A stretch of 64,000 nt of DNA from Pseudoalteromonas rubra (GTDB lineage Bacteria > Pseudomonadota > Gammaproteobacteria > Enterobacterales > Alteromonadaceae). Made by a program: the position numbers and the translations under genes. The notes beneath the pieces were generated by a model. That model ran no database searches, had not been told where the DNA came from, and was given only the letters and a program-made list of their open reading frames with translations. The stretch is from contig NZ_CP045429.1 in NCBI RefSeq assembly GCF_005886805.2, positions 3,318,501 to 3,382,500 on the forward strand, in the 5' to 3' direction. This document shows, piece by piece, positions 1-64,000 of this stretch. Position 1 is the first letter of the stretch. Each line of letters begins with the position of its first letter.

Positions 1-273
1 GCATTCGTGCACATAGGTATCTTTGATGATGCTATGGAATTTGACTTCCTAGGTGGGCGCGTTTCTGATTACGTCAGAGCAAACTACAGTAAAACGCTCG
101 TCGGTGTGGGCGGCTTTACACCACAATCAGGTGAACAAGCGCTGCGTGACGAACGTTTTGACTTACTGGCTATAGGCAGGCCTTTTATTGCCAATCCGGA
201 TTATGTTGAAAAAGTCAGACAAGGCGAAACACTGACGCCCTATTCTGAAGAAATGTTGGCAACCTTAGTGTAA
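1..273 (+). CDS. Old yellow enzyme family flavin oxidoreductase, C-terminal end (partial)
   Basis: Only the last 90 or so residues lie in the window; the frame is open through base 1, so the gene starts outside. The segment GVGGFTPQSGEQALRDE followed by DLLAIGRPFIANPDYVEK is the C-terminal part of the TIM barrel of NADH:flavin oxidoreductases of the OYE/NemA type, where the Gly-rich strand and the GRPFIANPD loop hold the FMN phosphate. These enzymes reduce activated alkenes using FMN and NAD(P)H in the cytoplasm. The substrate cannot be told from this fragment. Confidence 0.85.
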   Translation, partial: AFVHIGIFDDAMEFDFLGGRVSDYVRANYSKTLVGVGGFTPQSGEQALRDERFDLLAIGRPFIANPDYVEKVRQGETLTPYSEEMLATLV

Positions 274-338
274 CCAGCTGACAGAATATAAACAGGTGCG
301 GATGATCATCTTCCGCACTGTTTCTCCGATTTCGGTGA

Positions 339-728
339 TTACTGCTCAGTCTTTGTGGTGCCGGGCATAATCACGGGAAGCTCAGCAGCTTGCCAGTCAC
401 GAAAGTCACCACTGAGGTGCAACAGGCTAAAGCCACGCTCAGCCAACGCTTGTTCAAAAATCGCTGCACGACGCCCGGAACGACAATAGACCACCAGCGT
501 TTGAGGTTTTAGCGTATCCAGTAAAGATTGGTGTTGTGAGATCTGGTCAAACGGAATATTAATGGCTCCTTTGAGATGCCCAGCCTCGAACTCATTTGGG
601 CTTCTGACATCGACTATGACATGCGCCCGGGCTGACATCTGATTACGCAGCAGTGCCTGCTGACTAATGATATCGGTTGCTGCTTGTGCAACGAAACAAA
701 ACACACTGAGCAACACAAAAATACTCAT
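339..728 (-). CDS. Periplasmic rhodanese-like protein
   Basis: About 129 residues. I start it at the Met of MSIFVLLSVFCFVAQA, which begins a clear signal peptide; an in-frame start at base 785 would put 19 polar residues in front of that signal. The mature part is a single rhodanese domain with VIVDVRSPNEFEAGHLKGA and the active-site loop VVYCRSGRRA, in which Cys would carry the persulfide. Single-domain exported rhodaneses of the PspE type transfer sulfane sulfur; the physiological substrate is unknown. It stands alone, tail-to-tail with the OYE gene. Confidence 0.8.
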   Translation of the reverse strand: MSIFVLLSVFCFVAQAATDIISQQALLRNQMSARAHVIVDVRSPNEFEAGHLKGAINIPFDQISQHQSLLDTLKPQTLVVYCRSGRRAAIFEQALAERGFSLLHLSGDFRDWQAAELPVIMPGTTKTEQ

Positions 729-1336
729 CCTTACCACATAACCCTCTCTACTTCTTAGACTTGCCAGTAATTGATAGCGTAGCAAAAAAGTCCGTTATCC
801 ACCTTAAGAATAATTTATATAAAAAAACAAAAAAACAGGAATAAAAACCTTTCTTAGTTTAGATTTACTCGCAACAGGCACATCGCGCAAGATGGGAATT
901 TTTCATACAGAAGGCTTACCATTTATTTTACAATTACTTAGTTATTTGATCTGGCTCATTGGTAAGACAACTAAGGCTATAGTCTAATACTCAGCAGCTT
1001 GTTTTACTCCTATTACTAATACTTTAAAGATAGTGAGCACTTGGCAGATCAGTGAAAAAGAAACATCAGAGCAAAGCTTGAGCTTTTACTCTATTTTGCT
1101 ATATTTTTTATCAAACCTGAGATAGCTATACCTTACCCCTCAATAAGGGACAGAACAAAAATAACGAATAAACAGATGAAAATTTGTCTTGGGAATTAAA
1201 TATATCGGTTATGAATTCGTCACAATGGCGAATGACAATAACATCAGTTCGTAAACCTTTTCGGTTGTATTAAACCCAACCGGAAACGTGGCTTAGAAGT
1301 GCGATAGTTGAGCCGCCTTAAGTTCGGAAGAGCAAT
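729..1336. other. Intergenic stretch between the rhodanese gene and phaB
   Basis: AT-rich and without a convincing reading frame on either strand. It must hold the divergent promoters of the rhodanese gene and of the PHA cluster. I see no strong terminator, repeat or RNA gene. A purine-rich GGAAGAG about 8 bases before the phaB ATG serves as its ribosome binding site. Confidence 0.5.
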
Positions 1337-2086
1337 ATGGAAAGCAAAAAAATCGCAGTCGTCACTGGTGCACTGGGTGGCATCGGTTCAGCTATCGTTA
1401 AAGAGCTGGTAAATGCAAACTGTTTTGTTGTGGCTGTTGCCAGCCCGCGACGTACCTCAGCGGATATTGACGCCTGGCTCAATGAGCAGTCGATCAACCC
1501 AGCTGCGGTACATGGCATATTCCTGGATGTAACTGATCATCAGGCGTGCCAGGAACAGCTCGATGACGTCATTGACCAGTTTGGTCATATCGATATTCTG
1601 GTCAATAATGCAGGCATCACACGGGATACCTCATTTAAAAAGATGACCCTGACACAGTGGCAGGAAGTTATCGACACCAACTTTAACTCTATGTTCAACA
1701 TGACTCACCCGGTCTTTGCACACATGTGTGCAAACAAATCAGGCCGCATCATCAATATTTCCAGCGTGAACGGCCAAAAAGGCCAGTTTGGCCAGGCTAA
1801 CTATTCAGCTGCCAAAGCTGGAATGATCGGCTTCAGCAAAGCGCTGGCTTACGAAGGCGCCCGCGCAGGCGTAACCGTAAACGTGGTTGCCCCTGGCTAT
1901 ACGGCCACCCCTATGGTTGAAAAAATGCGTGAAGATGTGCTCGAAAGCATCAAGGCACAAGTGCCGATGCAGCGCTTAGCCACGCCACTCGAAGTGGCTC
2001 AGTCGGTCGCTTACCTGGCGTCTGATCAGGCTGGCTATATCACAGGTGAAACGCTGGCGATTAACGGCGGACTTTATATGAACTAA
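1337..2086 (+). CDS. phaB: Acetoacetyl-CoA reductase (SDR family)
   Basis: A 249-residue classical short-chain dehydrogenase. It has the Rossmann dinucleotide motif TGALGGIGSAI near residue 10, the NNAG motif (LVNNAGITRD), a catalytic Ser in INISSVNGQ and the Y-x-x-x-K pair in NYSAAKAG, and it ends in the SDR signature GYITGETLAINGG. PhaB reduces acetoacetyl-CoA to (R)-3-hydroxybutyryl-CoA with NADPH, supplying monomer to PHA synthase. A general SDR such as FabG is the alternative, but the phasin and PhaC genes that follow on the same strand make PhaB the best call. Confidence 0.88.
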   Translation: MESKKIAVVTGALGGIGSAIVKELVNANCFVVAVASPRRTSADIDAWLNEQSINPAAVHGIFLDVTDHQACQEQLDDVIDQFGHIDILVNNAGITRDTSFKKMTLTQWQEVIDTNFNSMFNMTHPVFAHMCANKSGRIINISSVNGQKGQFGQANYSAAKAGMIGFSKALAYEGARAGVTVNVVAPGYTATPMVEKMREDVLESIKAQVPMQRLATPLEVAQSVAYLASDQAGYITGETLAINGGLYMN

Positions 2087-2176
2087 GCGGCGTATATCAG
2101 GATTGAGCCTACGCTCTGAAGTACCTGGGCAGTAACGCTACCTATACGGACTTTTTTGATAAACAGGAAGCACACC

Positions 2177-2524
2177 ATGTACAACGATCTAATGAAAACT
2201 TTTACTGAGCAAAGCGAGCAGTTTTTCTCTCCGGCAATCAAGTTCAACCAACTGGTTGCTAAAAACATTGAGCAACTGGCTCAGATCCAGCTTGATGCAA
2301 CAGAGAGCTTTACTAAAACTTCTGTTGAGCAGCTGAAAACAGCCGCTGAAGTAAAAGATGTTAAATCTTTCATCGACTTCAATGCAAGCCAGCTCACAGC
2401 AATGAACAAGCTGAGCCAGCAAATGATCGACGATGGTCAGAAGCTGACTCAACTTGGCAACGAGTTCAAAGAGCACCTTGACGCAATTTCTAAAGACAGT
2501 GTTAAAACCACTGCAAAAGCTTAA
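2177..2524 (+). CDS. phaP: Phasin, PHA granule-associated protein
   Basis: A 115-residue, all-helical amphipathic protein without a signal peptide, starting MYNDLMKTFTEQSEQFFSP and continuing with repeated Gln, Leu and Ala heptad-like stretches and a Lys/Ala-rich tail (SVKTTAKA). This matches the phasin family, small proteins that coat polyhydroxyalkanoate granules and affect their size and number. The start is the ATG behind CAGGAAG, not an upstream TTG. It sits between phaB and phaC, 90 bases after phaB, and is followed by a strong terminator, which should favour high phasin expression relative to phaC. Confidence 0.85.
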   Translation: MYNDLMKTFTEQSEQFFSPAIKFNQLVAKNIEQLAQIQLDATESFTKTSVEQLKTAAEVKDVKSFIDFNASQLTAMNKLSQQMIDDGQKLTQLGNEFKEHLDAISKDSVKTTAKA

Positions 2525-2535
2525 TCGCTGTCGTC

Positions 2536-2565
2536 TGCCCCTGCCTATTGCAGGGGCATTTTTTT
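2536..2565 (+). terminator. Rho-independent terminator after the phasin gene
   Basis: TGCCCCTGC pairs perfectly with GCAGGGGCA across a 5-base loop and is followed by a run of Ts. It separates the phasin from phaC, so phaC is expressed by readthrough or from its own promoter in the following 80 bases. Confidence 0.85.
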
Positions 2566-2649
2566 AGCCTGTTTTTTGTAGTGGCTGATCCGCTATACCA
2601 AACACGACACAAGACACGTGCAATCAATTTGCCTATTAGGACACGAGTA

Positions 2650-4419
2650 ATGGATACCGATAACACAGATCTTAATAAAACGCTGACGGCCTGGTGGCAG
2701 TACAATCAAGATCTCTACACTATATTCAGTAATAACCTGCTCAAAGAAAACCCCGTTCAACAAGCCCTGAACGAGCAAAGTGCCCGGGATTTTGGTGTCT
2801 GGTTGAACGAAATAGCGAAGCAGCCAGAAACCTTTGTTCAGCATCAGTTTGACTGGTGGCAGGAACAAATCAAAATTATGCAACAAACCTGGGGACAGGG
2901 GTTCGACACCGAACAACCTGATATCATCGAAACAGAGCGTGGGGATCGCCGTTTCAAGGCCGATGAATGGCGTGATAACCCTTGGTTTAATTACATTAAA
3001 CAAAGCTATTTGCTATTTGGTCAGTCTTTACTGTCGTCTATCCGTGAAACACCGGGACTGGATGACAAACTCAAAGAGCGTCTGGAGTTTTTTGCCCGCC
3101 AGGTGGTGAACTCTATCTCCCCGAGCAACTTCATTTCCACTAACCCTGAGCTGCTTAAGCTGACGTTAGATTCAAAAGGTGAAAACCTGATCAAAGGGCT
3201 GGACATGTTTAAAAAAGACCTGGCCAAAAGCGGTGACATGCTGCGGATCAGCATGACTGACGAACACGCTTTTGAGCTGGGTAAAGACATCGCGACCACC
3301 CCAGGACGCGTGGTATTCCAGAATCATTTATTCGAACTTATTCAGTATGATGCCACCACCAAAGATGTATTCAAAACGCCTTTGCTGATCGTGCCGCCTT
3401 ATGTCAATAAATACTATATTCTGGATCTGAAACAGCAGAACTCGCTGGTAAAATGGTCTGTTGATCAGGGCCATACAGTGTTTATGATTTCTTGGAAAAA
3501 CCCGGATGCCAGTATGGCTGATGTGGGTTTTGAAGACTACATTGTAGATGGGGTCATTGCGGCACTGGATGCCATTGAAAAGCAAACCGGTGAAGCCTAT
3601 GTCAATGCCGTAGGCTACTGCATTGCAGGTACTTTGGTCACCACAGCGATGGCGTACTTTGTTTCGAAACGTATGAAGCACCGTATTAAGAGTGCAACCT
3701 TATTAACGACCCTGTTGGATTTCTCACAACCAGGTGAGATTGGCGTGTTTGTCAATGAGCCAACGATTTCTGCGCTGGAAAAATACAACCTGCAAAATGG
3801 CATCATGCATGGTCACCTGCTGGGTGTTTCTTTCAGCATGCTGCGCGAAAACAGTCTGTACTGGAATTACTACGTTAATAACTACCTTAAAGGTGAGGCC
3901 CCCATGGATCTGGACCTGCTGTACTGGAACGGCGACAGCACCAACCTCACCGCAAAATGTCATAACTTCATGCTGCGCGACCTGTATCTGGAAAACCGCC
4001 TCGTACAACCTCGTGAAATTGAAGTCAGAGGCACCAAGATAGACCTCAGTAAAGTCAAACAGCCTGTGTACATGTTATCAACACGAGATGACCATATCGC
4101 CCTGTGGCAGGCTACTTTCCAGGGCATTCAGCACACCAGCGCAAAAACCACATTTGTACTGGGTGAATCTGGCCACATTGCTGGTGTGATCAACCCACCA
4201 GCCGCGGAAAAATATGGTTTCTGGTATGGCCCGGAAGCAACCGGTGAAGCCAATGCCTGGTTGGACAAGGCCAAGCATCAGAGTGGCTCATGGTGGCCAC
4301 ACTGGGGTAAATGGTTAAGCCAGTATACCGATGAGAAAGTGCCCAAGCGCGTCACCAGCAGCAAAACCAATCCAGGCATTTATGCTGCGCCCGGAGAATA
4401 CGTTAAAGTTAAAATCTAA
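2650..4419 (+). CDS. phaC: Class I poly(R)-hydroxyalkanoate synthase
   Basis: A 589-residue protein, the same length as the classic class I enzyme of Ralstonia/Cupriavidus. It polymerises (R)-3-hydroxyacyl-CoA into storage polyester at the granule surface. The alpha/beta-hydrolase fold carries the lipase-like box GYCIAG with nucleophile Cys324, the Asp of RDDHIALW (Asp480) and the His of GESGHIAG (His509), matching the family's Cys-Asp-His triad in position. The start is the ATG after AGGA at 2638-2641; an upstream in-frame start would run through the phasin terminator. No class III PhaE partner is present. Confidence 0.95.
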   Translation: MDTDNTDLNKTLTAWWQYNQDLYTIFSNNLLKENPVQQALNEQSARDFGVWLNEIAKQPETFVQHQFDWWQEQIKIMQQTWGQGFDTEQPDIIETERGDRRFKADEWRDNPWFNYIKQSYLLFGQSLLSSIRETPGLDDKLKERLEFFARQVVNSISPSNFISTNPELLKLTLDSKGENLIKGLDMFKKDLAKSGDMLRISMTDEHAFELGKDIATTPGRVVFQNHLFELIQYDATTKDVFKTPLLIVPPYVNKYYILDLKQQNSLVKWSVDQGHTVFMISWKNPDASMADVGFEDYIVDGVIAALDAIEKQTGEAYVNAVGYCIAGTLVTTAMAYFVSKRMKHRIKSATLLTTLLDFSQPGEIGVFVNEPTISALEKYNLQNGIMHGHLLGVSFSMLRENSLYWNYYVNNYLKGEAPMDLDLLYWNGDSTNLTAKCHNFMLRDLYLENRLVQPREIEVRGTKIDLSKVKQPVYMLSTRDDHIALWQATFQGIQHTSAKTTFVLGESGHIAGVINPPAAEKYGFWYGPEATGEANAWLDKAKHQSGSWWPHWGKWLSQYTDEKVPKRVTSSKTNPGIYAAPGEYVKVKI

Positions 4420-4428
4420 CCGACTAAG

Positions 4429-4457
4429 AGGCTGCCAATTGGCAGCCTTTATTTTTG
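4429..4457. terminator. Terminator between phaC and the convergent metallopeptidase-like gene
   Basis: AGGCTGCC and GGCAGCCT form a perfect 8-bp stem with an AATT loop, followed on the plus strand by TTATTTTT. It lies just after phaC and overlaps the 3' end of the opposing gene, so it mainly terminates phaC. Confidence 0.8.
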
Positions 4458-5315
4458 CCGGAGCAGCTCACTGTGTCTGGCTGACATCATATGTAAACCA
4501 CTCAGCCTGACGGCCTGCTTGCTTAATCTTGGAAAATCCTGACGTAGCTTGTAACTGTGATAAAGATTACTGAAAATACTGCTGCGAGAGAGCCTGTCCA
4601 GCTGACTCAGAAACACCTTTGCGCTATCTGGCTGTCCTGCTGGTGCCTGGGCCCTGCAACAGGTCTGATAACGCTTTAGCAAACTCACCAAAGTCAGAGC
4701 AGGATCTTTTTGCCGCAATGCCAGCTCCGCTTCTATAAAAAATGCCGCACCACTCCAGTAAACACGCGCGTGAGCCCTGAGCCGCCACATATCCTCACTG
4801 ACCCGGGCAAGTGGACCCGGTGTCTCCCAGGTGCCCAATCGGCCCCGCTCCAGACCCGCCATGATCCGCTGTACGTACTCATCAGTGGTGATCACACCGC
4901 CGTGCAGCATAATGACGTTTTGTAAATAGGTGGCAAGGCCTTCAGCTAACCAGAAGTCCGGATAATCGAGCAAAGGATGATACAGGTGGGCCAGCTCATG
5001 ATACAGGGTCCAGTCGCTGATCAGTTGCTGCTGCGTTGCGAAATAGCTGATATGCAACTCAATTCCATCCACTTCGGAGCGGTTTACGGCCCCCCAGGGG
5101 ACCGGTTCACTACTCAAATAAACATTCTGTAGCTTCACAGGCAGATGAGATTGTGCCAGGGGGCCCAAAGTCTGCTCAGTCGTTCTGAGCCCCTGGTTCA
5201 GCCAACTTTTAACAATGGCTTGCTGCTTGCCATCGAGCACATGCAAATCCTGATAAACCACTTCTGTGGCCCAGCACTGCGAGCACAGTAATACGGCCCC
5301 TATCAATCCGCGCAT
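4449..5315 (-). CDS. Secreted gluzincin-type metallopeptidase-like protein
   Basis: About 288 residues, starting at MRGLIGAVLLCSQCWA, a signal peptide preceded by a perfect AGGAGG ribosome binding site; this decides the start against a longer frame opening at 5414. The motif YHELAH (His106, Glu107, His110) followed by WLAEGLATYL (Glu125) gives HExxH-x14-E, the zinc site arrangement of gluzincins of the peptidase MA-like clan. It probably acts in the periplasm or outside the cell. The substrate is unknown, and the rest of the protein resembles nothing I can name. Confidence 0.6.
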   Translation of the reverse strand: MRGLIGAVLLCSQCWATEVVYQDLHVLDGKQQAIVKSWLNQGLRTTEQTLGPLAQSHLPVKLQNVYLSSEPVPWGAVNRSEVDGIELHISYFATQQQLISDWTLYHELAHLYHPLLDYPDFWLAEGLATYLQNVIMLHGGVITTDEYVQRIMAGLERGRLGTWETPGPLARVSEDMWRLRAHARVYWSGAAFFIEAELALRQKDPALTLVSLLKRYQTCCRAQAPAGQPDSAKVFLSQLDRLSRSSIFSNLYHSYKLRQDFPRLSKQAVRLSGLHMMSARHSELLRQK

Positions 5316-5425
5316 CACGCCTCCTGTTAGCCTATTTCTCTCACCATAACATACACCAGCTACTTGTTCCCCGCCTTGACAAAGTGGGCGTACGTAATTT
5401 TGTTTTATGGCCAAAAGCGCTGATT

Positions 5426-5461
5426 GAGATCACTGAGATCACTGAGATCACTGAGAACACT
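5426..5461. repeat. Four tandem copies of a 9-bp repeat
   Basis: GAGATCACT occurs three times head to tail and a fourth time as GAGAACACT. It lies in the divergent intergenic region between the metallopeptidase-like gene and speA. It may be simple slippage or a set of phased protein-binding sites. Confidence 0.7.
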
Positions 5462-5619
5462 TACATCCTCTCCTGCCTGGCTCTGAGTCACACTCCTTCA
5501 GTGAAAAACTCACTCGTAAAGAGCAAAATTTCTTGTTAGACACACAAGTCGATTGTCCGTTTAATGCGACCCATCACCAAGACTTATTGAAATCACTTTT
5601 TACCTATTAAGGAAGTTTA

Positions 5620-7533
<1,914 letters not shown>

Positions 7534-8454
7534 GTGAAGCAGTTGTTCGACCATTGCGATCACTCGTTATACTCAAACGGCATGACGTTTTTACGTCAGC
7601 CCATGGTGCGCGACATCGCCCATATTGAGTCCGACGTAGTGGTGCTGGGGTTGCCATTTGATTTGGCAACCTCGGGACGCCCTGGTGCCCGTCTAGGTCC
7701 GGATGCGATCCGTCGCGCCTCGGTCCACTTAGCCTGGGAAGGTAAACGTTACCCTTGGCAATTTGCGCTATGGGACAAAATTAGCCTGCACGATGCTGGC
7801 GACTTTACTTATCCGGTGGGGGATCCGGAATACTTTACCGCGCAGCTGGAGTTGGCGGCAGAGCAGATCCTCCATCAGGGTAAAGCCTTACTTGGATTGG
7901 GCGGCGACCACTTCGTCACCCTGCCCTTGTTGCGGGCGCATCAAAAGATACATGGCAAAATGGCATTGGTGCATTTCGATGCTCATACCGACACCTACAG
8001 CCAGGGCTCACGCTATGACCATGGCACTATGTTCTTTCATGCTCCCAGAGAAGGGCTGATCTGTCCCAAGCACTCCATTCAGCTTGGGATCCGCACAGAG
8101 TTCGAGCAAAGCAATCATGGCTTTGCCGTCGTTGATGCGATGCAGGCCAATGATATGGATGCACAGACCATTGCCGAGCAGATCAAGGCCAGAGTCGGCG
8201 ACCTGCCGGTCTATCTGACCTTTGATATCGACTGCCTGGACCCGGCCTTTGCACCCGGTACTGGCACGCCGGTCTGTGGTGGTCTCAGCAGCAACAAAGT
8301 GCTGAAGATCCTGCGCGCACTGCAGGGGATTAATATCGTTGGTATGGATGTGGTGGAAGTCTCTCCCGCATATGACCAGAGCGAGCTGACGTCTATCGCC
8401 GCGGCCACCATCGCCTACGAATTGCTCCATTTATGGGCTATTCGCCACAAATAA
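7534..8454 (+). CDS. speB: Agmatinase
   Basis: A 306-residue ureohydrolase that splits agmatine to putrescine and urea. The dimanganese site is visible in GLGGDHFVTLPLL, LVHFDAHTDTY and TFDIDCLDPAFAPGTGTP. The start is a GTG immediately after the speA stop codon, with GGAGG inside the end of speA as ribosome binding site, which suggests translational coupling. Together with speA it completes a two-step arginine to putrescine route. Arginase is the only close alternative; the speA linkage makes agmatinase the better call. Confidence 0.95.
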   Translation: MKQLFDHCDHSLYSNGMTFLRQPMVRDIAHIESDVVVLGLPFDLATSGRPGARLGPDAIRRASVHLAWEGKRYPWQFALWDKISLHDAGDFTYPVGDPEYFTAQLELAAEQILHQGKALLGLGGDHFVTLPLLRAHQKIHGKMALVHFDAHTDTYSQGSRYDHGTMFFHAPREGLICPKHSIQLGIRTEFEQSNHGFAVVDAMQANDMDAQTIAEQIKARVGDLPVYLTFDIDCLDPAFAPGTGTPVCGGLSSNKVLKILRALQGINIVGMDVVEVSPAYDQSELTSIAAATIAYELLHLWAIRHK

Positions 8455-8460
8455 TTTGAG

Positions 8461-8480
8461 GCGCCTGCGGGCGCTTTTTT
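8461..8480 (+). terminator. Terminator after speAB
   Basis: GCGCC pairs with GGCGC across a 4-base loop and is followed by six Ts. A second inverted repeat (AAAGGCG at 8579-8585 with CGCCTTT at 8600-8606) lies about 100 bases on and might act as back-up. Confidence 0.75.
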
Positions 8481-8729
8481 GTTGCTATCAGCACAAAACT
8501 TCCGCGCAAAAAACGTCCCAAACCATGCCTTTTTCGTATCCTCTTTGTTTACTATCACTGCTAATTTATTGCTGTGTGAAAGGCGGTTGCTCAGAACGTC
8601 GCCTTTTGCAGAGGTGCAGTGCGCTCTGTCACAAAGTGATGTGCACTTAACTCACAGCCACACAGCGTTGTATAGCACACTGCAACAAAATGGATGACGT
8701 CTTTTTGGTCAATTGGAATGGTCAAACTT

Positions 8730-11123
8730 ATGAAAACACCTAATTATACAACACTCACTCTCGGAGCTTTATCACTCGCTTTTTCTCTTCCTCTGCTGGC
8801 AGCAACCAGCGATAACGCCAACTCAGGCGTGGGGATTAATCTTACCGGCATTAATTACTGGTCCAGTCAGTGGACCACGCTGAATGTCATGAAGCACGCT
8901 TCTAACGGCAGCGGTCAGCTATGGGCAACCAGTAATGCTCATACCTGGGAATACAACACCGGCCATCAAGCGTTACTGGACCTGGACGAGCAAGGCTGGC
9001 CGCGATCTTTACCTAGCGACTCACCCGATGCGCCTTTTCACTATGTCACCACCATTATTTATCACGATAACCCGCACCACCCAGTCGGTGAATTTGTGAT
9101 CTTATATGAAGGTGAAGGGGAGCTCTATTACTCGGGCCCTGAACTCATCAGCTCAGAACCCGGACGCGACGTGGTACGTATGTCTGAAAATAGTTTCTTC
9201 CATTTACAGATCCACGCCACTGACCCAAACAATACCGGCAACCATATCCGCAATATCCGTATTATTGCGCCGGGCGGAAGCTGTAGTAACGCCGCTACGG
9301 ATTACGCCGCCAATGCGGCAGACTGTGTTAACCCTGAGCAGTTTGTCGCGTTCGAGCAAAGCTATCAGGAACGGATATTCCATCCACTCTTTTTGGATGA
9401 TATGCGCCAGTTCCGTACTTTGCGTTTTATGCAGCTGCTCAGCACCATAGATAACCCGATCCAGCACTGGGCGCAGAGAAACCATTACGATTACGCCAGC
9501 TGGGCCCTCAATGGCGGCAGCCCCTATGAAGTGGCCATTGCCATGAGTAACAAGCTGGGTGCCGAACCCTGGTACACGCTCCCAGTCCGGGTGGATGATG
9601 AGTATATCCGTCAGTTTGCGCAGCTGCTAAAAACGCAAAGCGAAGGCAACTCATCAATTTATGTAGAGTTTGGTAACGAGCTGTGGAACAACGCCTGGCC
9701 GTATATTTTCGATGGCCTGTATCTGGAGGAGCAAGGTAAAACCCTTTGGCCCGACACCAGCTACCACGACATTGAATATCGCATGAATTACTACGGGCTG
9801 CGCAGCGCGCAAATGTGCGACATCATTAAGACTGAGTTTGCAGAGGATGCCGGCCGTATACAATGCGTGATGGGCGGTCAGACTGGGGTACCCTGGATAA
9901 GCGAGCAAGCACTAAACTGCCCTATTCACGCAGCTGGCGTCGGTCAACGCTGCGCCGATAATATGGATGTACTGGCGGTGGGCAGTTACTTTGCCGGATA
10001 CTTTGCCGATCAAAAGTATCTGCCTATTTTACGGGATTGGGCCAGTGACGGCGCTGAAGGCCTGAATAATCTGTTCGAGGAAATGGACTCGGGCATACTG
10101 CATGGCCTGACTTACAACCCCGATGAGCCACCCTGGTGGCAGGCTCCTGAACAGGGTGCACTGGCGCAGGCCAGAGACAACATTCAGGGCAACCTGGCAC
10201 TGGCACAGCAAGATGGTTTGATGCTCGCAGCTTATGAAGGCGGCCAGCACCTCACCTATGCCGGAGATATTCGCGATGGGCGAGATACCATTAGCGAGGC
10301 TTTATTCCTGAGCGCCAATCGTGACCCGCGCATGGCGGCGGCATTTACCAACCACCTGAACGATTGGCAGGCATCCGGTGCTGGACTATATGTGGTGTTT
10401 GAAAGCATCGGTCGCTGGGACAGCTGGGGCGCATTTCCGCTCAAAGAATATCAGACTCAACCCCGTGAGCAGGCACATAAATACGATGCCGTGCTGAGCT
10501 TTATAGAGCAGACGCCCTGCTGGTGGACTGGGTGCGAGCAAAACATACAAAGTGGTAATATAGAGAGCGTCCCCGCAGGTGAGGGCTCACCCCAGGCCGC
10601 GATGTTGAACCTGAGCTCGTCAGCCTTGTTTAACAGCAATGGCGTTGGTCTGAGCTGGCAATTCAATGATGTTGCCGAGATACCGGTGAAGTTTCAGGTC
10701 TATCGCGATGCGCAACTGATCTGGCACACCACCGCCAACAGCTACGAAGATCACTGGCTCCCGCTTAATCAGGCCTACCAGTACCAGGTTCGTGCTATAC
10801 ACAGCGAAACGGGCACAGTGATAGCAGAGGCAAGCCTGAATACCAAAGCCGGTGACAGCGAACCACCCACTGCCCCCGCTCAGTTCAGTGTGCAGTCGGA
10901 TGGGGCTTATGGCGCAACATTGCAATGGCAACCCAGCGCAGATAATCAGGGCATTCGCTTTTACAAGATTATCCGCAACGGCCAGCCCTATACCCTGAGT
11001 GATACAGCCCACTTTGACGACCCCTGGCCACCCAAAGGGGAAGTCAGCTATCAGGTTATCGCCATTGACCTGGCCGGCAATCAGTCCGATGCTTCGCCTG
11101 TCGGCACTTTGCTGATCCATTGA
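8730..11123 (+). CDS. Secreted TIM-barrel glycosidase-like protein with C-terminal FN3 domains
   Basis: About 797 residues. I start at MKTPNYTTLTLGALSL, a signal peptide ending near LPLLAATS; in-frame ATGs at 8694 and 8718 are possible. The body begins GVGINLTGINYWSSQW and contains VEFGNELWNN, where Asn-Glu (Glu317) looks like the acid/base pair of clan A glycoside hydrolases, and a late YEGGQHL that could hold the nucleophile Glu. About residues 615-797 form two FN3-like domains, the second starting PPTAPAQFSV. Related proteins are often labelled cellulose-binding. The polysaccharide substrate cannot be read from the sequence. Confidence 0.6.
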   Translation: MKTPNYTTLTLGALSLAFSLPLLAATSDNANSGVGINLTGINYWSSQWTTLNVMKHASNGSGQLWATSNAHTWEYNTGHQALLDLDEQGWPRSLPSDSPDAPFHYVTTIIYHDNPHHPVGEFVILYEGEGELYYSGPELISSEPGRDVVRMSENSFFHLQIHATDPNNTGNHIRNIRIIAPGGSCSNAATDYAANAADCVNPEQFVAFEQSYQERIFHPLFLDDMRQFRTLRFMQLLSTIDNPIQHWAQRNHYDYASWALNGGSPYEVAIAMSNKLGAEPWYTLPVRVDDEYIRQFAQLLKTQSEGNSSIYVEFGNELWNNAWPYIFDGLYLEEQGKTLWPDTSYHDIEYRMNYYGLRSAQMCDIIKTEFAEDAGRIQCVMGGQTGVPWISEQALNCPIHAAGVGQRCADNMDVLAVGSYFAGYFADQKYLPILRDWASDGAEGLNNLFEEMDSGILHGLTYNPDEPPWWQAPEQGALAQARDNIQGNLALAQQDGLMLAAYEGGQHLTYAGDIRDGRDTISEALFLSANRDPRMAAAFTNHLNDWQASGAGLYVVFESIGRWDSWGAFPLKEYQTQPREQAHKYDAVLSFIEQTPCWWTGCEQNIQSGNIESVPAGEGSPQAAMLNLSSSALFNSNGVGLSWQFNDVAEIPVKFQVYRDAQLIWHTTANSYEDHWLPLNQAYQYQVRAIHSETGTVIAEASLNTKAGDSEPPTAPAQFSVQSDGAYGATLQWQPSADNQGIRFYKIIRNGQPYTLSDTAHFDDPWPPKGEVSYQVIAIDLAGNQSDASPVGTLLIH

Positions 11124-11659
11124 TATATTTTGGTTGCCAGCCTCAACTGGCAACCAATGCCAACCGGCAAGGCCTCATTTATCACGCTTTAGGTGCCGTA
11201 AACTAGCCACACATGCCGACACAAGCCACCTAAATCATGCCTTATTGATTGATTTGTCATCAGTCTGACATTTTTTTAAATTTTTTGCTAAAGAAGTCGC
11301 ACAGCCGGACGATACACTAATCATGGCAGGCAGCGACTATCTCTTCCATCGCCATGACTTTAAAAGCTTTATCAACTTATACCCCAAGATAGTGCAAATC
11401 GATACGGCTCGTTCCTGGTTTTTTGGCTTTGAACGAGCAATCCCCTTTTTCATACCAAAACAGCCGCAAATGGGACGTCCGTCTTGTCATTAAATCGACA
11501 ATACATACAAAATTCACCAAGCTTAGGTTAAAGGTACGATTACAATGAAATATTAGTCGCTGTTGGCTCCGAGCACTGTTCAAGTAACATATCGCTTATA
11601 TGCAGATGGTGCCTATGCCCTGAAAATAATGCGCTCAAACAACCACCCATATACATCTT
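11124..11659. other. Intergenic stretch after the glycosidase-like gene
   Basis: No convincing gene. At 11131-11156 TGGTTGCCAG and CTGGCAACCA form a perfect 10-bp stem with a 6-base loop just after the upstream stop codon. It has no T-run after it, so it is either an mRNA 3'-end stabiliser or a weak terminator. The rest is AT-rich and featureless to my eye. Confidence 0.5.
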
Positions 11660-11690
11660 AATATAAAAAAGCCCCACTCCGTGGGGCTCA
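11660..11690 (-). terminator. Terminator of the RHS operon
   Basis: AGCCCCAC and GTGGGGCT form a perfect 8-bp stem around a TCC loop. On the minus strand it is followed by TTTTTTATATT. It lies just downstream of the small membrane protein that ends the three-gene RHS operon. Confidence 0.85.
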
Positions 11691-11742
11691 ATTTTAAATA
11701 CCAAGCAAGTCACCGTAATGGGCGACCTGGCAAGCTAGCAGC

Positions 11743-12018
11743 CTATATCCTTAAGCGCTTAAAAATCCAAAGCAGAATTTTAAAGGATAACGCGTAAAGC
11801 GAGATGAATAAGACAAAGGCACATCCCAGCACACCCAAAACCAACTCTCCCGGGTGTTCACTTCCGGGTGTATTTGGATCAACCCCAAATGCTATCGCAA
11901 TTTTATGGATCAAAATAATAGACACATAGGTTATGGCACTGCCATTAATTATATGAAATAAGGCCCGAAGCCTTTTTCCCCCTTCAGTTCTGGCATCTGA
12001 AATTTTTAATGAGTTCAT
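11743..12018 (-). CDS. Small two-TM membrane protein coupled to the RHS gene
   Basis: About 91 residues starting MNSLKISDARTEGG. Two hydrophobic stretches are visible: ITYVSIILIHKIAIAFGV and a longer ELVLGVLGCAFVLFISLYAL, with a basic C-terminus (IFKRLRI). The ATG overlaps the stop codon of the RHS gene by one base (TAATG), so its translation should be coupled to that of the RHS protein. That position is where immunity proteins of polymorphic RHS toxins sit, but I recognise no immunity family, and the function is inferred from position only. Confidence 0.6.
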   Translation of the reverse strand: MNSLKISDARTEGGKRLRALFHIINGSAITYVSIILIHKIAIAFGVDPNTPGSEHPGELVLGVLGCAFVLFISLYALSFKILLWIFKRLRI

Positions 12019-15000
12019 TATTGGCACTCTGAATGATCTATACATATTTTATCCGCAGCGGTGACACCTGCTGCAGCCCCCGAGCTATAACCCGCCCCAA
12101 CTTGTAAGTCTGCCACAGCAGATTTAGTTGTTGCATTGGTCAAAGACTGCGAATCTGACAGTACCCGCTGTGAGGTCGACGGTGTCATATTGTGTGACGC
12201 ATTGGTGACCGAGTTATTAGGCAGGTTTTTCGTAACCGCTTTTTTAACGGCTTCCCCAGTATACTTGGCCAGCGCCCCCCCTGCCAGCCCCGAAGCACCG
12301 GCGGTCAATACCTTAACCGGCTCATAAGTCCCTGTCATAGTCTGGTTTGCCATCTCGCCAATCGCATTGGCTGAGCCCCCTAAGAATGCGGAAGAAGCAA
12401 CCCCGGTGCCCAGTGAAGACCCCAGCCCTACAAGGCCTCCTACTGCCGATGCACGCCCCAGCGAGCCAATTGTCCATTGATCATTTGTAAAGTATTCCGT
12501 TGCTCCACCGATCACAGCGCCAATAACTGTGGCAGCGATCTGGACAGCAAACTCACCATCCGGATCGACATACTTATATGGGTTATTATTGGCATAGGTA
12601 TAACGGTTAAACCCATGAACAGGATTGCCTCGCCCGATATGCCCCATCACATCAACAGGATCATTAGAATAAAAACGACCTATCGCTGGATCATAGTATC
12701 GAGCTTGCATATAACTCAGACCAAGCTCTTTATCGAACTTATGCCCAGTATAGCCTACGTCATCGTTATTGCTCTCTAGCGTCTCACCGTACGGCAAATA
12801 GTTTTGCTCATCAGCGAGCACTCCCTTCGGTGTTACGCTGCCATACTTGGCAATCAGTTTCTTGCCTAAATAGATATAATTTACGCCTTCGCCACTTACA
12901 TGGTGATTTTCACGATACATCAACTGGCCAGCCTGACTGTACATGCTGTAACTGGTACCCTTCTGCTCTACCTGTTTAACGCGTCGGTTATGGCCATCGT
13001 AAACAAAATGATTGCCATTTGCTGAGGTCATCTGGTTGGCACGATTATATGCCAGAGAGAATTGACCATTGTGGGTAATATTTCCTCTGCTGTCATACTG
13101 AAACGTACCATACTTGCCGCTATAGCCAGACACACTCGTTAAGCGGTTAGTTGTGTCACTATAGGTATAGTTGAGCGTTCTCTTACGATTCTGATAGTAC
13201 CGAATATTACCTAGCGCATCATAACGCATGGTACTGCTGCCAATTGAAGCGCCGCCACTCACCTCTACCAGCCTGTTTAAACCATCATAAACCAGGTCGT
13301 TCAAGCTATAGCTTAGGCTTGTAAGGTTTCGTATTGAGATGACATTTTCATTGTTATCAAAGCCATACTGTAGTGATACCACTTTACCCATGTTACCTTC
13401 ATCTCTCACCCACTGAGGTAAAAGGGAATCTGCATCAAGTATAGTGTCGTGCTTTACACCGTTGCCGTAGTAAAAGCTACTAAGGGTGCCGTTAGGGTGA
13501 TACTTGACCAACCTGGCGAAAGTCTGCTCCAAGGAACCATCTTGATTATAAGACCTTACCTGAGTAGGTTGCCCAAAAGCATTGGGCTTGTAAGACACGT
13601 TTGTGCCATCTGGATAAACGACTCGACTGATATGACCAAACTTGTCATAGCCATAATCCAACATTAATGGCGCATGGTTTTCTATGTAGAGCTGTTCATC
13701 TTCCAGCAAGCCACGGTTATTATAGCTGTACCTATGTTCTACATTACCAGCAGTCTGGGTGAGAACATTTCCGAGCTTGTCACGGGTAATTTCTAAATCA
13801 GGCGTACCTTCCGGGTAGTTGACTTTATGCAAATCACCCAGGTTGTCATAGGTGAATATGGTTGCATTACTGGGTCGAGATGACACACATGAAGTGTTCG
13901 AGGCTCCCTGGAGGTGCCAATTGAGCGCTCCCTGTGCATCTGTACTGACTAAAGTGTTACCTACATCCGTACGTTTAATCAGGCACAAACCCTGGTGTGC
14001 ATCATATACACGAGTCTCTGTTAGTGACTTTCCAGCACCTTTTTGCGTGATGTGGGTGAGTTTATTGAATATATTATAAGTAAATTCAGTAATAACCCCT
14101 TCAGGTGAATCTATTGCTGTTGGCTTGTCCTGCTTTGGTGTACCTTTGGCATCATAACTTATAACCGTGACATTGCCGTTGGCGTCAGTTTTTTTCACCT
14201 TACTATTCGCCAAATAGCTAAAATTAGTAGTACCTAAATTGCTTTTTGACACAGACTTCAAACGTCCGAGCGTATCATATGTATAACGAACCCCCTTAGT
14301 TTCTGTCGAAGATGCTGACTTATATGATCGAAACACAATTTGATTTCTATGGTTATAGCTAAACTTCTGGTGTACAACTGAATGCCCAGAGACAGCGTGC
14401 TCTGAAAGATCCGTAAAGGTCACCTGCTTTAAACGGTTCAGAGCATCAAAATAGTGTACTTCACGAGACTTGGCTGGTCCGTCACATGTCTTAGTATCGG
14501 TATTCAATTGACACCGAACAACTGTACGCTTATTCGCAATATCATCCCAGGAAACTTGATAACCATACCAGCTCCCCAGAACAGGATCATTCTCAAAGAG
14601 TATTGCTGAAACCCTACCTACCTTATCAAAAGAATAATAAGATTTTACACCGTTATAATCCTCAACCCTGTAAATATTACCGTCATTATCGACATTTTGT
14701 ACTTTTAGCATCACGCCTGAATCATAGCGGTTTTTTTTGTTTATTCTCCTTGGTATACCACGTTTGTAACCGTCATACTCAACATACTGAACGCCTAGCC
14801 CATTACTATTATATTCAACACGCTTAACATTCCCTCGGTCATGATACTCAGTATAACGCTTTATCCATCGTCCATAAGCTAACTCTTCATAAGGCTGCTT
14901 AGCTCCACTGCTATGGTATTTAATCTCTCGTACAGTCTTATATCCGTAGTCTGAATTCGAGACTTTCTCTGTTCTTAACTTTCCCAAATCCCATAAGTCA

Positions 15001-16844
15001 AGGTCATGCTGATAACTGTATGCACGATACTCTTTTTTTCCACTAAAGCTGTTACTCTCAACTTTCTTTGTGTAATAGCCATATTTATCATATCCTTTGT
15101 ACTCAGTTGTATACACGGTATTTTGTTGAGAAGCGTCACTGGACAGCACTTCCACAGCTTTAGATAAATTCACCCTAAAATCTTCAGAACTTAAGTTGTT
15201 ATTTAAATCACAGCGGATTGAGTTTCCATCTCTTAAACCTGACATCCTGTCACAGGTATTTAGTATTTCCCGGCCTTTAGCAAAGTAACTAAGCTCTTTC
15301 TTCTTGAGCTTACTACTAGACTCATCAATAGAGTATATGGCTTTTACTTTGCCTTCAGAATAAGAGTTTGAATTACGATCTATGTAATATATGATTTTTT
15401 CATTTTGCCCTGAGATAGTCGTGGTTTTAACATCCCGATTTTTTGACACTGACGCAGGTTTTCCGTAAGAAAAAGCAACTTCAATCGGCCTGGTTATACG
15501 ACGATTTACCTCTTTTATTACATTACGACCATCATCATGATATAAACCAGCATTCTCAGAGTAACTGTACCTCCATGTCATTGCGTTAATTTTATCACCT
15601 GATATTTGTTTATAAACCAAGTTCCTTCTAGCAGAACAATTAGCTGGGTTAAAATAGGTCTCCAACCTTCCTGGCGAGTATTTATCTTCGATAAAAACCT
15701 TTACATCTTCACGCCCATGATATATTGTTTTTATTCCGTACTTTATATTTAATCCATTTGGTGTGGTGACTGTAAAGTACTTTGTTTTTCTATCATCTAG
15801 ATCGCTAATTTCACATTTACCCGGGCTTTCACCAACACGGCTTTTGAATTTAGTTGTAGCACGATACTGTGCATCATAAAATTCAGCGGGATATTTCCAC
15901 TCAGTTTTATTTGGCAGAATAACCCTTTCCAACTTATTATCATCTGAATAAATATATTGCCACACCTTGCCATTTGCCCTAGCTTTAGTGAGCATATTAT
16001 TTGAGTAAATTAGATCAATAATTCGACTATCATTACTAAATACTCGTATAAGTTTACCGTTAGAGTATTGATACGTAATAGTATTACCATACTTATCTTC
16101 CACCTTAGTCGCCATCATCATCGCTCTACGACCCATATTACCAATCGGAAAGGGCAGACCGTTTGGTCTGACCACTTTATGGTCGAAGTAATATTTAGTG
16201 CCATCCGGAGAAGTCACTTCGAAACCTTGTCCCTGACCATCCGCTCGCTGATAACAATCAGTCACTTTGTAAAGGCTCTTAGTAATCTTCATACCGCTAA
16301 AGTCACCACTACCTTCACGGATATCTTCAGTTACTTGCCCCGGAATATGTAGCTTCACACCACTCCAGTAACCTCCTAATTCTTGGTGGCTAGCACTGCC
16401 ATAAGCATAAGTGTACCACCTGGAGCTATCGCTACATTCATATCCATTTTCCCAGCCACGCCCATTTCCTTGAATACGAAAGCTGTGAGTAAGGTCACTT
16501 GAGTCAACATACGTAGCACGGATATAAGGCACATCCAATAGCCATGTACCCATTCCCGTGTTTCTAACATCTCCAAGCGCATTCATGAAAGAAAAAGGAC
16601 TGTGTACACGTTTAAGTTCAACCGGAAGTGATGAGTTTCCAGGAATTGAGATGTCTGTAACCGCAAAACTTATGGTGCCTGATATAGGGTCATATGCATC
16701 CCCTTCGGAACTGGCTGCATTGACGCTGAGTGCGCGCGACTTTGTATCCTGTTCCAGGATATACTCATCAGCATACACAGAAGTGATCGAGAGACTGACA
16801 GATAAAAGTAACGAAGAAAAACCCTTTTTGAATGTCTTTTCCAT
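12018..16844 (-). CDS. Secreted RHS/YD-repeat protein
   Basis: A 1608-residue protein with a signal peptide (about residues 1-25, ending SVYADEY) and many YD-type repeats such as YTYDTLGRLKSV and FTYDNLGDLHKV. It has an RHS core of the type DDVGYTGHKFDKELGLSYMQ followed by ARYYDPAIGRFYSNDPVD, ending at the DPDGE boundary (residues 1427-1431). The last 177 residues are Gly/Ala-rich (GGLVGLGSSLGTG, GASGLAGGALAKYTG) with no toxin motif I can name. RHS shells enclose a C-terminal cargo. The usual HTDxLGSP motif is absent between YIYLGKKLIAKYG and YLPYGETLES, yet occurs at the end of the upstream protein. The 5' half is clearly AT-richer than neighbouring genes. Confidence 0.88.
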   Translation of the reverse strand: MEKTFKKGFSSLLLSVSLSITSVYADEYILEQDTKSRALSVNAASSEGDAYDPISGTISFAVTDISIPGNSSLPVELKRVHSPFSFMNALGDVRNTGMGTWLLDVPYIRATYVDSSDLTHSFRIQGNGRGWENGYECSDSSRWYTYAYGSASHQELGGYWSGVKLHIPGQVTEDIREGSGDFSGMKITKSLYKVTDCYQRADGQGQGFEVTSPDGTKYYFDHKVVRPNGLPFPIGNMGRRAMMMATKVEDKYGNTITYQYSNGKLIRVFSNDSRIIDLIYSNNMLTKARANGKVWQYIYSDDNKLERVILPNKTEWKYPAEFYDAQYRATTKFKSRVGESPGKCEISDLDDRKTKYFTVTTPNGLNIKYGIKTIYHGREDVKVFIEDKYSPGRLETYFNPANCSARRNLVYKQISGDKINAMTWRYSYSENAGLYHDDGRNVIKEVNRRITRPIEVAFSYGKPASVSKNRDVKTTTISGQNEKIIYYIDRNSNSYSEGKVKAIYSIDESSSKLKKKELSYFAKGREILNTCDRMSGLRDGNSIRCDLNNNLSSEDFRVNLSKAVEVLSSDASQQNTVYTTEYKGYDKYGYYTKKVESNSFSGKKEYRAYSYQHDLDLWDLGKLRTEKVSNSDYGYKTVREIKYHSSGAKQPYEELAYGRWIKRYTEYHDRGNVKRVEYNSNGLGVQYVEYDGYKRGIPRRINKKNRYDSGVMLKVQNVDNDGNIYRVEDYNGVKSYYSFDKVGRVSAILFENDPVLGSWYGYQVSWDDIANKRTVVRCQLNTDTKTCDGPAKSREVHYFDALNRLKQVTFTDLSEHAVSGHSVVHQKFSYNHRNQIVFRSYKSASSTETKGVRYTYDTLGRLKSVSKSNLGTTNFSYLANSKVKKTDANGNVTVISYDAKGTPKQDKPTAIDSPEGVITEFTYNIFNKLTHITQKGAGKSLTETRVYDAHQGLCLIKRTDVGNTLVSTDAQGALNWHLQGASNTSCVSSRPSNATIFTYDNLGDLHKVNYPEGTPDLEITRDKLGNVLTQTAGNVEHRYSYNNRGLLEDEQLYIENHAPLMLDYGYDKFGHISRVVYPDGTNVSYKPNAFGQPTQVRSYNQDGSLEQTFARLVKYHPNGTLSSFYYGNGVKHDTILDADSLLPQWVRDEGNMGKVVSLQYGFDNNENVISIRNLTSLSYSLNDLVYDGLNRLVEVSGGASIGSSTMRYDALGNIRYYQNRKRTLNYTYSDTTNRLTSVSGYSGKYGTFQYDSRGNITHNGQFSLAYNRANQMTSANGNHFVYDGHNRRVKQVEQKGTSYSMYSQAGQLMYRENHHVSGEGVNYIYLGKKLIAKYGSVTPKGVLADEQNYLPYGETLESNNDDVGYTGHKFDKELGLSYMQARYYDPAIGRFYSNDPVDVMGHIGRGNPVHGFNRYTYANNNPYKYVDPDGEFAVQIAATVIGAVIGGATEYFTNDQWTIGSLGRASAVGGLVGLGSSLGTGVASSAFLGGSANAIGEMANQTMTGTYEPVKVLTAGASGLAGGALAKYTGEAVKKAVTKNLPNNSVTNASHNMTPSTSQRVLSDSQSLTNATTKSAVADLQVGAGYSSGAAAGVTAADKICIDHSECQ

Positions 16845-16846
16845 GC

Positions 16847-17311
16847 TTATTGTTCCTCCATATAAGACTCTGCAACGGGGCTACCTAGCAAGTCAGTATG
16901 AATAAATACCACTTTCTTCCTAAAAGAATAACCCAGAGAATAAGTGCCGGTATTAGTACATGTATTATAATTACAGGCTACGACACGTACCTGAAAATAT
17001 TCAGAGTTTTTTCCTGTATAACCACTATGAAGCTCGAAGAATGTCTTATCCGTGATAGCGACATCTACCCAAATACCTTTTTCATTAAGTACCTGGATTT
17101 TATATTTACTGGCATGCTTTATATCATCCCATGAAATAGTTTTCCCGCCACTAGAATCTGAAATTCGAATATTCTTTGGAGATGAAAACTTATCTTTGGG
17201 AATATATGGCAATATAATGGTGATTTTGCCTCTCTTAATAGGGATCCAAGTTGTACTTGCCGATGCAGAGCCTATAGATAGCAAAGCGAAAAGCAGAACT
17301 ATTTTTTTCAC
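16847..17311 (-). CDS. Small secreted FN3-like protein ending in an RHS-core motif
   Basis: A 154-residue protein starting at a GTG behind AGGAAG, with signal peptide MKKIVLLFALLSIGSASA. Residues about 40-130 look like one fibronectin type III or similar beta-sandwich domain (ISWDDIKHASKYKIQVLNE, YFQVRVVACNYNTC). It ends FIHTDLLGSPVAES, which resembles the H-x-D-x-L-G-(S/T)-P segment normally found inside RHS cores. Two bases separate its stop from the RHS start, whose ribosome binding site GGAGGAA lies in its last codons. It may be a partner of the RHS protein or a piece of an ancestral longer one. Confidence 0.65.
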   Translation of the reverse strand: MKKIVLLFALLSIGSASASTTWIPIKRGKITIILPYIPKDKFSSPKNIRISDSSGGKTISWDDIKHASKYKIQVLNEKGIWVDVAITDKTFFELHSGYTGKNSEYFQVRVVACNYNTCTNTGTYSLGYSFRKKVVFIHTDLLGSPVAESYMEEQ

Positions 17312-17417
17312 ATTTCTTCCTGATTTATATTGAAAATATCATTCCCCGAAAAAACAGTACGGTATCGGCTATAACCTATAGTCAAAGTTCGTATACTGAA
17401 GCAACGGGAAACATAAA

Positions 17418-17455
17418 AACAAAAAGGCATATGCAGTATGCATATGCCTTTTTTG
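17418..17455. terminator. Bidirectional terminator downstream of cysS
   Basis: AAAAAGGCATATGC and GCATATGCCTTTTT form a long perfect stem with a 5-base loop and T-runs on both strands. On the minus strand it ends the cysS message and insulates it from the RHS operon promoter region. Confidence 0.85.
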
Positions 17456-17481
17456 ACTGCGCAGTTAAGCGCGAATTGGAG

Positions 17482-18861
17482 TTAAGCTTTGCGCCAGGTC
17501 GTTTTACCGGCGCTGTCTTCCAGCACCACGCCCATTGCGGTCAAAGCATCACGCGCGGCGTCGGCTGCAGCCCAGTCTTTGTTAGCACGGGCATTTTTAC
17601 GTTGCTCTATCAGGGCTTCTATTTTTGCCACTTCGTCTTCGTCCTGGTCACCATGTAAAAAGGCTTCCGGGTCTTGCTGAGCAATACCCAATACTTCTGC
17701 CAGTTTCACCAAAATAAAGGCATGTTCACCCGCCGCTTTGGCATCTGAGTCTTTCAGCAGATTCACTTCTTTGGCCAGTTCAAAAATCACCGGCAGCGCT
17801 TCCGGGGTGTTGAAGTCGTCGTTCATTGCTGCTTCAAAACGTGCAACGAACGGGTTGCCCTCCAGTTCCGTTTCAACCAGTTCAACGCCACGCAGTGCCG
17901 TGTAGATACGCTCTAATGATGAACGTGCCTGCTCAAGGTTTTCCTGTGAGTAGTTCAACTGACTGCGGTAGTGACCGTTGATCAGGAAATAACGCACGGT
18001 CTCGCGGTCATACGCTTTAAGCACTTCACGCACGGTAAAGAAGTTGCCCAATGATTTAGACATCTTCTCTTTATTGACCTGCACCATACCAGTATGGATC
18101 CAGGTATTCACATAACACCCATTATTGGCACAGCATGACTGAGCGATTTCGTTTTCATGGTGCGGGAATTGTAAGTCCGAGCCACCACCATGAATATCAA
18201 ACAACTCACCCAGATGCTTAGAACTCATTGCGCTACACTCAATATGCCAGCCTGGGCGACCCTCACCCCAGGGTGATGTCCAGCTTGGCTCACCCGCTTT
18301 GGCTTTTTTCCATAACACAAAGTCCAACGGATCGTCTTTGCCTTCTGCCACTTCTACCCGGGCGCCGGCCTGGAGCATATCCAGATCCTGCTGAGACAGC
18401 TTGCCATAGTCTTCAAAAGTAGAGACATCAAACAGCACATCTCCATTACTGGCAACATAGGCATGGCCTTTTTCAATCAGGCGCTCAATCATTTCGATGA
18501 TCTCGTCCATATGCCCCGTGACAGTCGGCTCAATATCTGCGGGCAGAATATTAAGCGCTTCAAAATCTTCGTGCATGGCCTTGGTCATACGCACGGTCAG
18601 TGCATTGATCTCTTCTTTATTTTCTGCGGCACGTTTAATGATTTTATCGTCCACATCCGTGATATTACGTACATAAGTTACTTCGTAGCCTAAATGACGT
18701 AGGTAACGATTCATGACGTCAAAAGAGACATAAGTACGAGCATGGCCTACATGGCAGAAGTCATAGATAGTGATACCACACACGTACATGCCTACTTTGC
18801 CTTCCACAATCGGTTTAAACTCAGTCTTTTGACGTGTTAGTGTATCGTAGATCTGCAACAT
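17482..18861 (-). CDS. cysS: Cysteinyl-tRNA synthetase
   Basis: A 459-residue class I aminoacyl-tRNA synthetase that charges tRNA-Cys with cysteine. It shows the zinc-binding Cys in YVCGITIYD, the HIGH-type motif HVGHART, further zinc ligands in WHIECSAMS and HHENEIAQS, and the KMSKSLGNF loop, followed by the helical anticodon-binding domain. Length is normal. The ATG follows AGGAA. It is divergent from ppiB, with about 200 bases between, the usual cysS-ppiB arrangement of gammaproteobacteria. Confidence 0.97.
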
Positions 18862-19067
18862 GTAGCTTTTTTCCTAAAATTTATCCAAATTCCCAGCAAT
18901 CATATCACTTGCACCGCTCTGGCTCTATAAAAAATCTTACTCTCATCGGATGAAAAAGTAACAGTTAGTTGACAATTTCGCCGCTCGTCCACTCTGGGAC
19001 TTTGTAGTTATCGATTTGTGCTATAAAATAGGCTCCTAATATGAAACGTGTAAATCAAGGACCTGTT

Positions 19068-19562
19068 ATGGTTGTTTTACAAACAAACTTTGGCGATATC
19101 AAAATCAACCTGTTTGCTGACAAAGCGCCGGCAACGGTTGAGAACTTCTTAAAGTACGTTGAATCTGGTTTTTACAACGGCACTATTTTCCACCGTGTCA
19201 TTGATGGCTTTATGGTTCAGGGCGGCGGTTTCGAGCCTGGTATGAACCAAAAAGAAGTCGGTGCGCCAGTTAAAAACGAAGCCAATAATGGCGTAGCCAA
19301 TAAAATAGGCACGCTGGCAATGGCGCGTACGCCTGATCCGCACTCTGCAACGGCACAGTTCTTTATCAATGTGAACGACAATGACTTTTTGAACTTCAGC
19401 AGTGAAACGGCACAGGGCTGGGGTTACTGTGTGTTCGGTGAAGTTGCTGAAGGCATGGACATCGTGAACAAGATTAAAGACGTAGCGACTGGCTCTGCGG
19501 GTTTCCACCAGGACGTACCGCTGGAAGATGTTGTGATTGAAAAAGCATTCGTTGCTGAGTAA
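19068..19562 (+). CDS. ppiB: Cytoplasmic peptidyl-prolyl cis-trans isomerase B (cyclophilin)
   Basis: A 164-residue cyclophilin without signal peptide, the same length as E. coli PpiB. It catalyses proline isomerisation during folding. [15 protein letters not shown] contains the active-site Arg and the following Phe, Met and Gln residues, and [18 protein letters not shown] is also typical. I start at [16 protein letters not shown], behind AAGGA, because the upstream in-frame ATG at 19041 adds nine residues not found in the family. Confidence 0.95.
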
Positions 19563-19582
19563 ACGACTGCTTTTACAGCTTG

Positions 19583-19620
19583 AGAGGGATGTACAACACA
19601 TACGTCCCTCTTCTCCTTTC
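19583..19620 (+). terminator. Possible terminator between ppiB and lpxH
   Basis: GAGGGATGTA and TACGTCCCTC form a 10-bp stem with one mismatch, followed by the pyrimidine-rich TTCTCCTTTC. The T-run is broken, so termination is probably partial and lpxH may be partly cotranscribed with ppiB. Confidence 0.4.
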
Positions 19621-19644
19621 CAGCCCTAGCCTGAAGTTGTCTCC

Positions 19645-20367
19645 ATGCGCAAAAGCTACTTTATTTCTGATCTGCATTTAACCGAACACCGCCCTGACAT
19701 CACTGCCGCCTTTTATAGTTTCCTCAGTAAACATATGCAGGATGACGTCGATGCCTTGTATATTTTAGGTGACTTTTTTGAGGTCTGGATTGGCGATGAC
19801 GAAGGCAATCCGCTGGCACTGGAAATTGCAACCAAGCTGCGCGCAATTTCCGAACGTGGTATTAAATTGTTCTTTATTCACGGTAACCGGGATTTTCTGG
19901 TGGGTCAGCACTACGCAAAGCTGTGCGGCATGACCTTACTGCCGGAGCAAACTGTGATTGACCTGTACGGCACCGCGACCGTCATTTTACACGGTGATGA
20001 AATGTGTACGCAGGACGAGGTGTATCAGAAATTTCGTAAAAAAAGTCGTGGCTGGTGGTGGCCGAAGCTCATGCTATCTATGCCCTTATGGTATCGTCGT
20101 CGGGTAGCACGTAATGCCAGGGAAAAGAGCAAGCAAAGCCAGATGGGAAAAGCACCGGAAATTTTAGATGTGACCGAAGAAGCCGTGCTGGCAATGTTTG
20201 CCCGTTACAAAGTCAGCAATATGATCCATGGCCACACACACAGGCCTGATGTCCATCATCATAATGGCCAGACCCGCACAGTACTGGGTGACTGGTATAG
20301 TCAAAGCTCTTATCTGGTGGCGACTGAGCAGGGTCAAACCCTCACTCAGCATTCTTTTTCAGACTAG
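19645..20367 (+). CDS. lpxH: UDP-2,3-diacylglucosamine diphosphatase
   Basis: A 240-residue metallophosphoesterase that hydrolyses UDP-2,3-diacylglucosamine to lipid X and UMP, the fourth step of lipid A synthesis, at the inner membrane surface. The calcineurin-like dimetal motifs are all visible: FISDLHL, LGDFFEVWIGDD, HGNRDFLVG, LHGDEMCT and HGHTHRPDVHHH. Length matches the E. coli enzyme. It follows ppiB, as in many gammaproteobacteria, and ends one base from the convergent miaE. Confidence 0.95.
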   Translation: MRKSYFISDLHLTEHRPDITAAFYSFLSKHMQDDVDALYILGDFFEVWIGDDEGNPLALEIATKLRAISERGIKLFFIHGNRDFLVGQHYAKLCGMTLLPEQTVIDLYGTATVILHGDEMCTQDEVYQKFRKKSRGWWWPKLMLSMPLWYRRRVARNAREKSKQSQMGKAPEILDVTEEAVLAMFARYKVSNMIHGHTHRPDVHHHNGQTRTVLGDWYSQSSYLVATEQGQTLTQHSFSD

Positions 20368-20368
20368 T

Positions 20369-21160
20369 TCACGCAACCAGCTGTGGCGCTCCACTGTGAA
20401 ATTTAAAATCACTGTCCGGAGCTAAGATCAGCGCGTTTTCGATCTCTTTGAATTCACCAACCCGGGCCACAATATCGAATCGCTGTGGATCCGTGGCGTC
20501 GGCAACTTGCTGTGCCAATTCCAGATAATCCTGATAATGACGTGCTTCTGAACGCAGCAGCGACACATAAAAGCGTCCAATGTCCGGCTCAAGATACGGG
20601 GCCAGTTTGGCAAACCGCTCACAGGAGCGCGCTTCGATGAAGGCACCGATGATCAGTTTATCAATCAATGCAGCAGGTTCGAACGTGCGCACATGCTTGA
20701 TCATCCCAGACGCATAACGGGATGCGTTAAGGCTCTGGACCCGCAACCCTTTCTCGTTAATGATATCCAGCACCTGCTCAAAATGATGTAGCTCTTCTTT
20801 GATTAGTCGCACCATCTTATCCAGAATATCCTGATTGTAAGCATACTCAGGCTTTGCGGTTAAGCTACCAATGAGCTCATTCTTACTGGCACTAAACTGA
20901 CCATCGCCAATTTTACGATAAACAAAGTCTTCATAGGGCTTGATCCAGCCCAGCAAAGTTTGTGCAGAGGCGTTATCTACCGCATATTTACGGATTAAAA
21001 AGGCGGCGCTTTGTGCGGCTTTCAGCTCACAATGCATGTGATCAACCAGCAAGGCTTGAAGATGTTCTGGTTTTTTCGCTTCGTCTATCCAGCTGTTGGG
21101 CGTTTCACATCCCAGAAACTGATAAATGGGTGCCAGCAGGTCGGCGTACTTCTCTAACAT
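20369..21160 (-). CDS. miaE: tRNA-(ms2io6A37) hydroxylase
   Basis: A 263-residue diiron monooxygenase that hydroxylates the isopentenyl group of ms2i6A at tRNA position 37. The four-helix ferritin-like fold supplies iron ligands in DHMHCELKAAQ, the KEELHHFEQVL pair, SCERFAKL and SEARHYQDYL. It has no signal peptide. It is convergent with lpxH with a one-base gap and no terminator between, so antisense overlap of the two messages is likely. Confidence 0.93.
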   Translation of the reverse strand: MLEKYADLLAPIYQFLGCETPNSWIDEAKKPEHLQALLVDHMHCELKAAQSAAFLIRKYAVDNASAQTLLGWIKPYEDFVYRKIGDGQFSASKNELIGSLTAKPEYAYNQDILDKMVRLIKEELHHFEQVLDIINEKGLRVQSLNASRYASGMIKHVRTFEPAALIDKLIIGAFIEARSCERFAKLAPYLEPDIGRFYVSLLRSEARHYQDYLELAQQVADATDPQRFDIVARVGEFKEIENALILAPDSDFKFHSGAPQLVA

Positions 21161-21500
21161 GTCTCAGGTAATCATTCGCAAAAATTGCCCCATTCTACCA
21201 CAAGCGTGCCAGGGGGCACTATGAGAGGCTGCGAGTTAACACAAGTTTGTGCCAGATCAAAGACGCTGGGATTTCAGATTTGTTTCTTGACAAAAATTAA
21301 CCAATCTTTCATAACTAAAGTGATGTTGTATAAATTTCATACTCACAGGCGTCGCCAGTGACCCCGTTTTTATGGTGATTACGCAGATTAGCCGCATCCG
21401 CTCATGATGTTACTAAGCTGTTATAAAAGACAAGGATTGCACCCGTGATCACCGGGCAACTTAGGCACGTCGGACAACAATCTTTTTTGAGGGGCTCGTT
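21161..21500. promoter_or_regulatory. Intergenic region with a candidate promoter for the Yip1-family gene
   Basis: This gap of 340 bases separates divergent miaE and the Yip1-family gene. On the plus strand TTGACA (21287-21292) and CATAAC (21310-21315), 17 bases apart, make a plausible sigma-70 promoter. It would leave a leader of about 180 bases before the ATG at 21501. I see no riboswitch-like structure that I can name in that leader. Confidence 0.4.
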
Positions 21501-22100
21501 ATGATTTTAAATCATCTGTGGGGCTTATATGCCCACCCAATTGAAGAGTGGCAAACCATAGACAACCGCCACGAAAGCGCTACCTACAGTCTATCTCACA
21601 TTGCCTTGATTGCCCTGATCCCAAGTTTAATGGGCTATTATTCTTCCGTTTATCTTGGCTGGAAAATAGGTACCGGAGATGCCGTTTTCCTTACTCATAA
21701 CAGTGCCGTATTGATTGGCATTGCGATGTATTTTGCTCTGATCATTGGTGTATTCGCACTGTCTTATCTGGCACACTGGATGGCCGTCACTTTTGGCGCT
21801 AAGCCAACCTACACACAAACGCTGGAACTGTCGGCGTATACTGCGACCCCCGTATTTATGTCGGCGTTTGCCGCCTTTTATCCGGAGTTATGGTTTGTGG
21901 TCTCGGTGGGTCTGGCGGCGCTTGCCTACTCAGTCTATCTACTCTATACCGGGGTACCTATTCTGATGCACATACCGGAAGAGCGTGGTTTTATCTACGC
22001 CAGCTCAGTGGTGACCTGTGGCCTGGTTTTATTGGTGATAATTCTGGCTGCAACCGCGATATTGTGGACGAATGGCATAATCAGTCCTACATTTACCTAG
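21501..22100 (+). CDS. Yip1-family inner-membrane protein
   Basis: A 199-residue integral membrane protein with about five hydrophobic spans (IALIALIPSLMGYYSS, IAMYFALIIGVFALSYL, TPVFMSAFAAFYP, FVVSVGLAALAYSVYLLY, VVTCGLVLLVIILAATAIL). The N-terminus, LWGLYAHPIEEWQTID, is typical of bacterial proteins carrying the Yip1 domain found in this order. The function is not known. The ATG follows GAGGGG. It is monocistronic, ending at a bidirectional terminator shared with purF. Confidence 0.8.
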   Translation: MILNHLWGLYAHPIEEWQTIDNRHESATYSLSHIALIALIPSLMGYYSSVYLGWKIGTGDAVFLTHNSAVLIGIAMYFALIIGVFALSYLAHWMAVTFGAKPTYTQTLELSAYTATPVFMSAFAAFYPELWFVVSVGLAALAYSVYLLYTGVPILMHIPEERGFIYASSVVTCGLVLLVIILAATAILWTNGIISPTFT

Positions 22101-22174
22101 GGAGCGCGCTTATGCCCCGCTAAGGTGTATAGGTCAGCTCGCTTCCTTTGCTTTTATCCTATAGAAATCTAACA

Positions 22175-22203
22175 AAAAGGGCCGCAATTGCGGCCCTTTT
22201 TTT
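22175..22203. terminator. Bidirectional terminator between the Yip1-family gene and purF
   Basis: AAAAGGGCCGCA and TGCGGCCCTTTT form a perfect palindrome-like stem with runs of A and T on either side, so it can stop transcription from both directions. Confidence 0.88.
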
Positions 22204-22220
22204 AAACCAATTTGGCTAGA

Positions 22221-23747
22221 TTACTCACCTTCACCAGTTTCCTGATTATGCAGCTCAAGACTAGCCGACATCGCTTTTTCACGTGTCGATTTTGCCGAGT
22301 CATTACGCAGTGCATCGATGCGGTTCAGGTAATCCTGATTGACGTCACCAGTGATGTACTGGCCGTCAAACACCGAGGTTTCAAAGCGTGTGATACCCGG
22401 ATTCTCAAGCGCAACCGCATCTTTCAGATCCGAAATAGACTGATAAATCAGGCCGTCTGAGCCGATACTGGCATTGATATCTTCCACGTCGCGGCCGTGC
22501 GCGATGAGTTCCGCTGCCGATGGCATGTCGATGCCATAGACATTCGGGAAACGTACTTCAGGGGCAGCCGATGCAAAGTACACATTTTTAGCGCCTGCAT
22601 CACGTGCCATTTCAACGATCTGTGCAGACGTGGTACCGCGTACGATAGAGTCATCCACCAGCAGTACATTTTTACCGGCAAACTCTCTGTCAATGGCATT
22701 AAGCTTACGACGTACCGACTTTTTCCGTTGCTCCTGACCAGGCATAATGAAAGTACGGCCAATGTAACGGTTTTTCACAAAGCCCTGACGATAAGGCAAG
22801 TCCAGTACGGATGCGATTTCAAGCGCGATATCACAAGATGTTTCTGGGATAGGAATGACTACGTCAATGTCTTTATCAGCCCACTCACGCTTAATTTTTT
22901 CACCCAGCTTAGTACCCATGTTGACGCGAGTCGCGTAAACCGACATGTTGTCGATGTTCGAGTCCGGACGTGCAAAGTAAACAAACTCAAAAATACACGG
23001 CGCGTGCATGGTTTTGTCAGCACAGATCTGCGAGTAGAACTGACCGTCTTCAGTCACATAGATGGCTTCACCCGGCGCAACGTCACGAACAAATTCAAAC
23101 CCGTCGATAGACAAGGCCACACTTTCGGATGCGAACATATACTCAACACCACGTTCCGTTTCGCGCTTACCAAATACCAATGGGCGAATACCGTGCGGGT
23201 CACGAAAAGCCAGAATACCATGACCAATGATCATCGCGATGGTCGCATAACCACCAGATGCCTGTTGGTTAACTTCGCTGATGGCGTTAAACATATCCGC
23301 CGCATCCAGCTTCATTTTATCGTTTCGACCTAACTCATAAGCCAGGATGTTCAGCAGCACTTCGGAGTCAGACGTTGTATTAACGTGACGACGTGCTTTA
23401 GTGAACAAACGCTCTTTTAGCTCTTCTGCATTGGTTAAATTACCGTTATGCGCCATCGCGATACCAAACGGTGAATTAACATAAAAAGGCTGTGCTTCTG
23501 CCGAACTGGAAGAACCCGCTGTAGGATAACGCACATGCCCGATGCCGATGTTACCCTGCAAACGCTTCATATGACGGGTATGAAACACGTCTTTTACCAG
23601 GCCATTGGCCTTGCGCAAGCTGAACGTATTGTTGTCAATGGTAATGATGCCGGCTGCATCTTGGCCACGGTGTTGCAAAACAGTTAAGCCGTCATAAATC
23701 GCCTGATTAACAGGAGATGTTCCGACTATCCCAACGATACCACACAT
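22221..23747 (-). CDS. purF: Amidophosphoribosyltransferase
   Basis: A 508-residue enzyme of the first committed step of purine synthesis, making 5-phosphoribosylamine from PRPP and glutamine. The N-terminal nucleophile Cys2 in MCGIVGIVG opens the glutaminase domain, with [23 protein letters not shown] and [14 protein letters not shown]. The PRPP loop [13 protein letters not shown] lies in the phosphoribosyltransferase half. The start follows GAGGAAA. It closes the minus-strand run that includes cvpA, the standard cvpA-purF arrangement. Confidence 0.97.
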
Positions 23748-23765
23748 TAAAAATTTCCTCGCCGA

Positions 23766-24260
23766 TTAACGGTTTGCTGAATTCAAAAAGCTTGAGTTAT
23801 GCTCTAGATAGGAAAAAAACCATTCTATTACAAAGCCAAATTCAGGGATTACTTGGGATGCCTGCCACCACGATGTATCGGGGGCTTTGGTGAAGGCATC
23901 CAGAAAAAACAACGTGGCGCTAACGACCAGCACGCCCCGCATCGCACCGAACACAATGCCAACCAGGCGATCGGTACCAGACAAGCCCGTACGCTGTACG
24001 AGTTCACCTAAGATATAATTGACAAACCCACCTAACACAAGTGTCGCAATGAAAAGTATGGCGATTGCGGCGGCATTTCTTAAAAGGGGTTCTGAAATGA
24101 AGGTCAGGAAGGTTGCAAGATATTGGTAAAATAAGCTGGATATGAAAAAGGCACCGATCCAAACCACGAGTGACATGGTTTCTTTTACAAAACCTCTCAT
24201 CAGGCCAAACACTGTCGAAATACCGACAATTGCAAAGATGGCGTAATCAACCCAGATCAT
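23766..24260 (-). CDS. cvpA: CvpA family membrane protein
   Basis: About 164 residues with four membrane spans, starting [15 protein letters not shown] as in other CvpA proteins; a TTG nine bases upstream is the alternative. The conserved [20 protein letters not shown] segment is present. CvpA is needed for colicin V export and has been tied to envelope stress tolerance in several gammaproteobacteria, but its molecular activity is unknown. It lies 18 bases upstream of purF. Confidence 0.92.
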
Positions 24261-24321
24261 ATAAACCAATAAGTCGTTAATTTGGGGCGCATTCTATAAG
24301 ACACGCCCACCAATTACCAGA

Positions 24322-25020
24322 TCATTTTACCACGGTAAATTGAGTCAGGCGGCCGTTCAACTTAGTTAATTTCTTTAATTCTGGGAGCTTAGCTTCGAGT
24401 TTTGCTTTATTTAAATCTGGTCCGACAAACACTTTAGTTAAGGTCCCATTAGGCGTTTTCACCGGGCGGGTAAAGGTCTTGAAACCATTTTGGGTAAGCT
24501 TTTTCGTCAATGCGTCGACATTGGACTTATGAGAGAAGCTGCCTAACTGGATCACATAGGCCATTTGCGTAAAGTTAGAGGACTCAGGACGCTTTAACGG
24601 CTCGCTTTTTACCTCAGGTGCGGCTGTTGGCGGCGGACTTGATTCAGCTGCTGGAGCAGTCGGCTCAGGCTGCACAGTGTCTTCTCTCGCAACTGCCGTT
24701 TGGTCACTCTCAGAGTTATTTGTTTGCGTGTTTTCGGACACTTCCTCGCTCGATTCAGGCAAAGATAAATCAGTACTTAACTTGGCATCATCCGCTTTGA
24801 TGTCTTCAACCGTTTCTGCCATCGGCTCAGTGCTTAGTGATGCACGTTCATCGACCCGTGTTTTTAACTCTATGGTCGAGAACTCAGGACGTTCCGGGAT
24901 AGGCTTAAATCCCTCCTTATAATGGACTTTTTCGCCATCCAGAATATTGGGTATAAACACCACCGCTGCAATCACAACAATGCTGGTGCCGACCAGTCGG
25001 TTAATAAATCCTGAGTTCAC
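24322..25020 (-). CDS. dedD: DedD-type SPOR-domain cell division protein
   Basis: A 232-residue bitopic membrane protein starting at GTG. An N-terminal membrane span (LVGTSIVVIAAVVFIPNIL) is followed by a long Pro/Glu/Ser-rich linker (about residues 60-150) and a C-terminal SPOR domain beginning AYVIQLGSFSHKSNVDALTK. SPOR domains bind glycan strands lacking stem peptides at the septum, which recruits the protein to the division site. Its place between folC and cvpA matches dedD elsewhere. Confidence 0.9.
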   Translation of the reverse strand: MNSGFINRLVGTSIVVIAAVVFIPNILDGEKVHYKEGFKPIPERPEFSTIELKTRVDERASLSTEPMAETVEDIKADDAKLSTDLSLPESSEEVSENTQTNNSESDQTAVAREDTVQPEPTAPAAESSPPPTAAPEVKSEPLKRPESSNFTQMAYVIQLGSFSHKSNVDALTKKLTQNGFKTFTRPVKTPNGTLTKVFVGPDLNKAKLEAKLPELKKLTKLNGRLTQFTVVK

Positions 25021-25032
25021 AACTATTGCTCT

Positions 25033-26295
25033 CTACTGTTCAAAGTACTGCATGGCCGCAGCCACAGTCACAAATGAGCCAAATACAATCAGTGCCGTGT
25101 CCTGATGTTGCTGAGGAAGCAGACTTTGCAGGGCCGAGTCGACACTCGGGAATACCTGACTGTGTTCACTATGCGCTGCAGGCAACAAGGTCAGTAATTG
25201 CTCAGCTTGCTCGCCACGGGGGCCTTCCAACGACGCACAGCTCCATTTTTCAACCACATCTGACAGGGCATCAATCACGCTCGCTTTATCCTTATCAGCA
25301 AGCATAGCGACTAAGGCATGAATTTTAAAGCCCTGATTTTTCAAACGCATTAATTGCGTTCTCAGGTAACGGGCCGATTCCGGGTTATGTGCCACATCGG
25401 TGTAAATCAAGGGTTGCTGGCTAAGCTGCATAAACCGCCCTTCGACTTGTAACGCATCCAAAGTTTGCTTTACAAGCTCGGCATCGGGCAATAAATTAAG
25501 CCTGGCAAGGACGGTTAATGCTGTTGCGACGTTTTGTGCAGGAATGGCAGGCTGCGCCAATGTCAGGTCGTGCTCACCATATTGCCAACGTAACCCATCG
25601 GGCAAGGGCGTAAAGTGGAAATCGCGTTTTGACAGAATAAGTTCAGCGTTAATTTCCTCACCATAGTCCGTCACCGTATGCGGAATGTTCAGGTCACCTA
25701 CAATTGCAGGCGTGCCTGTGCGGAAAATACCCGCTTTGTCATAGCCCACGAGCTCACGTGTATCACCCAGGTACTCTTTATGATCGAGATCTATGGTGGT
25801 GATCACACTGGCATAAGGTGTAACAATATTGGTGGCATCAAAACGCCCACCCAAACCCACTTCAAGGAGCACGTAATCCACTGCGTGCTGCTTAAACAGC
25901 CATAATGCTCCCAATGTGCCGTACTCAAAGAACGTCAGCTCAACCTCTCCACGACCCTGATCCAATGCATAGAAGGCATCAACATGTGACTGATCAGGTA
26001 AGGTGTTACCATTGATCCGAACGCGCTCGTTATAGTGGATTAAGTGCGGGGAGGCATACGTACCAACACTATAACCTTGTGCCAGCAACATGGCTTCAAG
26101 GCAACGCGCCGTGGTGCCCTTGCCATTGGTGCCACCAATGAGAATGATTTTACTGCTGCTATTGAGCAGATCGATATTGTTGGCAGCCTGCGCTACGCGC
26201 TCCAGGCCCATTGCAATGTTGGCGGGATGTAACTGCTCTAAATAACAAAGCCAATCATTTAGAGTCGATGATTGGCTTGGTGTGGTCTTTGACAT
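25033..26295 (-). CDS. folC: Bifunctional folylpolyglutamate synthase / dihydrofolate synthase
   Basis: A 420-residue Mur-ligase-type enzyme that adds glutamate to dihydropteroate and to folates. The ATP loop ILIGGTNGKGTTARCLEAML, the YASPHLIHYNERVRING motif, the TNIVTP segment and YTDVAHNPESARYL of the C-terminal ligase domain are all visible. The length is normal. It lies between accD and dedD as in E. coli, with 12 bases to dedD, consistent with one transcript. Confidence 0.95.
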   Translation of the reverse strand: MSKTTPSQSSTLNDWLCYLEQLHPANIAMGLERVAQAANNIDLLNSSSKIILIGGTNGKGTTARCLEAMLLAQGYSVGTYASPHLIHYNERVRINGNTLPDQSHVDAFYALDQGRGEVELTFFEYGTLGALWLFKQHAVDYVLLEVGLGGRFDATNIVTPYASVITTIDLDHKEYLGDTRELVGYDKAGIFRTGTPAIVGDLNIPHTVTDYGEEINAELILSKRDFHFTPLPDGLRWQYGEHDLTLAQPAIPAQNVATALTVLARLNLLPDAELVKQTLDALQVEGRFMQLSQQPLIYTDVAHNPESARYLRTQLMRLKNQGFKIHALVAMLADKDKASVIDALSDVVEKWSCASLEGPRGEQAEQLLTLLPAAHSEHSQVFPSVDSALQSLLPQQHQDTALIVFGSFVTVAAAMQYFEQ

Positions 26296-26316
26296 AGTGC
26301 GCTCAAATTAAAAAAT

Positions 26317-27192
26317 TTACGCTACTCTATGCTCTTGTTCTGTAGAAGGCAAGTTCATGAACTTGGCCAGAATACGTGCCAGTGAGTCACGCATTTCACG
26401 ACGGTCGATGATCATGTCGACAGCACCGTGCTCCAGCAGGAATTCGCTGCGCTGGAAACCTTCAGGTAGAGTTTCACGTACCGTTTGCTCGATAACGCGA
26501 GGGCCCGCAAAACCAATCAATGCTTTAGGTTCAGCCACGTTGATGTCGCCCAGCATAGCCAGTGACGCGGATACACCACCCATAGTCGGGTCAGTCATGA
26601 CTGAAATAAACGGTAAGCCACGCTCACTCATCTTAGCCAAAGCTGCACTGGTTTTAGCCATCTGCATCAACGACATCAGAGCTTCCTGCATACGTGCACC
26701 ACCTGACGCTGAAAAACAAACCAGCGGCATATTATGCTCAAGACACTCGTTCACAGCATCGACGAAGCGGGCACCAACAACAGAGGCCATTGATCCACCC
26801 ATAAATGAAAACTCAAACGCGACGGCAGCAACCGGGATACCTTTAAGGGTACCTTTCATGGCCACCAGGGCATCTTTCTCGCCACTGACTTTTTGTGCCG
26901 AAGTAATACGATCTGAGTACTTTTTCGAATCTTTAAACTTGAGTACGTCCTTTGGTTCGTGCTGCGTACCCAGCTCGACGCGACCACCATCGTCTAAGAA
27001 ACTCTCCAGACGCTTACGCGCACTGATCCGCATGTGATGATCACACTTAGGACAAACATGTAGTGACTTTTCCAACTCCGCTTTGTACAGGATTGAATCG
27101 CAGTCTGTACATTTTGCCCAAACGCCTTCAGGGATCTCTTTTTTGCCCGTCGATTTAGCCGTTTTAGGTAAGATTTTTTCTAACCAACTCAT
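26317..27192 (-). CDS. accD: Acetyl-CoA carboxylase carboxyltransferase beta subunit
   Basis: About 291 residues, starting [10 protein letters not shown]; an upstream TTG adds two residues only. AccD joins AccA in the carboxyltransferase that makes malonyl-CoA for fatty acid synthesis. The N-terminal zinc ribbon is [13 protein letters not shown] then [11 protein letters not shown]. The crotonase-like core has [20 protein letters not shown] and [15 protein letters not shown]. It follows truA after about 165 bases, which probably hold its own promoter. Confidence 0.97.
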
Positions 27193-27358
27193 TTGCAACT
27201 CTCTTAGTGCTCAGTCTGTGTCGCTCTCTGCAGATAGCAGATATATTTTCTCAATTAAAACATGATTAAGACATCAGTGATATAAAAAACTGGTCTTAGT
27301 TGTATCAAATGATTAAGACGCTCGCGCTCAGTTTTGCTTTAGTCAATATTTAACTAAA

Positions 27359-28156
27359 TTAACGAATAGTCACATCTGGTAAGAACAGCGGCCCGGCAGG
27401 CGTTGACGGGACCTGCCAACGTTCAGGGTAATCTACATCGACCAGGTACAAGCCATTCGGTTTCGCAGTCGCACTGGCCTGAGTACGGTCTTTAATACGT
27501 AATAACTCGGCCATCCACTCTGGCGGGTATTTGCCCACCCCAATATCCATCAAACATCCCGTGATATTGCGCACCATGTGATGCAAAAACGCATTGGCTT
27601 TAACATCAATAACAATATAGTCGCCAAACCGATCGACCTGTAAATGATGAATATTACGACACGGCGAATTTGATTGGCAATGCACTGCCCGAAAAGAGGA
27701 GAAATCATGCTCACCAATCATTACAGGGCAAGCTGCCTGCATAAGCTCTGCATTCAGCGGGTGGTAGTAATGGGTCACGCCACTGCGTAAAATGCCCGGA
27801 CGATTGACACTGTTGTAAATCACATAACGATAGCGTCTGGCCGTTGCACTAAAACGGGCACTGAACTCTTCATGGACCGGTGTGGCGTAGCGCACAGCAA
27901 TGTCGTCAGGTAGTTGAGAGTTCACTCCGAGTGTGAATGCTTTCATATCCCTTTCAGCATGGGTATCGAAATGGATGACCTGACCAGTGGCATGCACACC
28001 CGCATCGGTTCGCCCGGCACAGACCACGTCAACCTTGTGATTACAAATGTTAGACAGGGCTGTTTCCAGCTCCTCCTGAACACTATTTACATTGCACTGA
28101 CGTTGCCAGCCACTATAATTTCCGCCATTGTATTCAATCCCCAAAGCTACACGCAT
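27359..28156 (-). CDS. truA: tRNA pseudouridine(38-40) synthase
   Basis: A 265-residue pseudouridine synthase modifying U38-U40 of the tRNA anticodon arm. The catalytic Asp lies in [20 protein letters not shown], and [11 protein letters not shown] and [11 protein letters not shown] are typical family segments. It follows fimV after 94 bases, in the usual fimV/usg-truA order, and is followed by accD. Confidence 0.95.
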
Positions 28157-28250
28157 AAACTACTCAAACTCTCATTTCGAACTTAGCCGCGCATTTTATG
28201 CGATCGCCGCCGATAATACCAACTTCATCGTCCCACTCGTGGCAAACGAC

Positions 28251-31200
28251 TTATTTGATCTGCTGTTGGAGTGCCAGCGCTTCAGCCTGTACCGACTCAG
28301 GCCCATCAGAAAGAATTTCCTCGACCGCGTTTTGCGCTGAATCAAAATCACCAATTTCAATGTAGGCACGAACCAGGTCGAGCTTGGCAGCATAACCATC
28401 TTCTTCCAGATCAACATCGGTGGCATTTTCACCGGCTAGTAGCTCTTCAAAGTCCCCCAATCCCACATCCATATCCGGAGATTGATAAGGCTCTTCCTGT
28501 GCAGGTTCATCTTCGCTTTGTGAAAGCAAATCGTCTATCTCCAGGAAGTCCCCTTCTGCCGCAGCCGTTTCGGTGTCGACGAAATCACTGTCGGCTGGTT
28601 CATCGATATTCTCAATTTCCAGATCCTGTGCCAACTCTTCACTCAGTAACGCGTCAAAATCCAGCTCTGGTTCTTCTGACAAGGCCACTTCGGAGGTATC
28701 CGGTTCTGCCGATTCATCGAGTAAGGCACTGAAATCAGTGTCATTGAGCTCTGCAAGAAACTCATCTTCGATGGCCGCTTCGTCAATATTAATTTCGGGC
28801 TCAGGCGTTTCTTCTGTATCATCCTCGTCGGCCAGCTCTCCAAGCTCATCCAAAAATGCCTCAGGCTCTTGTGCGAGTGCCGGTTCTTCAGACGCTTCGG
28901 CTTCTTCTGGGTTGCTTTGGGCCAGTTCGGCTAAATCGTCATCCGTGAGCATCAGATCGGATAAATTATCCTCCAAATCTTCAAGTTCCAGTTCCCCTTC
29001 CGGCTCCGACGCCATGGCACTGAGCGCATCTTCTTCATTGAATTCAGGGAAGTCTTCTTCTGCCAGCACATCATTCGCAAGCTCCGCTTCTTCTGAGAGG
29101 GTCTCTTCTGCCGCTGCGGGCTCAGCCTCCATCGCTTCTAGCGCATCGTCTTCTTCGAATGCCGGGAAGTCTTCGTCTGCCAGCATGTCATCCGCTAACA
29201 ACTCTTCTGCTTCGACTTCTTCTGAAAGAGCCTCTTCTGCCGCTGCTGGCTCGGCCTCCATCGCTTCAAGGGCATCGTCTTCTTCGAATGCCGGGAGGTC
29301 TTCGTCTGCCAACGTGTCATCCGCTAGCAATTCTTCTGGTGTTTCAACTTCTTCTGAAGGAGCCTCTTCTGCCGCTGCTGGCTCAGCCTCCGTTGCTTCT
29401 AGCGCATCGTCTTCTTCGAATGCCGGGAAGTCTTCGTCTGCCAGCGTGTCATCCGCAAGCTCCTCCGCTGCTGGCTCGGCCTCAATCGCTTCAAGGGCAT
29501 CGTCTTCTTCGAATGCCGGGAAATCTTCGTCTGCCAACGTGTCTTCCGCTAGCAACTCTTCTTCTGCTTCGACTTCTTCTGAAAGCGCTTCTCCTGCCGT
29601 TGCTGGCTCAGCCTCCATTGCTTCTAGCGCATCGCCTTCTTCAAACGACGGGAAATCTCCGTCTGCCAGCGCATCATCCGCTAGCTCCGCTTCTTCTGCT
29701 TCGACTTCTTCTGAGAGGGTCTCTTCTGCCGCTGCGGGCTCAGCCTCCACCGCTTCTAGCGCATCGTCTTCTTCGAATGCCGGGAAGTCTTCGTCTGCCA
29801 GCGTATCATCCGCTAGCAACTCTTCTGGTGTTTCAGCTTCTTCTGAAGATACTTCTTCAGCCTCTGGCTCCGCCGCTGCTGGCTCTGCCTCCATCGCTTC
29901 TAGCGCATCGTCTTCTTCTAATGCCGGGAAGTCTTCCTCTTCCAGCGCGTCATCCGCCAGCAACTCTTCTGGTGTTTCGGCTGCTTCTGAAAGCGCTTCT
30001 TCTGCCGTTGCTGGCTCAGCCTCCATCGCTTCTAGCGCATCGTCTTCTTCTAATGCCGGGAAGTCTTCGTCTGCCAGCGTGTCATCTGCTAGCAACTCTT
30101 CTGATGTTTCAACTTCTTCTGAAGGAGCTTCTTCTGCCGTTGCTGGCTCAGCCTCCATTGCTTCTAGCGCATCGCCTTCTTCAAACGACGGGAAATCTCC
30201 GTCTGCCAGCGCATCATCCGCTAGCTCCGCTTCTTCTGCTTCGACTTTTTCTAAAGGTACCGCTTCTGCCTCGGGCTCCGCCGCTGCTGGCTCGGCCTCC
30301 ATCGCTTCAAGGGCATCGTCTTCTTCGAATGCCGGGAATTCTTCATCTGCCAGCGCCTCATCCGCTAACAGCTCTTCTTGTGCTTCGATCTCTTCTGCTA
30401 GTGTGTCTTCTGCCGCAGATGGCTCTGCTTCCATCGCTTCAAGGGCGTCGCTCTCTTCGAATGCCGGGAGGTCTTCATCCGCCAGCACGTCATCCGCTAG
30501 CTCCGCTTGTTCTGCTTCGACTGCTTCTGAAGGGGCCTCTTCTGCCTCCGGCTCCGCCGCTGCTGGTTCAGCCTCCATTGCTTCGAGCGCTTCGCCTTCG
30601 TCAAACGCCGGGAAGTCTTCATCTGCCAGCGCCTCATCCATTAAATCGTCAGCCAGTGAGGTGTCTTCCCCTACACTCTCTGCGGCTGGGTCCACACTCT
30701 GCTCATTATCCCCTTCCAGCTCTATTTCGAAATCGGGTCCATCCAGATCATCAAAGTCACCACCGAAATCCAGTAAATCATCACCATCTTCGTCCAGTTC
30801 ATCATCGAGTAAACCAGCTGTTTCATCTTGCTCCAGACTTTGCGCGAGTGCTCTTTCAGTCTCACTGACTGCCGACTCAAGGTCATCATCCAGAGAAATC
30901 ACTTCCTCTTCTGATTCGTCCATCTGCAATTCAGGATAACTGCTCAGTTCTTCGCTGGGTGTGACGGGATCAAGTTCGGTGAGCTCTTCATCTTCGGACA
31001 AGTCTATATCTTCGTCGGCGAGTGGATCATCACCAAGGTCAATCTCTACGTCGTTGTCCAGCGCGGTGTCAAAGTCATCCGTTTCAGCTTCGAGCGCTTC
31101 CAGTAAGTCATCAACATTTTGCAACTGAGGCGGCGCCTGAGTTTCAGCTTCTTCTGATGGGTGCACCAACTCCTCGGCAAACTCATCAAGTAACTCATCT

Positions 31201-34200
31201 TCCGTTTCAGCTAACGCGGGTTCATCCGGTTCTGTAACTGAATCAGCGACCTCTAGATCTAATTCAACAGGGCCTTCGGCCTTATCGTGCAATGACTGAA
31301 GATCGGCTTCCTCTTCAAGCATACCATCCAGGTGACCCGCACCAGTCGACGAAATAGCCTCAGATTCGTCCTCTAGCAAGCTGTTCAGATCAACTGGCTC
31401 TTCTGTTAGCAGTTCATCTTCCAGCGCTGAGTCAGGTTCTTCTTCTAACAAACCATCGAGGTCATCCGGCTCTTCTGTTAGCAGCTCATCTTCCAGCGCT
31501 GCGTCAGGCTCTTCCTCTAACAAACCATTGAGGTCATCCGGTTCTTCCGTCAGCAATTCTTCTTCCGGCGCTGCGTCAGGCTCTTCTTCTAACAAACCAT
31601 CCAGATCATCCGGTTCTTCTGCTAGTAGCTCGTCTTCTGGGGCTGTGTCAGGCTCTTCTTCTAGCAAACCATCGAGGTCATCCGGCTCTTCCGTCAGCAA
31701 TGCTTCTTCCGGCGCTGCGTCAGGCTCTTCTTCTAGCAAACCATCGAGATCATCCGGCTCTTCCGTCAGCAATTCGTCTTCCGGCGCTGCGTCAGGCTCT
31801 TCTTCTAACAAACCATCGAGCTCATCCGGCTCTTCCGTCAGCAATCCTTCTTCCGACGCTGCGTCAGGCTCTTCTTCTAACAAACCATCGAGGTCATCCG
31901 GCTCTTCCGTCAGCAGCTCATCTTCCGGCGCTGCGTCAGGATCTTCTTCTAACAAACCATCGAGATCATCCGGCTCTTCTGCCAGCAATTCGTCTTCAGG
32001 CGCTGCGTCAGGCTCTTCTTCTAACAAACCATCGAGATCATCCGGCTCTTCCGTCAGCAATGCTTCTTCCGACGCAGCCTCAGGCTCTTCTTCTAACAAA
32101 CCATCCAGGTCATCCGGCTCTTCTGCCAGCACTTCTTCTTCGAGAACCGGCTCAGCAACCTCTTCTAACAAGCTATCTATGTCATCAGGCTCTTCTGCCA
32201 GCATTTCTTCTTCAAGAACCGGCTCAGCAGCTTCTTCTAACAAGCTATCTATGTCATCCGGCTCTTCTGCCAGCATTTCTTCTTCGAGAACTGGCTCAGC
32301 AGCTTCTTCTAACAAGCTATCTATGTCATCCGGCTCTTCTGCCAGCACTTCTTCTTCGAGAACCGGCTCAGCAGCTTCTTCTAACAAGCTATCTATGTCA
32401 TCCGGCTCTTCTGCCAGCACTTCTTCTTCGAGAACCGGTTCAGCAGCTTCTTCTAACAAGCTATCTATGTCATCCGGCTCTTCTGCCAGCACTTCTTCTT
32501 CGAGAACCGGCTCGGCAGCTTCTTCTAACAAGCTATCTATGTCATCCGGCACCTCAGCCTGCAAATCGTCTTGCGCAGCTGAATCAGAGACTTCCTCCAA
32601 CAAGCTATCTATGTCATCCGGGACTTCCGCCTGCAAGTCGTCTTCTATATCAGTAACAGCGGCTTCGTCTATGAGACTATCTATATCATCAACATCGAAG
32701 TCGTCCTCTGCAATATCCGGTTCATCATCCAGCGCACCATCGAGCAAGTCATCGATGTCGTCCGCACTCAGAATACCGTCATCGGTTGCTGCTCCCTCAG
32801 CCGCTGGGGACTTTGGGGGCGACTCCCCGACTTCATCGATCAGACTGTCTATGTCATCAAGATCAAAGTCTTCATCAGCCGCTGTATCCGAATTATCACC
32901 CTCTTCAAGGCTTTCTTCGGCTAACTCCTCACTTAATGCCGCAAGCGCATCATCGCTGACATCCAGCGTATCGTCATCGGCCTCATCACCGACTTCATTA
33001 AACAAGTCGTCAATATCATCAGCACTGAGTATGTCGTTGTCGCCCTGCGTGACTTCTGCGTCAACATCCAGCGTAATTTCATCACCCAGGCTATCATCAG
33101 CTTCATCAAAATTCTGTTGCAAGAAGTCATCGAGGTCATCGGTACTGGCTTCTTCATTATTAACATCAGACTCATCGTCAAACACAATGTCGTCATTGAG
33201 TAAACTGTCCAGCTCGTCCTGTTCGAGCGTGTCGTTACCCTCTTCAAACCCATCGTCTTCGAGACTGTCAAAAACAATCTCGTCATCAGGCAGAATATCG
33301 TCATCCAGCTGCACACCTTCGTTTAAGGCATCTTCAGCACTGTCTTGCGGCATATCCAAATCGAGCGGGTCAACCGCTGCTGTTGCTGCGGCAGCAGCTG
33401 CCGCTGGTGCAGGTGATTGTGGTAAGAACTCATCGTCTTCCTCAACTTGCTTGGCCTTGCCTTTGCGCAAACGCATGACAACCGCACCGATGATCAGTAA
33501 AGCAGGAATAGTCGCGAGTAAAGCAACAACCAACGGGTTGGCGAATAACTTAGCAATGCTGAATTCAGCTTCTGCCTGTGCCTGCATTTGCTGCTGAGCA
33601 ATTATCTCATTTTGCATGTCAATCACAGCTTTCAGCTGCTGTTGAATTTCGCTGTCTCTGCCGAGCTGGTCCTGTACATTTTTAAGCTCTTCAGAAATGT
33701 TATTCAGCTTTCTCTCAAGCTCGTTATTTTCTTCAAGGATTTCCTCAACGCTACGCACAGAGGTTTTAAACTGAGTTTGCAGTTCATGGAGCCGAGAATC
33801 TTGCTCCATCTTGAGCGATTTGAGCTCATTGGTTAACGCCTCTCGCGCCTCCTCTACATCAACCTTGCGCGCCTGAGTAACACGTTTGTCAGCAGCATCT
33901 ATGGTGGCCTGATCAAGCTTACCGCTTTTTTTCAGCTCCCATAGTTCATCATCCTGATCCGATTTTTGTCTTGCCAGTTGCGGATTAACACGGCGGATCT
34001 CAGCCAGTGTAGGAATTTTAAGGTAAGCACCGTCACGCATGTGGTTAAGGTTATTGTCGAGAAAAGCCTGAGGGTTTTTCTCATACAAAGCTTGCATGAC
34101 CTGATAGATTGAAACCGAGTCGCTCGGGCGAATTTTATGCGCGATACGCCATAAGGTATCTGTTGACTTGATTGGGCCAACTGATCGCCCCTGAAGACCG

Positions 34201-34304
34201 AGATCCACTCCCTTTGGACCTTTAAGAACGGTCCCATCTTGAGTGTGAACGGGCGCTGCAATAAGGGCCATTGCTAAGATACAAATAAAGGCTAAACCGC
34301 GCAT
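28251..34304 (-). CDS. fimV: FimV/TspA-like cell pole scaffold protein, greatly enlarged
   Basis: A 2017-residue inner-membrane protein, about twice the size of Pseudomonas FimV. Order: signal peptide (1-21); periplasmic LysM-like region (about 45-100, KSTDTLWRIAHKIRPSDSVS); coiled coil (about 165-225); one membrane span (about 253-275, LVVALLATIPALLIIGAVVM); a huge acidic cytoplasmic region; and the short C-terminal FimV domain (LDLVRAYIEIGDFDSAQNAV). FimV organises the pole, type IV pili and cAMP-linked motility. Two repeat blocks make up much of the acidic region, and tail length is likely to vary by slippage. It sits between asd and truA, as usual. Confidence 0.93.
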   Translation of the reverse strand: MRGLAFICILAMALIAAPVHTQDGTVLKGPKGVDLGLQGRSVGPIKSTDTLWRIAHKIRPSDSVSIYQVMQALYEKNPQAFLDNNLNHMRDGAYLKIPTLAEIRRVNPQLARQKSDQDDELWELKKSGKLDQATIDAADKRVTQARKVDVEEAREALTNELKSLKMEQDSRLHELQTQFKTSVRSVEEILEENNELERKLNNISEELKNVQDQLGRDSEIQQQLKAVIDMQNEIIAQQQMQAQAEAEFSIAKLFANPLVVALLATIPALLIIGAVVMRLRKGKAKQVEEDDEFLPQSPAPAAAAAAATAAVDPLDLDMPQDSAEDALNEGVQLDDDILPDDEIVFDSLEDDGFEEGNDTLEQDELDSLLNDDIVFDDESDVNNEEASTDDLDDFLQQNFDEADDSLGDEITLDVDAEVTQGDNDILSADDIDDLFNEVGDEADDDTLDVSDDALAALSEELAEESLEEGDNSDTAADEDFDLDDIDSLIDEVGESPPKSPAAEGAATDDGILSADDIDDLLDGALDDEPDIAEDDFDVDDIDSLIDEAAVTDIEDDLQAEVPDDIDSLLEEVSDSAAQDDLQAEVPDDIDSLLEEAAEPVLEEEVLAEEPDDIDSLLEEAAEPVLEEEVLAEEPDDIDSLLEEAAEPVLEEEVLAEEPDDIDSLLEEAAEPVLEEEMLAEEPDDIDSLLEEAAEPVLEEEMLAEEPDDIDSLLEEVAEPVLEEEVLAEEPDDLDGLLEEEPEAASEEALLTEEPDDLDGLLEEEPDAAPEDELLAEEPDDLDGLLEEDPDAAPEDELLTEEPDDLDGLLEEEPDAASEEGLLTEEPDELDGLLEEEPDAAPEDELLTEEPDDLDGLLEEEPDAAPEEALLTEEPDDLDGLLEEEPDTAPEDELLAEEPDDLDGLLEEEPDAAPEEELLTEEPDDLNGLLEEEPDAALEDELLTEEPDDLDGLLEEEPDSALEDELLTEEPVDLNSLLEDESEAISSTGAGHLDGMLEEEADLQSLHDKAEGPVELDLEVADSVTEPDEPALAETEDELLDEFAEELVHPSEEAETQAPPQLQNVDDLLEALEAETDDFDTALDNDVEIDLGDDPLADEDIDLSEDEELTELDPVTPSEELSSYPELQMDESEEEVISLDDDLESAVSETERALAQSLEQDETAGLLDDELDEDGDDLLDFGGDFDDLDGPDFEIELEGDNEQSVDPAAESVGEDTSLADDLMDEALADEDFPAFDEGEALEAMEAEPAAAEPEAEEAPSEAVEAEQAELADDVLADEDLPAFEESDALEAMEAEPSAAEDTLAEEIEAQEELLADEALADEEFPAFEEDDALEAMEAEPAAAEPEAEAVPLEKVEAEEAELADDALADGDFPSFEEGDALEAMEAEPATAEEAPSEEVETSEELLADDTLADEDFPALEEDDALEAMEAEPATAEEALSEAAETPEELLADDALEEEDFPALEEDDALEAMEAEPAAAEPEAEEVSSEEAETPEELLADDTLADEDFPAFEEDDALEAVEAEPAAAEETLSEEVEAEEAELADDALADGDFPSFEEGDALEAMEAEPATAGEALSEEVEAEEELLAEDTLADEDFPAFEEDDALEAIEAEPAAEELADDTLADEDFPAFEEDDALEATEAEPAAAEEAPSEEVETPEELLADDTLADEDLPAFEEDDALEAMEAEPAAAEEALSEEVEAEELLADDMLADEDFPAFEEDDALEAMEAEPAAAEETLSEEAELANDVLAEEDFPEFNEEDALSAMASEPEGELELEDLEDNLSDLMLTDDDLAELAQSNPEEAEASEEPALAQEPEAFLDELGELADEDDTEETPEPEINIDEAAIEDEFLAELNDTDFSALLDESAEPDTSEVALSEEPELDFDALLSEELAQDLEIENIDEPADSDFVDTETAAAEGDFLEIDDLLSQSEDEPAQEEPYQSPDMDVGLGDFEELLAGENATDVDLEEDGYAAKLDLVRAYIEIGDFDSAQNAVEEILSDGPESVQAEALALQQQIK
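29005..30650. repeat. Coding repeat block B in fimV
   Basis: About 13 imperfect repeats, mostly 40-46 codons each. The core of a repeat reads ADEDFPAFEEDDALEAMEAE, joined by variable Glu/Ala-rich linkers. The DNA repeats are close enough to invite recombination, and copy length differs through linker loss (one copy is much shorter, around 29400-29520). Confidence 0.85.
31355..32643. repeat. Coding repeat block A in fimV
   Basis: Tandem 72-bp (24-codon) repeats in two subfamilies: six near-identical copies containing DDIDSLLEEAAEPVLEEE, then about ten containing DDLDGLLEEEPDAAPEDE, with degenerate copies at both ends. The regular 72-bp spacing shows growth by unequal exchange or slippage. Confidence 0.88.
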
Positions 34305-34596
34305 GCTGTTCCTTTGTATACTCTTCTTGCGCTACCATGACGGCAACGCGACTACTGAATTGTGCTTAATAGGGCTTGTGCAAGCTCTGTTCCAATTGCC
34401 AACTATAAACCAGATAACAGCGAATATCCATCGCCAAAGTATTGAAAATTAACATTCTTATCATGCTTTTTGATGAGTTAGCTATGCATTATTTAAGCCG
34501 CTGAATACCCTCAAGGATAGTCGAAATACGTCAACTTGGCGGGACAGAAATCAAAAGAGGCAAATTGCTGCCGTTCAGGGACAGCCGAGGCGAAAT

Positions 34597-34620
34597 GGGT
34601 CTGTCAGAATAAACAGACCC
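34597..34620 (-). terminator. Hairpin downstream of asd
   Basis: GGGTCTGT and ACAGACCC form a perfect 8-bp stem with an 8-base loop, about 10 bases past the asd stop codon. The T-run on the minus strand is poor (ATTTCG), so it may be a weak terminator before the fimV promoter region. The rest of the 34305-34629 gap shows nothing I can name. Confidence 0.4.
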
Positions 34621-34629
34621 TGACAAAGA

Positions 34630-35646
34630 TTATAAGTAGTGCGCAATCAACTCTTCAGCAATTTGTACGCTGTTCGTTGCGGCACCTTTGCGCGTATTAT
34701 CAGATACAACCCATAGATTCAAACCATGCGGGTGAGAAATATCTGCTCTCAGACGGCCCACATAAACAGTGTCATTACCACTGGCATCACTGACCGGCGT
34801 AGGATAATCCTGTTCATCCTCAATCAGTTCAATACCCGGTGCATCATTTAATAGTTGCTTAATATGCTCCAGGTCGTAAGGCATGCGAGTTTCCAGATGA
34901 ATGGCTTCGGCATGACCATAAAATACGGGCACACGAACTGCCGTAGGATTGACCATGACACTGCTGTCGCCCAGGATCTTTTGAGTTTCCCACACCATTT
35001 TCATTTCTTCTTTGGTGTAACCATTATCCTGAAACGCATCAATTTGCGGGATCACATTAAACGCGATCTGCTTGGTAAACACCTCGTTTTCTACTGGTCT
35101 GGCGTTCATCAGATTAGCCGTTTGCTTTGCCAGCTCTTCAACCGCTTCTTTACCTGCACCCGATACGGCCTGATAAGTAGACACATTGATACGGTCTATA
35201 CCATAAGCATCGTAAATCGGTTTTAATGCCACCATCATTTGAATCGTCGAGCAGTTTGGGTTGGCGATGATGTTGCGATTGCGAAAATCTGCCAGACTGG
35301 CACTGTTTACTTCAGGCACCACCAGCGGCACGTCATAGTCATATCTAAAATGTGAGGTGTTATCAATCACAACACAGCCCGCTTCCGCTGCTATCGGAGC
35401 ATATTGCTCAGACACGCTGCCACCGGCAGAAAATAAACCAATATGGGCCTGGCTAAAATCAAACTCAGCCACATCCAACACTGTGAGTGTTTCGCCGTTA
35501 AACTCTATTTCCTCACCCGCACTACGGCTACTCGCCAAAGGATACAGGTTGCCAACCGGGAACTTTCGCTCTGCCAGTGTTTCAATAATTTGCTTACCGA
35601 CCAACCCGGTTGCACCGAGCACCGCCACATCGTATTTCTGCGACAT
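34630..35646 (-). CDS. asd: Aspartate-semialdehyde dehydrogenase
   Basis: About 338 residues, starting MSQKYDVAVLGATGLVGKQI behind GAGGAA; an upstream ATG overlaps that site. It reduces aspartyl phosphate to the semialdehyde with NADPH, feeding lysine, threonine, methionine and diaminopimelate synthesis. NPNCST carries the catalytic Cys132. E. coli has at this locus the paralogue usg, which lacks activity; here the active-site Cys is retained, so I call an active enzyme. The start lies one base after the pdxB stop codon, so the two genes are coupled. Confidence 0.9.
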   Translation of the reverse strand: MSQKYDVAVLGATGLVGKQIIETLAERKFPVGNLYPLASSRSAGEEIEFNGETLTVLDVAEFDFSQAHIGLFSAGGSVSEQYAPIAAEAGCVVIDNTSHFRYDYDVPLVVPEVNSASLADFRNRNIIANPNCSTIQMMVALKPIYDAYGIDRINVSTYQAVSGAGKEAVEELAKQTANLMNARPVENEVFTKQIAFNVIPQIDAFQDNGYTKEEMKMVWETQKILGDSSVMVNPTAVRVPVFYGHAEAIHLETRMPYDLEHIKQLLNDAPGIELIEDEQDYPTPVSDASGNDTVYVGRLRADISHPHGLNLWVVSDNTRKGAATNSVQIAEELIAHYL

Positions 35647-35647
35647 A

Positions 35648-36781
35648 TTATTCCTCATTCGAATTAACTACTTTAAAACCAAGCTGCTGTAACTGCTGCC
35701 CACATTGGGGGGCATTTTGTACCGTAAGGGTATTGAACTCGCGGCGAGGCGGATAGTTTTTGCGCAACATATCAAACCCCTGACTGGCGATATTACTGCG
35801 TATCAGACCATCGTCTCGACGAATATCATAGACCAGATGCACCAGTCTGCCGAGCTCCTGTTCACTCAGCGTATGCTCTGCATAGCAAGAAGTCAGTGCC
35901 GGAATAGGTAAAAATGACTCAAGTGATTTACTCGCCTCTACCCCCAACTGATTACACAGCGCCTGATATAACATTTGTGTACCGCGTGCCTTTCCTTCTA
36001 AGGTATGGCCGGCAATATGGACCGAGGCAAACAAGGTATGTTCTAACAGCGGCATCAGAATGTCTGGCTCGTTTTCCCAGACATCCAATACCAGATCAAC
36101 TGCTTGCCCCGCTTCAAGCGCATTTAACAACGCCTGATTATCAATCACATCGCCACGACTTGCATTAATGACTAACATGCCTGGTTTCAGGTCTGTAATA
36201 CGCTGCGCATTGAGCAGATGACGGGTCTGATGTGTACCAGTTCTAACCAAAGGCACATGGAAAGTAACTATGTCAGCCTGTGCCAACAAGTCATCTAGTG
36301 GCATATGCTGGTCTAAGCTACCGGCCTCATGACGAAGCGGGTCACACAGCAACAACTCAATGCCGCTAACAGCCAGTTTCTCACGTAAACACTGACCAAT
36401 ATTACCCACCCCAACTATGCCCAGCTTTTTGCCTTGCAGATTAATCGCTTTGTGTTGTGCGTAGGCATACAATGCACTGATCACATACTCGGCAACGGCA
36501 ACCGCATTGCATCCAGGGGCACTGGCGAAACCAATATTACGCTCAGCCAACAAAGGTCTGTCGATATGATCAACACCTATAGTCGCAGTGCCAACAAACT
36601 TGAGCTGTGCTGCCTCAGCCAACAGTGTGCTGTTCACCTGAGTCACTGAGCGTGTCAGCAGCACATCTGCATCTGCCAGCTGGTGTGGAGTCAGACTGCG
36701 GCCATCAAAACGTTTTACTACCCCTAGCTCTGAGAAAAACTCTTCAACCAGGGGCATATTCTGATCTGCGAGGATCTTCAT
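35648..36781 (-). CDS. pdxB: Erythronate-4-phosphate dehydrogenase
   Basis: A 377-residue D-2-hydroxyacid dehydrogenase of pyridoxal 5'-phosphate synthesis, oxidising 4-phosphoerythronate. It shows the nucleotide-binding GIVGVGNIGQCLREKL, VINASRGDVIDNQALL with the catalytic Arg nearby, and VHIAGHTLEGKARGTQ with the catalytic His, plus the PdxB-specific C-terminal dimerisation domain. The start ATG follows GGGAAG. Position immediately upstream of asd matches pdxB-usg in E. coli. Confidence 0.95.
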   Translation of the reverse strand: MKILADQNMPLVEEFFSELGVVKRFDGRSLTPHQLADADVLLTRSVTQVNSTLLAEAAQLKFVGTATIGVDHIDRPLLAERNIGFASAPGCNAVAVAEYVISALYAYAQHKAINLQGKKLGIVGVGNIGQCLREKLAVSGIELLLCDPLRHEAGSLDQHMPLDDLLAQADIVTFHVPLVRTGTHQTRHLLNAQRITDLKPGMLVINASRGDVIDNQALLNALEAGQAVDLVLDVWENEPDILMPLLEHTLFASVHIAGHTLEGKARGTQMLYQALCNQLGVEASKSLESFLPIPALTSCYAEHTLSEQELGRLVHLVYDIRRDDGLIRSNIASQGFDMLRKNYPPRREFNTLTVQNAPQCGQQLQQLGFKVVNSNEE

Positions 36782-36843
36782 TTATACTTCCCAAACGATA
36801 CACGGACCCCGTATTGTAACGCAGCCATCGTCCAGACAACAGG

Positions 36844-37134
36844 CTAACGTTTGCTGACACCAATACTGATAGCCGCAAACATCACGCAAAGTAAAAATAT
36901 CACCAACACTTTAATACTGGGTTGCTCGGTCAGGTTAATCCATGGACTAACTAAAAATGCCTGCACATTGCACCAGGCTAAAAACATGGCAATGATACTG
37001 GCCCCCTGGTAACCATACATGGCGCACAGAACGCAGCTGGCAAGATTAAGAAATACAGCAGGTTGATAAAGATGTGCTGAAAGCAGCATCGAAAAAAAGG
37101 TCGCTGACGCGACACACAATGTTCCATATTGCAT
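36844..37134 (-). CDS. Small hypothetical membrane protein
   Basis: A 96-residue protein with three to four hydrophobic spans (LCVASATFFSMLLSA, AVFLNLASCVLCAMYG, ASIIAMFLAWCNVQAFLV, VLVIFLLCVMFAAISIGV). GGAGGG precedes its ATG at a good distance, which supports a real gene. I do not recognise the family. It is divergent from fadE and lies just upstream of pdxB on the same strand. Confidence 0.6.
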   Translation of the reverse strand: MQYGTLCVASATFFSMLLSAHLYQPAVFLNLASCVLCAMYGYQGASIIAMFLAWCNVQAFLVSPWINLTEQPSIKVLVIFLLCVMFAAISIGVSKR

Positions 37135-37311
37135 GACTATTCCCTCCTAGAATCATCTCTTCAACTATAGAAGAAAACGTTAAAATTACAAACTCATTAC
37201 ATAAAAACAACACCAAGGTGGCTAACTCGCGTGGCAAATAAATAGCAACTAAAATAAAGATAAGATGCTATTTAGGCTTGAAATCACTGGTCCAACAAGC
37301 TAGCCTAGCCA

Positions 37312-37328
37312 ATGTGGTCAGACCTCTT
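37312..37328 (+). promoter_or_regulatory. FadR-like operator upstream of fadE
   Basis: TGGTCAGACCT contains the perfect TGGTCNGACC core of the FadR operator, and the 17-base site matches the E. coli FadR consensus at 12 of 15 specified positions by eye. It lies just before the fadE ribosome binding site. A second weaker match, CACTGGTCCAAC, is at 37285-37296. FadR represses beta-oxidation genes until long-chain acyl-CoA is present. Confidence 0.45.
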
Positions 37329-37343
37329 ACAAGGAATAACAAC

Positions 37344-39794
37344 ATGACACTATTATTTACACTCGCTTTAATCGCACTGGTGAGCGCTGCCTGCTACCAC
37401 CGTGCGAGCTGGAACACCTGTCTGGGTGTTGCTGCGGCGACGTTGCTGATCGGCACCTTTGCCGGGGCCTTTGGCGCGTTTGCCTGGTTAATATTCTTAG
37501 CCATTGCAGTTCCTCTTTCGATGACCAACGTGCGTCAACAGTACATTGTTGCGCCTTTGTTCAAGGCGTTCAAAAAAGTGACGCCAAGCATGTCAGAAAC
37601 AGAAAAATCGGCGATTGATGCCGGTACAACCTGGTGGGAAGCGGATCTATTCTGTGGTAATCCTAACTGGAATAAGTTGCACCAATATCAGGCTCCACGT
37701 CTTACTGCGGAAGAACAGGCCTTTATGGATGGCCCGGTTGAAGAAGTCTGTGCAATGCTGAATGACTGGGAAGCAACACACGAGCTAACCGACTTACCGC
37801 AAGAAGTATGGCAATATCTGAAAGACAACAAGTTCTTTGCCATGATCATCAAAAAGCAATACGGTGGTCTGGAATTTTCAGCGTACGCACAGTCTTGCGT
37901 ATTACAAAAGCTGACCAGTAAGTCAACTTTGCTGTCTTCTATCGTTGGCGTACCTAATTCATTAGGTCCGGGCGAATTACTACAACACTATGGTACACAA
38001 GAACAGAAAGAACATTACCTGCCTCGTCTGGCAAAAGGTGATGAGATCCCTTGTTTTGCACTGACCTCTCCGGAAGCAGGCTCTGATGCGTCATCAATCC
38101 CGGATTTTGGTATCGTATGTAAAGGCGAATGGGAAGGTAAAGAAACCTTAGGTATCCGTCTGACCTGGAACAAGCGCTACATCACACTTGCACCAGTCGC
38201 CACCGTATTGGGTTTGGCGTTCAAAATGCGCGACCCGGATGGCCTGCTTGGCGACAAGAAAGAAATTGGTATTACCTGTGCGTTGATCCCAACTAACACA
38301 CCGGGTGTTGAAATTGGCCGCCGTCACTTCCCGTTGAACGTGCCATTCCAAAATGGTCCAACGCAAGGCGAAGGCGTCTTTGTCCCTCTTGATTTTATCA
38401 TTGGTGGCCCGAAAATGGCCGGCCAGGGCTGGCGTATGCTGGTTGAGTGTTTGTCAGTGGGTCGCGTGATCACCCTGCCATCTAATTCAACAGGCGGCAT
38501 TAAGTCTCTGGCACTGGCCAGTGGTGCGTACAGCCGTATTCGCCGTCAGTTCAAACTGCCGATTGGTAAAATGGAAGGGGTTGAGGAAGCATTGGCTAAG
38601 CTTGGTGGCTATGCCTATAGCAGCGATGCGGCCGTGAGCATGTCAACCGGCGCTGTCGATTTAGGTGAAAAGCCGTCTGTTATTTCTGCCATTTTGAAAT
38701 ATCACCTGACTGAACAAATGCGTACCTCGACCATGCATGCAATGGATGTCCACGGTGGTAAAGGGATTTGCCTGGGTCCAAACAACTACCTGGGCCGTGG
38801 TTATCAGGGTGCCCCCATTGCTATCACAGTAGAAGGTGCAAACATTCTGACCCGTAACATGATCATCTACGGTCAGGGTGCTATCCGCTGCCATCCTTTT
38901 GTTTTGGCTGAGCTTAATGCCTGTACCATCAAAGATAAAGAAGAAGCCTTAAACAGCTTTGATAAAGCCTTGATGGGCCATGTAGGCTTCACCATTTCTA
39001 ATCTGGTGCGCACTAAATGGCTGGCACTGACTGGAGGTCGCTTCAGCAAAGTACCATTTAACGATGAAACAGCAGATTACTACCGTGCTGCTGCCCGCTT
39101 CAGTGCGTCACTGGCACTCATGTCCGACATCTGCATGGCAGTGTTTGGTGGGTCTTTAAAACGTAAAGAACGCATTTCTGCGCGCCTTGGCGACTTACTG
39201 AGTTACCTGTACCTGGTTTCTGCGACGCTGAAACGTTATAACGACGAAGGTCGTCGCAAAGAAGATTTACCGTATGTTCAGTGGGCCTGTCAGGAACATT
39301 TGTACCTGTGTCAGCGTGCACTGGCAGATCTGATCAACAACATGCCGTCAATGGCATTGCGTGGTCTGCTTAAGCTCATCTTATTCCCATTCGGTCGCCC
39401 GGTTCGCAAACCAACAGATCAGATGGAGCATAAACTGGCGCAGCTACTGCAAACACCAAGTGCGGCCCGTGACCGTCTTGCCTCGCATATCTATCTGCGT
39501 GATGAGCCGCTTAACCTGATTGGTAAACAAGAGCAAACACTGAAAGACATTCTGGAAGTGGAACCGCTATTCGACAAAGTATGTCGTGCCAAAGGCGAAA
39601 AGCTGCCATTTATGCGCCTGGATAAAGTGGCTGAAATGGGTCGTGAATGTGGTGCGCTTAACAACGACGAAGCCGATAAACTGGCCGCCGTTGAAGCGAA
39701 GCGACTCGAGGTTATCAATGTGGATGACTTTGACCCCGCTGACCTGCTGGCTGGCAAAGCCAGAGTGGTTGCAAAAGATGCGGACGCCGCATAA
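37344..39794 (+). CDS. fadE: Acyl-CoA dehydrogenase, FadE type
   Basis: An 816-residue enzyme (E. coli FadE is 814) that makes the first oxidation of beta-oxidation, introducing the trans-2 double bond with FAD. An N-terminal hydrophobic segment (about residues 1-50) probably ties it to the inner membrane. The acyl-CoA dehydrogenase core includes [36 protein letters not shown] and the FadE-specific C-terminal extension. The start follows AAGGA; upstream in-frame codons at 37278 would overlap the putative operator. It is monocistronic, ending at a strong terminator. Confidence 0.95.
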
Positions 39795-39809
39795 CTTGTC
39801 TCTAACCTA

Positions 39810-39835
39810 AAGGCCAGCCATGCTGGCCTTTTTTG
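39810..39835 (+). terminator. Terminator after fadE
   Basis: AAGGCCAGC and GCTGGCCTT form a perfect 9-bp stem with a CAT loop followed by Ts. The opposing transporter gene ends about 20 bases on. Confidence 0.85.
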
Positions 39836-39855
39836 TACCTGGTATTTTATCTGCA

Positions 39856-40932
39856 CTAAAGAAATAACACTTTGAACATCATCAGTGCCACACTGATACT
39901 GCCCCAGACTACCGCTAAACGTCGCGGATGATGCGCAACAGCCCACATCAATAGTGGCGTGCTCACTATTACCGCCAAACTAAACAGCTCACCATTAAGC
40001 AATACAGCGACACCGAGCCAGCTTGTAAAGCACAAGCCGTAAATCAATAACGACTGACTGAGTATAACTTTAGGGTACAGCTCAAGGCTGCGCCAGAACT
40101 GCCTGCGCCCCGTAACGTGTTTATCGGTATCCAGATACAAACTACTCCACCACAATTGATTAATCAGCAAGATCACTAAGGTATAGTAATGCAGCAAATC
40201 GGGGCGCTCTTTGGCCATGATCAACCCTGCCCACAATGTGATCAATGATGCCCCTGCACGCCACACAATCATCCAGGGAGACGTCTTGATGACGTAATAC
40301 CAAAAACTAGCAGGGGTTAGTGAGGGCTGTGGCAAAGCAAGCTTTATTTCTGGCCTGAACCAATCCAATGCCAGCCACAGTGTGATGACAGCCAGATAAA
40401 TTGGCAGACTTGGCGCCAGCCACACGGCAATAAAGGCGACCAGCAAGGAACTCAATAAAGCCTGCGGGCGGTAAAGCAAAATTAATGCAAAACACCACTG
40501 CAAAAGCATAAATGCAGGCAGCTGTGGTGCCTGCCAGAGCTTGTCAAAGCCAATACTCATAGCCAGGATCAGCGCAGCAACAAAGAGCACATGACACCCC
40601 AGCAAGAGTATCCAATCTGCTGCAATTTGATGTAACCGGCCGCGCAGCAATGTGCTGTGATGAGCACGATGTGCTGAATCCATGATTGCAGGTTTCAGTG
40701 CCTGTAACAGCAAGCTCTGTAGAAGCAAAAAGCCAAATGCCACTTTGATGGCAAGGTGATGCGAATCAAACGAGACCAGCTTTCCCAAACCATAAAACAC
40801 CCCAATGACCAGCTGGGGAATAAAAATAAAGAACAAGGTTATCAACATCATCGAGAACTGTTGCAGTTGCTTCATCAACACAGCCAGCTGAACACGACAT
40901 GCCCGGTAACGATACTGATAATAATGTAACAT
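39856..40932 (-). CDS. ABC transporter membrane subunit (DUF6136-like)
   Basis: A 358-residue polytopic membrane protein with about nine hydrophobic spans, for example MMLITLFFIFIPQLVIGVFY and ILLLGCHVLFVAALILAMSI. It follows an ATP-binding protein by seven bases on the same strand, with GAGGGG before its ATG, so it is the likely permease of a two-gene ABC system. I recognise it only as a DUF6136-type family confined to a few marine orders. The cargo is unknown. Confidence 0.65.
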   Translation of the reverse strand: MLHYYQYRYRACRVQLAVLMKQLQQFSMMLITLFFIFIPQLVIGVFYGLGKLVSFDSHHLAIKVAFGFLLLQSLLLQALKPAIMDSAHRAHHSTLLRGRLHQIAADWILLLGCHVLFVAALILAMSIGFDKLWQAPQLPAFMLLQWCFALILLYRPQALLSSLLVAFIAVWLAPSLPIYLAVITLWLALDWFRPEIKLALPQPSLTPASFWYYVIKTSPWMIVWRAGASLITLWAGLIMAKERPDLLHYYTLVILLINQLWWSSLYLDTDKHVTGRRQFWRSLELYPKVILSQSLLIYGLCFTSWLGVAVLLNGELFSLAVIVSTPLLMWAVAHHPRRLAVVWGSISVALMMFKVLFL

Positions 40933-40939
40933 TTGCCCC

Positions 40940-41521
40940 TCACCGAAACAGTGGTTGTGTCACAAAGCCAATTTCTATAAAGGGCTGAGGTTCATGGCAG
41001 CTGATGATCACTTGTGCCGGATGATGTTTCAGCCAGCCCAACAACACATCCAGGCTGGCGTGATCCAGTGCCGCACTTGGCTCATCCAACACCAGATAAG
41101 GCGTATTACGCATCATGGCGTTTATGAGCTGACACTTTTTCTGATTGCCGGATGATAACGCACCGTAACGGGTATCCAGGAATGGCTCAAAGGCCAGTTG
41201 GTGTATCATCAGTTCGGGCCAGGGACACGCCCAGCTCTTTACCGTCAATTGCAGTAACTGCCTGGCTGTCAAAAACTCGGGAAAGGGAATGGACTCGCTG
41301 GCAAGCGCAACGACTCTCTGGGCAGCTGGCTGGGGTTGGCCGTCAAATAGTACTTCGCCATGAAAGGCGTCGTCCAGACCTGAAATGATCCTGAATAAGG
41401 TGCTTTTCCCCAATCCGTTTGACGCTTCGATACAGAGCTTTTGCTCTGCCAGTACAGTACTATAGTCAGAGAAAACCGGGTCGTGCAGATACACTTTGGT
41501 AAGGTGTTTTATTTCTATCAT
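40940..41521 (-). CDS. Short ABC transporter ATP-binding protein
   Basis: A 193-residue ATPase, shorter than the usual 220-250. The Walker A motif is EASNGLGKSTLFRI, with Ala in place of the first Gly. The signature is degenerate (ALSSGNQKKCQL for LSGGQ), Walker B is LVLDEPSAALD, and the H-loop His is in IISCHEPQ. The C-terminal regulatory part is missing. It is cotranscribed with the membrane protein downstream, so together they probably form an exporter. Confidence 0.85.
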   Translation of the reverse strand: MIEIKHLTKVYLHDPVFSDYSTVLAEQKLCIEASNGLGKSTLFRIISGLDDAFHGEVLFDGQPQPAAQRVVALASESIPFPEFLTARQLLQLTVKSWACPWPELMIHQLAFEPFLDTRYGALSSGNQKKCQLINAMMRNTPYLVLDEPSAALDHASLDVLLGWLKHHPAQVIISCHEPQPFIEIGFVTQPLFR

Positions 41522-41588
41522 ACAGGTCCTTGTTCATTGCCTGTTCCGATATTAACAAAACACCCCGGCGCCGCATATGCGCCCGTCG

Positions 41589-42494
41589 TTACAAAGTATG
41601 TCGGTTAAAAGCGCGCCCAGCATACTCAGAGATAAAAGTTTCGATAGCGCCACGCTTTTGCATCGTCACAAAGACCTGCTTACCATCTTTCCCACCAAAA
41701 GCAATATTGGTCGGATACTGGCCCTTGAGTGCAACCTTGCGCAGCAACTTGCCCTGCGCTGAGAGTATCACCACTTCGCCTGCGCCATAGCGTGCAACAT
41801 AAAGATTACCGGCTTCATCACAACGCATGCCGTCCAGGCCATGATCCTCAAACTCATAAAACAACTCAGGCTTACCTGTCATGCCCTGCTCATCGAGCGA
41901 AAAAGCCCAGATCCGGCGCTGCACACTCTCATTGACATACAAAGTACGATTATCCGGACTGACTTCGATACCATTTGTGGTGCCCATATTGGCGCGCAGC
42001 AACTGAGTTTGTCCATCGGGTGAGATGCGCCAGAGTTGCCCCTGACCATTTTGCCAATCCGGGTCACTGGCGAAGAGCACGCCATTATCGCTGATCGCCA
42101 AATCATTGGGCTGGTGCATTTTCGGATTATGCGCCAGCACAGAAACCGACTTGTCGGGAGCCACTTTCAGGACATTGTGACCCGTGTAGTCAGCGATATA
42201 CATATTGTCCCGGGCGTCAAAGCGGATCCCATTGCCCGTGCTCCCTTCTGGTAAGGTCAGGTATAAGTTCGCCTCGTCGCGTCCGCTCACCTGGCCGACA
42301 GTGCCCTGTTGCGCAAAATTAACAGCAAATAGTACCCCATTACGATTAACTGCCGGACCTTCTACCCCCTCAGTGAATACCCCATCCGCCACCCAGTCCT
42401 GTGACTGATATAACGCAGGTCCCGATTGAGAAGAAACACAGGCAGCAAGCAAGCTCAATGTCGCACCCAGGATAAAAACATGTCTTATTGGCAT
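41589..42494 (-). CDS. SMP-30/gluconolactonase-like lipoprotein
   Basis: A 301-residue six-bladed beta-propeller. The N-terminus MPIRHVFILGATLSLLAAC ends in a lipobox, so it should be a lipoprotein. Family metal ligands appear in VEGPAVNRNG (Glu), GTTNGIEVSPDNRTLYVNES (Asn) and DHGLDGMRCDEAGNLYVAR (Asp). SMP-30-like proteins hydrolyse lactones of sugar acids. Here the natural substrate is unknown. AGGGA precedes the ATG. It stands just downstream of the CBM9/DUF5916 gene on the same strand. Confidence 0.8.
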   Translation of the reverse strand: MPIRHVFILGATLSLLAACVSSQSGPALYQSQDWVADGVFTEGVEGPAVNRNGVLFAVNFAQQGTVGQVSGRDEANLYLTLPEGSTGNGIRFDARDNMYIADYTGHNVLKVAPDKSVSVLAHNPKMHQPNDLAISDNGVLFASDPDWQNGQGQLWRISPDGQTQLLRANMGTTNGIEVSPDNRTLYVNESVQRRIWAFSLDEQGMTGKPELFYEFEDHGLDGMRCDEAGNLYVARYGAGEVVILSAQGKLLRKVALKGQYPTNIAFGGKDGKQVFVTMQKRGAIETFISEYAGRAFNRHTL

Positions 42495-42589
42495 AGCTTT
42501 GTCCCTAAATATAAAAGTCTGAGTATGCGGTTTCGCCCACGGGCTGTGAATTGAGAAATATTCACGCAGAACTAAGGGCAGAATGCCCC

Positions 42590-44851
42590 TCAGAACTTAT
42601 AGCGCACTTTTAACAATACCGAATCCTGCATTGGGGCTTGCCAGAGCTGCTTTGCACTCTCCAGCCAGGCCTCTGAGCCAATCTGGCTGCGGGGCAACCT
42701 GTCACCTGTCGTTGCGCCACGGCGATAAACCAGAAACAAATCTGACAGCGCGCCCATCCGGTAACGAAGTTTAAACTGACTCGACAAGCGGCGATCTTCA
42801 AAGCTGGTGTCTACCCCATTTAATAACTGTCGCTGGTGGTCCTGTAGCGCAAAAACCTGATCACTGCGCGCTTCCAGTACCGCCCACTCTAGGGTTGAGG
42901 AGAACTCCAACTTATCCGTTATCAAGCCACTGACCTGAATTTTATTAACGAAAAAATCCCGTTCATACTGTGTGACCTGATCTGTATCGCTTGCCACCAG
43001 CCAGCCATCTCCGGTGCGATAAAAATTATTAAACTTAAGTGTCCAGTTTGGATGTGGCAACCAGGTCAAATCAACAGCATACTGTTGCGCACTCCCCTCA
43101 AACCCTTCCTGATCATATTCAAAGCTGGCAGCCCATGAGAATTTACCTATGTAGGGACTGATATACATGACTCGGGTTTCCCAATTACCCGGCACTTCGA
43201 ATGCCTGGCTCTGGCGACCTATGTTGTCCTGCCAGCCACCATTGATCCGGTCAATATGAAAGTCAACCTGACCCCCATTTGCCAGCAACCATTGGCTGAG
43301 ATAGGCCTGCCGGGCCGGTAATTTCAAACCCTCACTATCGGCTTCATAACGAACAGTAAGTGAGTGCTTAATACGAGCTAACCAATGACTCTGAGTATTG
43401 ATTGCATGACTCAACTTCGCCTCACTATACTGCCAATTGTTCCGCTGGGAATACCCTAAATCACTGTTATTAAATCTTTTATTTAACTTAAGGTAACGCC
43501 CTTCCAGACTCGTATTTGGCGAGAACTGATATCCCAGCTGCATCGAGGCCCCATTGCCCGTTTGTTCGCTCACGTGTTCAACCTGGCTTGCCAGTAACGC
43601 CCCCTGAAACGACCAGGTTGCACTTTGATATTGGCTGTCCCAGGCCATAGTCAATGCGTTGCGATCCAGCCAGGGTCGATCGGTATAAGTGGCCAGTAAT
43701 CCTGACTGCCAGTGCTTCTGGCGATATTTGGCCCGGGCGGCATAAAAGCGCTTACCGGCATCACTGTCTAAGTCCTTTTCTTTTACTGCAAACGCCCCCA
43801 CTTGCAACGTCTCGCCCTGATGCACAAACCGGGTAGCCAGATCTATGGGTGTAATAAACTCACTGCCATCATCGCTGCCCGCACCAATTCGACGGGTGTG
43901 GATAAGCTTAGTATCCTGCAATGCCTGCACATTGAATACGGCAATGTCCTGGGTGAAGAAAGGCCGCTTGTCACTACGGAGTGTTTCAACCGCACTGTAA
44001 TTGATATCCACTTCATCACTGTCCACCTGGCCAAAATCCGGATTCACCGCCACCGACAATTTCTGATGATGATTGGGCTTGTAAAACAAATCGAAACCCA
44101 CGTCGCTGTTGTCCGTGGCCTGGTCGGCAAAATGTTGCTGATGACTAAAATAGGGCACAAAACTTAACTGACTATGGCTGGGGATCGCCGATGCCAGCTT
44201 AGGCATGGCAAGGAAAAAATCGCTATTACTGGTCGTTTGTTTTTGATTTGCATAGATATAATTTTTACTGAGGTCATAAAGCTGAATAGATACGCCGATT
44301 TCTCCTTGCTCACTGTCCGCATTATGTGCCGGATTATAAAACGACACCGTATGCCAGGGGATGAACACCTCTGTGGACCAGTAATCTTCCGCTTCAAATA
44401 TTGCCGACTGCCAGTCTCCATCCCAGTCACTGTCCTTAGTCAGCTGTGGCGTAAGCACGGCGTCCTGGGTACCTCCGCCCAGTGTAACGGCAAACTCATA
44501 CGCGCCACTGCCATCACCGGCAAAATCCACAACAATCCGGTTAAACTCAGCCTGCATAAAGGCATCCTGAATATTAAACTGCTTCTGCCTGCTTGCTTCA
44601 TCCTGATAGTTGATGATGCCTATGTAAACACCTGATTGGTCGCTCAATACAAGGGCATGCACCTTATCAGTATGCTCAGTTAAGGTTGCCGGAACCACCT
44701 GGTAAAACCGATTAAATTGTCGGGCGGTTTGCCACAATGCTTCGTCCAGACGACCATCAAGCTTGATGTGCGTGTTGTGTGTTTGATTTGCCCATAGCGC
44801 CTGACTGCTCAATGCCCCACTGATGTATAGGGCGAGATAATACTGCTTCAT
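42590..44851 (-). CDS. Outer-membrane protein with CBM9-like domain and DUF5916 barrel
   Basis: About 753 residues, starting MKQYYLALYISGALSSQALW, a signal peptide behind GGGAG. Residues about 20-200 are a carbohydrate-binding family 9-like domain (THIKLDGRLDEALWQTARQF). The rest is a DUF5916 beta-barrel with alternating hydrophobic strands, ending VLLKVRYKF, the aromatic C-terminus of outer-membrane barrels. These proteins are common in marine bacteria, often beside regulators, but no transport substrate is established. The divergent CadC-like gene is its probable regulator. An in-frame ATG 51 bases upstream would put a polar stretch before the signal. Confidence 0.8.
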   Translation of the reverse strand: MKQYYLALYISGALSSQALWANQTHNTHIKLDGRLDEALWQTARQFNRFYQVVPATLTEHTDKVHALVLSDQSGVYIGIINYQDEASRQKQFNIQDAFMQAEFNRIVVDFAGDGSGAYEFAVTLGGGTQDAVLTPQLTKDSDWDGDWQSAIFEAEDYWSTEVFIPWHTVSFYNPAHNADSEQGEIGVSIQLYDLSKNYIYANQKQTTSNSDFFLAMPKLASAIPSHSQLSFVPYFSHQQHFADQATDNSDVGFDLFYKPNHHQKLSVAVNPDFGQVDSDEVDINYSAVETLRSDKRPFFTQDIAVFNVQALQDTKLIHTRRIGAGSDDGSEFITPIDLATRFVHQGETLQVGAFAVKEKDLDSDAGKRFYAARAKYRQKHWQSGLLATYTDRPWLDRNALTMAWDSQYQSATWSFQGALLASQVEHVSEQTGNGASMQLGYQFSPNTSLEGRYLKLNKRFNNSDLGYSQRNNWQYSEAKLSHAINTQSHWLARIKHSLTVRYEADSEGLKLPARQAYLSQWLLANGGQVDFHIDRINGGWQDNIGRQSQAFEVPGNWETRVMYISPYIGKFSWAASFEYDQEGFEGSAQQYAVDLTWLPHPNWTLKFNNFYRTGDGWLVASDTDQVTQYERDFFVNKIQVSGLITDKLEFSSTLEWAVLEARSDQVFALQDHQRQLLNGVDTSFEDRRLSSQFKLRYRMGALSDLFLVYRRGATTGDRLPRSQIGSEAWLESAKQLWQAPMQDSVLLKVRYKF

Positions 44852-45125
44852 ATGACTGCTCCCGATATGAGTGACTGCACTCATTGCAACAGAAAAGCGC
44901 AACAGAAAAGCTGAAAGTTTCCTGAAGAAGCGTGATCAAGCTCTGATGATTATTGACTTTGTTCTGAACTAGGTTAGTTTCTGCTAATAATACGTGACCG
45001 GCTTAAGCTAACAGCTGCTGAGTTTTAAAAATAACAATGATTGCAATGAAAAAAGCCAGAGCCCAGAACCCGGTTGCAGCACAGATAAAGACTGCAGGCA
45101 TGGAATCATCAACAAAGGATCCAAT

Positions 45126-47153
45126 ATGGAAACATCCACACGCGCTCAACATTATCACTTCCTGTCCTGGCAGTTTGATGCCAGCCAGGATGAATTGCGC
45201 GCGCCTGACAGCCAGGTTGCGATAAAATTAGAACCTCAGGTTGCCAGGCTGCTAGAGCTGTTTGTCTGCGCACCGGATCAGGTGTTGTCACGCTCGACGC
45301 TGAATGAGGCATTGTGGCCAGACACCATTGTCGAATCTAACAGCCTGTATCAGTTGCTGACTAAATTACGCCGGGTGCTGAATGACAGCGCCAGGCAACC
45401 CCGTTTTATCAAAACTGTGCCCAAACGTGGGTACGTGTTTATTGCGCCGGTAGAACGACATCAGCCGACCTCTCAACTGAACGTGCATACTGATACTGAG
45501 ATCCAGCGCGCCGCCGGGAGCAATCCTCATATCAGATTCAAAAAGCGCGCATTGATGGCGGCAATACCAGTCGTCACCGCGTGCTTCAGTGCCATAGCCT
45601 ACTTTTCCACAGTACCTGAGCCAATCACGCTTCCTCAGTATGAAGTCGAAGATATAACCTATGAACTGGGACTGGAATTTGATGTTGCAGCCCACACCAC
45701 GCTGCCGCTATTGGCCTATGTTGACAATTTTAAAACCCTGGTCATCTCAGATAAACAAGGCAATGTCACTCAGCGCCTGCATTTTGATGACCGGGTCGCA
45801 AAACCAGCCTGGCACCCCACTAAAGGCTGGCTGGCATTTTGGCAATATCAGGGAGATGGCTGTACCCTATTGATTGTCAATGCGCATGGGCAACAACTAA
45901 ATCAGTCGCAGGCCATCCCCTGTTATCATATTCAGGCACCAAGCTGGCAATCAGACACCCTGCTTATTGCCACGGTACGCACCCAAGCAGGGACACTTCC
46001 TTATCAGTATAATATTGATAGTAATAAATATATTTCTATTCCACTCAAGCTGAACGACGATGAAAAGCTCATCACAACACTACGAGGCTGGGACAACCAG
46101 ACCTACTACCTGATCAAAGATGCCAGTCAACACAGCCGCCTGGTTACCCTCGATGGTAAAGTTCAGATGCGCTGGTCTTACCCTGTCTGGTTGATTGCCT
46201 ACGATCCTAAGCATCACAGCATGATCACCAATGACAACAGCAAGCACCATAATCTGATTGCCACCACCCGCGATGGACATGAATACCCGGTTATTGCCAC
46301 GCCGCAGGGGATCTTCAGTAGTCTAAGTGTTGATGGCGAGGGGAACATCTTTAGTGCCGCAGAAAGCTGGCAGGTGAATATTCGTGACAAAGACAATCTG
46401 CCAATTTTCTCGAGCTCAAGCCATGACTATCTGCCGGTTACCAATAGCCTCGGCGAAACCGCCTTTATGTCACGCCGCACTGGCGCCTGCGAGATTTATC
46501 TGCACAGTCATGATCGGGTTATTCAGCTCACGCATCACAAAGGCAGTGACTACGTGAACTTTGTCACCTGGAGCCCTGACAACGCTTACATCCTTGCCAA
46601 TCGCGAAACACGATTATTACTGCTCGACCGCACCGGTGTGCAGAAAACCTTTACGCCTCAGCTTGTACTGCCTCTCAGACACTTTGGCTGGTTAGATACC
46701 GATACCCTGTGGGCCACAGATGGTCATGAGGTCGTTATTTACAGTAAAAGCGGGCAATTCAAACACCGTGTTGCTATCGCATCTGACCTGATACTGTACG
46801 ACTATCAAACCCAAAACTGGCTGATTTTTAAAGACTCGATGATTTATCGCACAGCAGATCTGGCGAGCACGTTTGAAGATGAAATGCCGCTCACTACGCT
46901 TGAGCCCCAGGCTTATCATCAGGTGACAAACCCCAGGCTAAGAGATGGCTTCCTGTACTGGCAAAGTGCCTGGTCTAAGACAGATCATATCTGGCGCCTG
47001 GCGCTTGATGGCAAAACCCAGCCAGAACTCCTGAAAACGCAAAACTTGTTGTGGCACTACGATATCGCAGCGGATGGCACTTTACTGATTGCCAAAATGG
47101 AATCTGTCGAAGGAGACATTAAACGTCTGAGCCAAAAGTCCGACGCAAATTAG
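45126..47153 (+). CDS. CadC-like transmembrane transcriptional regulator with beta-propeller sensor
   Basis: A 675-residue protein with an N-terminal OmpR/PhoB-type winged helix (about residues 8-105, LEPQVARLLELFVCAPDQVL and RFIKTVPKRGYVFIAPV). One membrane span follows (about 140-162, ALMAAIPVVTACFSAIAYF), then a periplasmic part of about 510 residues made of WD40/TolB-like blades (WSPDNAYILANRE). This ToxR/CadC layout lets a membrane protein bind DNA in response to a periplasmic signal. AAAGGA precedes the ATG. It is divergent from the CBM9/DUF5916 gene across 274 bases, the natural target of its regulation. Confidence 0.82.
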   Translation: METSTRAQHYHFLSWQFDASQDELRAPDSQVAIKLEPQVARLLELFVCAPDQVLSRSTLNEALWPDTIVESNSLYQLLTKLRRVLNDSARQPRFIKTVPKRGYVFIAPVERHQPTSQLNVHTDTEIQRAAGSNPHIRFKKRALMAAIPVVTACFSAIAYFSTVPEPITLPQYEVEDITYELGLEFDVAAHTTLPLLAYVDNFKTLVISDKQGNVTQRLHFDDRVAKPAWHPTKGWLAFWQYQGDGCTLLIVNAHGQQLNQSQAIPCYHIQAPSWQSDTLLIATVRTQAGTLPYQYNIDSNKYISIPLKLNDDEKLITTLRGWDNQTYYLIKDASQHSRLVTLDGKVQMRWSYPVWLIAYDPKHHSMITNDNSKHHNLIATTRDGHEYPVIATPQGIFSSLSVDGEGNIFSAAESWQVNIRDKDNLPIFSSSSHDYLPVTNSLGETAFMSRRTGACEIYLHSHDRVIQLTHHKGSDYVNFVTWSPDNAYILANRETRLLLLDRTGVQKTFTPQLVLPLRHFGWLDTDTLWATDGHEVVIYSKSGQFKHRVAIASDLILYDYQTQNWLIFKDSMIYRTADLASTFEDEMPLTTLEPQAYHQVTNPRLRDGFLYWQSAWSKTDHIWRLALDGKTQPELLKTQNLLWHYDIAADGTLLIAKMESVEGDIKRLSQKSDAN

Positions 47154-47163
47154 CGCCCACAGT

Positions 47164-47931
47164 TTAATCCTGCCGAGGAATGAACTCACCCTTGATCAGC
47201 CGTTGCCACTGACGCTCAAACTCACCTGACGCTTTGAGCTTTTTCAGGCTGGCATTAAAACGCTCGCGCAGCGCACTGCTGCTCGCTAGAGAGTTTGGAA
47301 ACAGTACATGCGCCCGATAGTTTAAAAAAGGCTTAGAGTGCGCCTGTATTTGGTCTTTCGGCATAGATGGAAAGTGTTCTGCCAGTAAGCTTTGCATCGC
47401 TGTTTCACTGAGCAAAATCAAATCAACGCGATCATTAAGCAGCATGTTGAGGTTAAGCCGGTCATTGCTGACCATAATCACATCCAGCTCCCCCTTTTGC
47501 ATCGCCTGATGAAACTCTGGTACATATTCGTATCCTAAAATCGCGCCTATCCGATAAGGCTTGAGATCATCAATGCTGTGCCATTGTGGCAACGGCGTCT
47601 CAGCCCTGAAATAGAGTAACAGCTGGCCACGATAGAGCTCATCGCTACAATAAAAGTGTTGTTGATATTCGCGCTCGCAAACCCAGTAAGACGCCATGTC
47701 ATACATACCTTGCTGCGCAGCCTGAAAACTGCGCTTCCAGGGCAAATAAACAAACTCGGCGCTCAGCCCTGCCTCTGCAAGTACCTGACGTATGAGGTGA
47801 TTGACAAAGCCATCGTCAACAAGCTTGCTGCCGGTAAACGGTGGATACTCCCCAGTTGCAATGCGAATGGACTCACTTGCCCGTGCAAAACTACAACCAA
47901 CCAGCATTAATAAAACCAGGGTCCAGTGCAT
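47164..47931 (-). CDS. Periplasmic solute-binding protein, family 3-like
   Basis: A 255-residue exported protein: signal MHWTLVLLMLVGCSFARA, then SIRIATGEYPPFTG, the typical first strand of family 3 extracellular solute-binding proteins. DLILLSETAMQSLLAE and FERQWQRLIKGEFIP are also typical. No ABC permease gene is adjacent, so it could be an orphan receptor or belong to the uncharacterised subset of such proteins in this order. The ligand is unknown. It is convergent with the CadC-like gene. Confidence 0.8.
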   Translation of the reverse strand: MHWTLVLLMLVGCSFARASESIRIATGEYPPFTGSKLVDDGFVNHLIRQVLAEAGLSAEFVYLPWKRSFQAAQQGMYDMASYWVCEREYQQHFYCSDELYRGQLLLYFRAETPLPQWHSIDDLKPYRIGAILGYEYVPEFHQAMQKGELDVIMVSNDRLNLNMLLNDRVDLILLSETAMQSLLAEHFPSMPKDQIQAHSKPFLNYRAHVLFPNSLASSSALRERFNASLKKLKASGEFERQWQRLIKGEFIPRQD

Positions 47932-48178
47932 GTTGCTTCACGACAATAAACTAAGCCTTGCTGATACTATAGATGTACCTGACTGATCGCGCTATGTAGC
48001 TTGTCAGACTGAAACAACAAAGCACAAGGGCTTTTAACAGTGCCTAGACTGATTGTCTAAAATGTGTGAGGTGCAAGCACAAAAAAAGTGAGTGTGCTTT
48101 TAAACTCAAGCTCAGGAGACAGCTTTATGTGATATACACCAAAATAAAACAATGATCTATTAATGACATAGACTGTTG

Positions 48179-48582
48179 TTATAAGTCCTTATCTTGGCGC
48201 TTCTTAGCGAATTGCCAACCATATAAACAAGCAATCAGCATGCTAATGGCGCTAAAAAACGAGCTGACTTCTCTTTGCAGTATGGAAACGAAAACCAGCA
48301 AAATTGAGCATATTCCGAAAAAACACAACACATTTTAAGGCCATGATTGCTTAATAAACCTCCCCCTTTACGAGGTTTATTAAAAACCAATCGATAACCT
48401 GGTTTGCCAAACCACCAAGAGCACAAGGCCAACGCAAGTGAGCCTAAAACAGCAATAGAACCAAACGCAGAATTCGCGAAAACCACACCAATCAAAGCTG
48501 CAAAAACGAGCGCAATGAAAAGAAGTATTAAACCGACACAGACCTCTATACCTCTGCCTGATGATTGCTCATAAAAGTTCAT
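48179..48582 (-). pseudogene. Small four-TM membrane protein gene with a one-base frameshift
   Basis: The reading frame starts MNFYEQSSGRGIEVCVGL and runs through two hydrophobic spans to GLKMCCVF. At the six-base T-run of the minus strand (plus strand A-run 48318-48323) it falls into a polar, Cys-rich tail ending at 48235. Adding one base there restores FFGICSILLVFVSILQREVS followed by FFSAISMLIACLYGWQFAKK and a stop at 48179, that is two more membrane spans and a basic end. The unframed product would be about 134 residues. Either the gene is broken, the run is a sequencing slip, or expression is phase-variable. The family is unrecognised. Confidence 0.6.
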
Positions 48583-48659
48583 GTAATTCCAAGGACATAA
48601 CACCAGGCAAAATTGAGACACCAAGTGGAACTGAGCCTGGATTCAATCGCCTCTCTTAA

Positions 48660-49028
48660 TTACTTTGCCCGGTGGCTTGTTGAGAAAACCACACAAGCGC
48701 GAACAAGTTCATAAAATAAAACGATAGCCGCAAATATTAAACAATGATCTGCGGTTGAAACATAAGAATCACCACAATCCCCGTTATATGCAGTTCTGGT
48801 GTAAACGAGTGAAGCAACTATCAGTGCAATAGTGACTACTGAAATATAAGCCTTGTTCCTAGTTCTGCATAATCGAACAAAGCTGGCGACAGTAATCAGA
48901 ATAAGTGCAGTAGTTGCGTAAGGATCGGCATGCGCAAAACTTCGCTCATAGGCACTTCCATCAAAACAAGCTATTGATGAAAAAGGAAAAAAGCACAAGA
49001 AAATAGCGGAGAATTTAATCGTTTTCAC
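48660..49028 (-). CDS. Small hypothetical membrane protein
   Basis: A 122-residue protein starting at GTG with a possible signal sequence (MKTIKFSAIFLCFFPFSSIA). Membrane spans follow at ATTALILITVASFVRL, AYISVVTIALIVASLVY and CLIFAAIVLFYELVRACVVF. Two Cys in YNGDCGDSYVSTADHC lie in the loop between the last two spans. The ribosome binding site is weak. It is one of three consecutive small membrane-protein genes on this strand; none belongs to a family I know. Confidence 0.5.
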   Translation of the reverse strand: MKTIKFSAIFLCFFPFSSIACFDGSAYERSFAHADPYATTALILITVASFVRLCRTRNKAYISVVTIALIVASLVYTRTAYNGDCGDSYVSTADHCLIFAAIVLFYELVRACVVFSTSHRAK

Positions 49029-49134
49029 TGTCGCTTAGTGACCTGTAGTTATGTTAAGGGGAAAGAAAAGCACTACCAAAGCTGTCACGCTCACCTCAGT
49101 TGCCAAAAACAACGCACGGTAAAGACGCCACGCA

Positions 49135-49536
49135 TTACAACTTCTTATCAGTCATTTGCTGTCGTTCTTTTGCCCACAGTTTATCAGACCTAAATGCGTA
49201 CATAAAAACGGGATAAGATATAAACAAAAGTAAGCCGAATGTCCCCAGAGAAAACACCAGCTGAATTAAACTAAAGTGATTAATTGTAAATGCAACTCCC
49301 CACAAAACAACCAAACTACCCGGAACTAAAATCGTAAGTACGAAGATTAGGATAGCTATCGCTTTGCTTCCAATTGCAACCCCGTAAGCATAACCATACA
49401 TAGGTATGAGTATTGAACAGTACAATATGAGCGATACAAAAGTGTTGAAATCTATATGCTCTTTAAATGGTAAGCCAATAAACTCAAGTGCAGTGATGAA
49501 AGCTGAAAAGCCAAATAGTATTTTCCACTTTTTCAC
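49135..49536 (-). CDS. Small hypothetical membrane protein
   Basis: A 133-residue protein starting at GTG behind AGGGGAT. Four hydrophobic spans: ILFGFSAFITALEFIGL, FVSLILYCSILIPMYGYAY, AIAILIFVLTILVPGSLVVLW and LVFSLGTFGLLLFISYPVFMY, with a charged tail (KLWAKERQQMTDKKL). It may be first in a loose minus-strand series with the two genes downstream. The function is unknown. Confidence 0.55.
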   Translation of the reverse strand: MKKWKILFGFSAFITALEFIGLPFKEHIDFNTFVSLILYCSILIPMYGYAYGVAIGSKAIAILIFVLTILVPGSLVVLWGVAFTINHFSLIQLVFSLGTFGLLLFISYPVFMYAFRSDKLWAKERQQMTDKKL

Positions 49537-50128
49537 AACTATCCCCTTAATACATCACGCCTCAATCAACGGCAAAAAGTAGCGGGCAAAACTTTAATCA
49601 AGCGCCACCTGTAACCGCATTCTTCACAAAGTTCCAGTTTGGCAATAACATCTTTAATCTTTATCACCGCCCCCATATATTCAGCCTTAGCTGCCAGCGA
49701 ATCAAAGTCACATTTTGCGTCCAGTTCTTTCTGTTGATTTTTAATACTTTAACTGCTGGATTCATCAATGCACTCAATACAGGCAACAACCAAATGTCCC
49801 TCAAATCATCAGGGCATAAACTGACAAGGCGCTTATATTATATGACTTTACCGCCAATATAAGTAAGTGATCACAAACTAAATGACAGACTACAAATAGG
49901 ATACCAAGACAGATTAAGCGCAGGCTTTGGTGTAATTAAACACGGCACAAATAACCGACCTCACTAATGACAAATGGCGAACTTATCACACACTATTTTT
50001 TACTGGCCGGACAACGCGGTATTAAGGGTTTTTGGCTTTGGATCAAACAAGGGATAAGAAAATTATAAGCTTAAGTGAGAAATGATATTAGGGTGATAAA
50101 ATAGAGTATTACTGAACTTTATAAAAAG
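49537..50128. other. Intergenic stretch between a small membrane-protein gene and the tRNA array
   Basis: Mostly AT-rich with no intact gene. It holds a decayed coding remnant (listed separately) and the 3' flank of the tRNA array. I see no clear terminator for the tRNA transcript, no repeat and no mobile-element end. Confidence 0.5.
49566..49808 (-). pseudogene. Possible remnant of a coding sequence
   Basis: One minus-strand frame reads like protein but has no start and one internal stop (49749-49751). Before the stop it gives HLVVACIECIDESSS. After it come KNQQKELDAKCDFDSLAAKA and later KIKDVIAKLELCEECGYRW. The helical, charged composition and Cys pairs look coding rather than random. I cannot name the family; a decayed small phage-type or regulatory protein is possible. 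Confidence 0.3.
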
Positions 50129-50205
50129 TGGCGGAGTGGACGGGACTCGAACCCGCGACCCCCGGCGTGACAGGCCGGTATTCTAACCAACTGAACTACC
50201 ACTCC
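50129..50205 (-). tRNA. tRNA-Asp (GTC), copy 6 in transcription order
   Basis: A 77-nt tRNA with the acceptor stem GGAGTGG/CCACTCC, anticodon loop CCTGTCACG, T-loop GGTTCGAGTCC and an encoded CCA. It matches E. coli tRNA-Asp nearly base for base outside the stems. It is the promoter-distal copy of six identical genes. Confidence 0.97.
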
Positions 50206-50242
50206 GCAGAGATATAATGCAATTTTTTACTCGTTAAAATGT

Positions 50243-50319
50243 TGGCGGAGTGGACGGGACTCGAACCCGCGACCCCCGGCGTGACAGGCCGGTATTCTAA
50301 CCAACTGAACTACCACTCC
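50243..50319 (-). tRNA. tRNA-Asp (GTC), copy 5
   Basis: Identical 77-nt tRNA-Asp with encoded CCA. It is separated by 37 bases from copy 6 and 87 bases from copy 4, the longest spacer of the array. Confidence 0.97.
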
Positions 50320-50406
50320 ACGAGTAAATAACGATGTTAGTGACGTCGTTTTGTCATAAACTCAGACTACATTGAATCTGATAATCCAAACTAAACCCTG
50401 GCTAGA

Positions 50407-50483
50407 TGGCGGAGTGGACGGGACTCGAACCCGCGACCCCCGGCGTGACAGGCCGGTATTCTAACCAACTGAACTACCACTCC
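50407..50483 (-). tRNA. tRNA-Asp (GTC), copy 4
   Basis: Identical 77-nt tRNA-Asp with encoded CCA; 35 bases separate it from copy 3. Confidence 0.97.
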
Positions 50484-50518
50484 ACGGTGGTTTAGCTCGG
50501 TGTACTTCTTAAAGATCT

Positions 50519-50595
50519 TGGCGGAGTGGACGGGACTCGAACCCGCGACCCCCGGCGTGACAGGCCGGTATTCTAACCAACTGAACTACCACTCC
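50519..50595 (-). tRNA. tRNA-Asp (GTC), copy 3
   Basis: Identical 77-nt tRNA-Asp with encoded CCA; 27 bases separate it from copy 2. Confidence 0.97.
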
Positions 50596-50622
50596 AAAGA
50601 AGTACTGCACAGAATAAGCGAT

Positions 50623-50699
50623 TGGCGGAGTGGACGGGACTCGAACCCGCGACCCCCGGCGTGACAGGCCGGTATTCTAACCAACTGAACTACCACTCC
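50623..50699 (-). tRNA. tRNA-Asp (GTC), copy 2
   Basis: Identical 77-nt tRNA-Asp with encoded CCA; 27 bases separate it from copy 1. Confidence 0.97.
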
Positions 50700-50726
50700 A
50701 GCGTGCGCTTATAGAGAAAAAGTATG

Positions 50727-50803
50727 TGGCGGAGTGGACGGGACTCGAACCCGCGACCCCCGGCGTGACAGGCCGGTATTCTAACCAACTGAACTACCAC
50801 TCC
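50727..50803 (-). tRNA. tRNA-Asp (GTC), copy 1, promoter-proximal
   Basis: Identical 77-nt tRNA-Asp with encoded CCA. It lies about 45 bases downstream of the predicted transcription start of the array. Confidence 0.97.
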
Positions 50804-50854
50804 GCAGCATCTTGTTCTCTCGCTGTTCAGGTGTGCTCCCTGACAGCGGCGTGA

Positions 50855-50883
50855 ATAATACGAATGCCCCCCTTAAGAGTCAA
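50855..50883 (-). promoter_or_regulatory. Strong sigma-70 promoter of the tRNA-Asp array
   Basis: On the minus strand TTGACT (50883-50878) and TATTAT (50860-50855) are exactly 17 bases apart. A/T-rich DNA just upstream could act as an UP element. The region after the -10 is GC-rich (CACGCCGCTG), as in stringently controlled stable-RNA promoters. A small AT-rich hairpin (AAAAATC/GATTTTT, 50896-50912) at the end of the preceding gene may terminate that gene. Confidence 0.75.
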
Positions 50884-50910
50884 CACCTTTTTTGAAAAAA
50901 TCGGGGATTT

Positions 50911-52281
50911 TTAGTCATCCGACATCGAAAGGTTCAAAATATCAGCTGATTTGTCATTTTTTGAACTTGGTTTGCCAGAGTTTTCTGCATTCTGATCTAA
51001 CTCTTCCAAATCTAACTGCTTTTTCTTACCGATAAAGGGCAGGCTGATTTTTAATTTGATGGGCTTTTTCTGTACAAAAATGCGCACGGCCAGCCAACCC
51101 AACAGCAGGATCAGCAAATTACCAACAACCACAATGGCAACAATGGCACCGGTGCTGAGACCCGGTTCCGGTTCAGGCGGTGTGACCACACGCTGCGTTG
51201 GCCGCTCTGACTCAGGTAACTCCGGTACTTTTTCAATCGGGCGTTCTATTTCAAAGTTATAATCTGGCAGGCGGGCCATAAACTCTCGGCCGTTGATGTT
51301 TTCACCAAAGGCGGACAACTCCACACTGTATCGACCCCAATCATAATTTTTAATTGCCAGCTGGCGGTACAAACGCTCTTCGCCATTGAGGGTGAACATT
51401 TGCTCTTCACCATTGGGGTATAAGATTTTTCCCTGAAAGATCACAGTCTCCGGTTTCACCACCTCGGACTCCAACCTGATAGTCAACTGGTGCTCAAAGT
51501 CTTCCTGCCCTGCCAGCATCAATTCAAAAGAAAAAGGTGGCTCTGCAATAATGATAGGATCTTTCACTACACGACGTTTGAGGATGGGCGTTTCTATATA
51601 GAATTCGGGTTGCCACTCACCGGCTGGAAAATTCAGACGAAATTCACCAGTAAAGATGCCATCCAGAGGGCGCTCATCAAATTCCCGGCCATCATCTTTA
51701 AATTCGGCCACACTTTGCGTGCCCGCACCAAAGTTAGCGTACTGATCATTATTAGTGCTGACAAACTCGACATACAGAGTAACAACATCACGGAAGTAAC
51801 CAATATCGACAGGCTGGCCATCGTTGGTGACTTGTCCCTGAATTTTCAGCATTTCACCACGGAAGATCAAAGGCGGTAAGGGGTCAACCTGCAACTCAAT
51901 ATCCCCCAACACCATAACCCGGCTGTCCTGGCGGATCTGACCTAGTACCTGCCAGGGGCCAGGCATAGGATCGGTCACTATCACCAGGTCATAACTGATC
52001 TCGTCATACCATTCGAGCTTTTCGTCAGCAATAGCATGCGTGGCGTAGTATTTACTGCCGTCGGGTTTAACCAGCACCACGGCAGGCGTACCCGGGGCAC
52101 GAAAGAACAACAACGTAATTTTCTTAACATTGTGGTCAATGCGAAAGCGATTATCCAGTAAAGGGATCTCATTGACCTTGCCGTCTCGCTCAAGCAGCGT
52201 AATTTGCGGTGTGTCGGCCATCATCGTCGCGCTAAACACTGCGCAATATAACAACATCAATCCTGTTAAGCCGATCCGCAT
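50911..52281 (-). CDS. TIGR03503 family membrane-anchored protein
   Basis: A 456-residue protein with signal peptide (MRIGLTGLMLLYCAVFSATM), a large periplasmic part, one C-terminal membrane span (about 375-398, TGAIVAIVVVGNLLILLLGW) and a short cytoplasmic tail rich in Lys, Asp and Ser. The region ITLLFFRAPGTPAVVLVKPDG to GPWQVLGQIRQDS marks the uncharacterised TIGR03503 family of Alteromonadales and Vibrionales. The beta-rich body suggests Ig-like domains. Its role is unknown. GAGGT precedes the ATG. Confidence 0.82.
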   Translation of the reverse strand: MRIGLTGLMLLYCAVFSATMMADTPQITLLERDGKVNEIPLLDNRFRIDHNVKKITLLFFRAPGTPAVVLVKPDGSKYYATHAIADEKLEWYDEISYDLVIVTDPMPGPWQVLGQIRQDSRVMVLGDIELQVDPLPPLIFRGEMLKIQGQVTNDGQPVDIGYFRDVVTLYVEFVSTNNDQYANFGAGTQSVAEFKDDGREFDERPLDGIFTGEFRLNFPAGEWQPEFYIETPILKRRVVKDPIIIAEPPFSFELMLAGQEDFEHQLTIRLESEVVKPETVIFQGKILYPNGEEQMFTLNGEERLYRQLAIKNYDWGRYSVELSAFGENINGREFMARLPDYNFEIERPIEKVPELPESERPTQRVVTPPEPEPGLSTGAIVAIVVVGNLLILLLGWLAVRIFVQKKPIKLKISLPFIGKKKQLDLEELDQNAENSGKPSSKNDKSADILNLSMSDD

Positions 52282-52343
52282 GCCACTTTACCTCATCATA
52301 AATTAATCGTTCTCTTGCACTACAGGTGCGAGCCTGAGTGCAG

Positions 52344-53054
52344 CTACTGCTGCCACAAACTCTGCCCGCAGGCTTTATTGACCAGCTCCATGCGCGCTTC
52401 ATGCGCATCTAGCTCTTCTGCCGTCGCCAGCACCACATTCAGCGGCGCACGCTCAGCACTCAAGCGACGGATCCCCCCGCCACTACCCTGCTGTGCCTGT
52501 TCATTGTACTGAGCCAGATTAAGCTTCTTCTGGCCTCCTGTCATAGCCAGGTAGACATCCGATAAAATCTCGGAATCCAGTAAAGCGCCGTGCAATGTTC
52601 GTTTTGAGTTATCTATATCATAACGGCGACATAAAGCATCAAGGCTGTTCTTCTGACCCGGATGCAAGTCCCGCGCCATCACCAAAGTATCGAGTACCTC
52701 ACATACCTCATGAGTTTTTGCAAACCCCTGATTAAGCATAGCAAACTCATGATCCATAAAGCCGACGTCGAACGGCGCGTTGTGGATCACCAGTTCGGCC
52801 CCCTGAATATAGTCATAAAACTCTTGCGCAACGTGATGGAAAAAAGGTTTGTCTCGCAGGAACTCATTGGTAATACCGTGAACGTCAATGGCCTCTTCTT
52901 CAATACTACGTTGTGGGTTGATGTAGACATGGAAATTGTTGCCAGTCAGGCGACGATTCACTAATTCCACACACCCGATCTCGATGATCCGGTGACCTTC
53001 TTTGGGGTCAATGCCCGTGGTTTCTGTATCCAGTACTATTTGTCTTTTATGCAT
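52344..53054 (-). CDS. dnaQ: DNA polymerase III epsilon subunit (proofreading exonuclease)
   Basis: A 236-residue DEDDh 3'-5' exonuclease of the replicative polymerase. The three exonuclease motifs are [29 protein letters not shown] and [16 protein letters not shown]; the C-terminal part after about residue 185 is the helix-linker that binds the alpha subunit. It is divergent from rnhA with 69 bases between, the conserved dnaQ-rnhA arrangement. Confidence 0.96.
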
Positions 53055-53123
53055 ATCGTCGATTGCCTAACTTTGCTATGGTTAGCGTCTATTGGAGTAT
53101 TTTACATAAAAACAGGCAAATTC

Positions 53124-53591
53124 GTGCAAAAATCCGTAGAGATCTATACCGACGGCTCCTGCTTGGGCAACCCGGGTCCTGGCGGCTATGGTGTGTACCT
53201 CAGTTACCAAGGTCATGAAAAGACCCTCAACGCCGGATATCGGCTTACCACAAATAACCGCATGGAGATGCTGGCAGCGATAGTTGCACTCGAAACACTC
53301 AAGCGTCCATGCCAGGTGATCCTGTACACAGACAGTCAATATGTGAAACAAGGGATCGAATCCTGGCTGGCCAACTGGAAAAAGCGCAACTGGAAAACAG
53401 CCGCCAAAAAGCCAGTTAAAAATGTCGACCTATGGCAACGACTGGACGCTGCGGTTCAGCGTCACACCATTGAGTGGCGTTGGGTTAAGGGCCATGCAGG
53501 CAACAAATACAATGAGCTAGTGGACGACCTGGCACGCGAAGCCGCTGGCGGTGCGGTTCTGCAAGAAGATACCGGTTACCAGAGCGAGTAA
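53124..53591 (+). CDS. rnhA: Ribonuclease HI
   Basis: A 155-residue enzyme, the length of E. coli RNase HI, which cuts RNA in RNA-DNA hybrids. Catalytic carboxylates are in [35 protein letters not shown] and the late [20 protein letters not shown] and the basic handle [18 protein letters not shown] are present. I start at the GTG that gives [11 protein letters not shown]; a longer frame from 52992 would overlap dnaQ. Confidence 0.95.
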
Positions 53592-53595
53592 CCGA

Positions 53596-54348
53596 CTAAC
53601 TTTGTTCCTGATTACGACTGTGCTTCAGTCGCGCGCCTTTTACCGCTGGCGTCCATTTAGGACGCGCATGCCATTTGGGTTTAATCGGCGTTAAAGGTGC
53701 GACCCGTTTGCGGGCCACCAGCAAATAGACACTGCCCATCGGCTTCATGTAATGACGACAAAAACGTCGCCAGGGCGCAAAACGCGACAGCCGTGAACCT
53801 CTTGCCAGTGAGGCATGGACGAATCGCTCATCGGCAAGAATTTCAAACCCCAGCAGATCCAGCCAGTCCTTAACCCGGGACGGGGTAAAAAAGCGTCCCG
53901 ACCAGGGCAGTTTTTCTTTGCTAAATGGCAGCAAATGCGCCAGTCCACACAAACTAAATGGATTAAACCCGCTGATCACGATATACCCACCCGGGATCAG
54001 TGTTCGGTGTGCCTCCCGTAAAATATGATGGGGATCAGAATGATATTCCAGACATTGACTGAGAATACATGCGTCTACGCTATGTTCATAAAAGGGTAAT
54101 TCATCGATTTCTGCTAACACGCCAACATGCCCCCCCTCTGGCGCAACACAAATCTGATGACTGATCGGACTTTGTGACGTATCCAGCTGACCACTCAGGC
54201 AGCCCAGCTTGAGCATATGATAACCAAACATTCGCGGCAGCCAATGAGCCATCCGCCTTTCTATGCCTGCGCGCACATAATCTCCATGTGGAAAATCCTG
54301 CCACTGGTAGGGTTTCGGACCCTGCTGAAAACTTAGAGCTGGTTTCAT
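53596..54348 (-). CDS. SAM-dependent methyltransferase, YafS-like
   Basis: About 250 residues, starting MKPALSFQQGPKPYQW. A class I methyltransferase fold is suggested by ELPFYEHSVDACILSQCLEYHSDPHHILREAHRTLIPGGY, the motif IV-V region of the SAM domain. The usual Gly-rich motif I is weak. In E. coli the gene at this place, yafS, also lies between rnhA and gloB, so I infer orthology. The substrate is unknown. The C-terminus is strongly basic. Confidence 0.8.
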   Translation of the reverse strand: MKPALSFQQGPKPYQWQDFPHGDYVRAGIERRMAHWLPRMFGYHMLKLGCLSGQLDTSQSPISHQICVAPEGGHVGVLAEIDELPFYEHSVDACILSQCLEYHSDPHHILREAHRTLIPGGYIVISGFNPFSLCGLAHLLPFSKEKLPWSGRFFTPSRVKDWLDLLGFEILADERFVHASLARGSRLSRFAPWRRFCRHYMKPMGSVYLLVARKRVAPLTPIKPKWHARPKWTPAVKGARLKHSRNQEQS

Positions 54349-54399
54349 GATACGCACTCGCTATACTTGTTACACCTTCACTTTATAGAGCAATGAGTT

Positions 54400-55179
54400 A
54401 TGGCGCAAGTCGCAGTGCAAATCCACCCTATCAACGCCTTCAATGACAATTATATCTGGGCAATATGTCGGTCAGATAGCAATTTAATGTGGGTTGTGGA
54501 CCCCGGGCAAAGCGAGCCCGTTATTGAATTCGCCACAGCACAACACAAACAACTGGCCGGCATCTTAGTCACGCACCATCACTGGGATCATACCGATGGC
54601 ATCGCACCTTTGCTGGCACATTATGGCAACCTGCCCATCTATGGCCCCAAAAATACGCCATTTGGCGGCATCACACACCCTTTGAGTGACAGTGATAAGG
54701 TCACCATTGCCGGGCTGGACTTTACCATTGCGCATACACCTGGACATACACTGGACCACATCTGCTACCTGAGTACTGATTTGGCATTTACCGGAGATAC
54801 CTTATTCAGCGCGGGCTGTGGCCGTTTATTTGAGGGTAGCCCGGCACAGATGTGGCGCGCTATGCAAGCTCTTGCCCAGCTCCCTCCCGAGTGCAAAATT
54901 TATTGCACGCATGAATATACGCAGGCTAACCTGACTTTTGCCGCTGCGGTAGAGCCTGGCAATCACGACATTACTACATGGCAGGAGTGGGGCCAGCAAC
55001 AGCGCGCACAGGCGCTACCAACCTTACCGACAACCATCGCACGTGAGTTAAGCATTAACCCTTTTATGCGGGCAAATCTGCCACATATGCTCGATACTGT
55101 ACCGTCTGAGTTACAAGCTGACTGTGATGAAGACTGGCAAAGGTTTGCCGTGCTCAGGCAATGGAAGGATAATTTTTAG
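54400..55179 (+). CDS. gloB: Hydroxyacylglutathione hydrolase (glyoxalase II)
   Basis: A 259-residue metallo-beta-lactamase-fold thioesterase that hydrolyses S-lactoylglutathione, the second step of methylglyoxal detoxification. The dinuclear metal motif THHHWDHTDG, then HTPGHTLDHICY, FTGDTLFSAGCGRLFEG and CTHEYT supply the ligands. The C-terminal glutathione-binding helices end at SELQADCDEDWQRFAVLRQW. It is divergent from the methyltransferase gene and upstream of mltD, a common order. Confidence 0.95.
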   Translation: MAQVAVQIHPINAFNDNYIWAICRSDSNLMWVVDPGQSEPVIEFATAQHKQLAGILVTHHHWDHTDGIAPLLAHYGNLPIYGPKNTPFGGITHPLSDSDKVTIAGLDFTIAHTPGHTLDHICYLSTDLAFTGDTLFSAGCGRLFEGSPAQMWRAMQALAQLPPECKIYCTHEYTQANLTFAAAVEPGNHDITTWQEWGQQQRAQALPTLPTTIARELSINPFMRANLPHMLDTVPSELQADCDEDWQRFAVLRQWKDNF

Positions 55180-55281
55180 GCACTGCTTTAATTTTTACAA
55201 CTAAACAGTTAACATTGACGGGTTTTAGCTGTGGATTTTCTGCGGCACCGTACCCTGACAATGGATCAATGACCGAGTTTT

Positions 55282-56844
55282 ATGAAAAAGCCTCTCTTGC
55301 TGCTGTTAGTATCAGCACTGTTGAGCGGTTGTCAAACCACGTTCGACAGCCCCACAATTGAACAAGCCGAACAACTGGACCACGCCAGTCCAGCCGAAAT
55401 CAGCGACACTCTGATGAGTGCCATTCAGGAACCCGTGGAAGCCGATGAGCCACCACCTGTGTTCGACGACGTCTGGGAGCGGATCCGCTATCAGTTGTCT
55501 ATTGACGTGCCACAAAACCGGCCCGTAGTTGCAGAACGTAACTACTACCAGCGCCACCAAGCTTACCTGGATCGGATTTCAAAGCGCGCCGAACCCTACC
55601 TGTACTATATTGTAGAGGAAGTTGAGAAACGCGAAATGCCGATTGAAATTGCATTGCTGCCAATCGTAGAAAGTGCGTTCGATCCGTTCGGTTATTCTCA
55701 CCGCAGCGCGTCTGGGATCTGGCAGTTTATGCCACAAACCGGAGAGCGGTTCGATCTTAAACAAAACTGGTGGTATGACGGCCGTCGCGACATCGTTCAG
55801 TCAACTCGCGCCGCACTGGAATATCTCACTTACCTGCATAAGACACTCGAAGGCGACTGGCTCAATGCCATTGCGGCCTATAACTCAGGAGAAGGGCGAC
55901 TACTCAAGGCGATCCGGAAAAATCGTAAGAAGCACTTACCAACCGATTTCTGGTCTTTAGATTTGCCACGTGAAACCACAGCCTATGTGCCTAAATTGCT
56001 CGCCCTGTCTGACTTGTTAAAACGCCAGGATGAGTTTAATGTTAAATGGAATAAGATCATTAATGCGCAGGTGGTTGATACCGTCGAAGTAGGATCACAA
56101 ATCGATTTGGCGTTAGCCGCCGAAATGGCAGATATGTCGCTCACGGAGCTTTATCGTCTAAACCCGGGTTTTAACCGCTGGGCCACAGATCCGAACGGAC
56201 CACATACCCTGTTGCTGCCAGCAGATAAAATCGAAGCATTTCAAACCCGCCTTGCCAGTACACCAGTCAAAGATCGCCTGCGCTGGCAATACTACACCGT
56301 TGCGCGCGGTGATAGTTTATCAGTGATTGCCAAGAAGTTTACCACCAGCACCAGTGCAATCCGTTCACTGAATAAATTGGATTCACATATGATCCGGGTT
56401 GGTCAGAAACTGCTGGTCCCACTGAGCGACGGCGAGTTACAAAGCGAGCATTTACCAGATGCCGTGCGCAGCGCTGCAAACAAAGCAACACGCAATAAAA
56501 AAACCCATACAGTCACCAGTGGCGATACCTTATGGGATATCAGCCGCGAGTATGACGTCACCGTGGCGCAGCTTGCCAAATGGAACAGACTCAAAGCCAA
56601 CGCAGTACTTAAGCTGGGACAAAAACTCACCATTTATCAGAGCCAGAGTACCACTCAGCCTGTCGCAAACACGACCGAGCGCACCATTACCTATAAGGTA
56701 CGTAAAGGAGATTCTCTGACACGGATTGCGGCCAAGTTTAATCTCACTGTCAGTGAAATCGTAAAGTGGAACAAGCTTGCCGGTCAGAAGTATCTCTATC
56801 CCGGTCAAAAGCTGAAACTGACCGTGGATGTCAAACGTTCATAA
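55282..56844 (+). CDS. mltD: Membrane-bound lytic murein transglycosylase D
   Basis: A 520-residue lipoprotein (lipobox LLSGC near residue 17) that cleaves peptidoglycan glycan strands. The transglycosylase domain (about 110-250) has the catalytic Glu in LLPIVESAFDPFGYSHRSAS and GIWQFMPQTG, plus AIAAYNSGEGRL. Three LysM domains follow (about 338-380, 408-452 and 470-515), each opening with a YTVARGDSL, HTVTSGDTL or YKVRKGDSL motif, for peptidoglycan binding. One more LysM than E. coli MltD, if I recall that correctly. It ends at a terminator. Confidence 0.94.
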   Translation: MKKPLLLLLVSALLSGCQTTFDSPTIEQAEQLDHASPAEISDTLMSAIQEPVEADEPPPVFDDVWERIRYQLSIDVPQNRPVVAERNYYQRHQAYLDRISKRAEPYLYYIVEEVEKREMPIEIALLPIVESAFDPFGYSHRSASGIWQFMPQTGERFDLKQNWWYDGRRDIVQSTRAALEYLTYLHKTLEGDWLNAIAAYNSGEGRLLKAIRKNRKKHLPTDFWSLDLPRETTAYVPKLLALSDLLKRQDEFNVKWNKIINAQVVDTVEVGSQIDLALAAEMADMSLTELYRLNPGFNRWATDPNGPHTLLLPADKIEAFQTRLASTPVKDRLRWQYYTVARGDSLSVIAKKFTTSTSAIRSLNKLDSHMIRVGQKLLVPLSDGELQSEHLPDAVRSAANKATRNKKTHTVTSGDTLWDISREYDVTVAQLAKWNRLKANAVLKLGQKLTIYQSQSTTQPVANTTERTITYKVRKGDSLTRIAAKFNLTVSEIVKWNKLAGQKYLYPGQKLKLTVDVKRS

Positions 56845-56850
56845 CGTTAA

Positions 56851-56876
56851 AAGCCGCTGACAACAGCGGCTTTTTA
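56851..56876. terminator. Terminator between mltD and yqcA
   Basis: AAGCCGCTG and CAGCGGCTT form a perfect 9-bp stem with a 4-base loop and Ts after it; As before it on the other strand make it partly bidirectional. Confidence 0.82.
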
Positions 56877-56900
56877 TTGGCTCTGGGCATCACGCCTTTG

Positions 56901-57350
56901 TCAAAGGTGTTGCAACCATTTCTGTAGCCAGGGCGCGACCGCTTCATAAGGCTCAAAATGCTCACACGCATCCACATCCAGCCTGGGCTCTGTCACTGTG
57001 GCATTGAGCTCCTGAACCAGCACATCGATCTGGCGCCCGGCACCACAAAAGGTATCACCGTAACTACTGTCGCCCAACGCAACAACCCCTACGGTTTTCC
57101 CCGTCAGCATGGGAAACTGACTTTGCATTTGCATTTGCAATACTAAGGGTAGCAGGTTTTCCGGAATATCGCCTTGTCCGGTTGTTGAAGAGATAAACAG
57201 TAAATTGTCCGCTGAATTGACATGTTCGAGCGTAGGTGCTTCAGCGATCACTGCGCTATGCCCTTGCTGCTCAATGTCGTTTTTAACTTCAGAGGCTAAG
57301 TTTTCTGCATTGCCAAATACTGAGCCAACAAAAAGCGTAATGGATGCCAT
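56901..57350 (-). CDS. yqcA: Flavodoxin, YqcA type
   Basis: A 149-residue flavodoxin, the E. coli YqcA length. I start at MASITLFVGSVFGNAENLA, whose ATG overlaps the truC stop codon by one base; an upstream start lies within truC. The FMN phosphate loop is VGSVFGNAEN, and STTGQGDIPENL and VVALGDSSYGDTFCGAG form the isoalloxazine loops. It is a low-potential electron carrier; the partner is unknown. MioC is a close relative, but the truC-yqcC operon identifies it as YqcA. Confidence 0.9.
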   Translation of the reverse strand: MASITLFVGSVFGNAENLASEVKNDIEQQGHSAVIAEAPTLEHVNSADNLLFISSTTGQGDIPENLLPLVLQMQMQSQFPMLTGKTVGVVALGDSSYGDTFCGAGRQIDVLVQELNATVTEPRLDVDACEHFEPYEAVAPWLQKWLQHL

Positions 57351-58084
57351 TATAGATAGTCCTTTTCTGTGTCTGGCCAGCCCAGTTGTTTGCATAAGTT
57401 CAGCATTTCTTCTCCCAAACTGGCGCGAATGATGATGGGTTCTTGACTATAAGGATGCAAAAACTTGAGCTCAGTTGCAAATAACATCAAACGACGAATA
57501 CCAAAATGCCCCTGAAAAAAGTGATTTTGCTTGTTATCGCCATGATTCACATCGCCAATTATCGGATGATTCAGGTGATTAAGGTGACGACGGATCTGGT
57601 GTTTACGACCCGTTTTTGGAAAACACTCCACCAAAGAGTATCGAATGCTGGGGTATTTACCCAGCGGTATATTGAGCGTAGCCTGATGCAGACAGTTGAA
57701 CTGAGTTTGTGCTTCCTGTGGCGCTTTATCCTGATCCGCAAACTTATCAGCAATTTTATCAAGCTGCTCTTTCAAGGGTTTATCAACATACACATCTTGC
57801 GGTGCAAAGCCCCGTACCAAAGCCAAATAGCGCTTTTGCACCGTGCCGTCGATGAAGATCTGATTCATATCACGCGCAGCCTCGGAGCTCAGCGCAAACA
57901 ACAAAACACCGGAGGTCGGCCGGTCAAGTCTGTGCACTGGGAACACATGCTGCCCCAGCTGGTCCCTGAGCATCTGCATCGCAAACTGCGTTTCACGTTT
58001 GTCTAGAAACGAGCGATGAACCAGTAAGCCTGATGGTTTATTAATGGCCACATAATGTTCATCCTGATAAATGATCTCTAACAT
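57350..58084 (-). CDS. truC: tRNA pseudouridine(65) synthase
   Basis: A 244-residue RluA-family pseudouridine synthase acting on U65 of tRNA-Ile and tRNA-Asp. The catalytic Asp is in FPVHRLDRPTSGVLLFAL; YSLVECFPKTGRKHQIRRHL and HPIIGDVNHGD are family segments. Its stop codon overlaps the yqcA start, and yqcC ends six bases upstream of it, so yqcC-truC-yqcA form one operon as in E. coli. tRNA-Asp, one known substrate, is present in six copies 7 kb away. Confidence 0.93.
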   Translation of the reverse strand: MLEIIYQDEHYVAINKPSGLLVHRSFLDKRETQFAMQMLRDQLGQHVFPVHRLDRPTSGVLLFALSSEAARDMNQIFIDGTVQKRYLALVRGFAPQDVYVDKPLKEQLDKIADKFADQDKAPQEAQTQFNCLHQATLNIPLGKYPSIRYSLVECFPKTGRKHQIRRHLNHLNHPIIGDVNHGDNKQNHFFQGHFGIRRLMLFATELKFLHPYSQEPIIIRASLGEEMLNLCKQLGWPDTEKDYL

Positions 58085-58090
58085 CCAGGC

Positions 58091-58402
58091 CTACTCCGAA
58101 ACAGCTGAGTCTAGGCGCTGTAACACACCCAGCAATGCGTTAAACTGGGGGTGTTGCGCTAAGTTGACTTCTGCCATGGGCGCGATGGCCATATTGGCAG
58201 GTAAAGGGGCGCCGTTTTGCAACAAAGTACGCATCTTGACGATAAAAACAAACTGTAACCATTGCTCAAACCGTAACGTATCGCAGCAAAATGGCTGAGT
58301 AGACTGTAACGCCTGTTCCGAAACGGGCTCTGCCTGCCAAAGTTTAGCCTGGCGTAACGTGTGTTCGAGCTCATCAAGCAGTTGCCATACTGGGTGATCC
58401 AT
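58091..58402 (-). CDS. yqcC: YqcC-like protein (DUF446)
   Basis: A 103-residue helical protein without signal peptide: HPVWQLLDELEHTLRQAKLW, then PFCCDTLRFEQWLQFVFIVK and NMAIAPMAEVNLAQH. This is the DUF446/YqcC family, whose function is unknown. GAGGAAG precedes the ATG. In E. coli yqcC is the gene next to csrB; here two plus-strand genes lie between it and the CsrB-like locus. Confidence 0.9.
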   Translation of the reverse strand: MDHPVWQLLDELEHTLRQAKLWQAEPVSEQALQSTQPFCCDTLRFEQWLQFVFIVKMRTLLQNGAPLPANMAIAPMAEVNLAQHPQFNALLGVLQRLDSAVSE

Positions 58403-58536
58403 AGTGCTTCCTCAGACAAATACAAAAGCCCCATTATACCCGATCCAACCCGGGCGTTTGTATCTTTATGGTCACCCTTATCAGTCACCAAGAATAAAGT
58501 TATAATCGCGCTTCAACGCAATTAAGTGAGATGAAA

Positions 58537-59568
58537 ATGACAGCGCAAATTACGACTTTAGGTGAACTACTAACTTCAGCAGGCACGCAATGGCGCGCCT
58601 ATGATATTGGCCGTCGCATAACCAAAATCGATAAAAAGCAGTTTGCGCAAATAGAAACCACTCAGGTGTCCTACCCTTACCCACTCGCTGGCCATGCATT
58701 ATTAGCGATTCAATTTTGGGACAACCAAGCCACCCAGGATCCCTATGTGTGGTTTTTGAAGCTCCCCCTGGATGAACAGAGTAAACTGGTTGCTGCCAGC
58801 CGTGACCACTTTGCCTCTATGGTCATCGATGCCTTAGGCACTCAGCTCACCGGCGAAGCGGCGCAAGGTAAGCTGGATAACAATCCCTATGTCTATGCAC
58901 CTAATGCCAATAAACTGGCCGCGTTTAATGCGTTGCTGAAAACCGAGCTCAAGCGCCCTGCGTCTCAGTATTATGAATATGCCGAGCTCTATATCGCTGG
59001 AAAACTGGGGTTAGATCAGTGGCAAAACCTGGCAGTACAAGGTCTGGCTGACTTTGCCATGCGCCTGGAGCATGGTAACAACCAGAACAATCTCAAGGCC
59101 CACTGGTCACAATTACCCAAGGAAGTTCAGTCACCTCTGGCGGCCATGTTAGAACATGTTGCCATTGGTGTTGAGCTAACCGAGCACTTATTGGCTGGCC
59201 TGAAACAAGCCGTGAACGATCAAGACTTGACTGCGTGTATCAATCATCTCAGAGCATTATCGGGTAGCCATAGTCTCGGGCTCATCGCTGATGCTGTTGA
59301 CGCTATATTAGACTCACCACTGGCTACCCAGGCCGATCTGCAACTCACGATTACCGGGCGCTGCTGGGAAACACTGACTGACTCCACAAGGCTCGTTAAG
59401 CTCATGGACAGTGCGGCACATAACACTGAGGTGGACGGCTTATTTGAAAGCATTTTCGCCGATCTGGTTGCAATTCCGACATTGCGCCCACATGTCTTAG
59501 CTCTACTTAGAACAGAAAATCGCAGTGAAACACTGTCCAGAGCAATAGGCAGGCTATTTAAACGATGA
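58537..59568 (+). CDS. DUF3549 family protein
   Basis: About 343 residues starting MTAQITTLGELLTSAGTQWR. The GTGAG ribosome binding site touches an earlier ATG at 58531, so the ATG six bases on is better placed. No signal peptide or membrane span. The sequence AYDIGRRITKIDKKQFAQIE and the helical C-terminus mark the uncharacterised DUF3549 family of Vibrionales and Alteromonadales. Its stop codon overlaps the start of the DUF3301 gene (ATGA), so the two are cotranslated. The function is unknown. Confidence 0.85.
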   Translation: MTAQITTLGELLTSAGTQWRAYDIGRRITKIDKKQFAQIETTQVSYPYPLAGHALLAIQFWDNQATQDPYVWFLKLPLDEQSKLVAASRDHFASMVIDALGTQLTGEAAQGKLDNNPYVYAPNANKLAAFNALLKTELKRPASQYYEYAELYIAGKLGLDQWQNLAVQGLADFAMRLEHGNNQNNLKAHWSQLPKEVQSPLAAMLEHVAIGVELTEHLLAGLKQAVNDQDLTACINHLRALSGSHSLGLIADAVDAILDSPLATQADLQLTITGRCWETLTDSTRLVKLMDSAAHNTEVDGLFESIFADLVAIPTLRPHVLALLRTENRSETLSRAIGRLFKR

Positions 59569-59867
59569 TCACTCTTTGGCTTTTTATTCTTATTGGCGCA
59601 ATCATTGCGTCATTTTGGTTTGGCCGTCAGATTGCTGAAGCGGCACAACAACACGCTGTAGGACAAGCAGAAAAGCTCAATGTCCAGTTACTCAGTGTCG
59701 CCTGTGTTAAACGCAGGCTCGGTGTACTGAGTAATGGAAAACTGGGAATAAAAAGCCAATTTGCGTTTGAATTCAGCTCAGATCAGCAAAGTGCTTACAC
59801 CGGCACTATGCACCTTGAGAACCTCCGTCTGAAAAAAATGGATGTTCCACCCCACCGCATGCTGTAA
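59565..59867 (+). CDS. DUF3301 family small membrane protein
   Basis: A 100-residue protein with one N-terminal membrane span (ITLWLFILIGAIIASFWFGR) and a small, probably cytoplasmic domain (VACVKRRLGVLSNGKLGIKS). It belongs to DUF3301, normally found beside DUF3549. Start and upstream stop overlap in ATGA. No clear terminator follows before the opposing CsrB-like RNA gene. Confidence 0.85.
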   Translation: MITLWLFILIGAIIASFWFGRQIAEAAQQHAVGQAEKLNVQLLSVACVKRRLGVLSNGKLGIKSQFAFEFSSDQQSAYTGTMHLENLRLKKMDVPPHRML

Positions 59868-59926
59868 TTTCCATAGTCGGGTGACAGATTAAAGTGCGTT
59901 TTTCCGAACGGTCATACATGGTCAGC

Positions 59927-59964
59927 GTGATAATGGTGAGATGTGATAATGGTGAGATGTGAGA
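59927..59964. repeat. 16-bp direct duplication
   Basis: GTGATAATGGTGAGAT occurs twice head to tail, followed by a partial third copy (GTGAGA). It lies between the DUF3301 gene and the terminator of the CsrB-like RNA. No function is evident. Confidence 0.7.
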
Positions 59965-60000
59965 TTAAAGAATGGTTTCGAGGTGTACTTTCACAAAGCA

Positions 60001-60032
60001 AAAAACCAAGGCGTAACCCTTGCGCTACGCCC
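60001..60032 (-). terminator. Terminator of the CsrB-like RNA
   Basis: On the minus strand GGCGTA and TACGCC form a 6-bp stem with a 10-base loop, followed by TTGG and six Ts. It is the only terminator-like structure at that end of the GGA-rich region. Confidence 0.6.
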
Positions 60033-60304
60033 CAATCTGACGAATTTCCTGGGAGGTATCCAATTCCTCTGCCTACAACAAACTAGCAAGCCGCCAAGCT
60101 TCATCATCCCCTGAACGGGTATACATCCTGACATACCCGATCTTCTTCCCTGACTTCATCCGATAGGTTACATCCTGTAGATATCCTTACCGCATCCAAG
60201 CACATCCTTTGTCGACTTGTGTAAACTCTGTCACACCGCTCGACTTGTCTTCCCTATTCCTTTTATAAACAACGTCCTTTTTGTGTCCTAAGCCATCCTG
60301 GCCT

Positions 60305-60870
60305 TGTCCACTTCGCTTATCCTAAGCGCTCCTGACTTCCGCTGTTAAACATCATCCTGATGTTACCCGAGTCTCCCTTGACTCTGTCCACTTCGCTTAT
60401 CCTAAGCGCTCCTGACTTCCGCTGTTAAACATCATCCTGATGTTACCCGAGTCTCCCTTGACTCTGTCCACTTCGCTTACCCTAAGCGCTCCTGACTTCC
60501 GCTGTTAAACATCATCCTGATGTTTCCTGAGTCATCCTGACTCTGTCCACTTCGCTTATTCTAAGCGCTCCTGACTTCCGCTGTTAAACATCATCCTGAT
60601 GTTTCCTGAGTCATCCTGACTCTATCCACTTCGCTTATCCTAAGCGCTCCTGACTTCCGCTGTTAAACATCATCCTGATGTTTCCTGAATCATCCTGACT
60701 CCATCCACTTCGCTTATCCTAAGCGCTCCTGACTTCCGCTGTTAAACATCATCCTGATGTTTCCTGAATCATCCTGACTCTATCCACTTCGCTTATCCTA
60801 AGCGCTCCTGACTTCCGCTGTTAAACATCATCCTGATGTTTCCTGAGTCATCCTGACTCTATCCACTTCA
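60305..60870 (-). repeat. Seven tandem 79-80 bp units inside the CsrB-like RNA
   Basis: Units start at 60305, 60385, 60465, 60544, 60623, 60702 and 60781, with a partial eighth at 60860. Each encodes, in RNA order, GAGTCA-GGA-TGACTC, AACATCA-GGA-TGATGTT and CGCTTA-GGA-TAAGCG hairpins and further linear GGA motifs, six or seven per unit. The two units nearest the RNA 3' end are 80 bp and have lost the GGA of the first hairpin (CAAGGGAGACTC type). Confidence 0.95.
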
Positions 60871-61066
60871 CCCTTTCCTGGCACTGATGTCCTTCCGTCC
60901 TTGAACACGATTAAGTTTACGCAATCCTGAATAATGGAAAAGGCGCTTTTTCTCACACTTTTTTTCGTCATCTTCTTGAAACATTCACAAAAACAATAAA
61001 TTTCAACAACTTAACTTATTGCAGAGGGTTAAAACACTGATACTAAAACGCCTTGACCTACATTCA

Positions 61067-61084
61067 TGTGAGAAAAGTCTCACA
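61067..61084. promoter_or_regulatory. GacA/UvrY-type response-regulator box
   Basis: TGTGAG-N6-CTCACA is a perfect 6-bp inverted repeat with the spacing of the GacA/UvrY/VarA upstream activating sequence (TGTAAG-N6-CTTACA). It lies about 150 bases upstream of the predicted start of the CsrB-like RNA, the kind of distance seen in other csrB/rsmZ promoters, and overlaps the stop codon of the acetyltransferase gene. Confidence 0.65.
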
Positions 61085-61736
61085 GGCTTTTTTCCATAAT
61101 GGCGGTTCGACTTTTAAACAGCAGTTCACCCTGTACTGATTTGAAGGTTAAAACCTGAAGTTTTTCATAGCCATGCTGACTAAAAAAGAAGTTCTGCTCG
61201 GCTTCAGACACAAATACCCCGAGACCACTGGCCAACGGATTTTCTTTAACTAATTCGTCCAATGCATCCAGTAAATGATGACCCAATCCTTGACCCTGAT
61301 AGTGTGGCTCTACGGCAATAAACGAGAGAAAATAATAGTGCCCGCAATCTGCCAATGCTTCACGTATGGTTTTCTCTTTGTCTATTAATTGCTGAGTTTG
61401 TAAATATCCAGCGCTCATCATTAATCGCAAACGCCAGTCCCAACGTCGCGATGCTTGTAGCTCTGTCTGAGCTTCAAATACACAGGCAATCGCCAGTAAG
61501 TCTTCTTCCTGGTAAAGACCGATTAAAGGTTGAGCGGACTGGCCGAAACAGGATAACTCCTCACGGATCAAAGCACGGAGCCGAGATTCATAGGTTTGTT
61601 CATCCGCACCACCCAGTACATCTTTGAATAACTTGTCATCATGGTAGGCTCTGTATAGCAAGCTGGCCGCCACTCTGCTGTCTTCCGGGGATAAATGTTT
61701 AATGGTTAGCTGCGCACTGGTTGTCGAGTTTGTCAT
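61080..61736 (-). CDS. GNAT family N-acetyltransferase
   Basis: A 218-residue GNAT protein. The acetyl-CoA pyrophosphate loop is IAVEPHYQGQGLGHHLLDAL, followed by a C-terminal strand with FVSEAEQNFFFSQHGYEKLQ. It transfers an acetyl group to an amine; the substrate is unknown. AAGGA precedes the ATG. It stands alone, directly upstream of the CsrB-like RNA on the same strand, and its 3' end overlaps the response-regulator box. Confidence 0.88.
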   Translation of the reverse strand: MTNSTTSAQLTIKHLSPEDSRVAASLLYRAYHDDKLFKDVLGGADEQTYESRLRALIREELSCFGQSAQPLIGLYQEEDLLAIACVFEAQTELQASRRWDWRLRLMMSAGYLQTQQLIDKEKTIREALADCGHYYFLSFIAVEPHYQGQGLGHHLLDALDELVKENPLASGLGVFVSEAEQNFFFSQHGYEKLQVLTFKSVQGELLFKSRTAIMEKSL

Positions 61737-61841
61737 GGTAAGTCCTTGTGTTTTTTGTTGTGATTATCCGACGATTTTTTCTTGGTCGGTGTTGTAAATC
61801 TACTATAGTTATAGCGTACTTTTTAAACAACCAGAGGGCAT

Positions 61842-62069
61842 ATGGACACCAGTGCACATAACCTAAAAAACTTATTCGCTCAGCTTGGATTAGACAACAG
61901 TGATGCTGGCATCAAGGCATTTTTTAATCAGCACACACTGCCCAGCGATATGCTTTTGGCAGAAGCCCCGTTTTGGAACGAAGGACAAAAGCACTTCATT
62001 GAAGAGTCACTCAGAGAAGATGCTGACTGGAGTGAAATAATCGATGAGCTGGATGCAAGATTACGTTGA
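61842..62069 (+). CDS. DUF2789 family protein
   Basis: A 75-residue acidic protein, MDTSAHNLKNLFAQLGLDNS then AEAPFWNEGQKHFIEESLRE and a tail DWSEIIDELDARLR. This matches the DUF2789 family, small cytoplasmic proteins of unknown function in gammaproteobacteria. AGAGGG precedes the ATG. It is divergent from the acetyltransferase gene. Confidence 0.85.
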   Translation: MDTSAHNLKNLFAQLGLDNSDAGIKAFFNQHTLPSDMLLAEAPFWNEGQKHFIEESLREDADWSEIIDELDARLR

Positions 62070-62249
62070 ACAAAGCTGGCCACACTGGCGATAACCGGAG
62101 CATTACCCTGCATGTGCAGTGCTAAACACATGTGACATTGAAAAGCGCTATATGTCATCTCACAAACACGAGCTGCACCTTTTTACTGGTGATGTATTGG
62201 CAGCTTAGGTGATACAATGCGCTGAGTTTTAATTTCCAGAGGCCGCTTT

Positions 62250-62525
62250 ATGCACCCCGCAGTTTTGAACGCAATTGCCGCACTCGTTGCGCAAGGCAAA
62301 ACCCCCACCGTTGCCACCACCAAAGCCAAACTGGCCGAGCCCGTTGCAATGCCCTTGATCATTGCGGGTTTGACGGCTTATAAAAATAATCCAGATCTGC
62401 TGTCAACACTGGACGATCAACCAACGCAGAACGCACAACCAGCAGCACAGGATAACGCGCAGACACAGTTAGATCGCATTGAGGCGAAACTGGATAAATT
62501 ACTCGCTCTGCTGGAGTCTCGTTAA
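62250..62525 (+). CDS. Small hypothetical protein with helical N-terminus and coiled-coil end
   Basis: A 91-residue protein. The N-terminal half (MHPAVLNAIAALVAQGKTPT, then TKAKLAEPVAMPLIIAGL) looks like a helix-turn-helix or KfrA-like DNA-binding start. A Gln/Ala/Pro linker is followed by a short coiled coil (QTQLDRIEAKLDKLLALLES). I do not recognise the family. AGAGG precedes the ATG, and the DUF2310 gene starts one base after its stop codon, so the two are probably coupled. Confidence 0.6.
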   Translation: MHPAVLNAIAALVAQGKTPTVATTKAKLAEPVAMPLIIAGLTAYKNNPDLLSTLDDQPTQNAQPAAQDNAQTQLDRIEAKLDKLLALLESR

Positions 62526-62526
62526 G

Positions 62527-63300
62527 ATGTTCGTTGTTGATCTCACTTTTGACTGTTATCAGGACACTACGCTTGAGCAAGCAGAGCAGGCTATCAACCG
62601 AGTGGTTAACGCGCTGCGTTTCAACGGCCAAATCATTGGCGATGAATTTCCCACCGTTTTGAAAGAAGGCTTTTTTATCACTCGGGTAATGTGTCCACTT
62701 GAAGATGCACTGCATCCTCTGCATCACAGCCCATTCGTTAAGCACGCCATTGATCAACTTCAGCAGGCGGGATTGTTAGCACCTAAAGTCAAAGTGATAG
62801 GTCAGGATATTCATGCCAATGGCGCTGATCAGTGCCAGTCTCCGTCCAGCTATATTCTCTATACAACCTATGTGCACACCTGTAGTCCGTTGTATTGTGG
62901 TGATGATTTTCAGCCAGTGCCTCTGTATAAGATCCCGGCCATCGCCAATGGCGATTATAAAGCACTAATAAAATGGCAAGAAGACTGGCAGGCCTGTGAT
63001 CAGATCCAGATTAATGGTGCAACACGCTGCGAGTTTGCCGCTCTCAATGAATTGACCAGCCTGGATAGCGATCTCACCCGTCGGGGCCTGGATCTCAGTA
63101 AACGGATCCGTTATCTCACCAAAAAGCCGGTTTATTATTACTTGTACCGGGTTGGGGGTGAAAGCCTGGCACAGGAAAAAGCACGCTTGTGTCCGAGCTG
63201 CGGTGCACAGTGGGCATTAGATGAGCCCTGGTTTGGCATTTTCGATTTCAAATGTGATGCCTGTGAACTGGTTTCCAATATTTCCTGGGATTTCCAGTAA
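62527..63300 (+). CDS. Zn-ribbon protein, DUF2310 family
   Basis: A 257-residue cytoplasmic protein starting MFVVDLTFDCYQDTTLEQAE, behind GGAG. Two CxxC pairs near the C-terminus, LCPSCGAQWALDEPW and FKCDACELVSN, form a zinc ribbon. The family (DUF2310) has been described as possibly nucleic-acid binding; no activity is established. It is coupled to the small gene upstream and convergent with syd. Confidence 0.85.
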   Translation: MFVVDLTFDCYQDTTLEQAEQAINRVVNALRFNGQIIGDEFPTVLKEGFFITRVMCPLEDALHPLHHSPFVKHAIDQLQQAGLLAPKVKVIGQDIHANGADQCQSPSSYILYTTYVHTCSPLYCGDDFQPVPLYKIPAIANGDYKALIKWQEDWQACDQIQINGATRCEFAALNELTSLDSDLTRRGLDLSKRIRYLTKKPVYYYLYRVGGESLAQEKARLCPSCGAQWALDEPWFGIFDFKCDACELVSNISWDFQ

Positions 63301-63308
63301 AGACGTAA

Positions 63309-63327
63309 GAGGTGGCCTCGCCACCTC
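63309..63327. terminator. Hairpin between the DUF2310 gene and syd
   Basis: GAGGTGGC and GCCACCTC form a perfect 8-bp stem with a CTC loop between two convergent genes. No proper T-run follows on either strand, so it may act as a weak bidirectional terminator or a 3'-end stabiliser. Confidence 0.45.
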
Positions 63328-63337
63328 CTGATATAGC

Positions 63338-63901
63338 TTAAAACTGCGAGATCAGCTGAGCCAGAAACGCACTCAGACTGGGCGCCAGCACTGTATGTGG
63401 CGCCTTACCCACGCGTTCAAGACATACTTCCCCCGTACTGAGTTGCACTGTAATTAAGACATCTTCCTGCGCAGTCAAACCAATAAAAACGGTATCAGCT
63501 TGCTTCAGGCGACGCTTCATTAACACATGCCCGGTGATATTCTGTTGCAAGCGCTCGAAATCTTCTTCATTCCAGGCCTGCAGCAGTTCAACCTCTTCTC
63601 CATCCAGCGTAGCCACAATATTGCCACCATACGCTGTGCCATAAAACGCATTTAACTCAGGGCTAAACTGAGTTTCCAGCGCACTGGCCAGTGCAGTCAA
63701 ATCACCGCCCGGATTTCTGGACACGGCTTGCCAGGCAATCAGGCCATCGCCTCTTGGCTCACCGGTTTCACACGGGCTGGGCCATTGTGCATCATGCTCG
63801 ATCAATGGCCAGTGACCGTGGGTCTGCTGTACCGAGTTGGCAAATTTATCATGAAGTTCGAGGATCAAAGTGCTCACGCTCATACTGCTATTTTCGCTCA
63901 T
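63338..63901 (-). CDS. syd: Syd, SecY-interacting protein
   Basis: A 187-residue cytoplasmic protein. WPLIEHDAQWPSPCETGEP, the middle ELNAFYGTAYGGNIVATLDG and the late STGEVCLERVGK match Syd, which binds the SecY translocon and removes faulty complexes. A second Met six residues in (MSVSTLILELHD) is a possible alternative start; neither has a strong ribosome binding site. It is divergent from queF across about 43 bases, as in E. coli, and the CsrB-like locus lies 2.4 kb away. Confidence 0.92.
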   Translation of the reverse strand: MSENSSMSVSTLILELHDKFANSVQQTHGHWPLIEHDAQWPSPCETGEPRGDGLIAWQAVSRNPGGDLTALASALETQFSPELNAFYGTAYGGNIVATLDGEEVELLQAWNEEDFERLQQNITGHVLMKRRLKQADTVFIGLTAQEDVLITVQLSTGEVCLERVGKAPHTVLAPSLSAFLAQLISQF

Positions 63902-63944
63902 TATTCGCTATAATCGGAGCCATTGTAACTACTAATGGATCAAC

Positions 63945-64000
63945 ATGACAGACTACAATAACGCCCCGGAGTTAAAAGCCTCTGTGCTGGGTAAAACCAC
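63945..64000 (+). CDS. queF: NADPH-dependent 7-cyano-7-deazaguanine reductase, N-terminus (partial)
   Basis: Only 18 codons lie in the window: MTDYNNAPELKASVLGKT. That matches the start of long-form QueF, which reduces preQ0 to preQ1 in queuosine synthesis, and its position divergent from syd agrees with the E. coli arrangement. Queuosine is placed on tRNAs with GUN anticodons, including tRNA-Asp. The call leans on context because the catalytic region is outside. Confidence 0.8.
   Translation, partial: MTDYNNAPELKASVLGKT

Follow-up and report, generated by a model that had tools for sequence, protein, structure and literature searches.

A predicted CsrB-type RNA enlarged by tandem repeats in the Pseudoalteromonas rubra group

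In the 64-kb stretch of Pseudoalteromonas rubra DNA that we analysed (64,000 nucleotides, here called the window), a minus-strand locus most probably encodes the csrB RNA of P. rubra-group Pseudoalteromonas, a BarA-UvrY-activated sponge for CsrA that has been enlarged by tandem amplification of a module, a reading to which we give a probability of roughly 93%. In the mechanism we propose, BarA-UvrY would activate csrB through an upstream box, and the transcript would start near 60906, run leftward, end at a terminator near 60000 and fold as a string of small hairpins with AGGA(U) loops and single-stranded GGA between them, its GGA sites sequestering CsrA dimers and so relieving the action of CsrA on mRNAs. 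The module, GGAGCGC-hairpin-GCGAAGNGGA with its flanks, would have been amplified in tandem in an ancestor common to the P. rubra and P. luteoviolacea groups, and unequal exchange or slippage would later have homogenised the units within each species and altered their number. We infer expression and CsrA binding of the RNA in this organism; for its orthologue Pf1 only, others have reported expression and binding or antagonism of CsrA.

A GGA-rich non-coding locus in the csrB neighbourhood

The sequence-only reading of this DNA had described the minus strand of 60000-60926 as a protein-free, giant CsrB-type RNA with about 67 GGA triplets, 15 of them within CAGGATG and many shown as loops of short perfect hairpins. 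Our recount returned identical figures (67 GGA and 15 CAGGATG, together with 42 AGGA and 1 TCC), against means of 34.3 GGA (maximum 47) and 0.16 CAGGATG (maximum 3) in dinucleotide-preserving shuffles (2000 per motif); stretches of 927 nt slid along both strands of the window hold 9.8 +/- 6.5 GGA. Loops of perfect Watson-Crick stems of at least 4 bp enclose 17 of the 67 GGA, compared with 0.67 (maximum 3) in 500 shuffles, and the same rule places 7 of the 22 GGA of E. coli CsrB in loops. No open reading frame of at least 60 aa (ATG, GTG or TTG starts) overlaps 60000-60926. The proposed extent needed trimming, as about 60907-60926 is promoter; the RNA predicted from 60906 to 60000 still carries all 67 GGA and, at 2.46 times the length of E. 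coli CsrB (369 nt), agrees with the earlier estimate of about 2.5 times (Table 1).

Table 1. Features of the csrB locus, in coordinates of the window
Feature	Position	Strand	Basis or remark
Predicted CsrB-type RNA, 907 nt, 67 GGA, 15 CAGGATG	60000..60906	minus	counts, loop statistics, partial Rfam CsrB matches
UvrY/GacA box TGTGAGACTTTTCTCACA	61067..61084	minus	-178 to -161 from predicted start; perfect match
Predicted -10 element TAAACT	60914..60919	minus	TAAACT near first GGA in 45 of 63 regions
Tandem array of 7.4 copies of a 79-bp unit, 95% matches	60282..60869	minus	Tandem Repeats Finder
Six complete units	starts at 60809, 60730, 60651, 60572, 60493, 60413; last partial unit at 60333	minus	
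First complete unit: hairpins CGCUU-AGGAU-AAGCG, GAGUC-AGGAU-GAUUC and ACAUC-AGGAU-GAUGU, and single-stranded GGA	60731..60809	minus	
3' module, conserved in much of the genus, with the terminator at its end	60000..60149	minus	53 distinct 150-nt 3' ends aligned
Intrinsic terminator GGGGCGUA...UACGCC, then U-run	60003..60038	minus	terminator scan

The gene order yqcA-truC-yqcC ... csrB ... syd agrees with that of E. coli, as the sequence-only reading had placed it, with additional genes intervening in the interval (DUF3549, DUF3301, a GNAT acetyltransferase, DUF2789, DUF2310 and a 91-aa ORF with no Pfam match). The genome holds one match to CsrA (89.6 bits, a 63-aa ORF), a UvrY (67% identical over 212 of 218 residues) and a BarA (38% identical over residues 1-916 of 918). 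The features of a CsrB-type RNA found here are GGA in loops, a box together with BarA and UvrY, non-coding sequence with a terminator, synteny and csrA, and the earlier assignment of a Csr-type RNA to the minus strand is borne out by the excess of GGA and hairpins, the synteny, the GacA box and the CsrA gene. Directly downstream of the csrB terminator, at 59927-59962, lies a 16-bp unit repeated 2.2 times.

The Rfam scan proposed with the sequence-only reading did find CsrB matches on the RNA strand, the best of them short of the family's cut-off: partial matches to RF00018 score 55.1, 36.8, 26.0 and 16.7 bits (best E 1.4e-13), below 71 bits. They appeared in E-value mode, the whole window at gathering threshold giving six tRNAs only. 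In Pseudoalteromonas the RF00018 cut-off does not separate members from non-members and is no test, because none of 60 genomes passes it, the locus of the published RNA Pf1 scores 27.3 bits and a giant of the luteoviolacea group scores 15 bits. Since only 11 of the 60 genomes have any match, the search for relatives was switched to synteny and GGA clustering. RsmY and RsmZ are not the best clan match in any of the four window stretches listed, all of which kept CsrB; in one relative (L010), RsmY scores 17.1 bits (E 0.17) beside 15.0 for CsrB. The six tRNA genes stand in a row at 50132-50803 on the minus strand, with equal scores and identical sequences in the five alignments shown, and their anticodon GUC makes them tRNA-Asp.

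The GacA/UvrY-type box that had been noticed upstream proves to match TGTRAGN6CTYACA perfectly, as no other site of the 5.94-Mb genome does, at a distance from the predicted start similar to that of the E. coli csrB box (-191 to -174). With one mismatch allowed there are 22 further sites, and since the resulting 23 matches compare with 24 for a reversed control, a one-mismatch site alone carries little meaning; at least one such match also occurs in 43 of 100 shuffles of the window. When 63 GGA-rich regions from 61 Pseudoalteromonas loci are compared, the best-matching box upstream has no mismatch in 19, one in 35 and two in 6, the three regions that have none being cut by a contig end. Among 15 box loci of the genome (L096-L110, the 8 sites on contig C2 being left out), a GGA cluster accompanies two, the giant csrB and a locus at 817 kb of contig C1. 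The latter gives the genome another CsrB-like locus, of normal size (L003 1501-1736; G000:C1:817296-817531, minus), with a one-mismatch box (L003 2050-2067) about 310 nt upstream of its Rfam match. Our reading of the ORFs puts a DTW-domain-like gene on one side of it and an iron-transporter-like substrate-binding gene on the other.

The start at 60906 is predicted from TAAACT and from the GTC or GTT that, judged by eye, often follows it. For the 3' module, the aligned ends were chosen by the terminator pattern [AG]CGCCTT[AG]G, 12 regions without the pattern being left out and 6 more dropped as duplicates or too short; over the resulting 53 sequences variation in the terminator stem is compatible with pairing, with 4 unpaired cells at one pair, and RNAalifold found little support in these 3' ends for structure other than the terminator.

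Tandem units and hairpins

What lies behind the size of the RNA, and was overlooked when it was first described as giant, is a 79-bp tandem repeat. Such an array could in principle be a DNA-level repeat, whether a minisatellite or a protein-binding array, or a repetitive coding sequence, with no Csr RNA involved. We regard this as scarcely credible: 79 is not a multiple of 3 and the stretch lacks an ORF of at least 60 aa, GGA is strand-specific (67 against 1 TCC), and the array comes with covarying hairpins, a box, a terminator and synteny with a tested Csr RNA.

RNAalifold, applied to 26 distinct units of five species, returns three hairpins per unit with AGGA-type loops, and 389 of 390 cells in these hairpins are paired. 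Among the rubra-group units alone, stem changes are one-sided with no double changes, and the covariation score observed is equalled or exceeded by every one of 500 shuffles. Covariation is seen in the stems of 49 distinct cores of the form GGAGC[AG]C-hairpin-G[CT]GAA[GT]NGGA gathered from the genus, 44 of which carry GGA in the loop. The search pattern itself dictates pairs 1 and 3 and admits only G/A against C/T at pair 2. Within these bounds pair 2 is GC in 26, GU in 13, AU in 10 and A-C in none; pair 4 is CG in 17, UA in 16, AU in 9, UG in 2 and otherwise in 5; and pair 5 is frequently unpaired. As the 49 sequences are related, these counts are not independent events.

When the whole RNA is folded, triplets are unpaired with a mean probability of 0.42 overall and 0.66 for GGA (0.80 for GGA in E. 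coli CsrB). Against the proposed string of hairpins, the minimum-energy fold contains long-range pairing between repeats and leaves only 11 of the 67 GGA wholly in hairpin loops, where that of E. coli CsrB has 9 of 22.

All six complete units of the window differ from one another in sequence, as do 8 of 8 units in one relative (L009). Unit identity is 0.92-0.96 within species and 0.76-0.91 between species of the rubra group, and the 3' 250 nt of the window RNA are 93-94% identical to those of the other four rubra-group species. Because the units are more alike within species than between them next to so similar a 3' end, we read units homogenised within species, with a copy number that differs between species, as concerted evolution, which would make this locus a case of that process in a regulatory RNA. 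Similarity between neighbouring units, taken as a sign of local duplication, significantly exceeds that between distant units in only two of seven species, those of the window (p 0.013) and of L005 (p 0.032), and not in L009, L010, L013, L022 and L067; last partial units and pieces of at least 100 nt, including a 158-nt double unit of L006, were dropped from these unit comparisons.

The copy number might instead have been inflated by an assembly artefact. Short-read assemblies break at tandem repeats, so the copy numbers of draft relatives could be wrong, and three relatives do start at a contig end inside the array. An artefact is nevertheless very improbable for the window, where the genome is in 2 contigs and the units are all distinct, as they are in L009, and the same architecture recurs in 12 assemblies.

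Relation to known Csr RNAs

The RNA resembles E. coli CsrB in its neighbourhood, the distance of its UvrY box and its AGGA-loop hairpins, and differs from it in having 907 nt and 67 GGA rather than 369 nt and 22 GGA, in its tandem units and in its score below the Rfam cut-off. E. coli CsrB binds about 18 CsrA subunits with its 22 GGA (PMC7652899); scaled by GGA count, one molecule of the window RNA could bind roughly 55.

Within the genus, the Pf1 sRNA of Pseudoalteromonas fuliginea BSW20308 has been published as a CsrA antagonist on the basis of a glycogen assay in E. coli (PMC9927453). Pf1 raised E. coli glycogen, as CsrB does, which its authors read as CsrA binding (PMC9927453); the gel shifts described concern Pf2 and Pf3. 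Of our 95 loci one, that of P. fuliginea KMM 216 (L033), contains the GacA box printed for Pf1, in syntenic position and with a cluster of 25 GGA downstream of it; Pf1 is given 25 GGA in PMC11882849 and 21 in the 2023 paper (PMC9927453). On this evidence the window RNA is, judging from P. fuliginea KMM 216, the positional orthologue of Pf1. The two are alike in locus position, GacA box, GGA-rich loops and terminator, whereas the KMM 216 locus is about 470 nt with 25 GGA, and no tandem array was found in it. The names rubra and luteoviolacea do not occur in the main text of PMC9927453 or PMC11882849. A de novo origin of Pf1 in Pseudoalteromonas has been suggested (PMC11882849); the neighbourhood and promoter layout that its locus has in common with E. 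coli csrB argue for descent instead, and Pf1-type RNAs of Pseudoalteromonas are thereby indicated as positional relatives of enterobacterial csrB that the Rfam cut-off has missed. The published Pf1 RNA appears to be located in the csrB neighbourhood, at L033 7533-8134.

Two further systems offer comparisons. In Vibrio, csrB1-4 also provide more CsrA sites, but by duplication of whole genes and not of a module inside one RNA (PMC6262261); the case of Aliivibrio salmonicida, whose csrB3 adjoins csrB2, is one among these duplications (PMC6262261), and the word tandem does not occur in the main text of that paper. In the related genus Alteromonas, A. macleodii has the Csr-like RNAs Aln1a-c, with many A(N)GGA and the highest expression in their data set (PMC5864184), which differ from the window RNA in being three RNAs, each with its own start, inside a region of 404 bp (PMC5864184).

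The Alteromonas arrangement is a precedent for a different product of our locus, namely a transcript that is cut or internally started so that several unit-sized Csr RNAs arise and no 0.9-kb molecule accumulates. Sites resembling TTAACA-N18-TAGGAT in the window units (6 found, 2.2 +/- 1.6 expected) point the same way. We consider this outcome unlikely, as the same scan did not find such sites in the repeats of L006, L009 or L010, and there is one box and one terminator, at the ends. A promoter inside each unit is disfavoured by the same absence. The generic promoter scan did not list the TAAACT -10 element among its sites, listing the promoter-like sites in the repeats instead.

Among the PMC matches listed in our literature search, whose scope excluded most subscription papers and bioRxiv preprints, no title or abstract start mentioned a tandem-repeat or kilobase CsrB. 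CsrA antagonist RNAs are known to reach a higher dose through duplication of their genes; in the present case amplification of a hairpin module inside one RNA seems to have raised the dose per molecule.

Distribution of the long form and the number of units

Relatives were checked for the same locus, as had been suggested, and the giant form was found in all 12 complete loci of one clade. Of the named loci, 80 were found with TruC, and our rule recognised a GGA-rich region in 65 of them, including 60 of the 66 Pseudoalteromonas loci in this TruC-found set. In a tree of 68 rows built from four neighbouring proteins, with many rows incomplete and one long branch (L070), the P. rubra and P. luteoviolacea groups fall together in a single 15-row clade (SH-aLRT 99). 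Its 12 complete loci have RNAs of about 746-1071 nt (746, 774, 779, 892, 896, 904, 907 in the window, 986, 987, 987, 999 and 1071 nt) with 54-80 GGA; the other three rows (L008, L018 and L023) begin within the array, where their contigs end. In the rest of Pseudoalteromonas, 33 of 40 estimates fall at 334-474 nt with 19-31 GGA. The seven longer estimates belong to the P. piscicida group (4 loci, 538-545 nt, 38-40 GGA), L026 and L028 (579 and 582 nt, with a 108-110-nt repeat x 2.3) and L062 (634 nt, with a 124-nt repeat x 2.5). These lengths take the last of several -10 candidates, and loci without a -10 candidate or terminator pattern received no estimate.

Each of the 12 giants has 5-9 copies of the core module, loci of the piscicida group have 3-4, and in L012, L016, L017, L019, L020 and L034 there is a single copy per RNA; by pattern, the rest have none, apart from the cut loci L018 (1 copy) and L023 (3). 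Two of the single-core loci, L016 and L020 (P. phenolica), contain two adjacent csrB-type regions, each with a GacA box of one mismatch upstream. No GGA-rich region was found in L029, L030, L035 and L045, where 10 kb upstream of truC were covered. These loci, the first three from the P. aurantia group, have neither a GGA-rich region nor a box near truC, and their csrB may be lost, moved or degenerate. In L015, where only 3.5 kb upstream of truC are available, the region may be cut off.

We suggest, tentatively, that the array could be a minisatellite inside a global regulatory RNA, in which the number of 79-89-nt units would set how many CsrA dimers a CsrB molecule binds and could act as a fast evolutionary dial, through unequal exchange, for the capacity and steepness of the CsrA switch, in this clade and separately in other lineages. 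It is also possible, though we lean against it, that the RNA is an ordinary CsrB in which repeat expansion has been neutral or mildly costly, extra sites contributing little because CsrA is already saturated or the level of the RNA lowered. Tandem arrays can grow by slippage without selection, unit number does differ between species, and the genome has its second CsrB-like locus of normal size. The neutral account must be set against the persistence of the giant form in 12 of 12 complete clade loci despite a truC divergence among clade members of up to about 26% of nucleotides, the retention of hairpins through sequence change, and the presence in other lineages of shorter repeat-built CsrB-like RNAs with other unit lengths. 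For the proposed CsrA sponge, close relatives whose RNAs range naturally from 5 to 9 core copies supply variants in which the number of sites per RNA could be related to the titration switch.

The sequence-only reading knew of no CsrB family member of this size. The window's clade has GGA-rich spans of up to 1045 nt, the longest among the surveyed loci, and the clearest tandem build; very long CsrB-like RNAs do occur outside this genome, with estimates of up to 1071 nt in a sister species and a GGA-rich span of 780 nt in another genus. Long CsrB-like RNAs recur in the family, and size alone is not unique, given that shorter repeat-built RNAs and repeat-free ones (to 780 nt) occur elsewhere. 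This rests on two surveys, neither of them complete, in which a GGA cluster may fuse neighbouring RNAs or split one. Of 148 genomes, 109 had a TruC match and 80 of these entered the second survey, a few stretches being cut by contig ends. A GGA-rich cluster was found in 35 of the 80; the 48 clusters with a box of at most 2 mismatches span 301.5 nt at the median and 780 nt at most. Two loci of one genus in the same family stand out, L278 (780-nt span, 53 GGA) and L273 (723-nt span, 51 GGA), both with a one-mismatch box and a terminator-like end, and no tandem repeat was found in either.

The first survey searched 394 genomes of the order with an AGGATG-triplet pattern that is biased to other spacings and gives no match on the window's own RNA. 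It matched 126 genomes, with a longest GGA-rich span of 675 nt in 70 loci, some of which overlap, and revealed repeat-built CsrB-like RNAs in two genomes of another genus of the family (51-nt x 3.8 and 99-nt x 3.7). In that genus, L143 (G388) and L141 (G111) have CsrB-like RNAs of tandem units of about 50 nt, and their arrays seem to have been amplified independently; the truC match of G111 is on a contig other than that of L141. Another locus, L145 (G068), holds several csrB-like clusters one after another at intervals of about 700 nt, with 4 pattern places and 5 GGA clusters.
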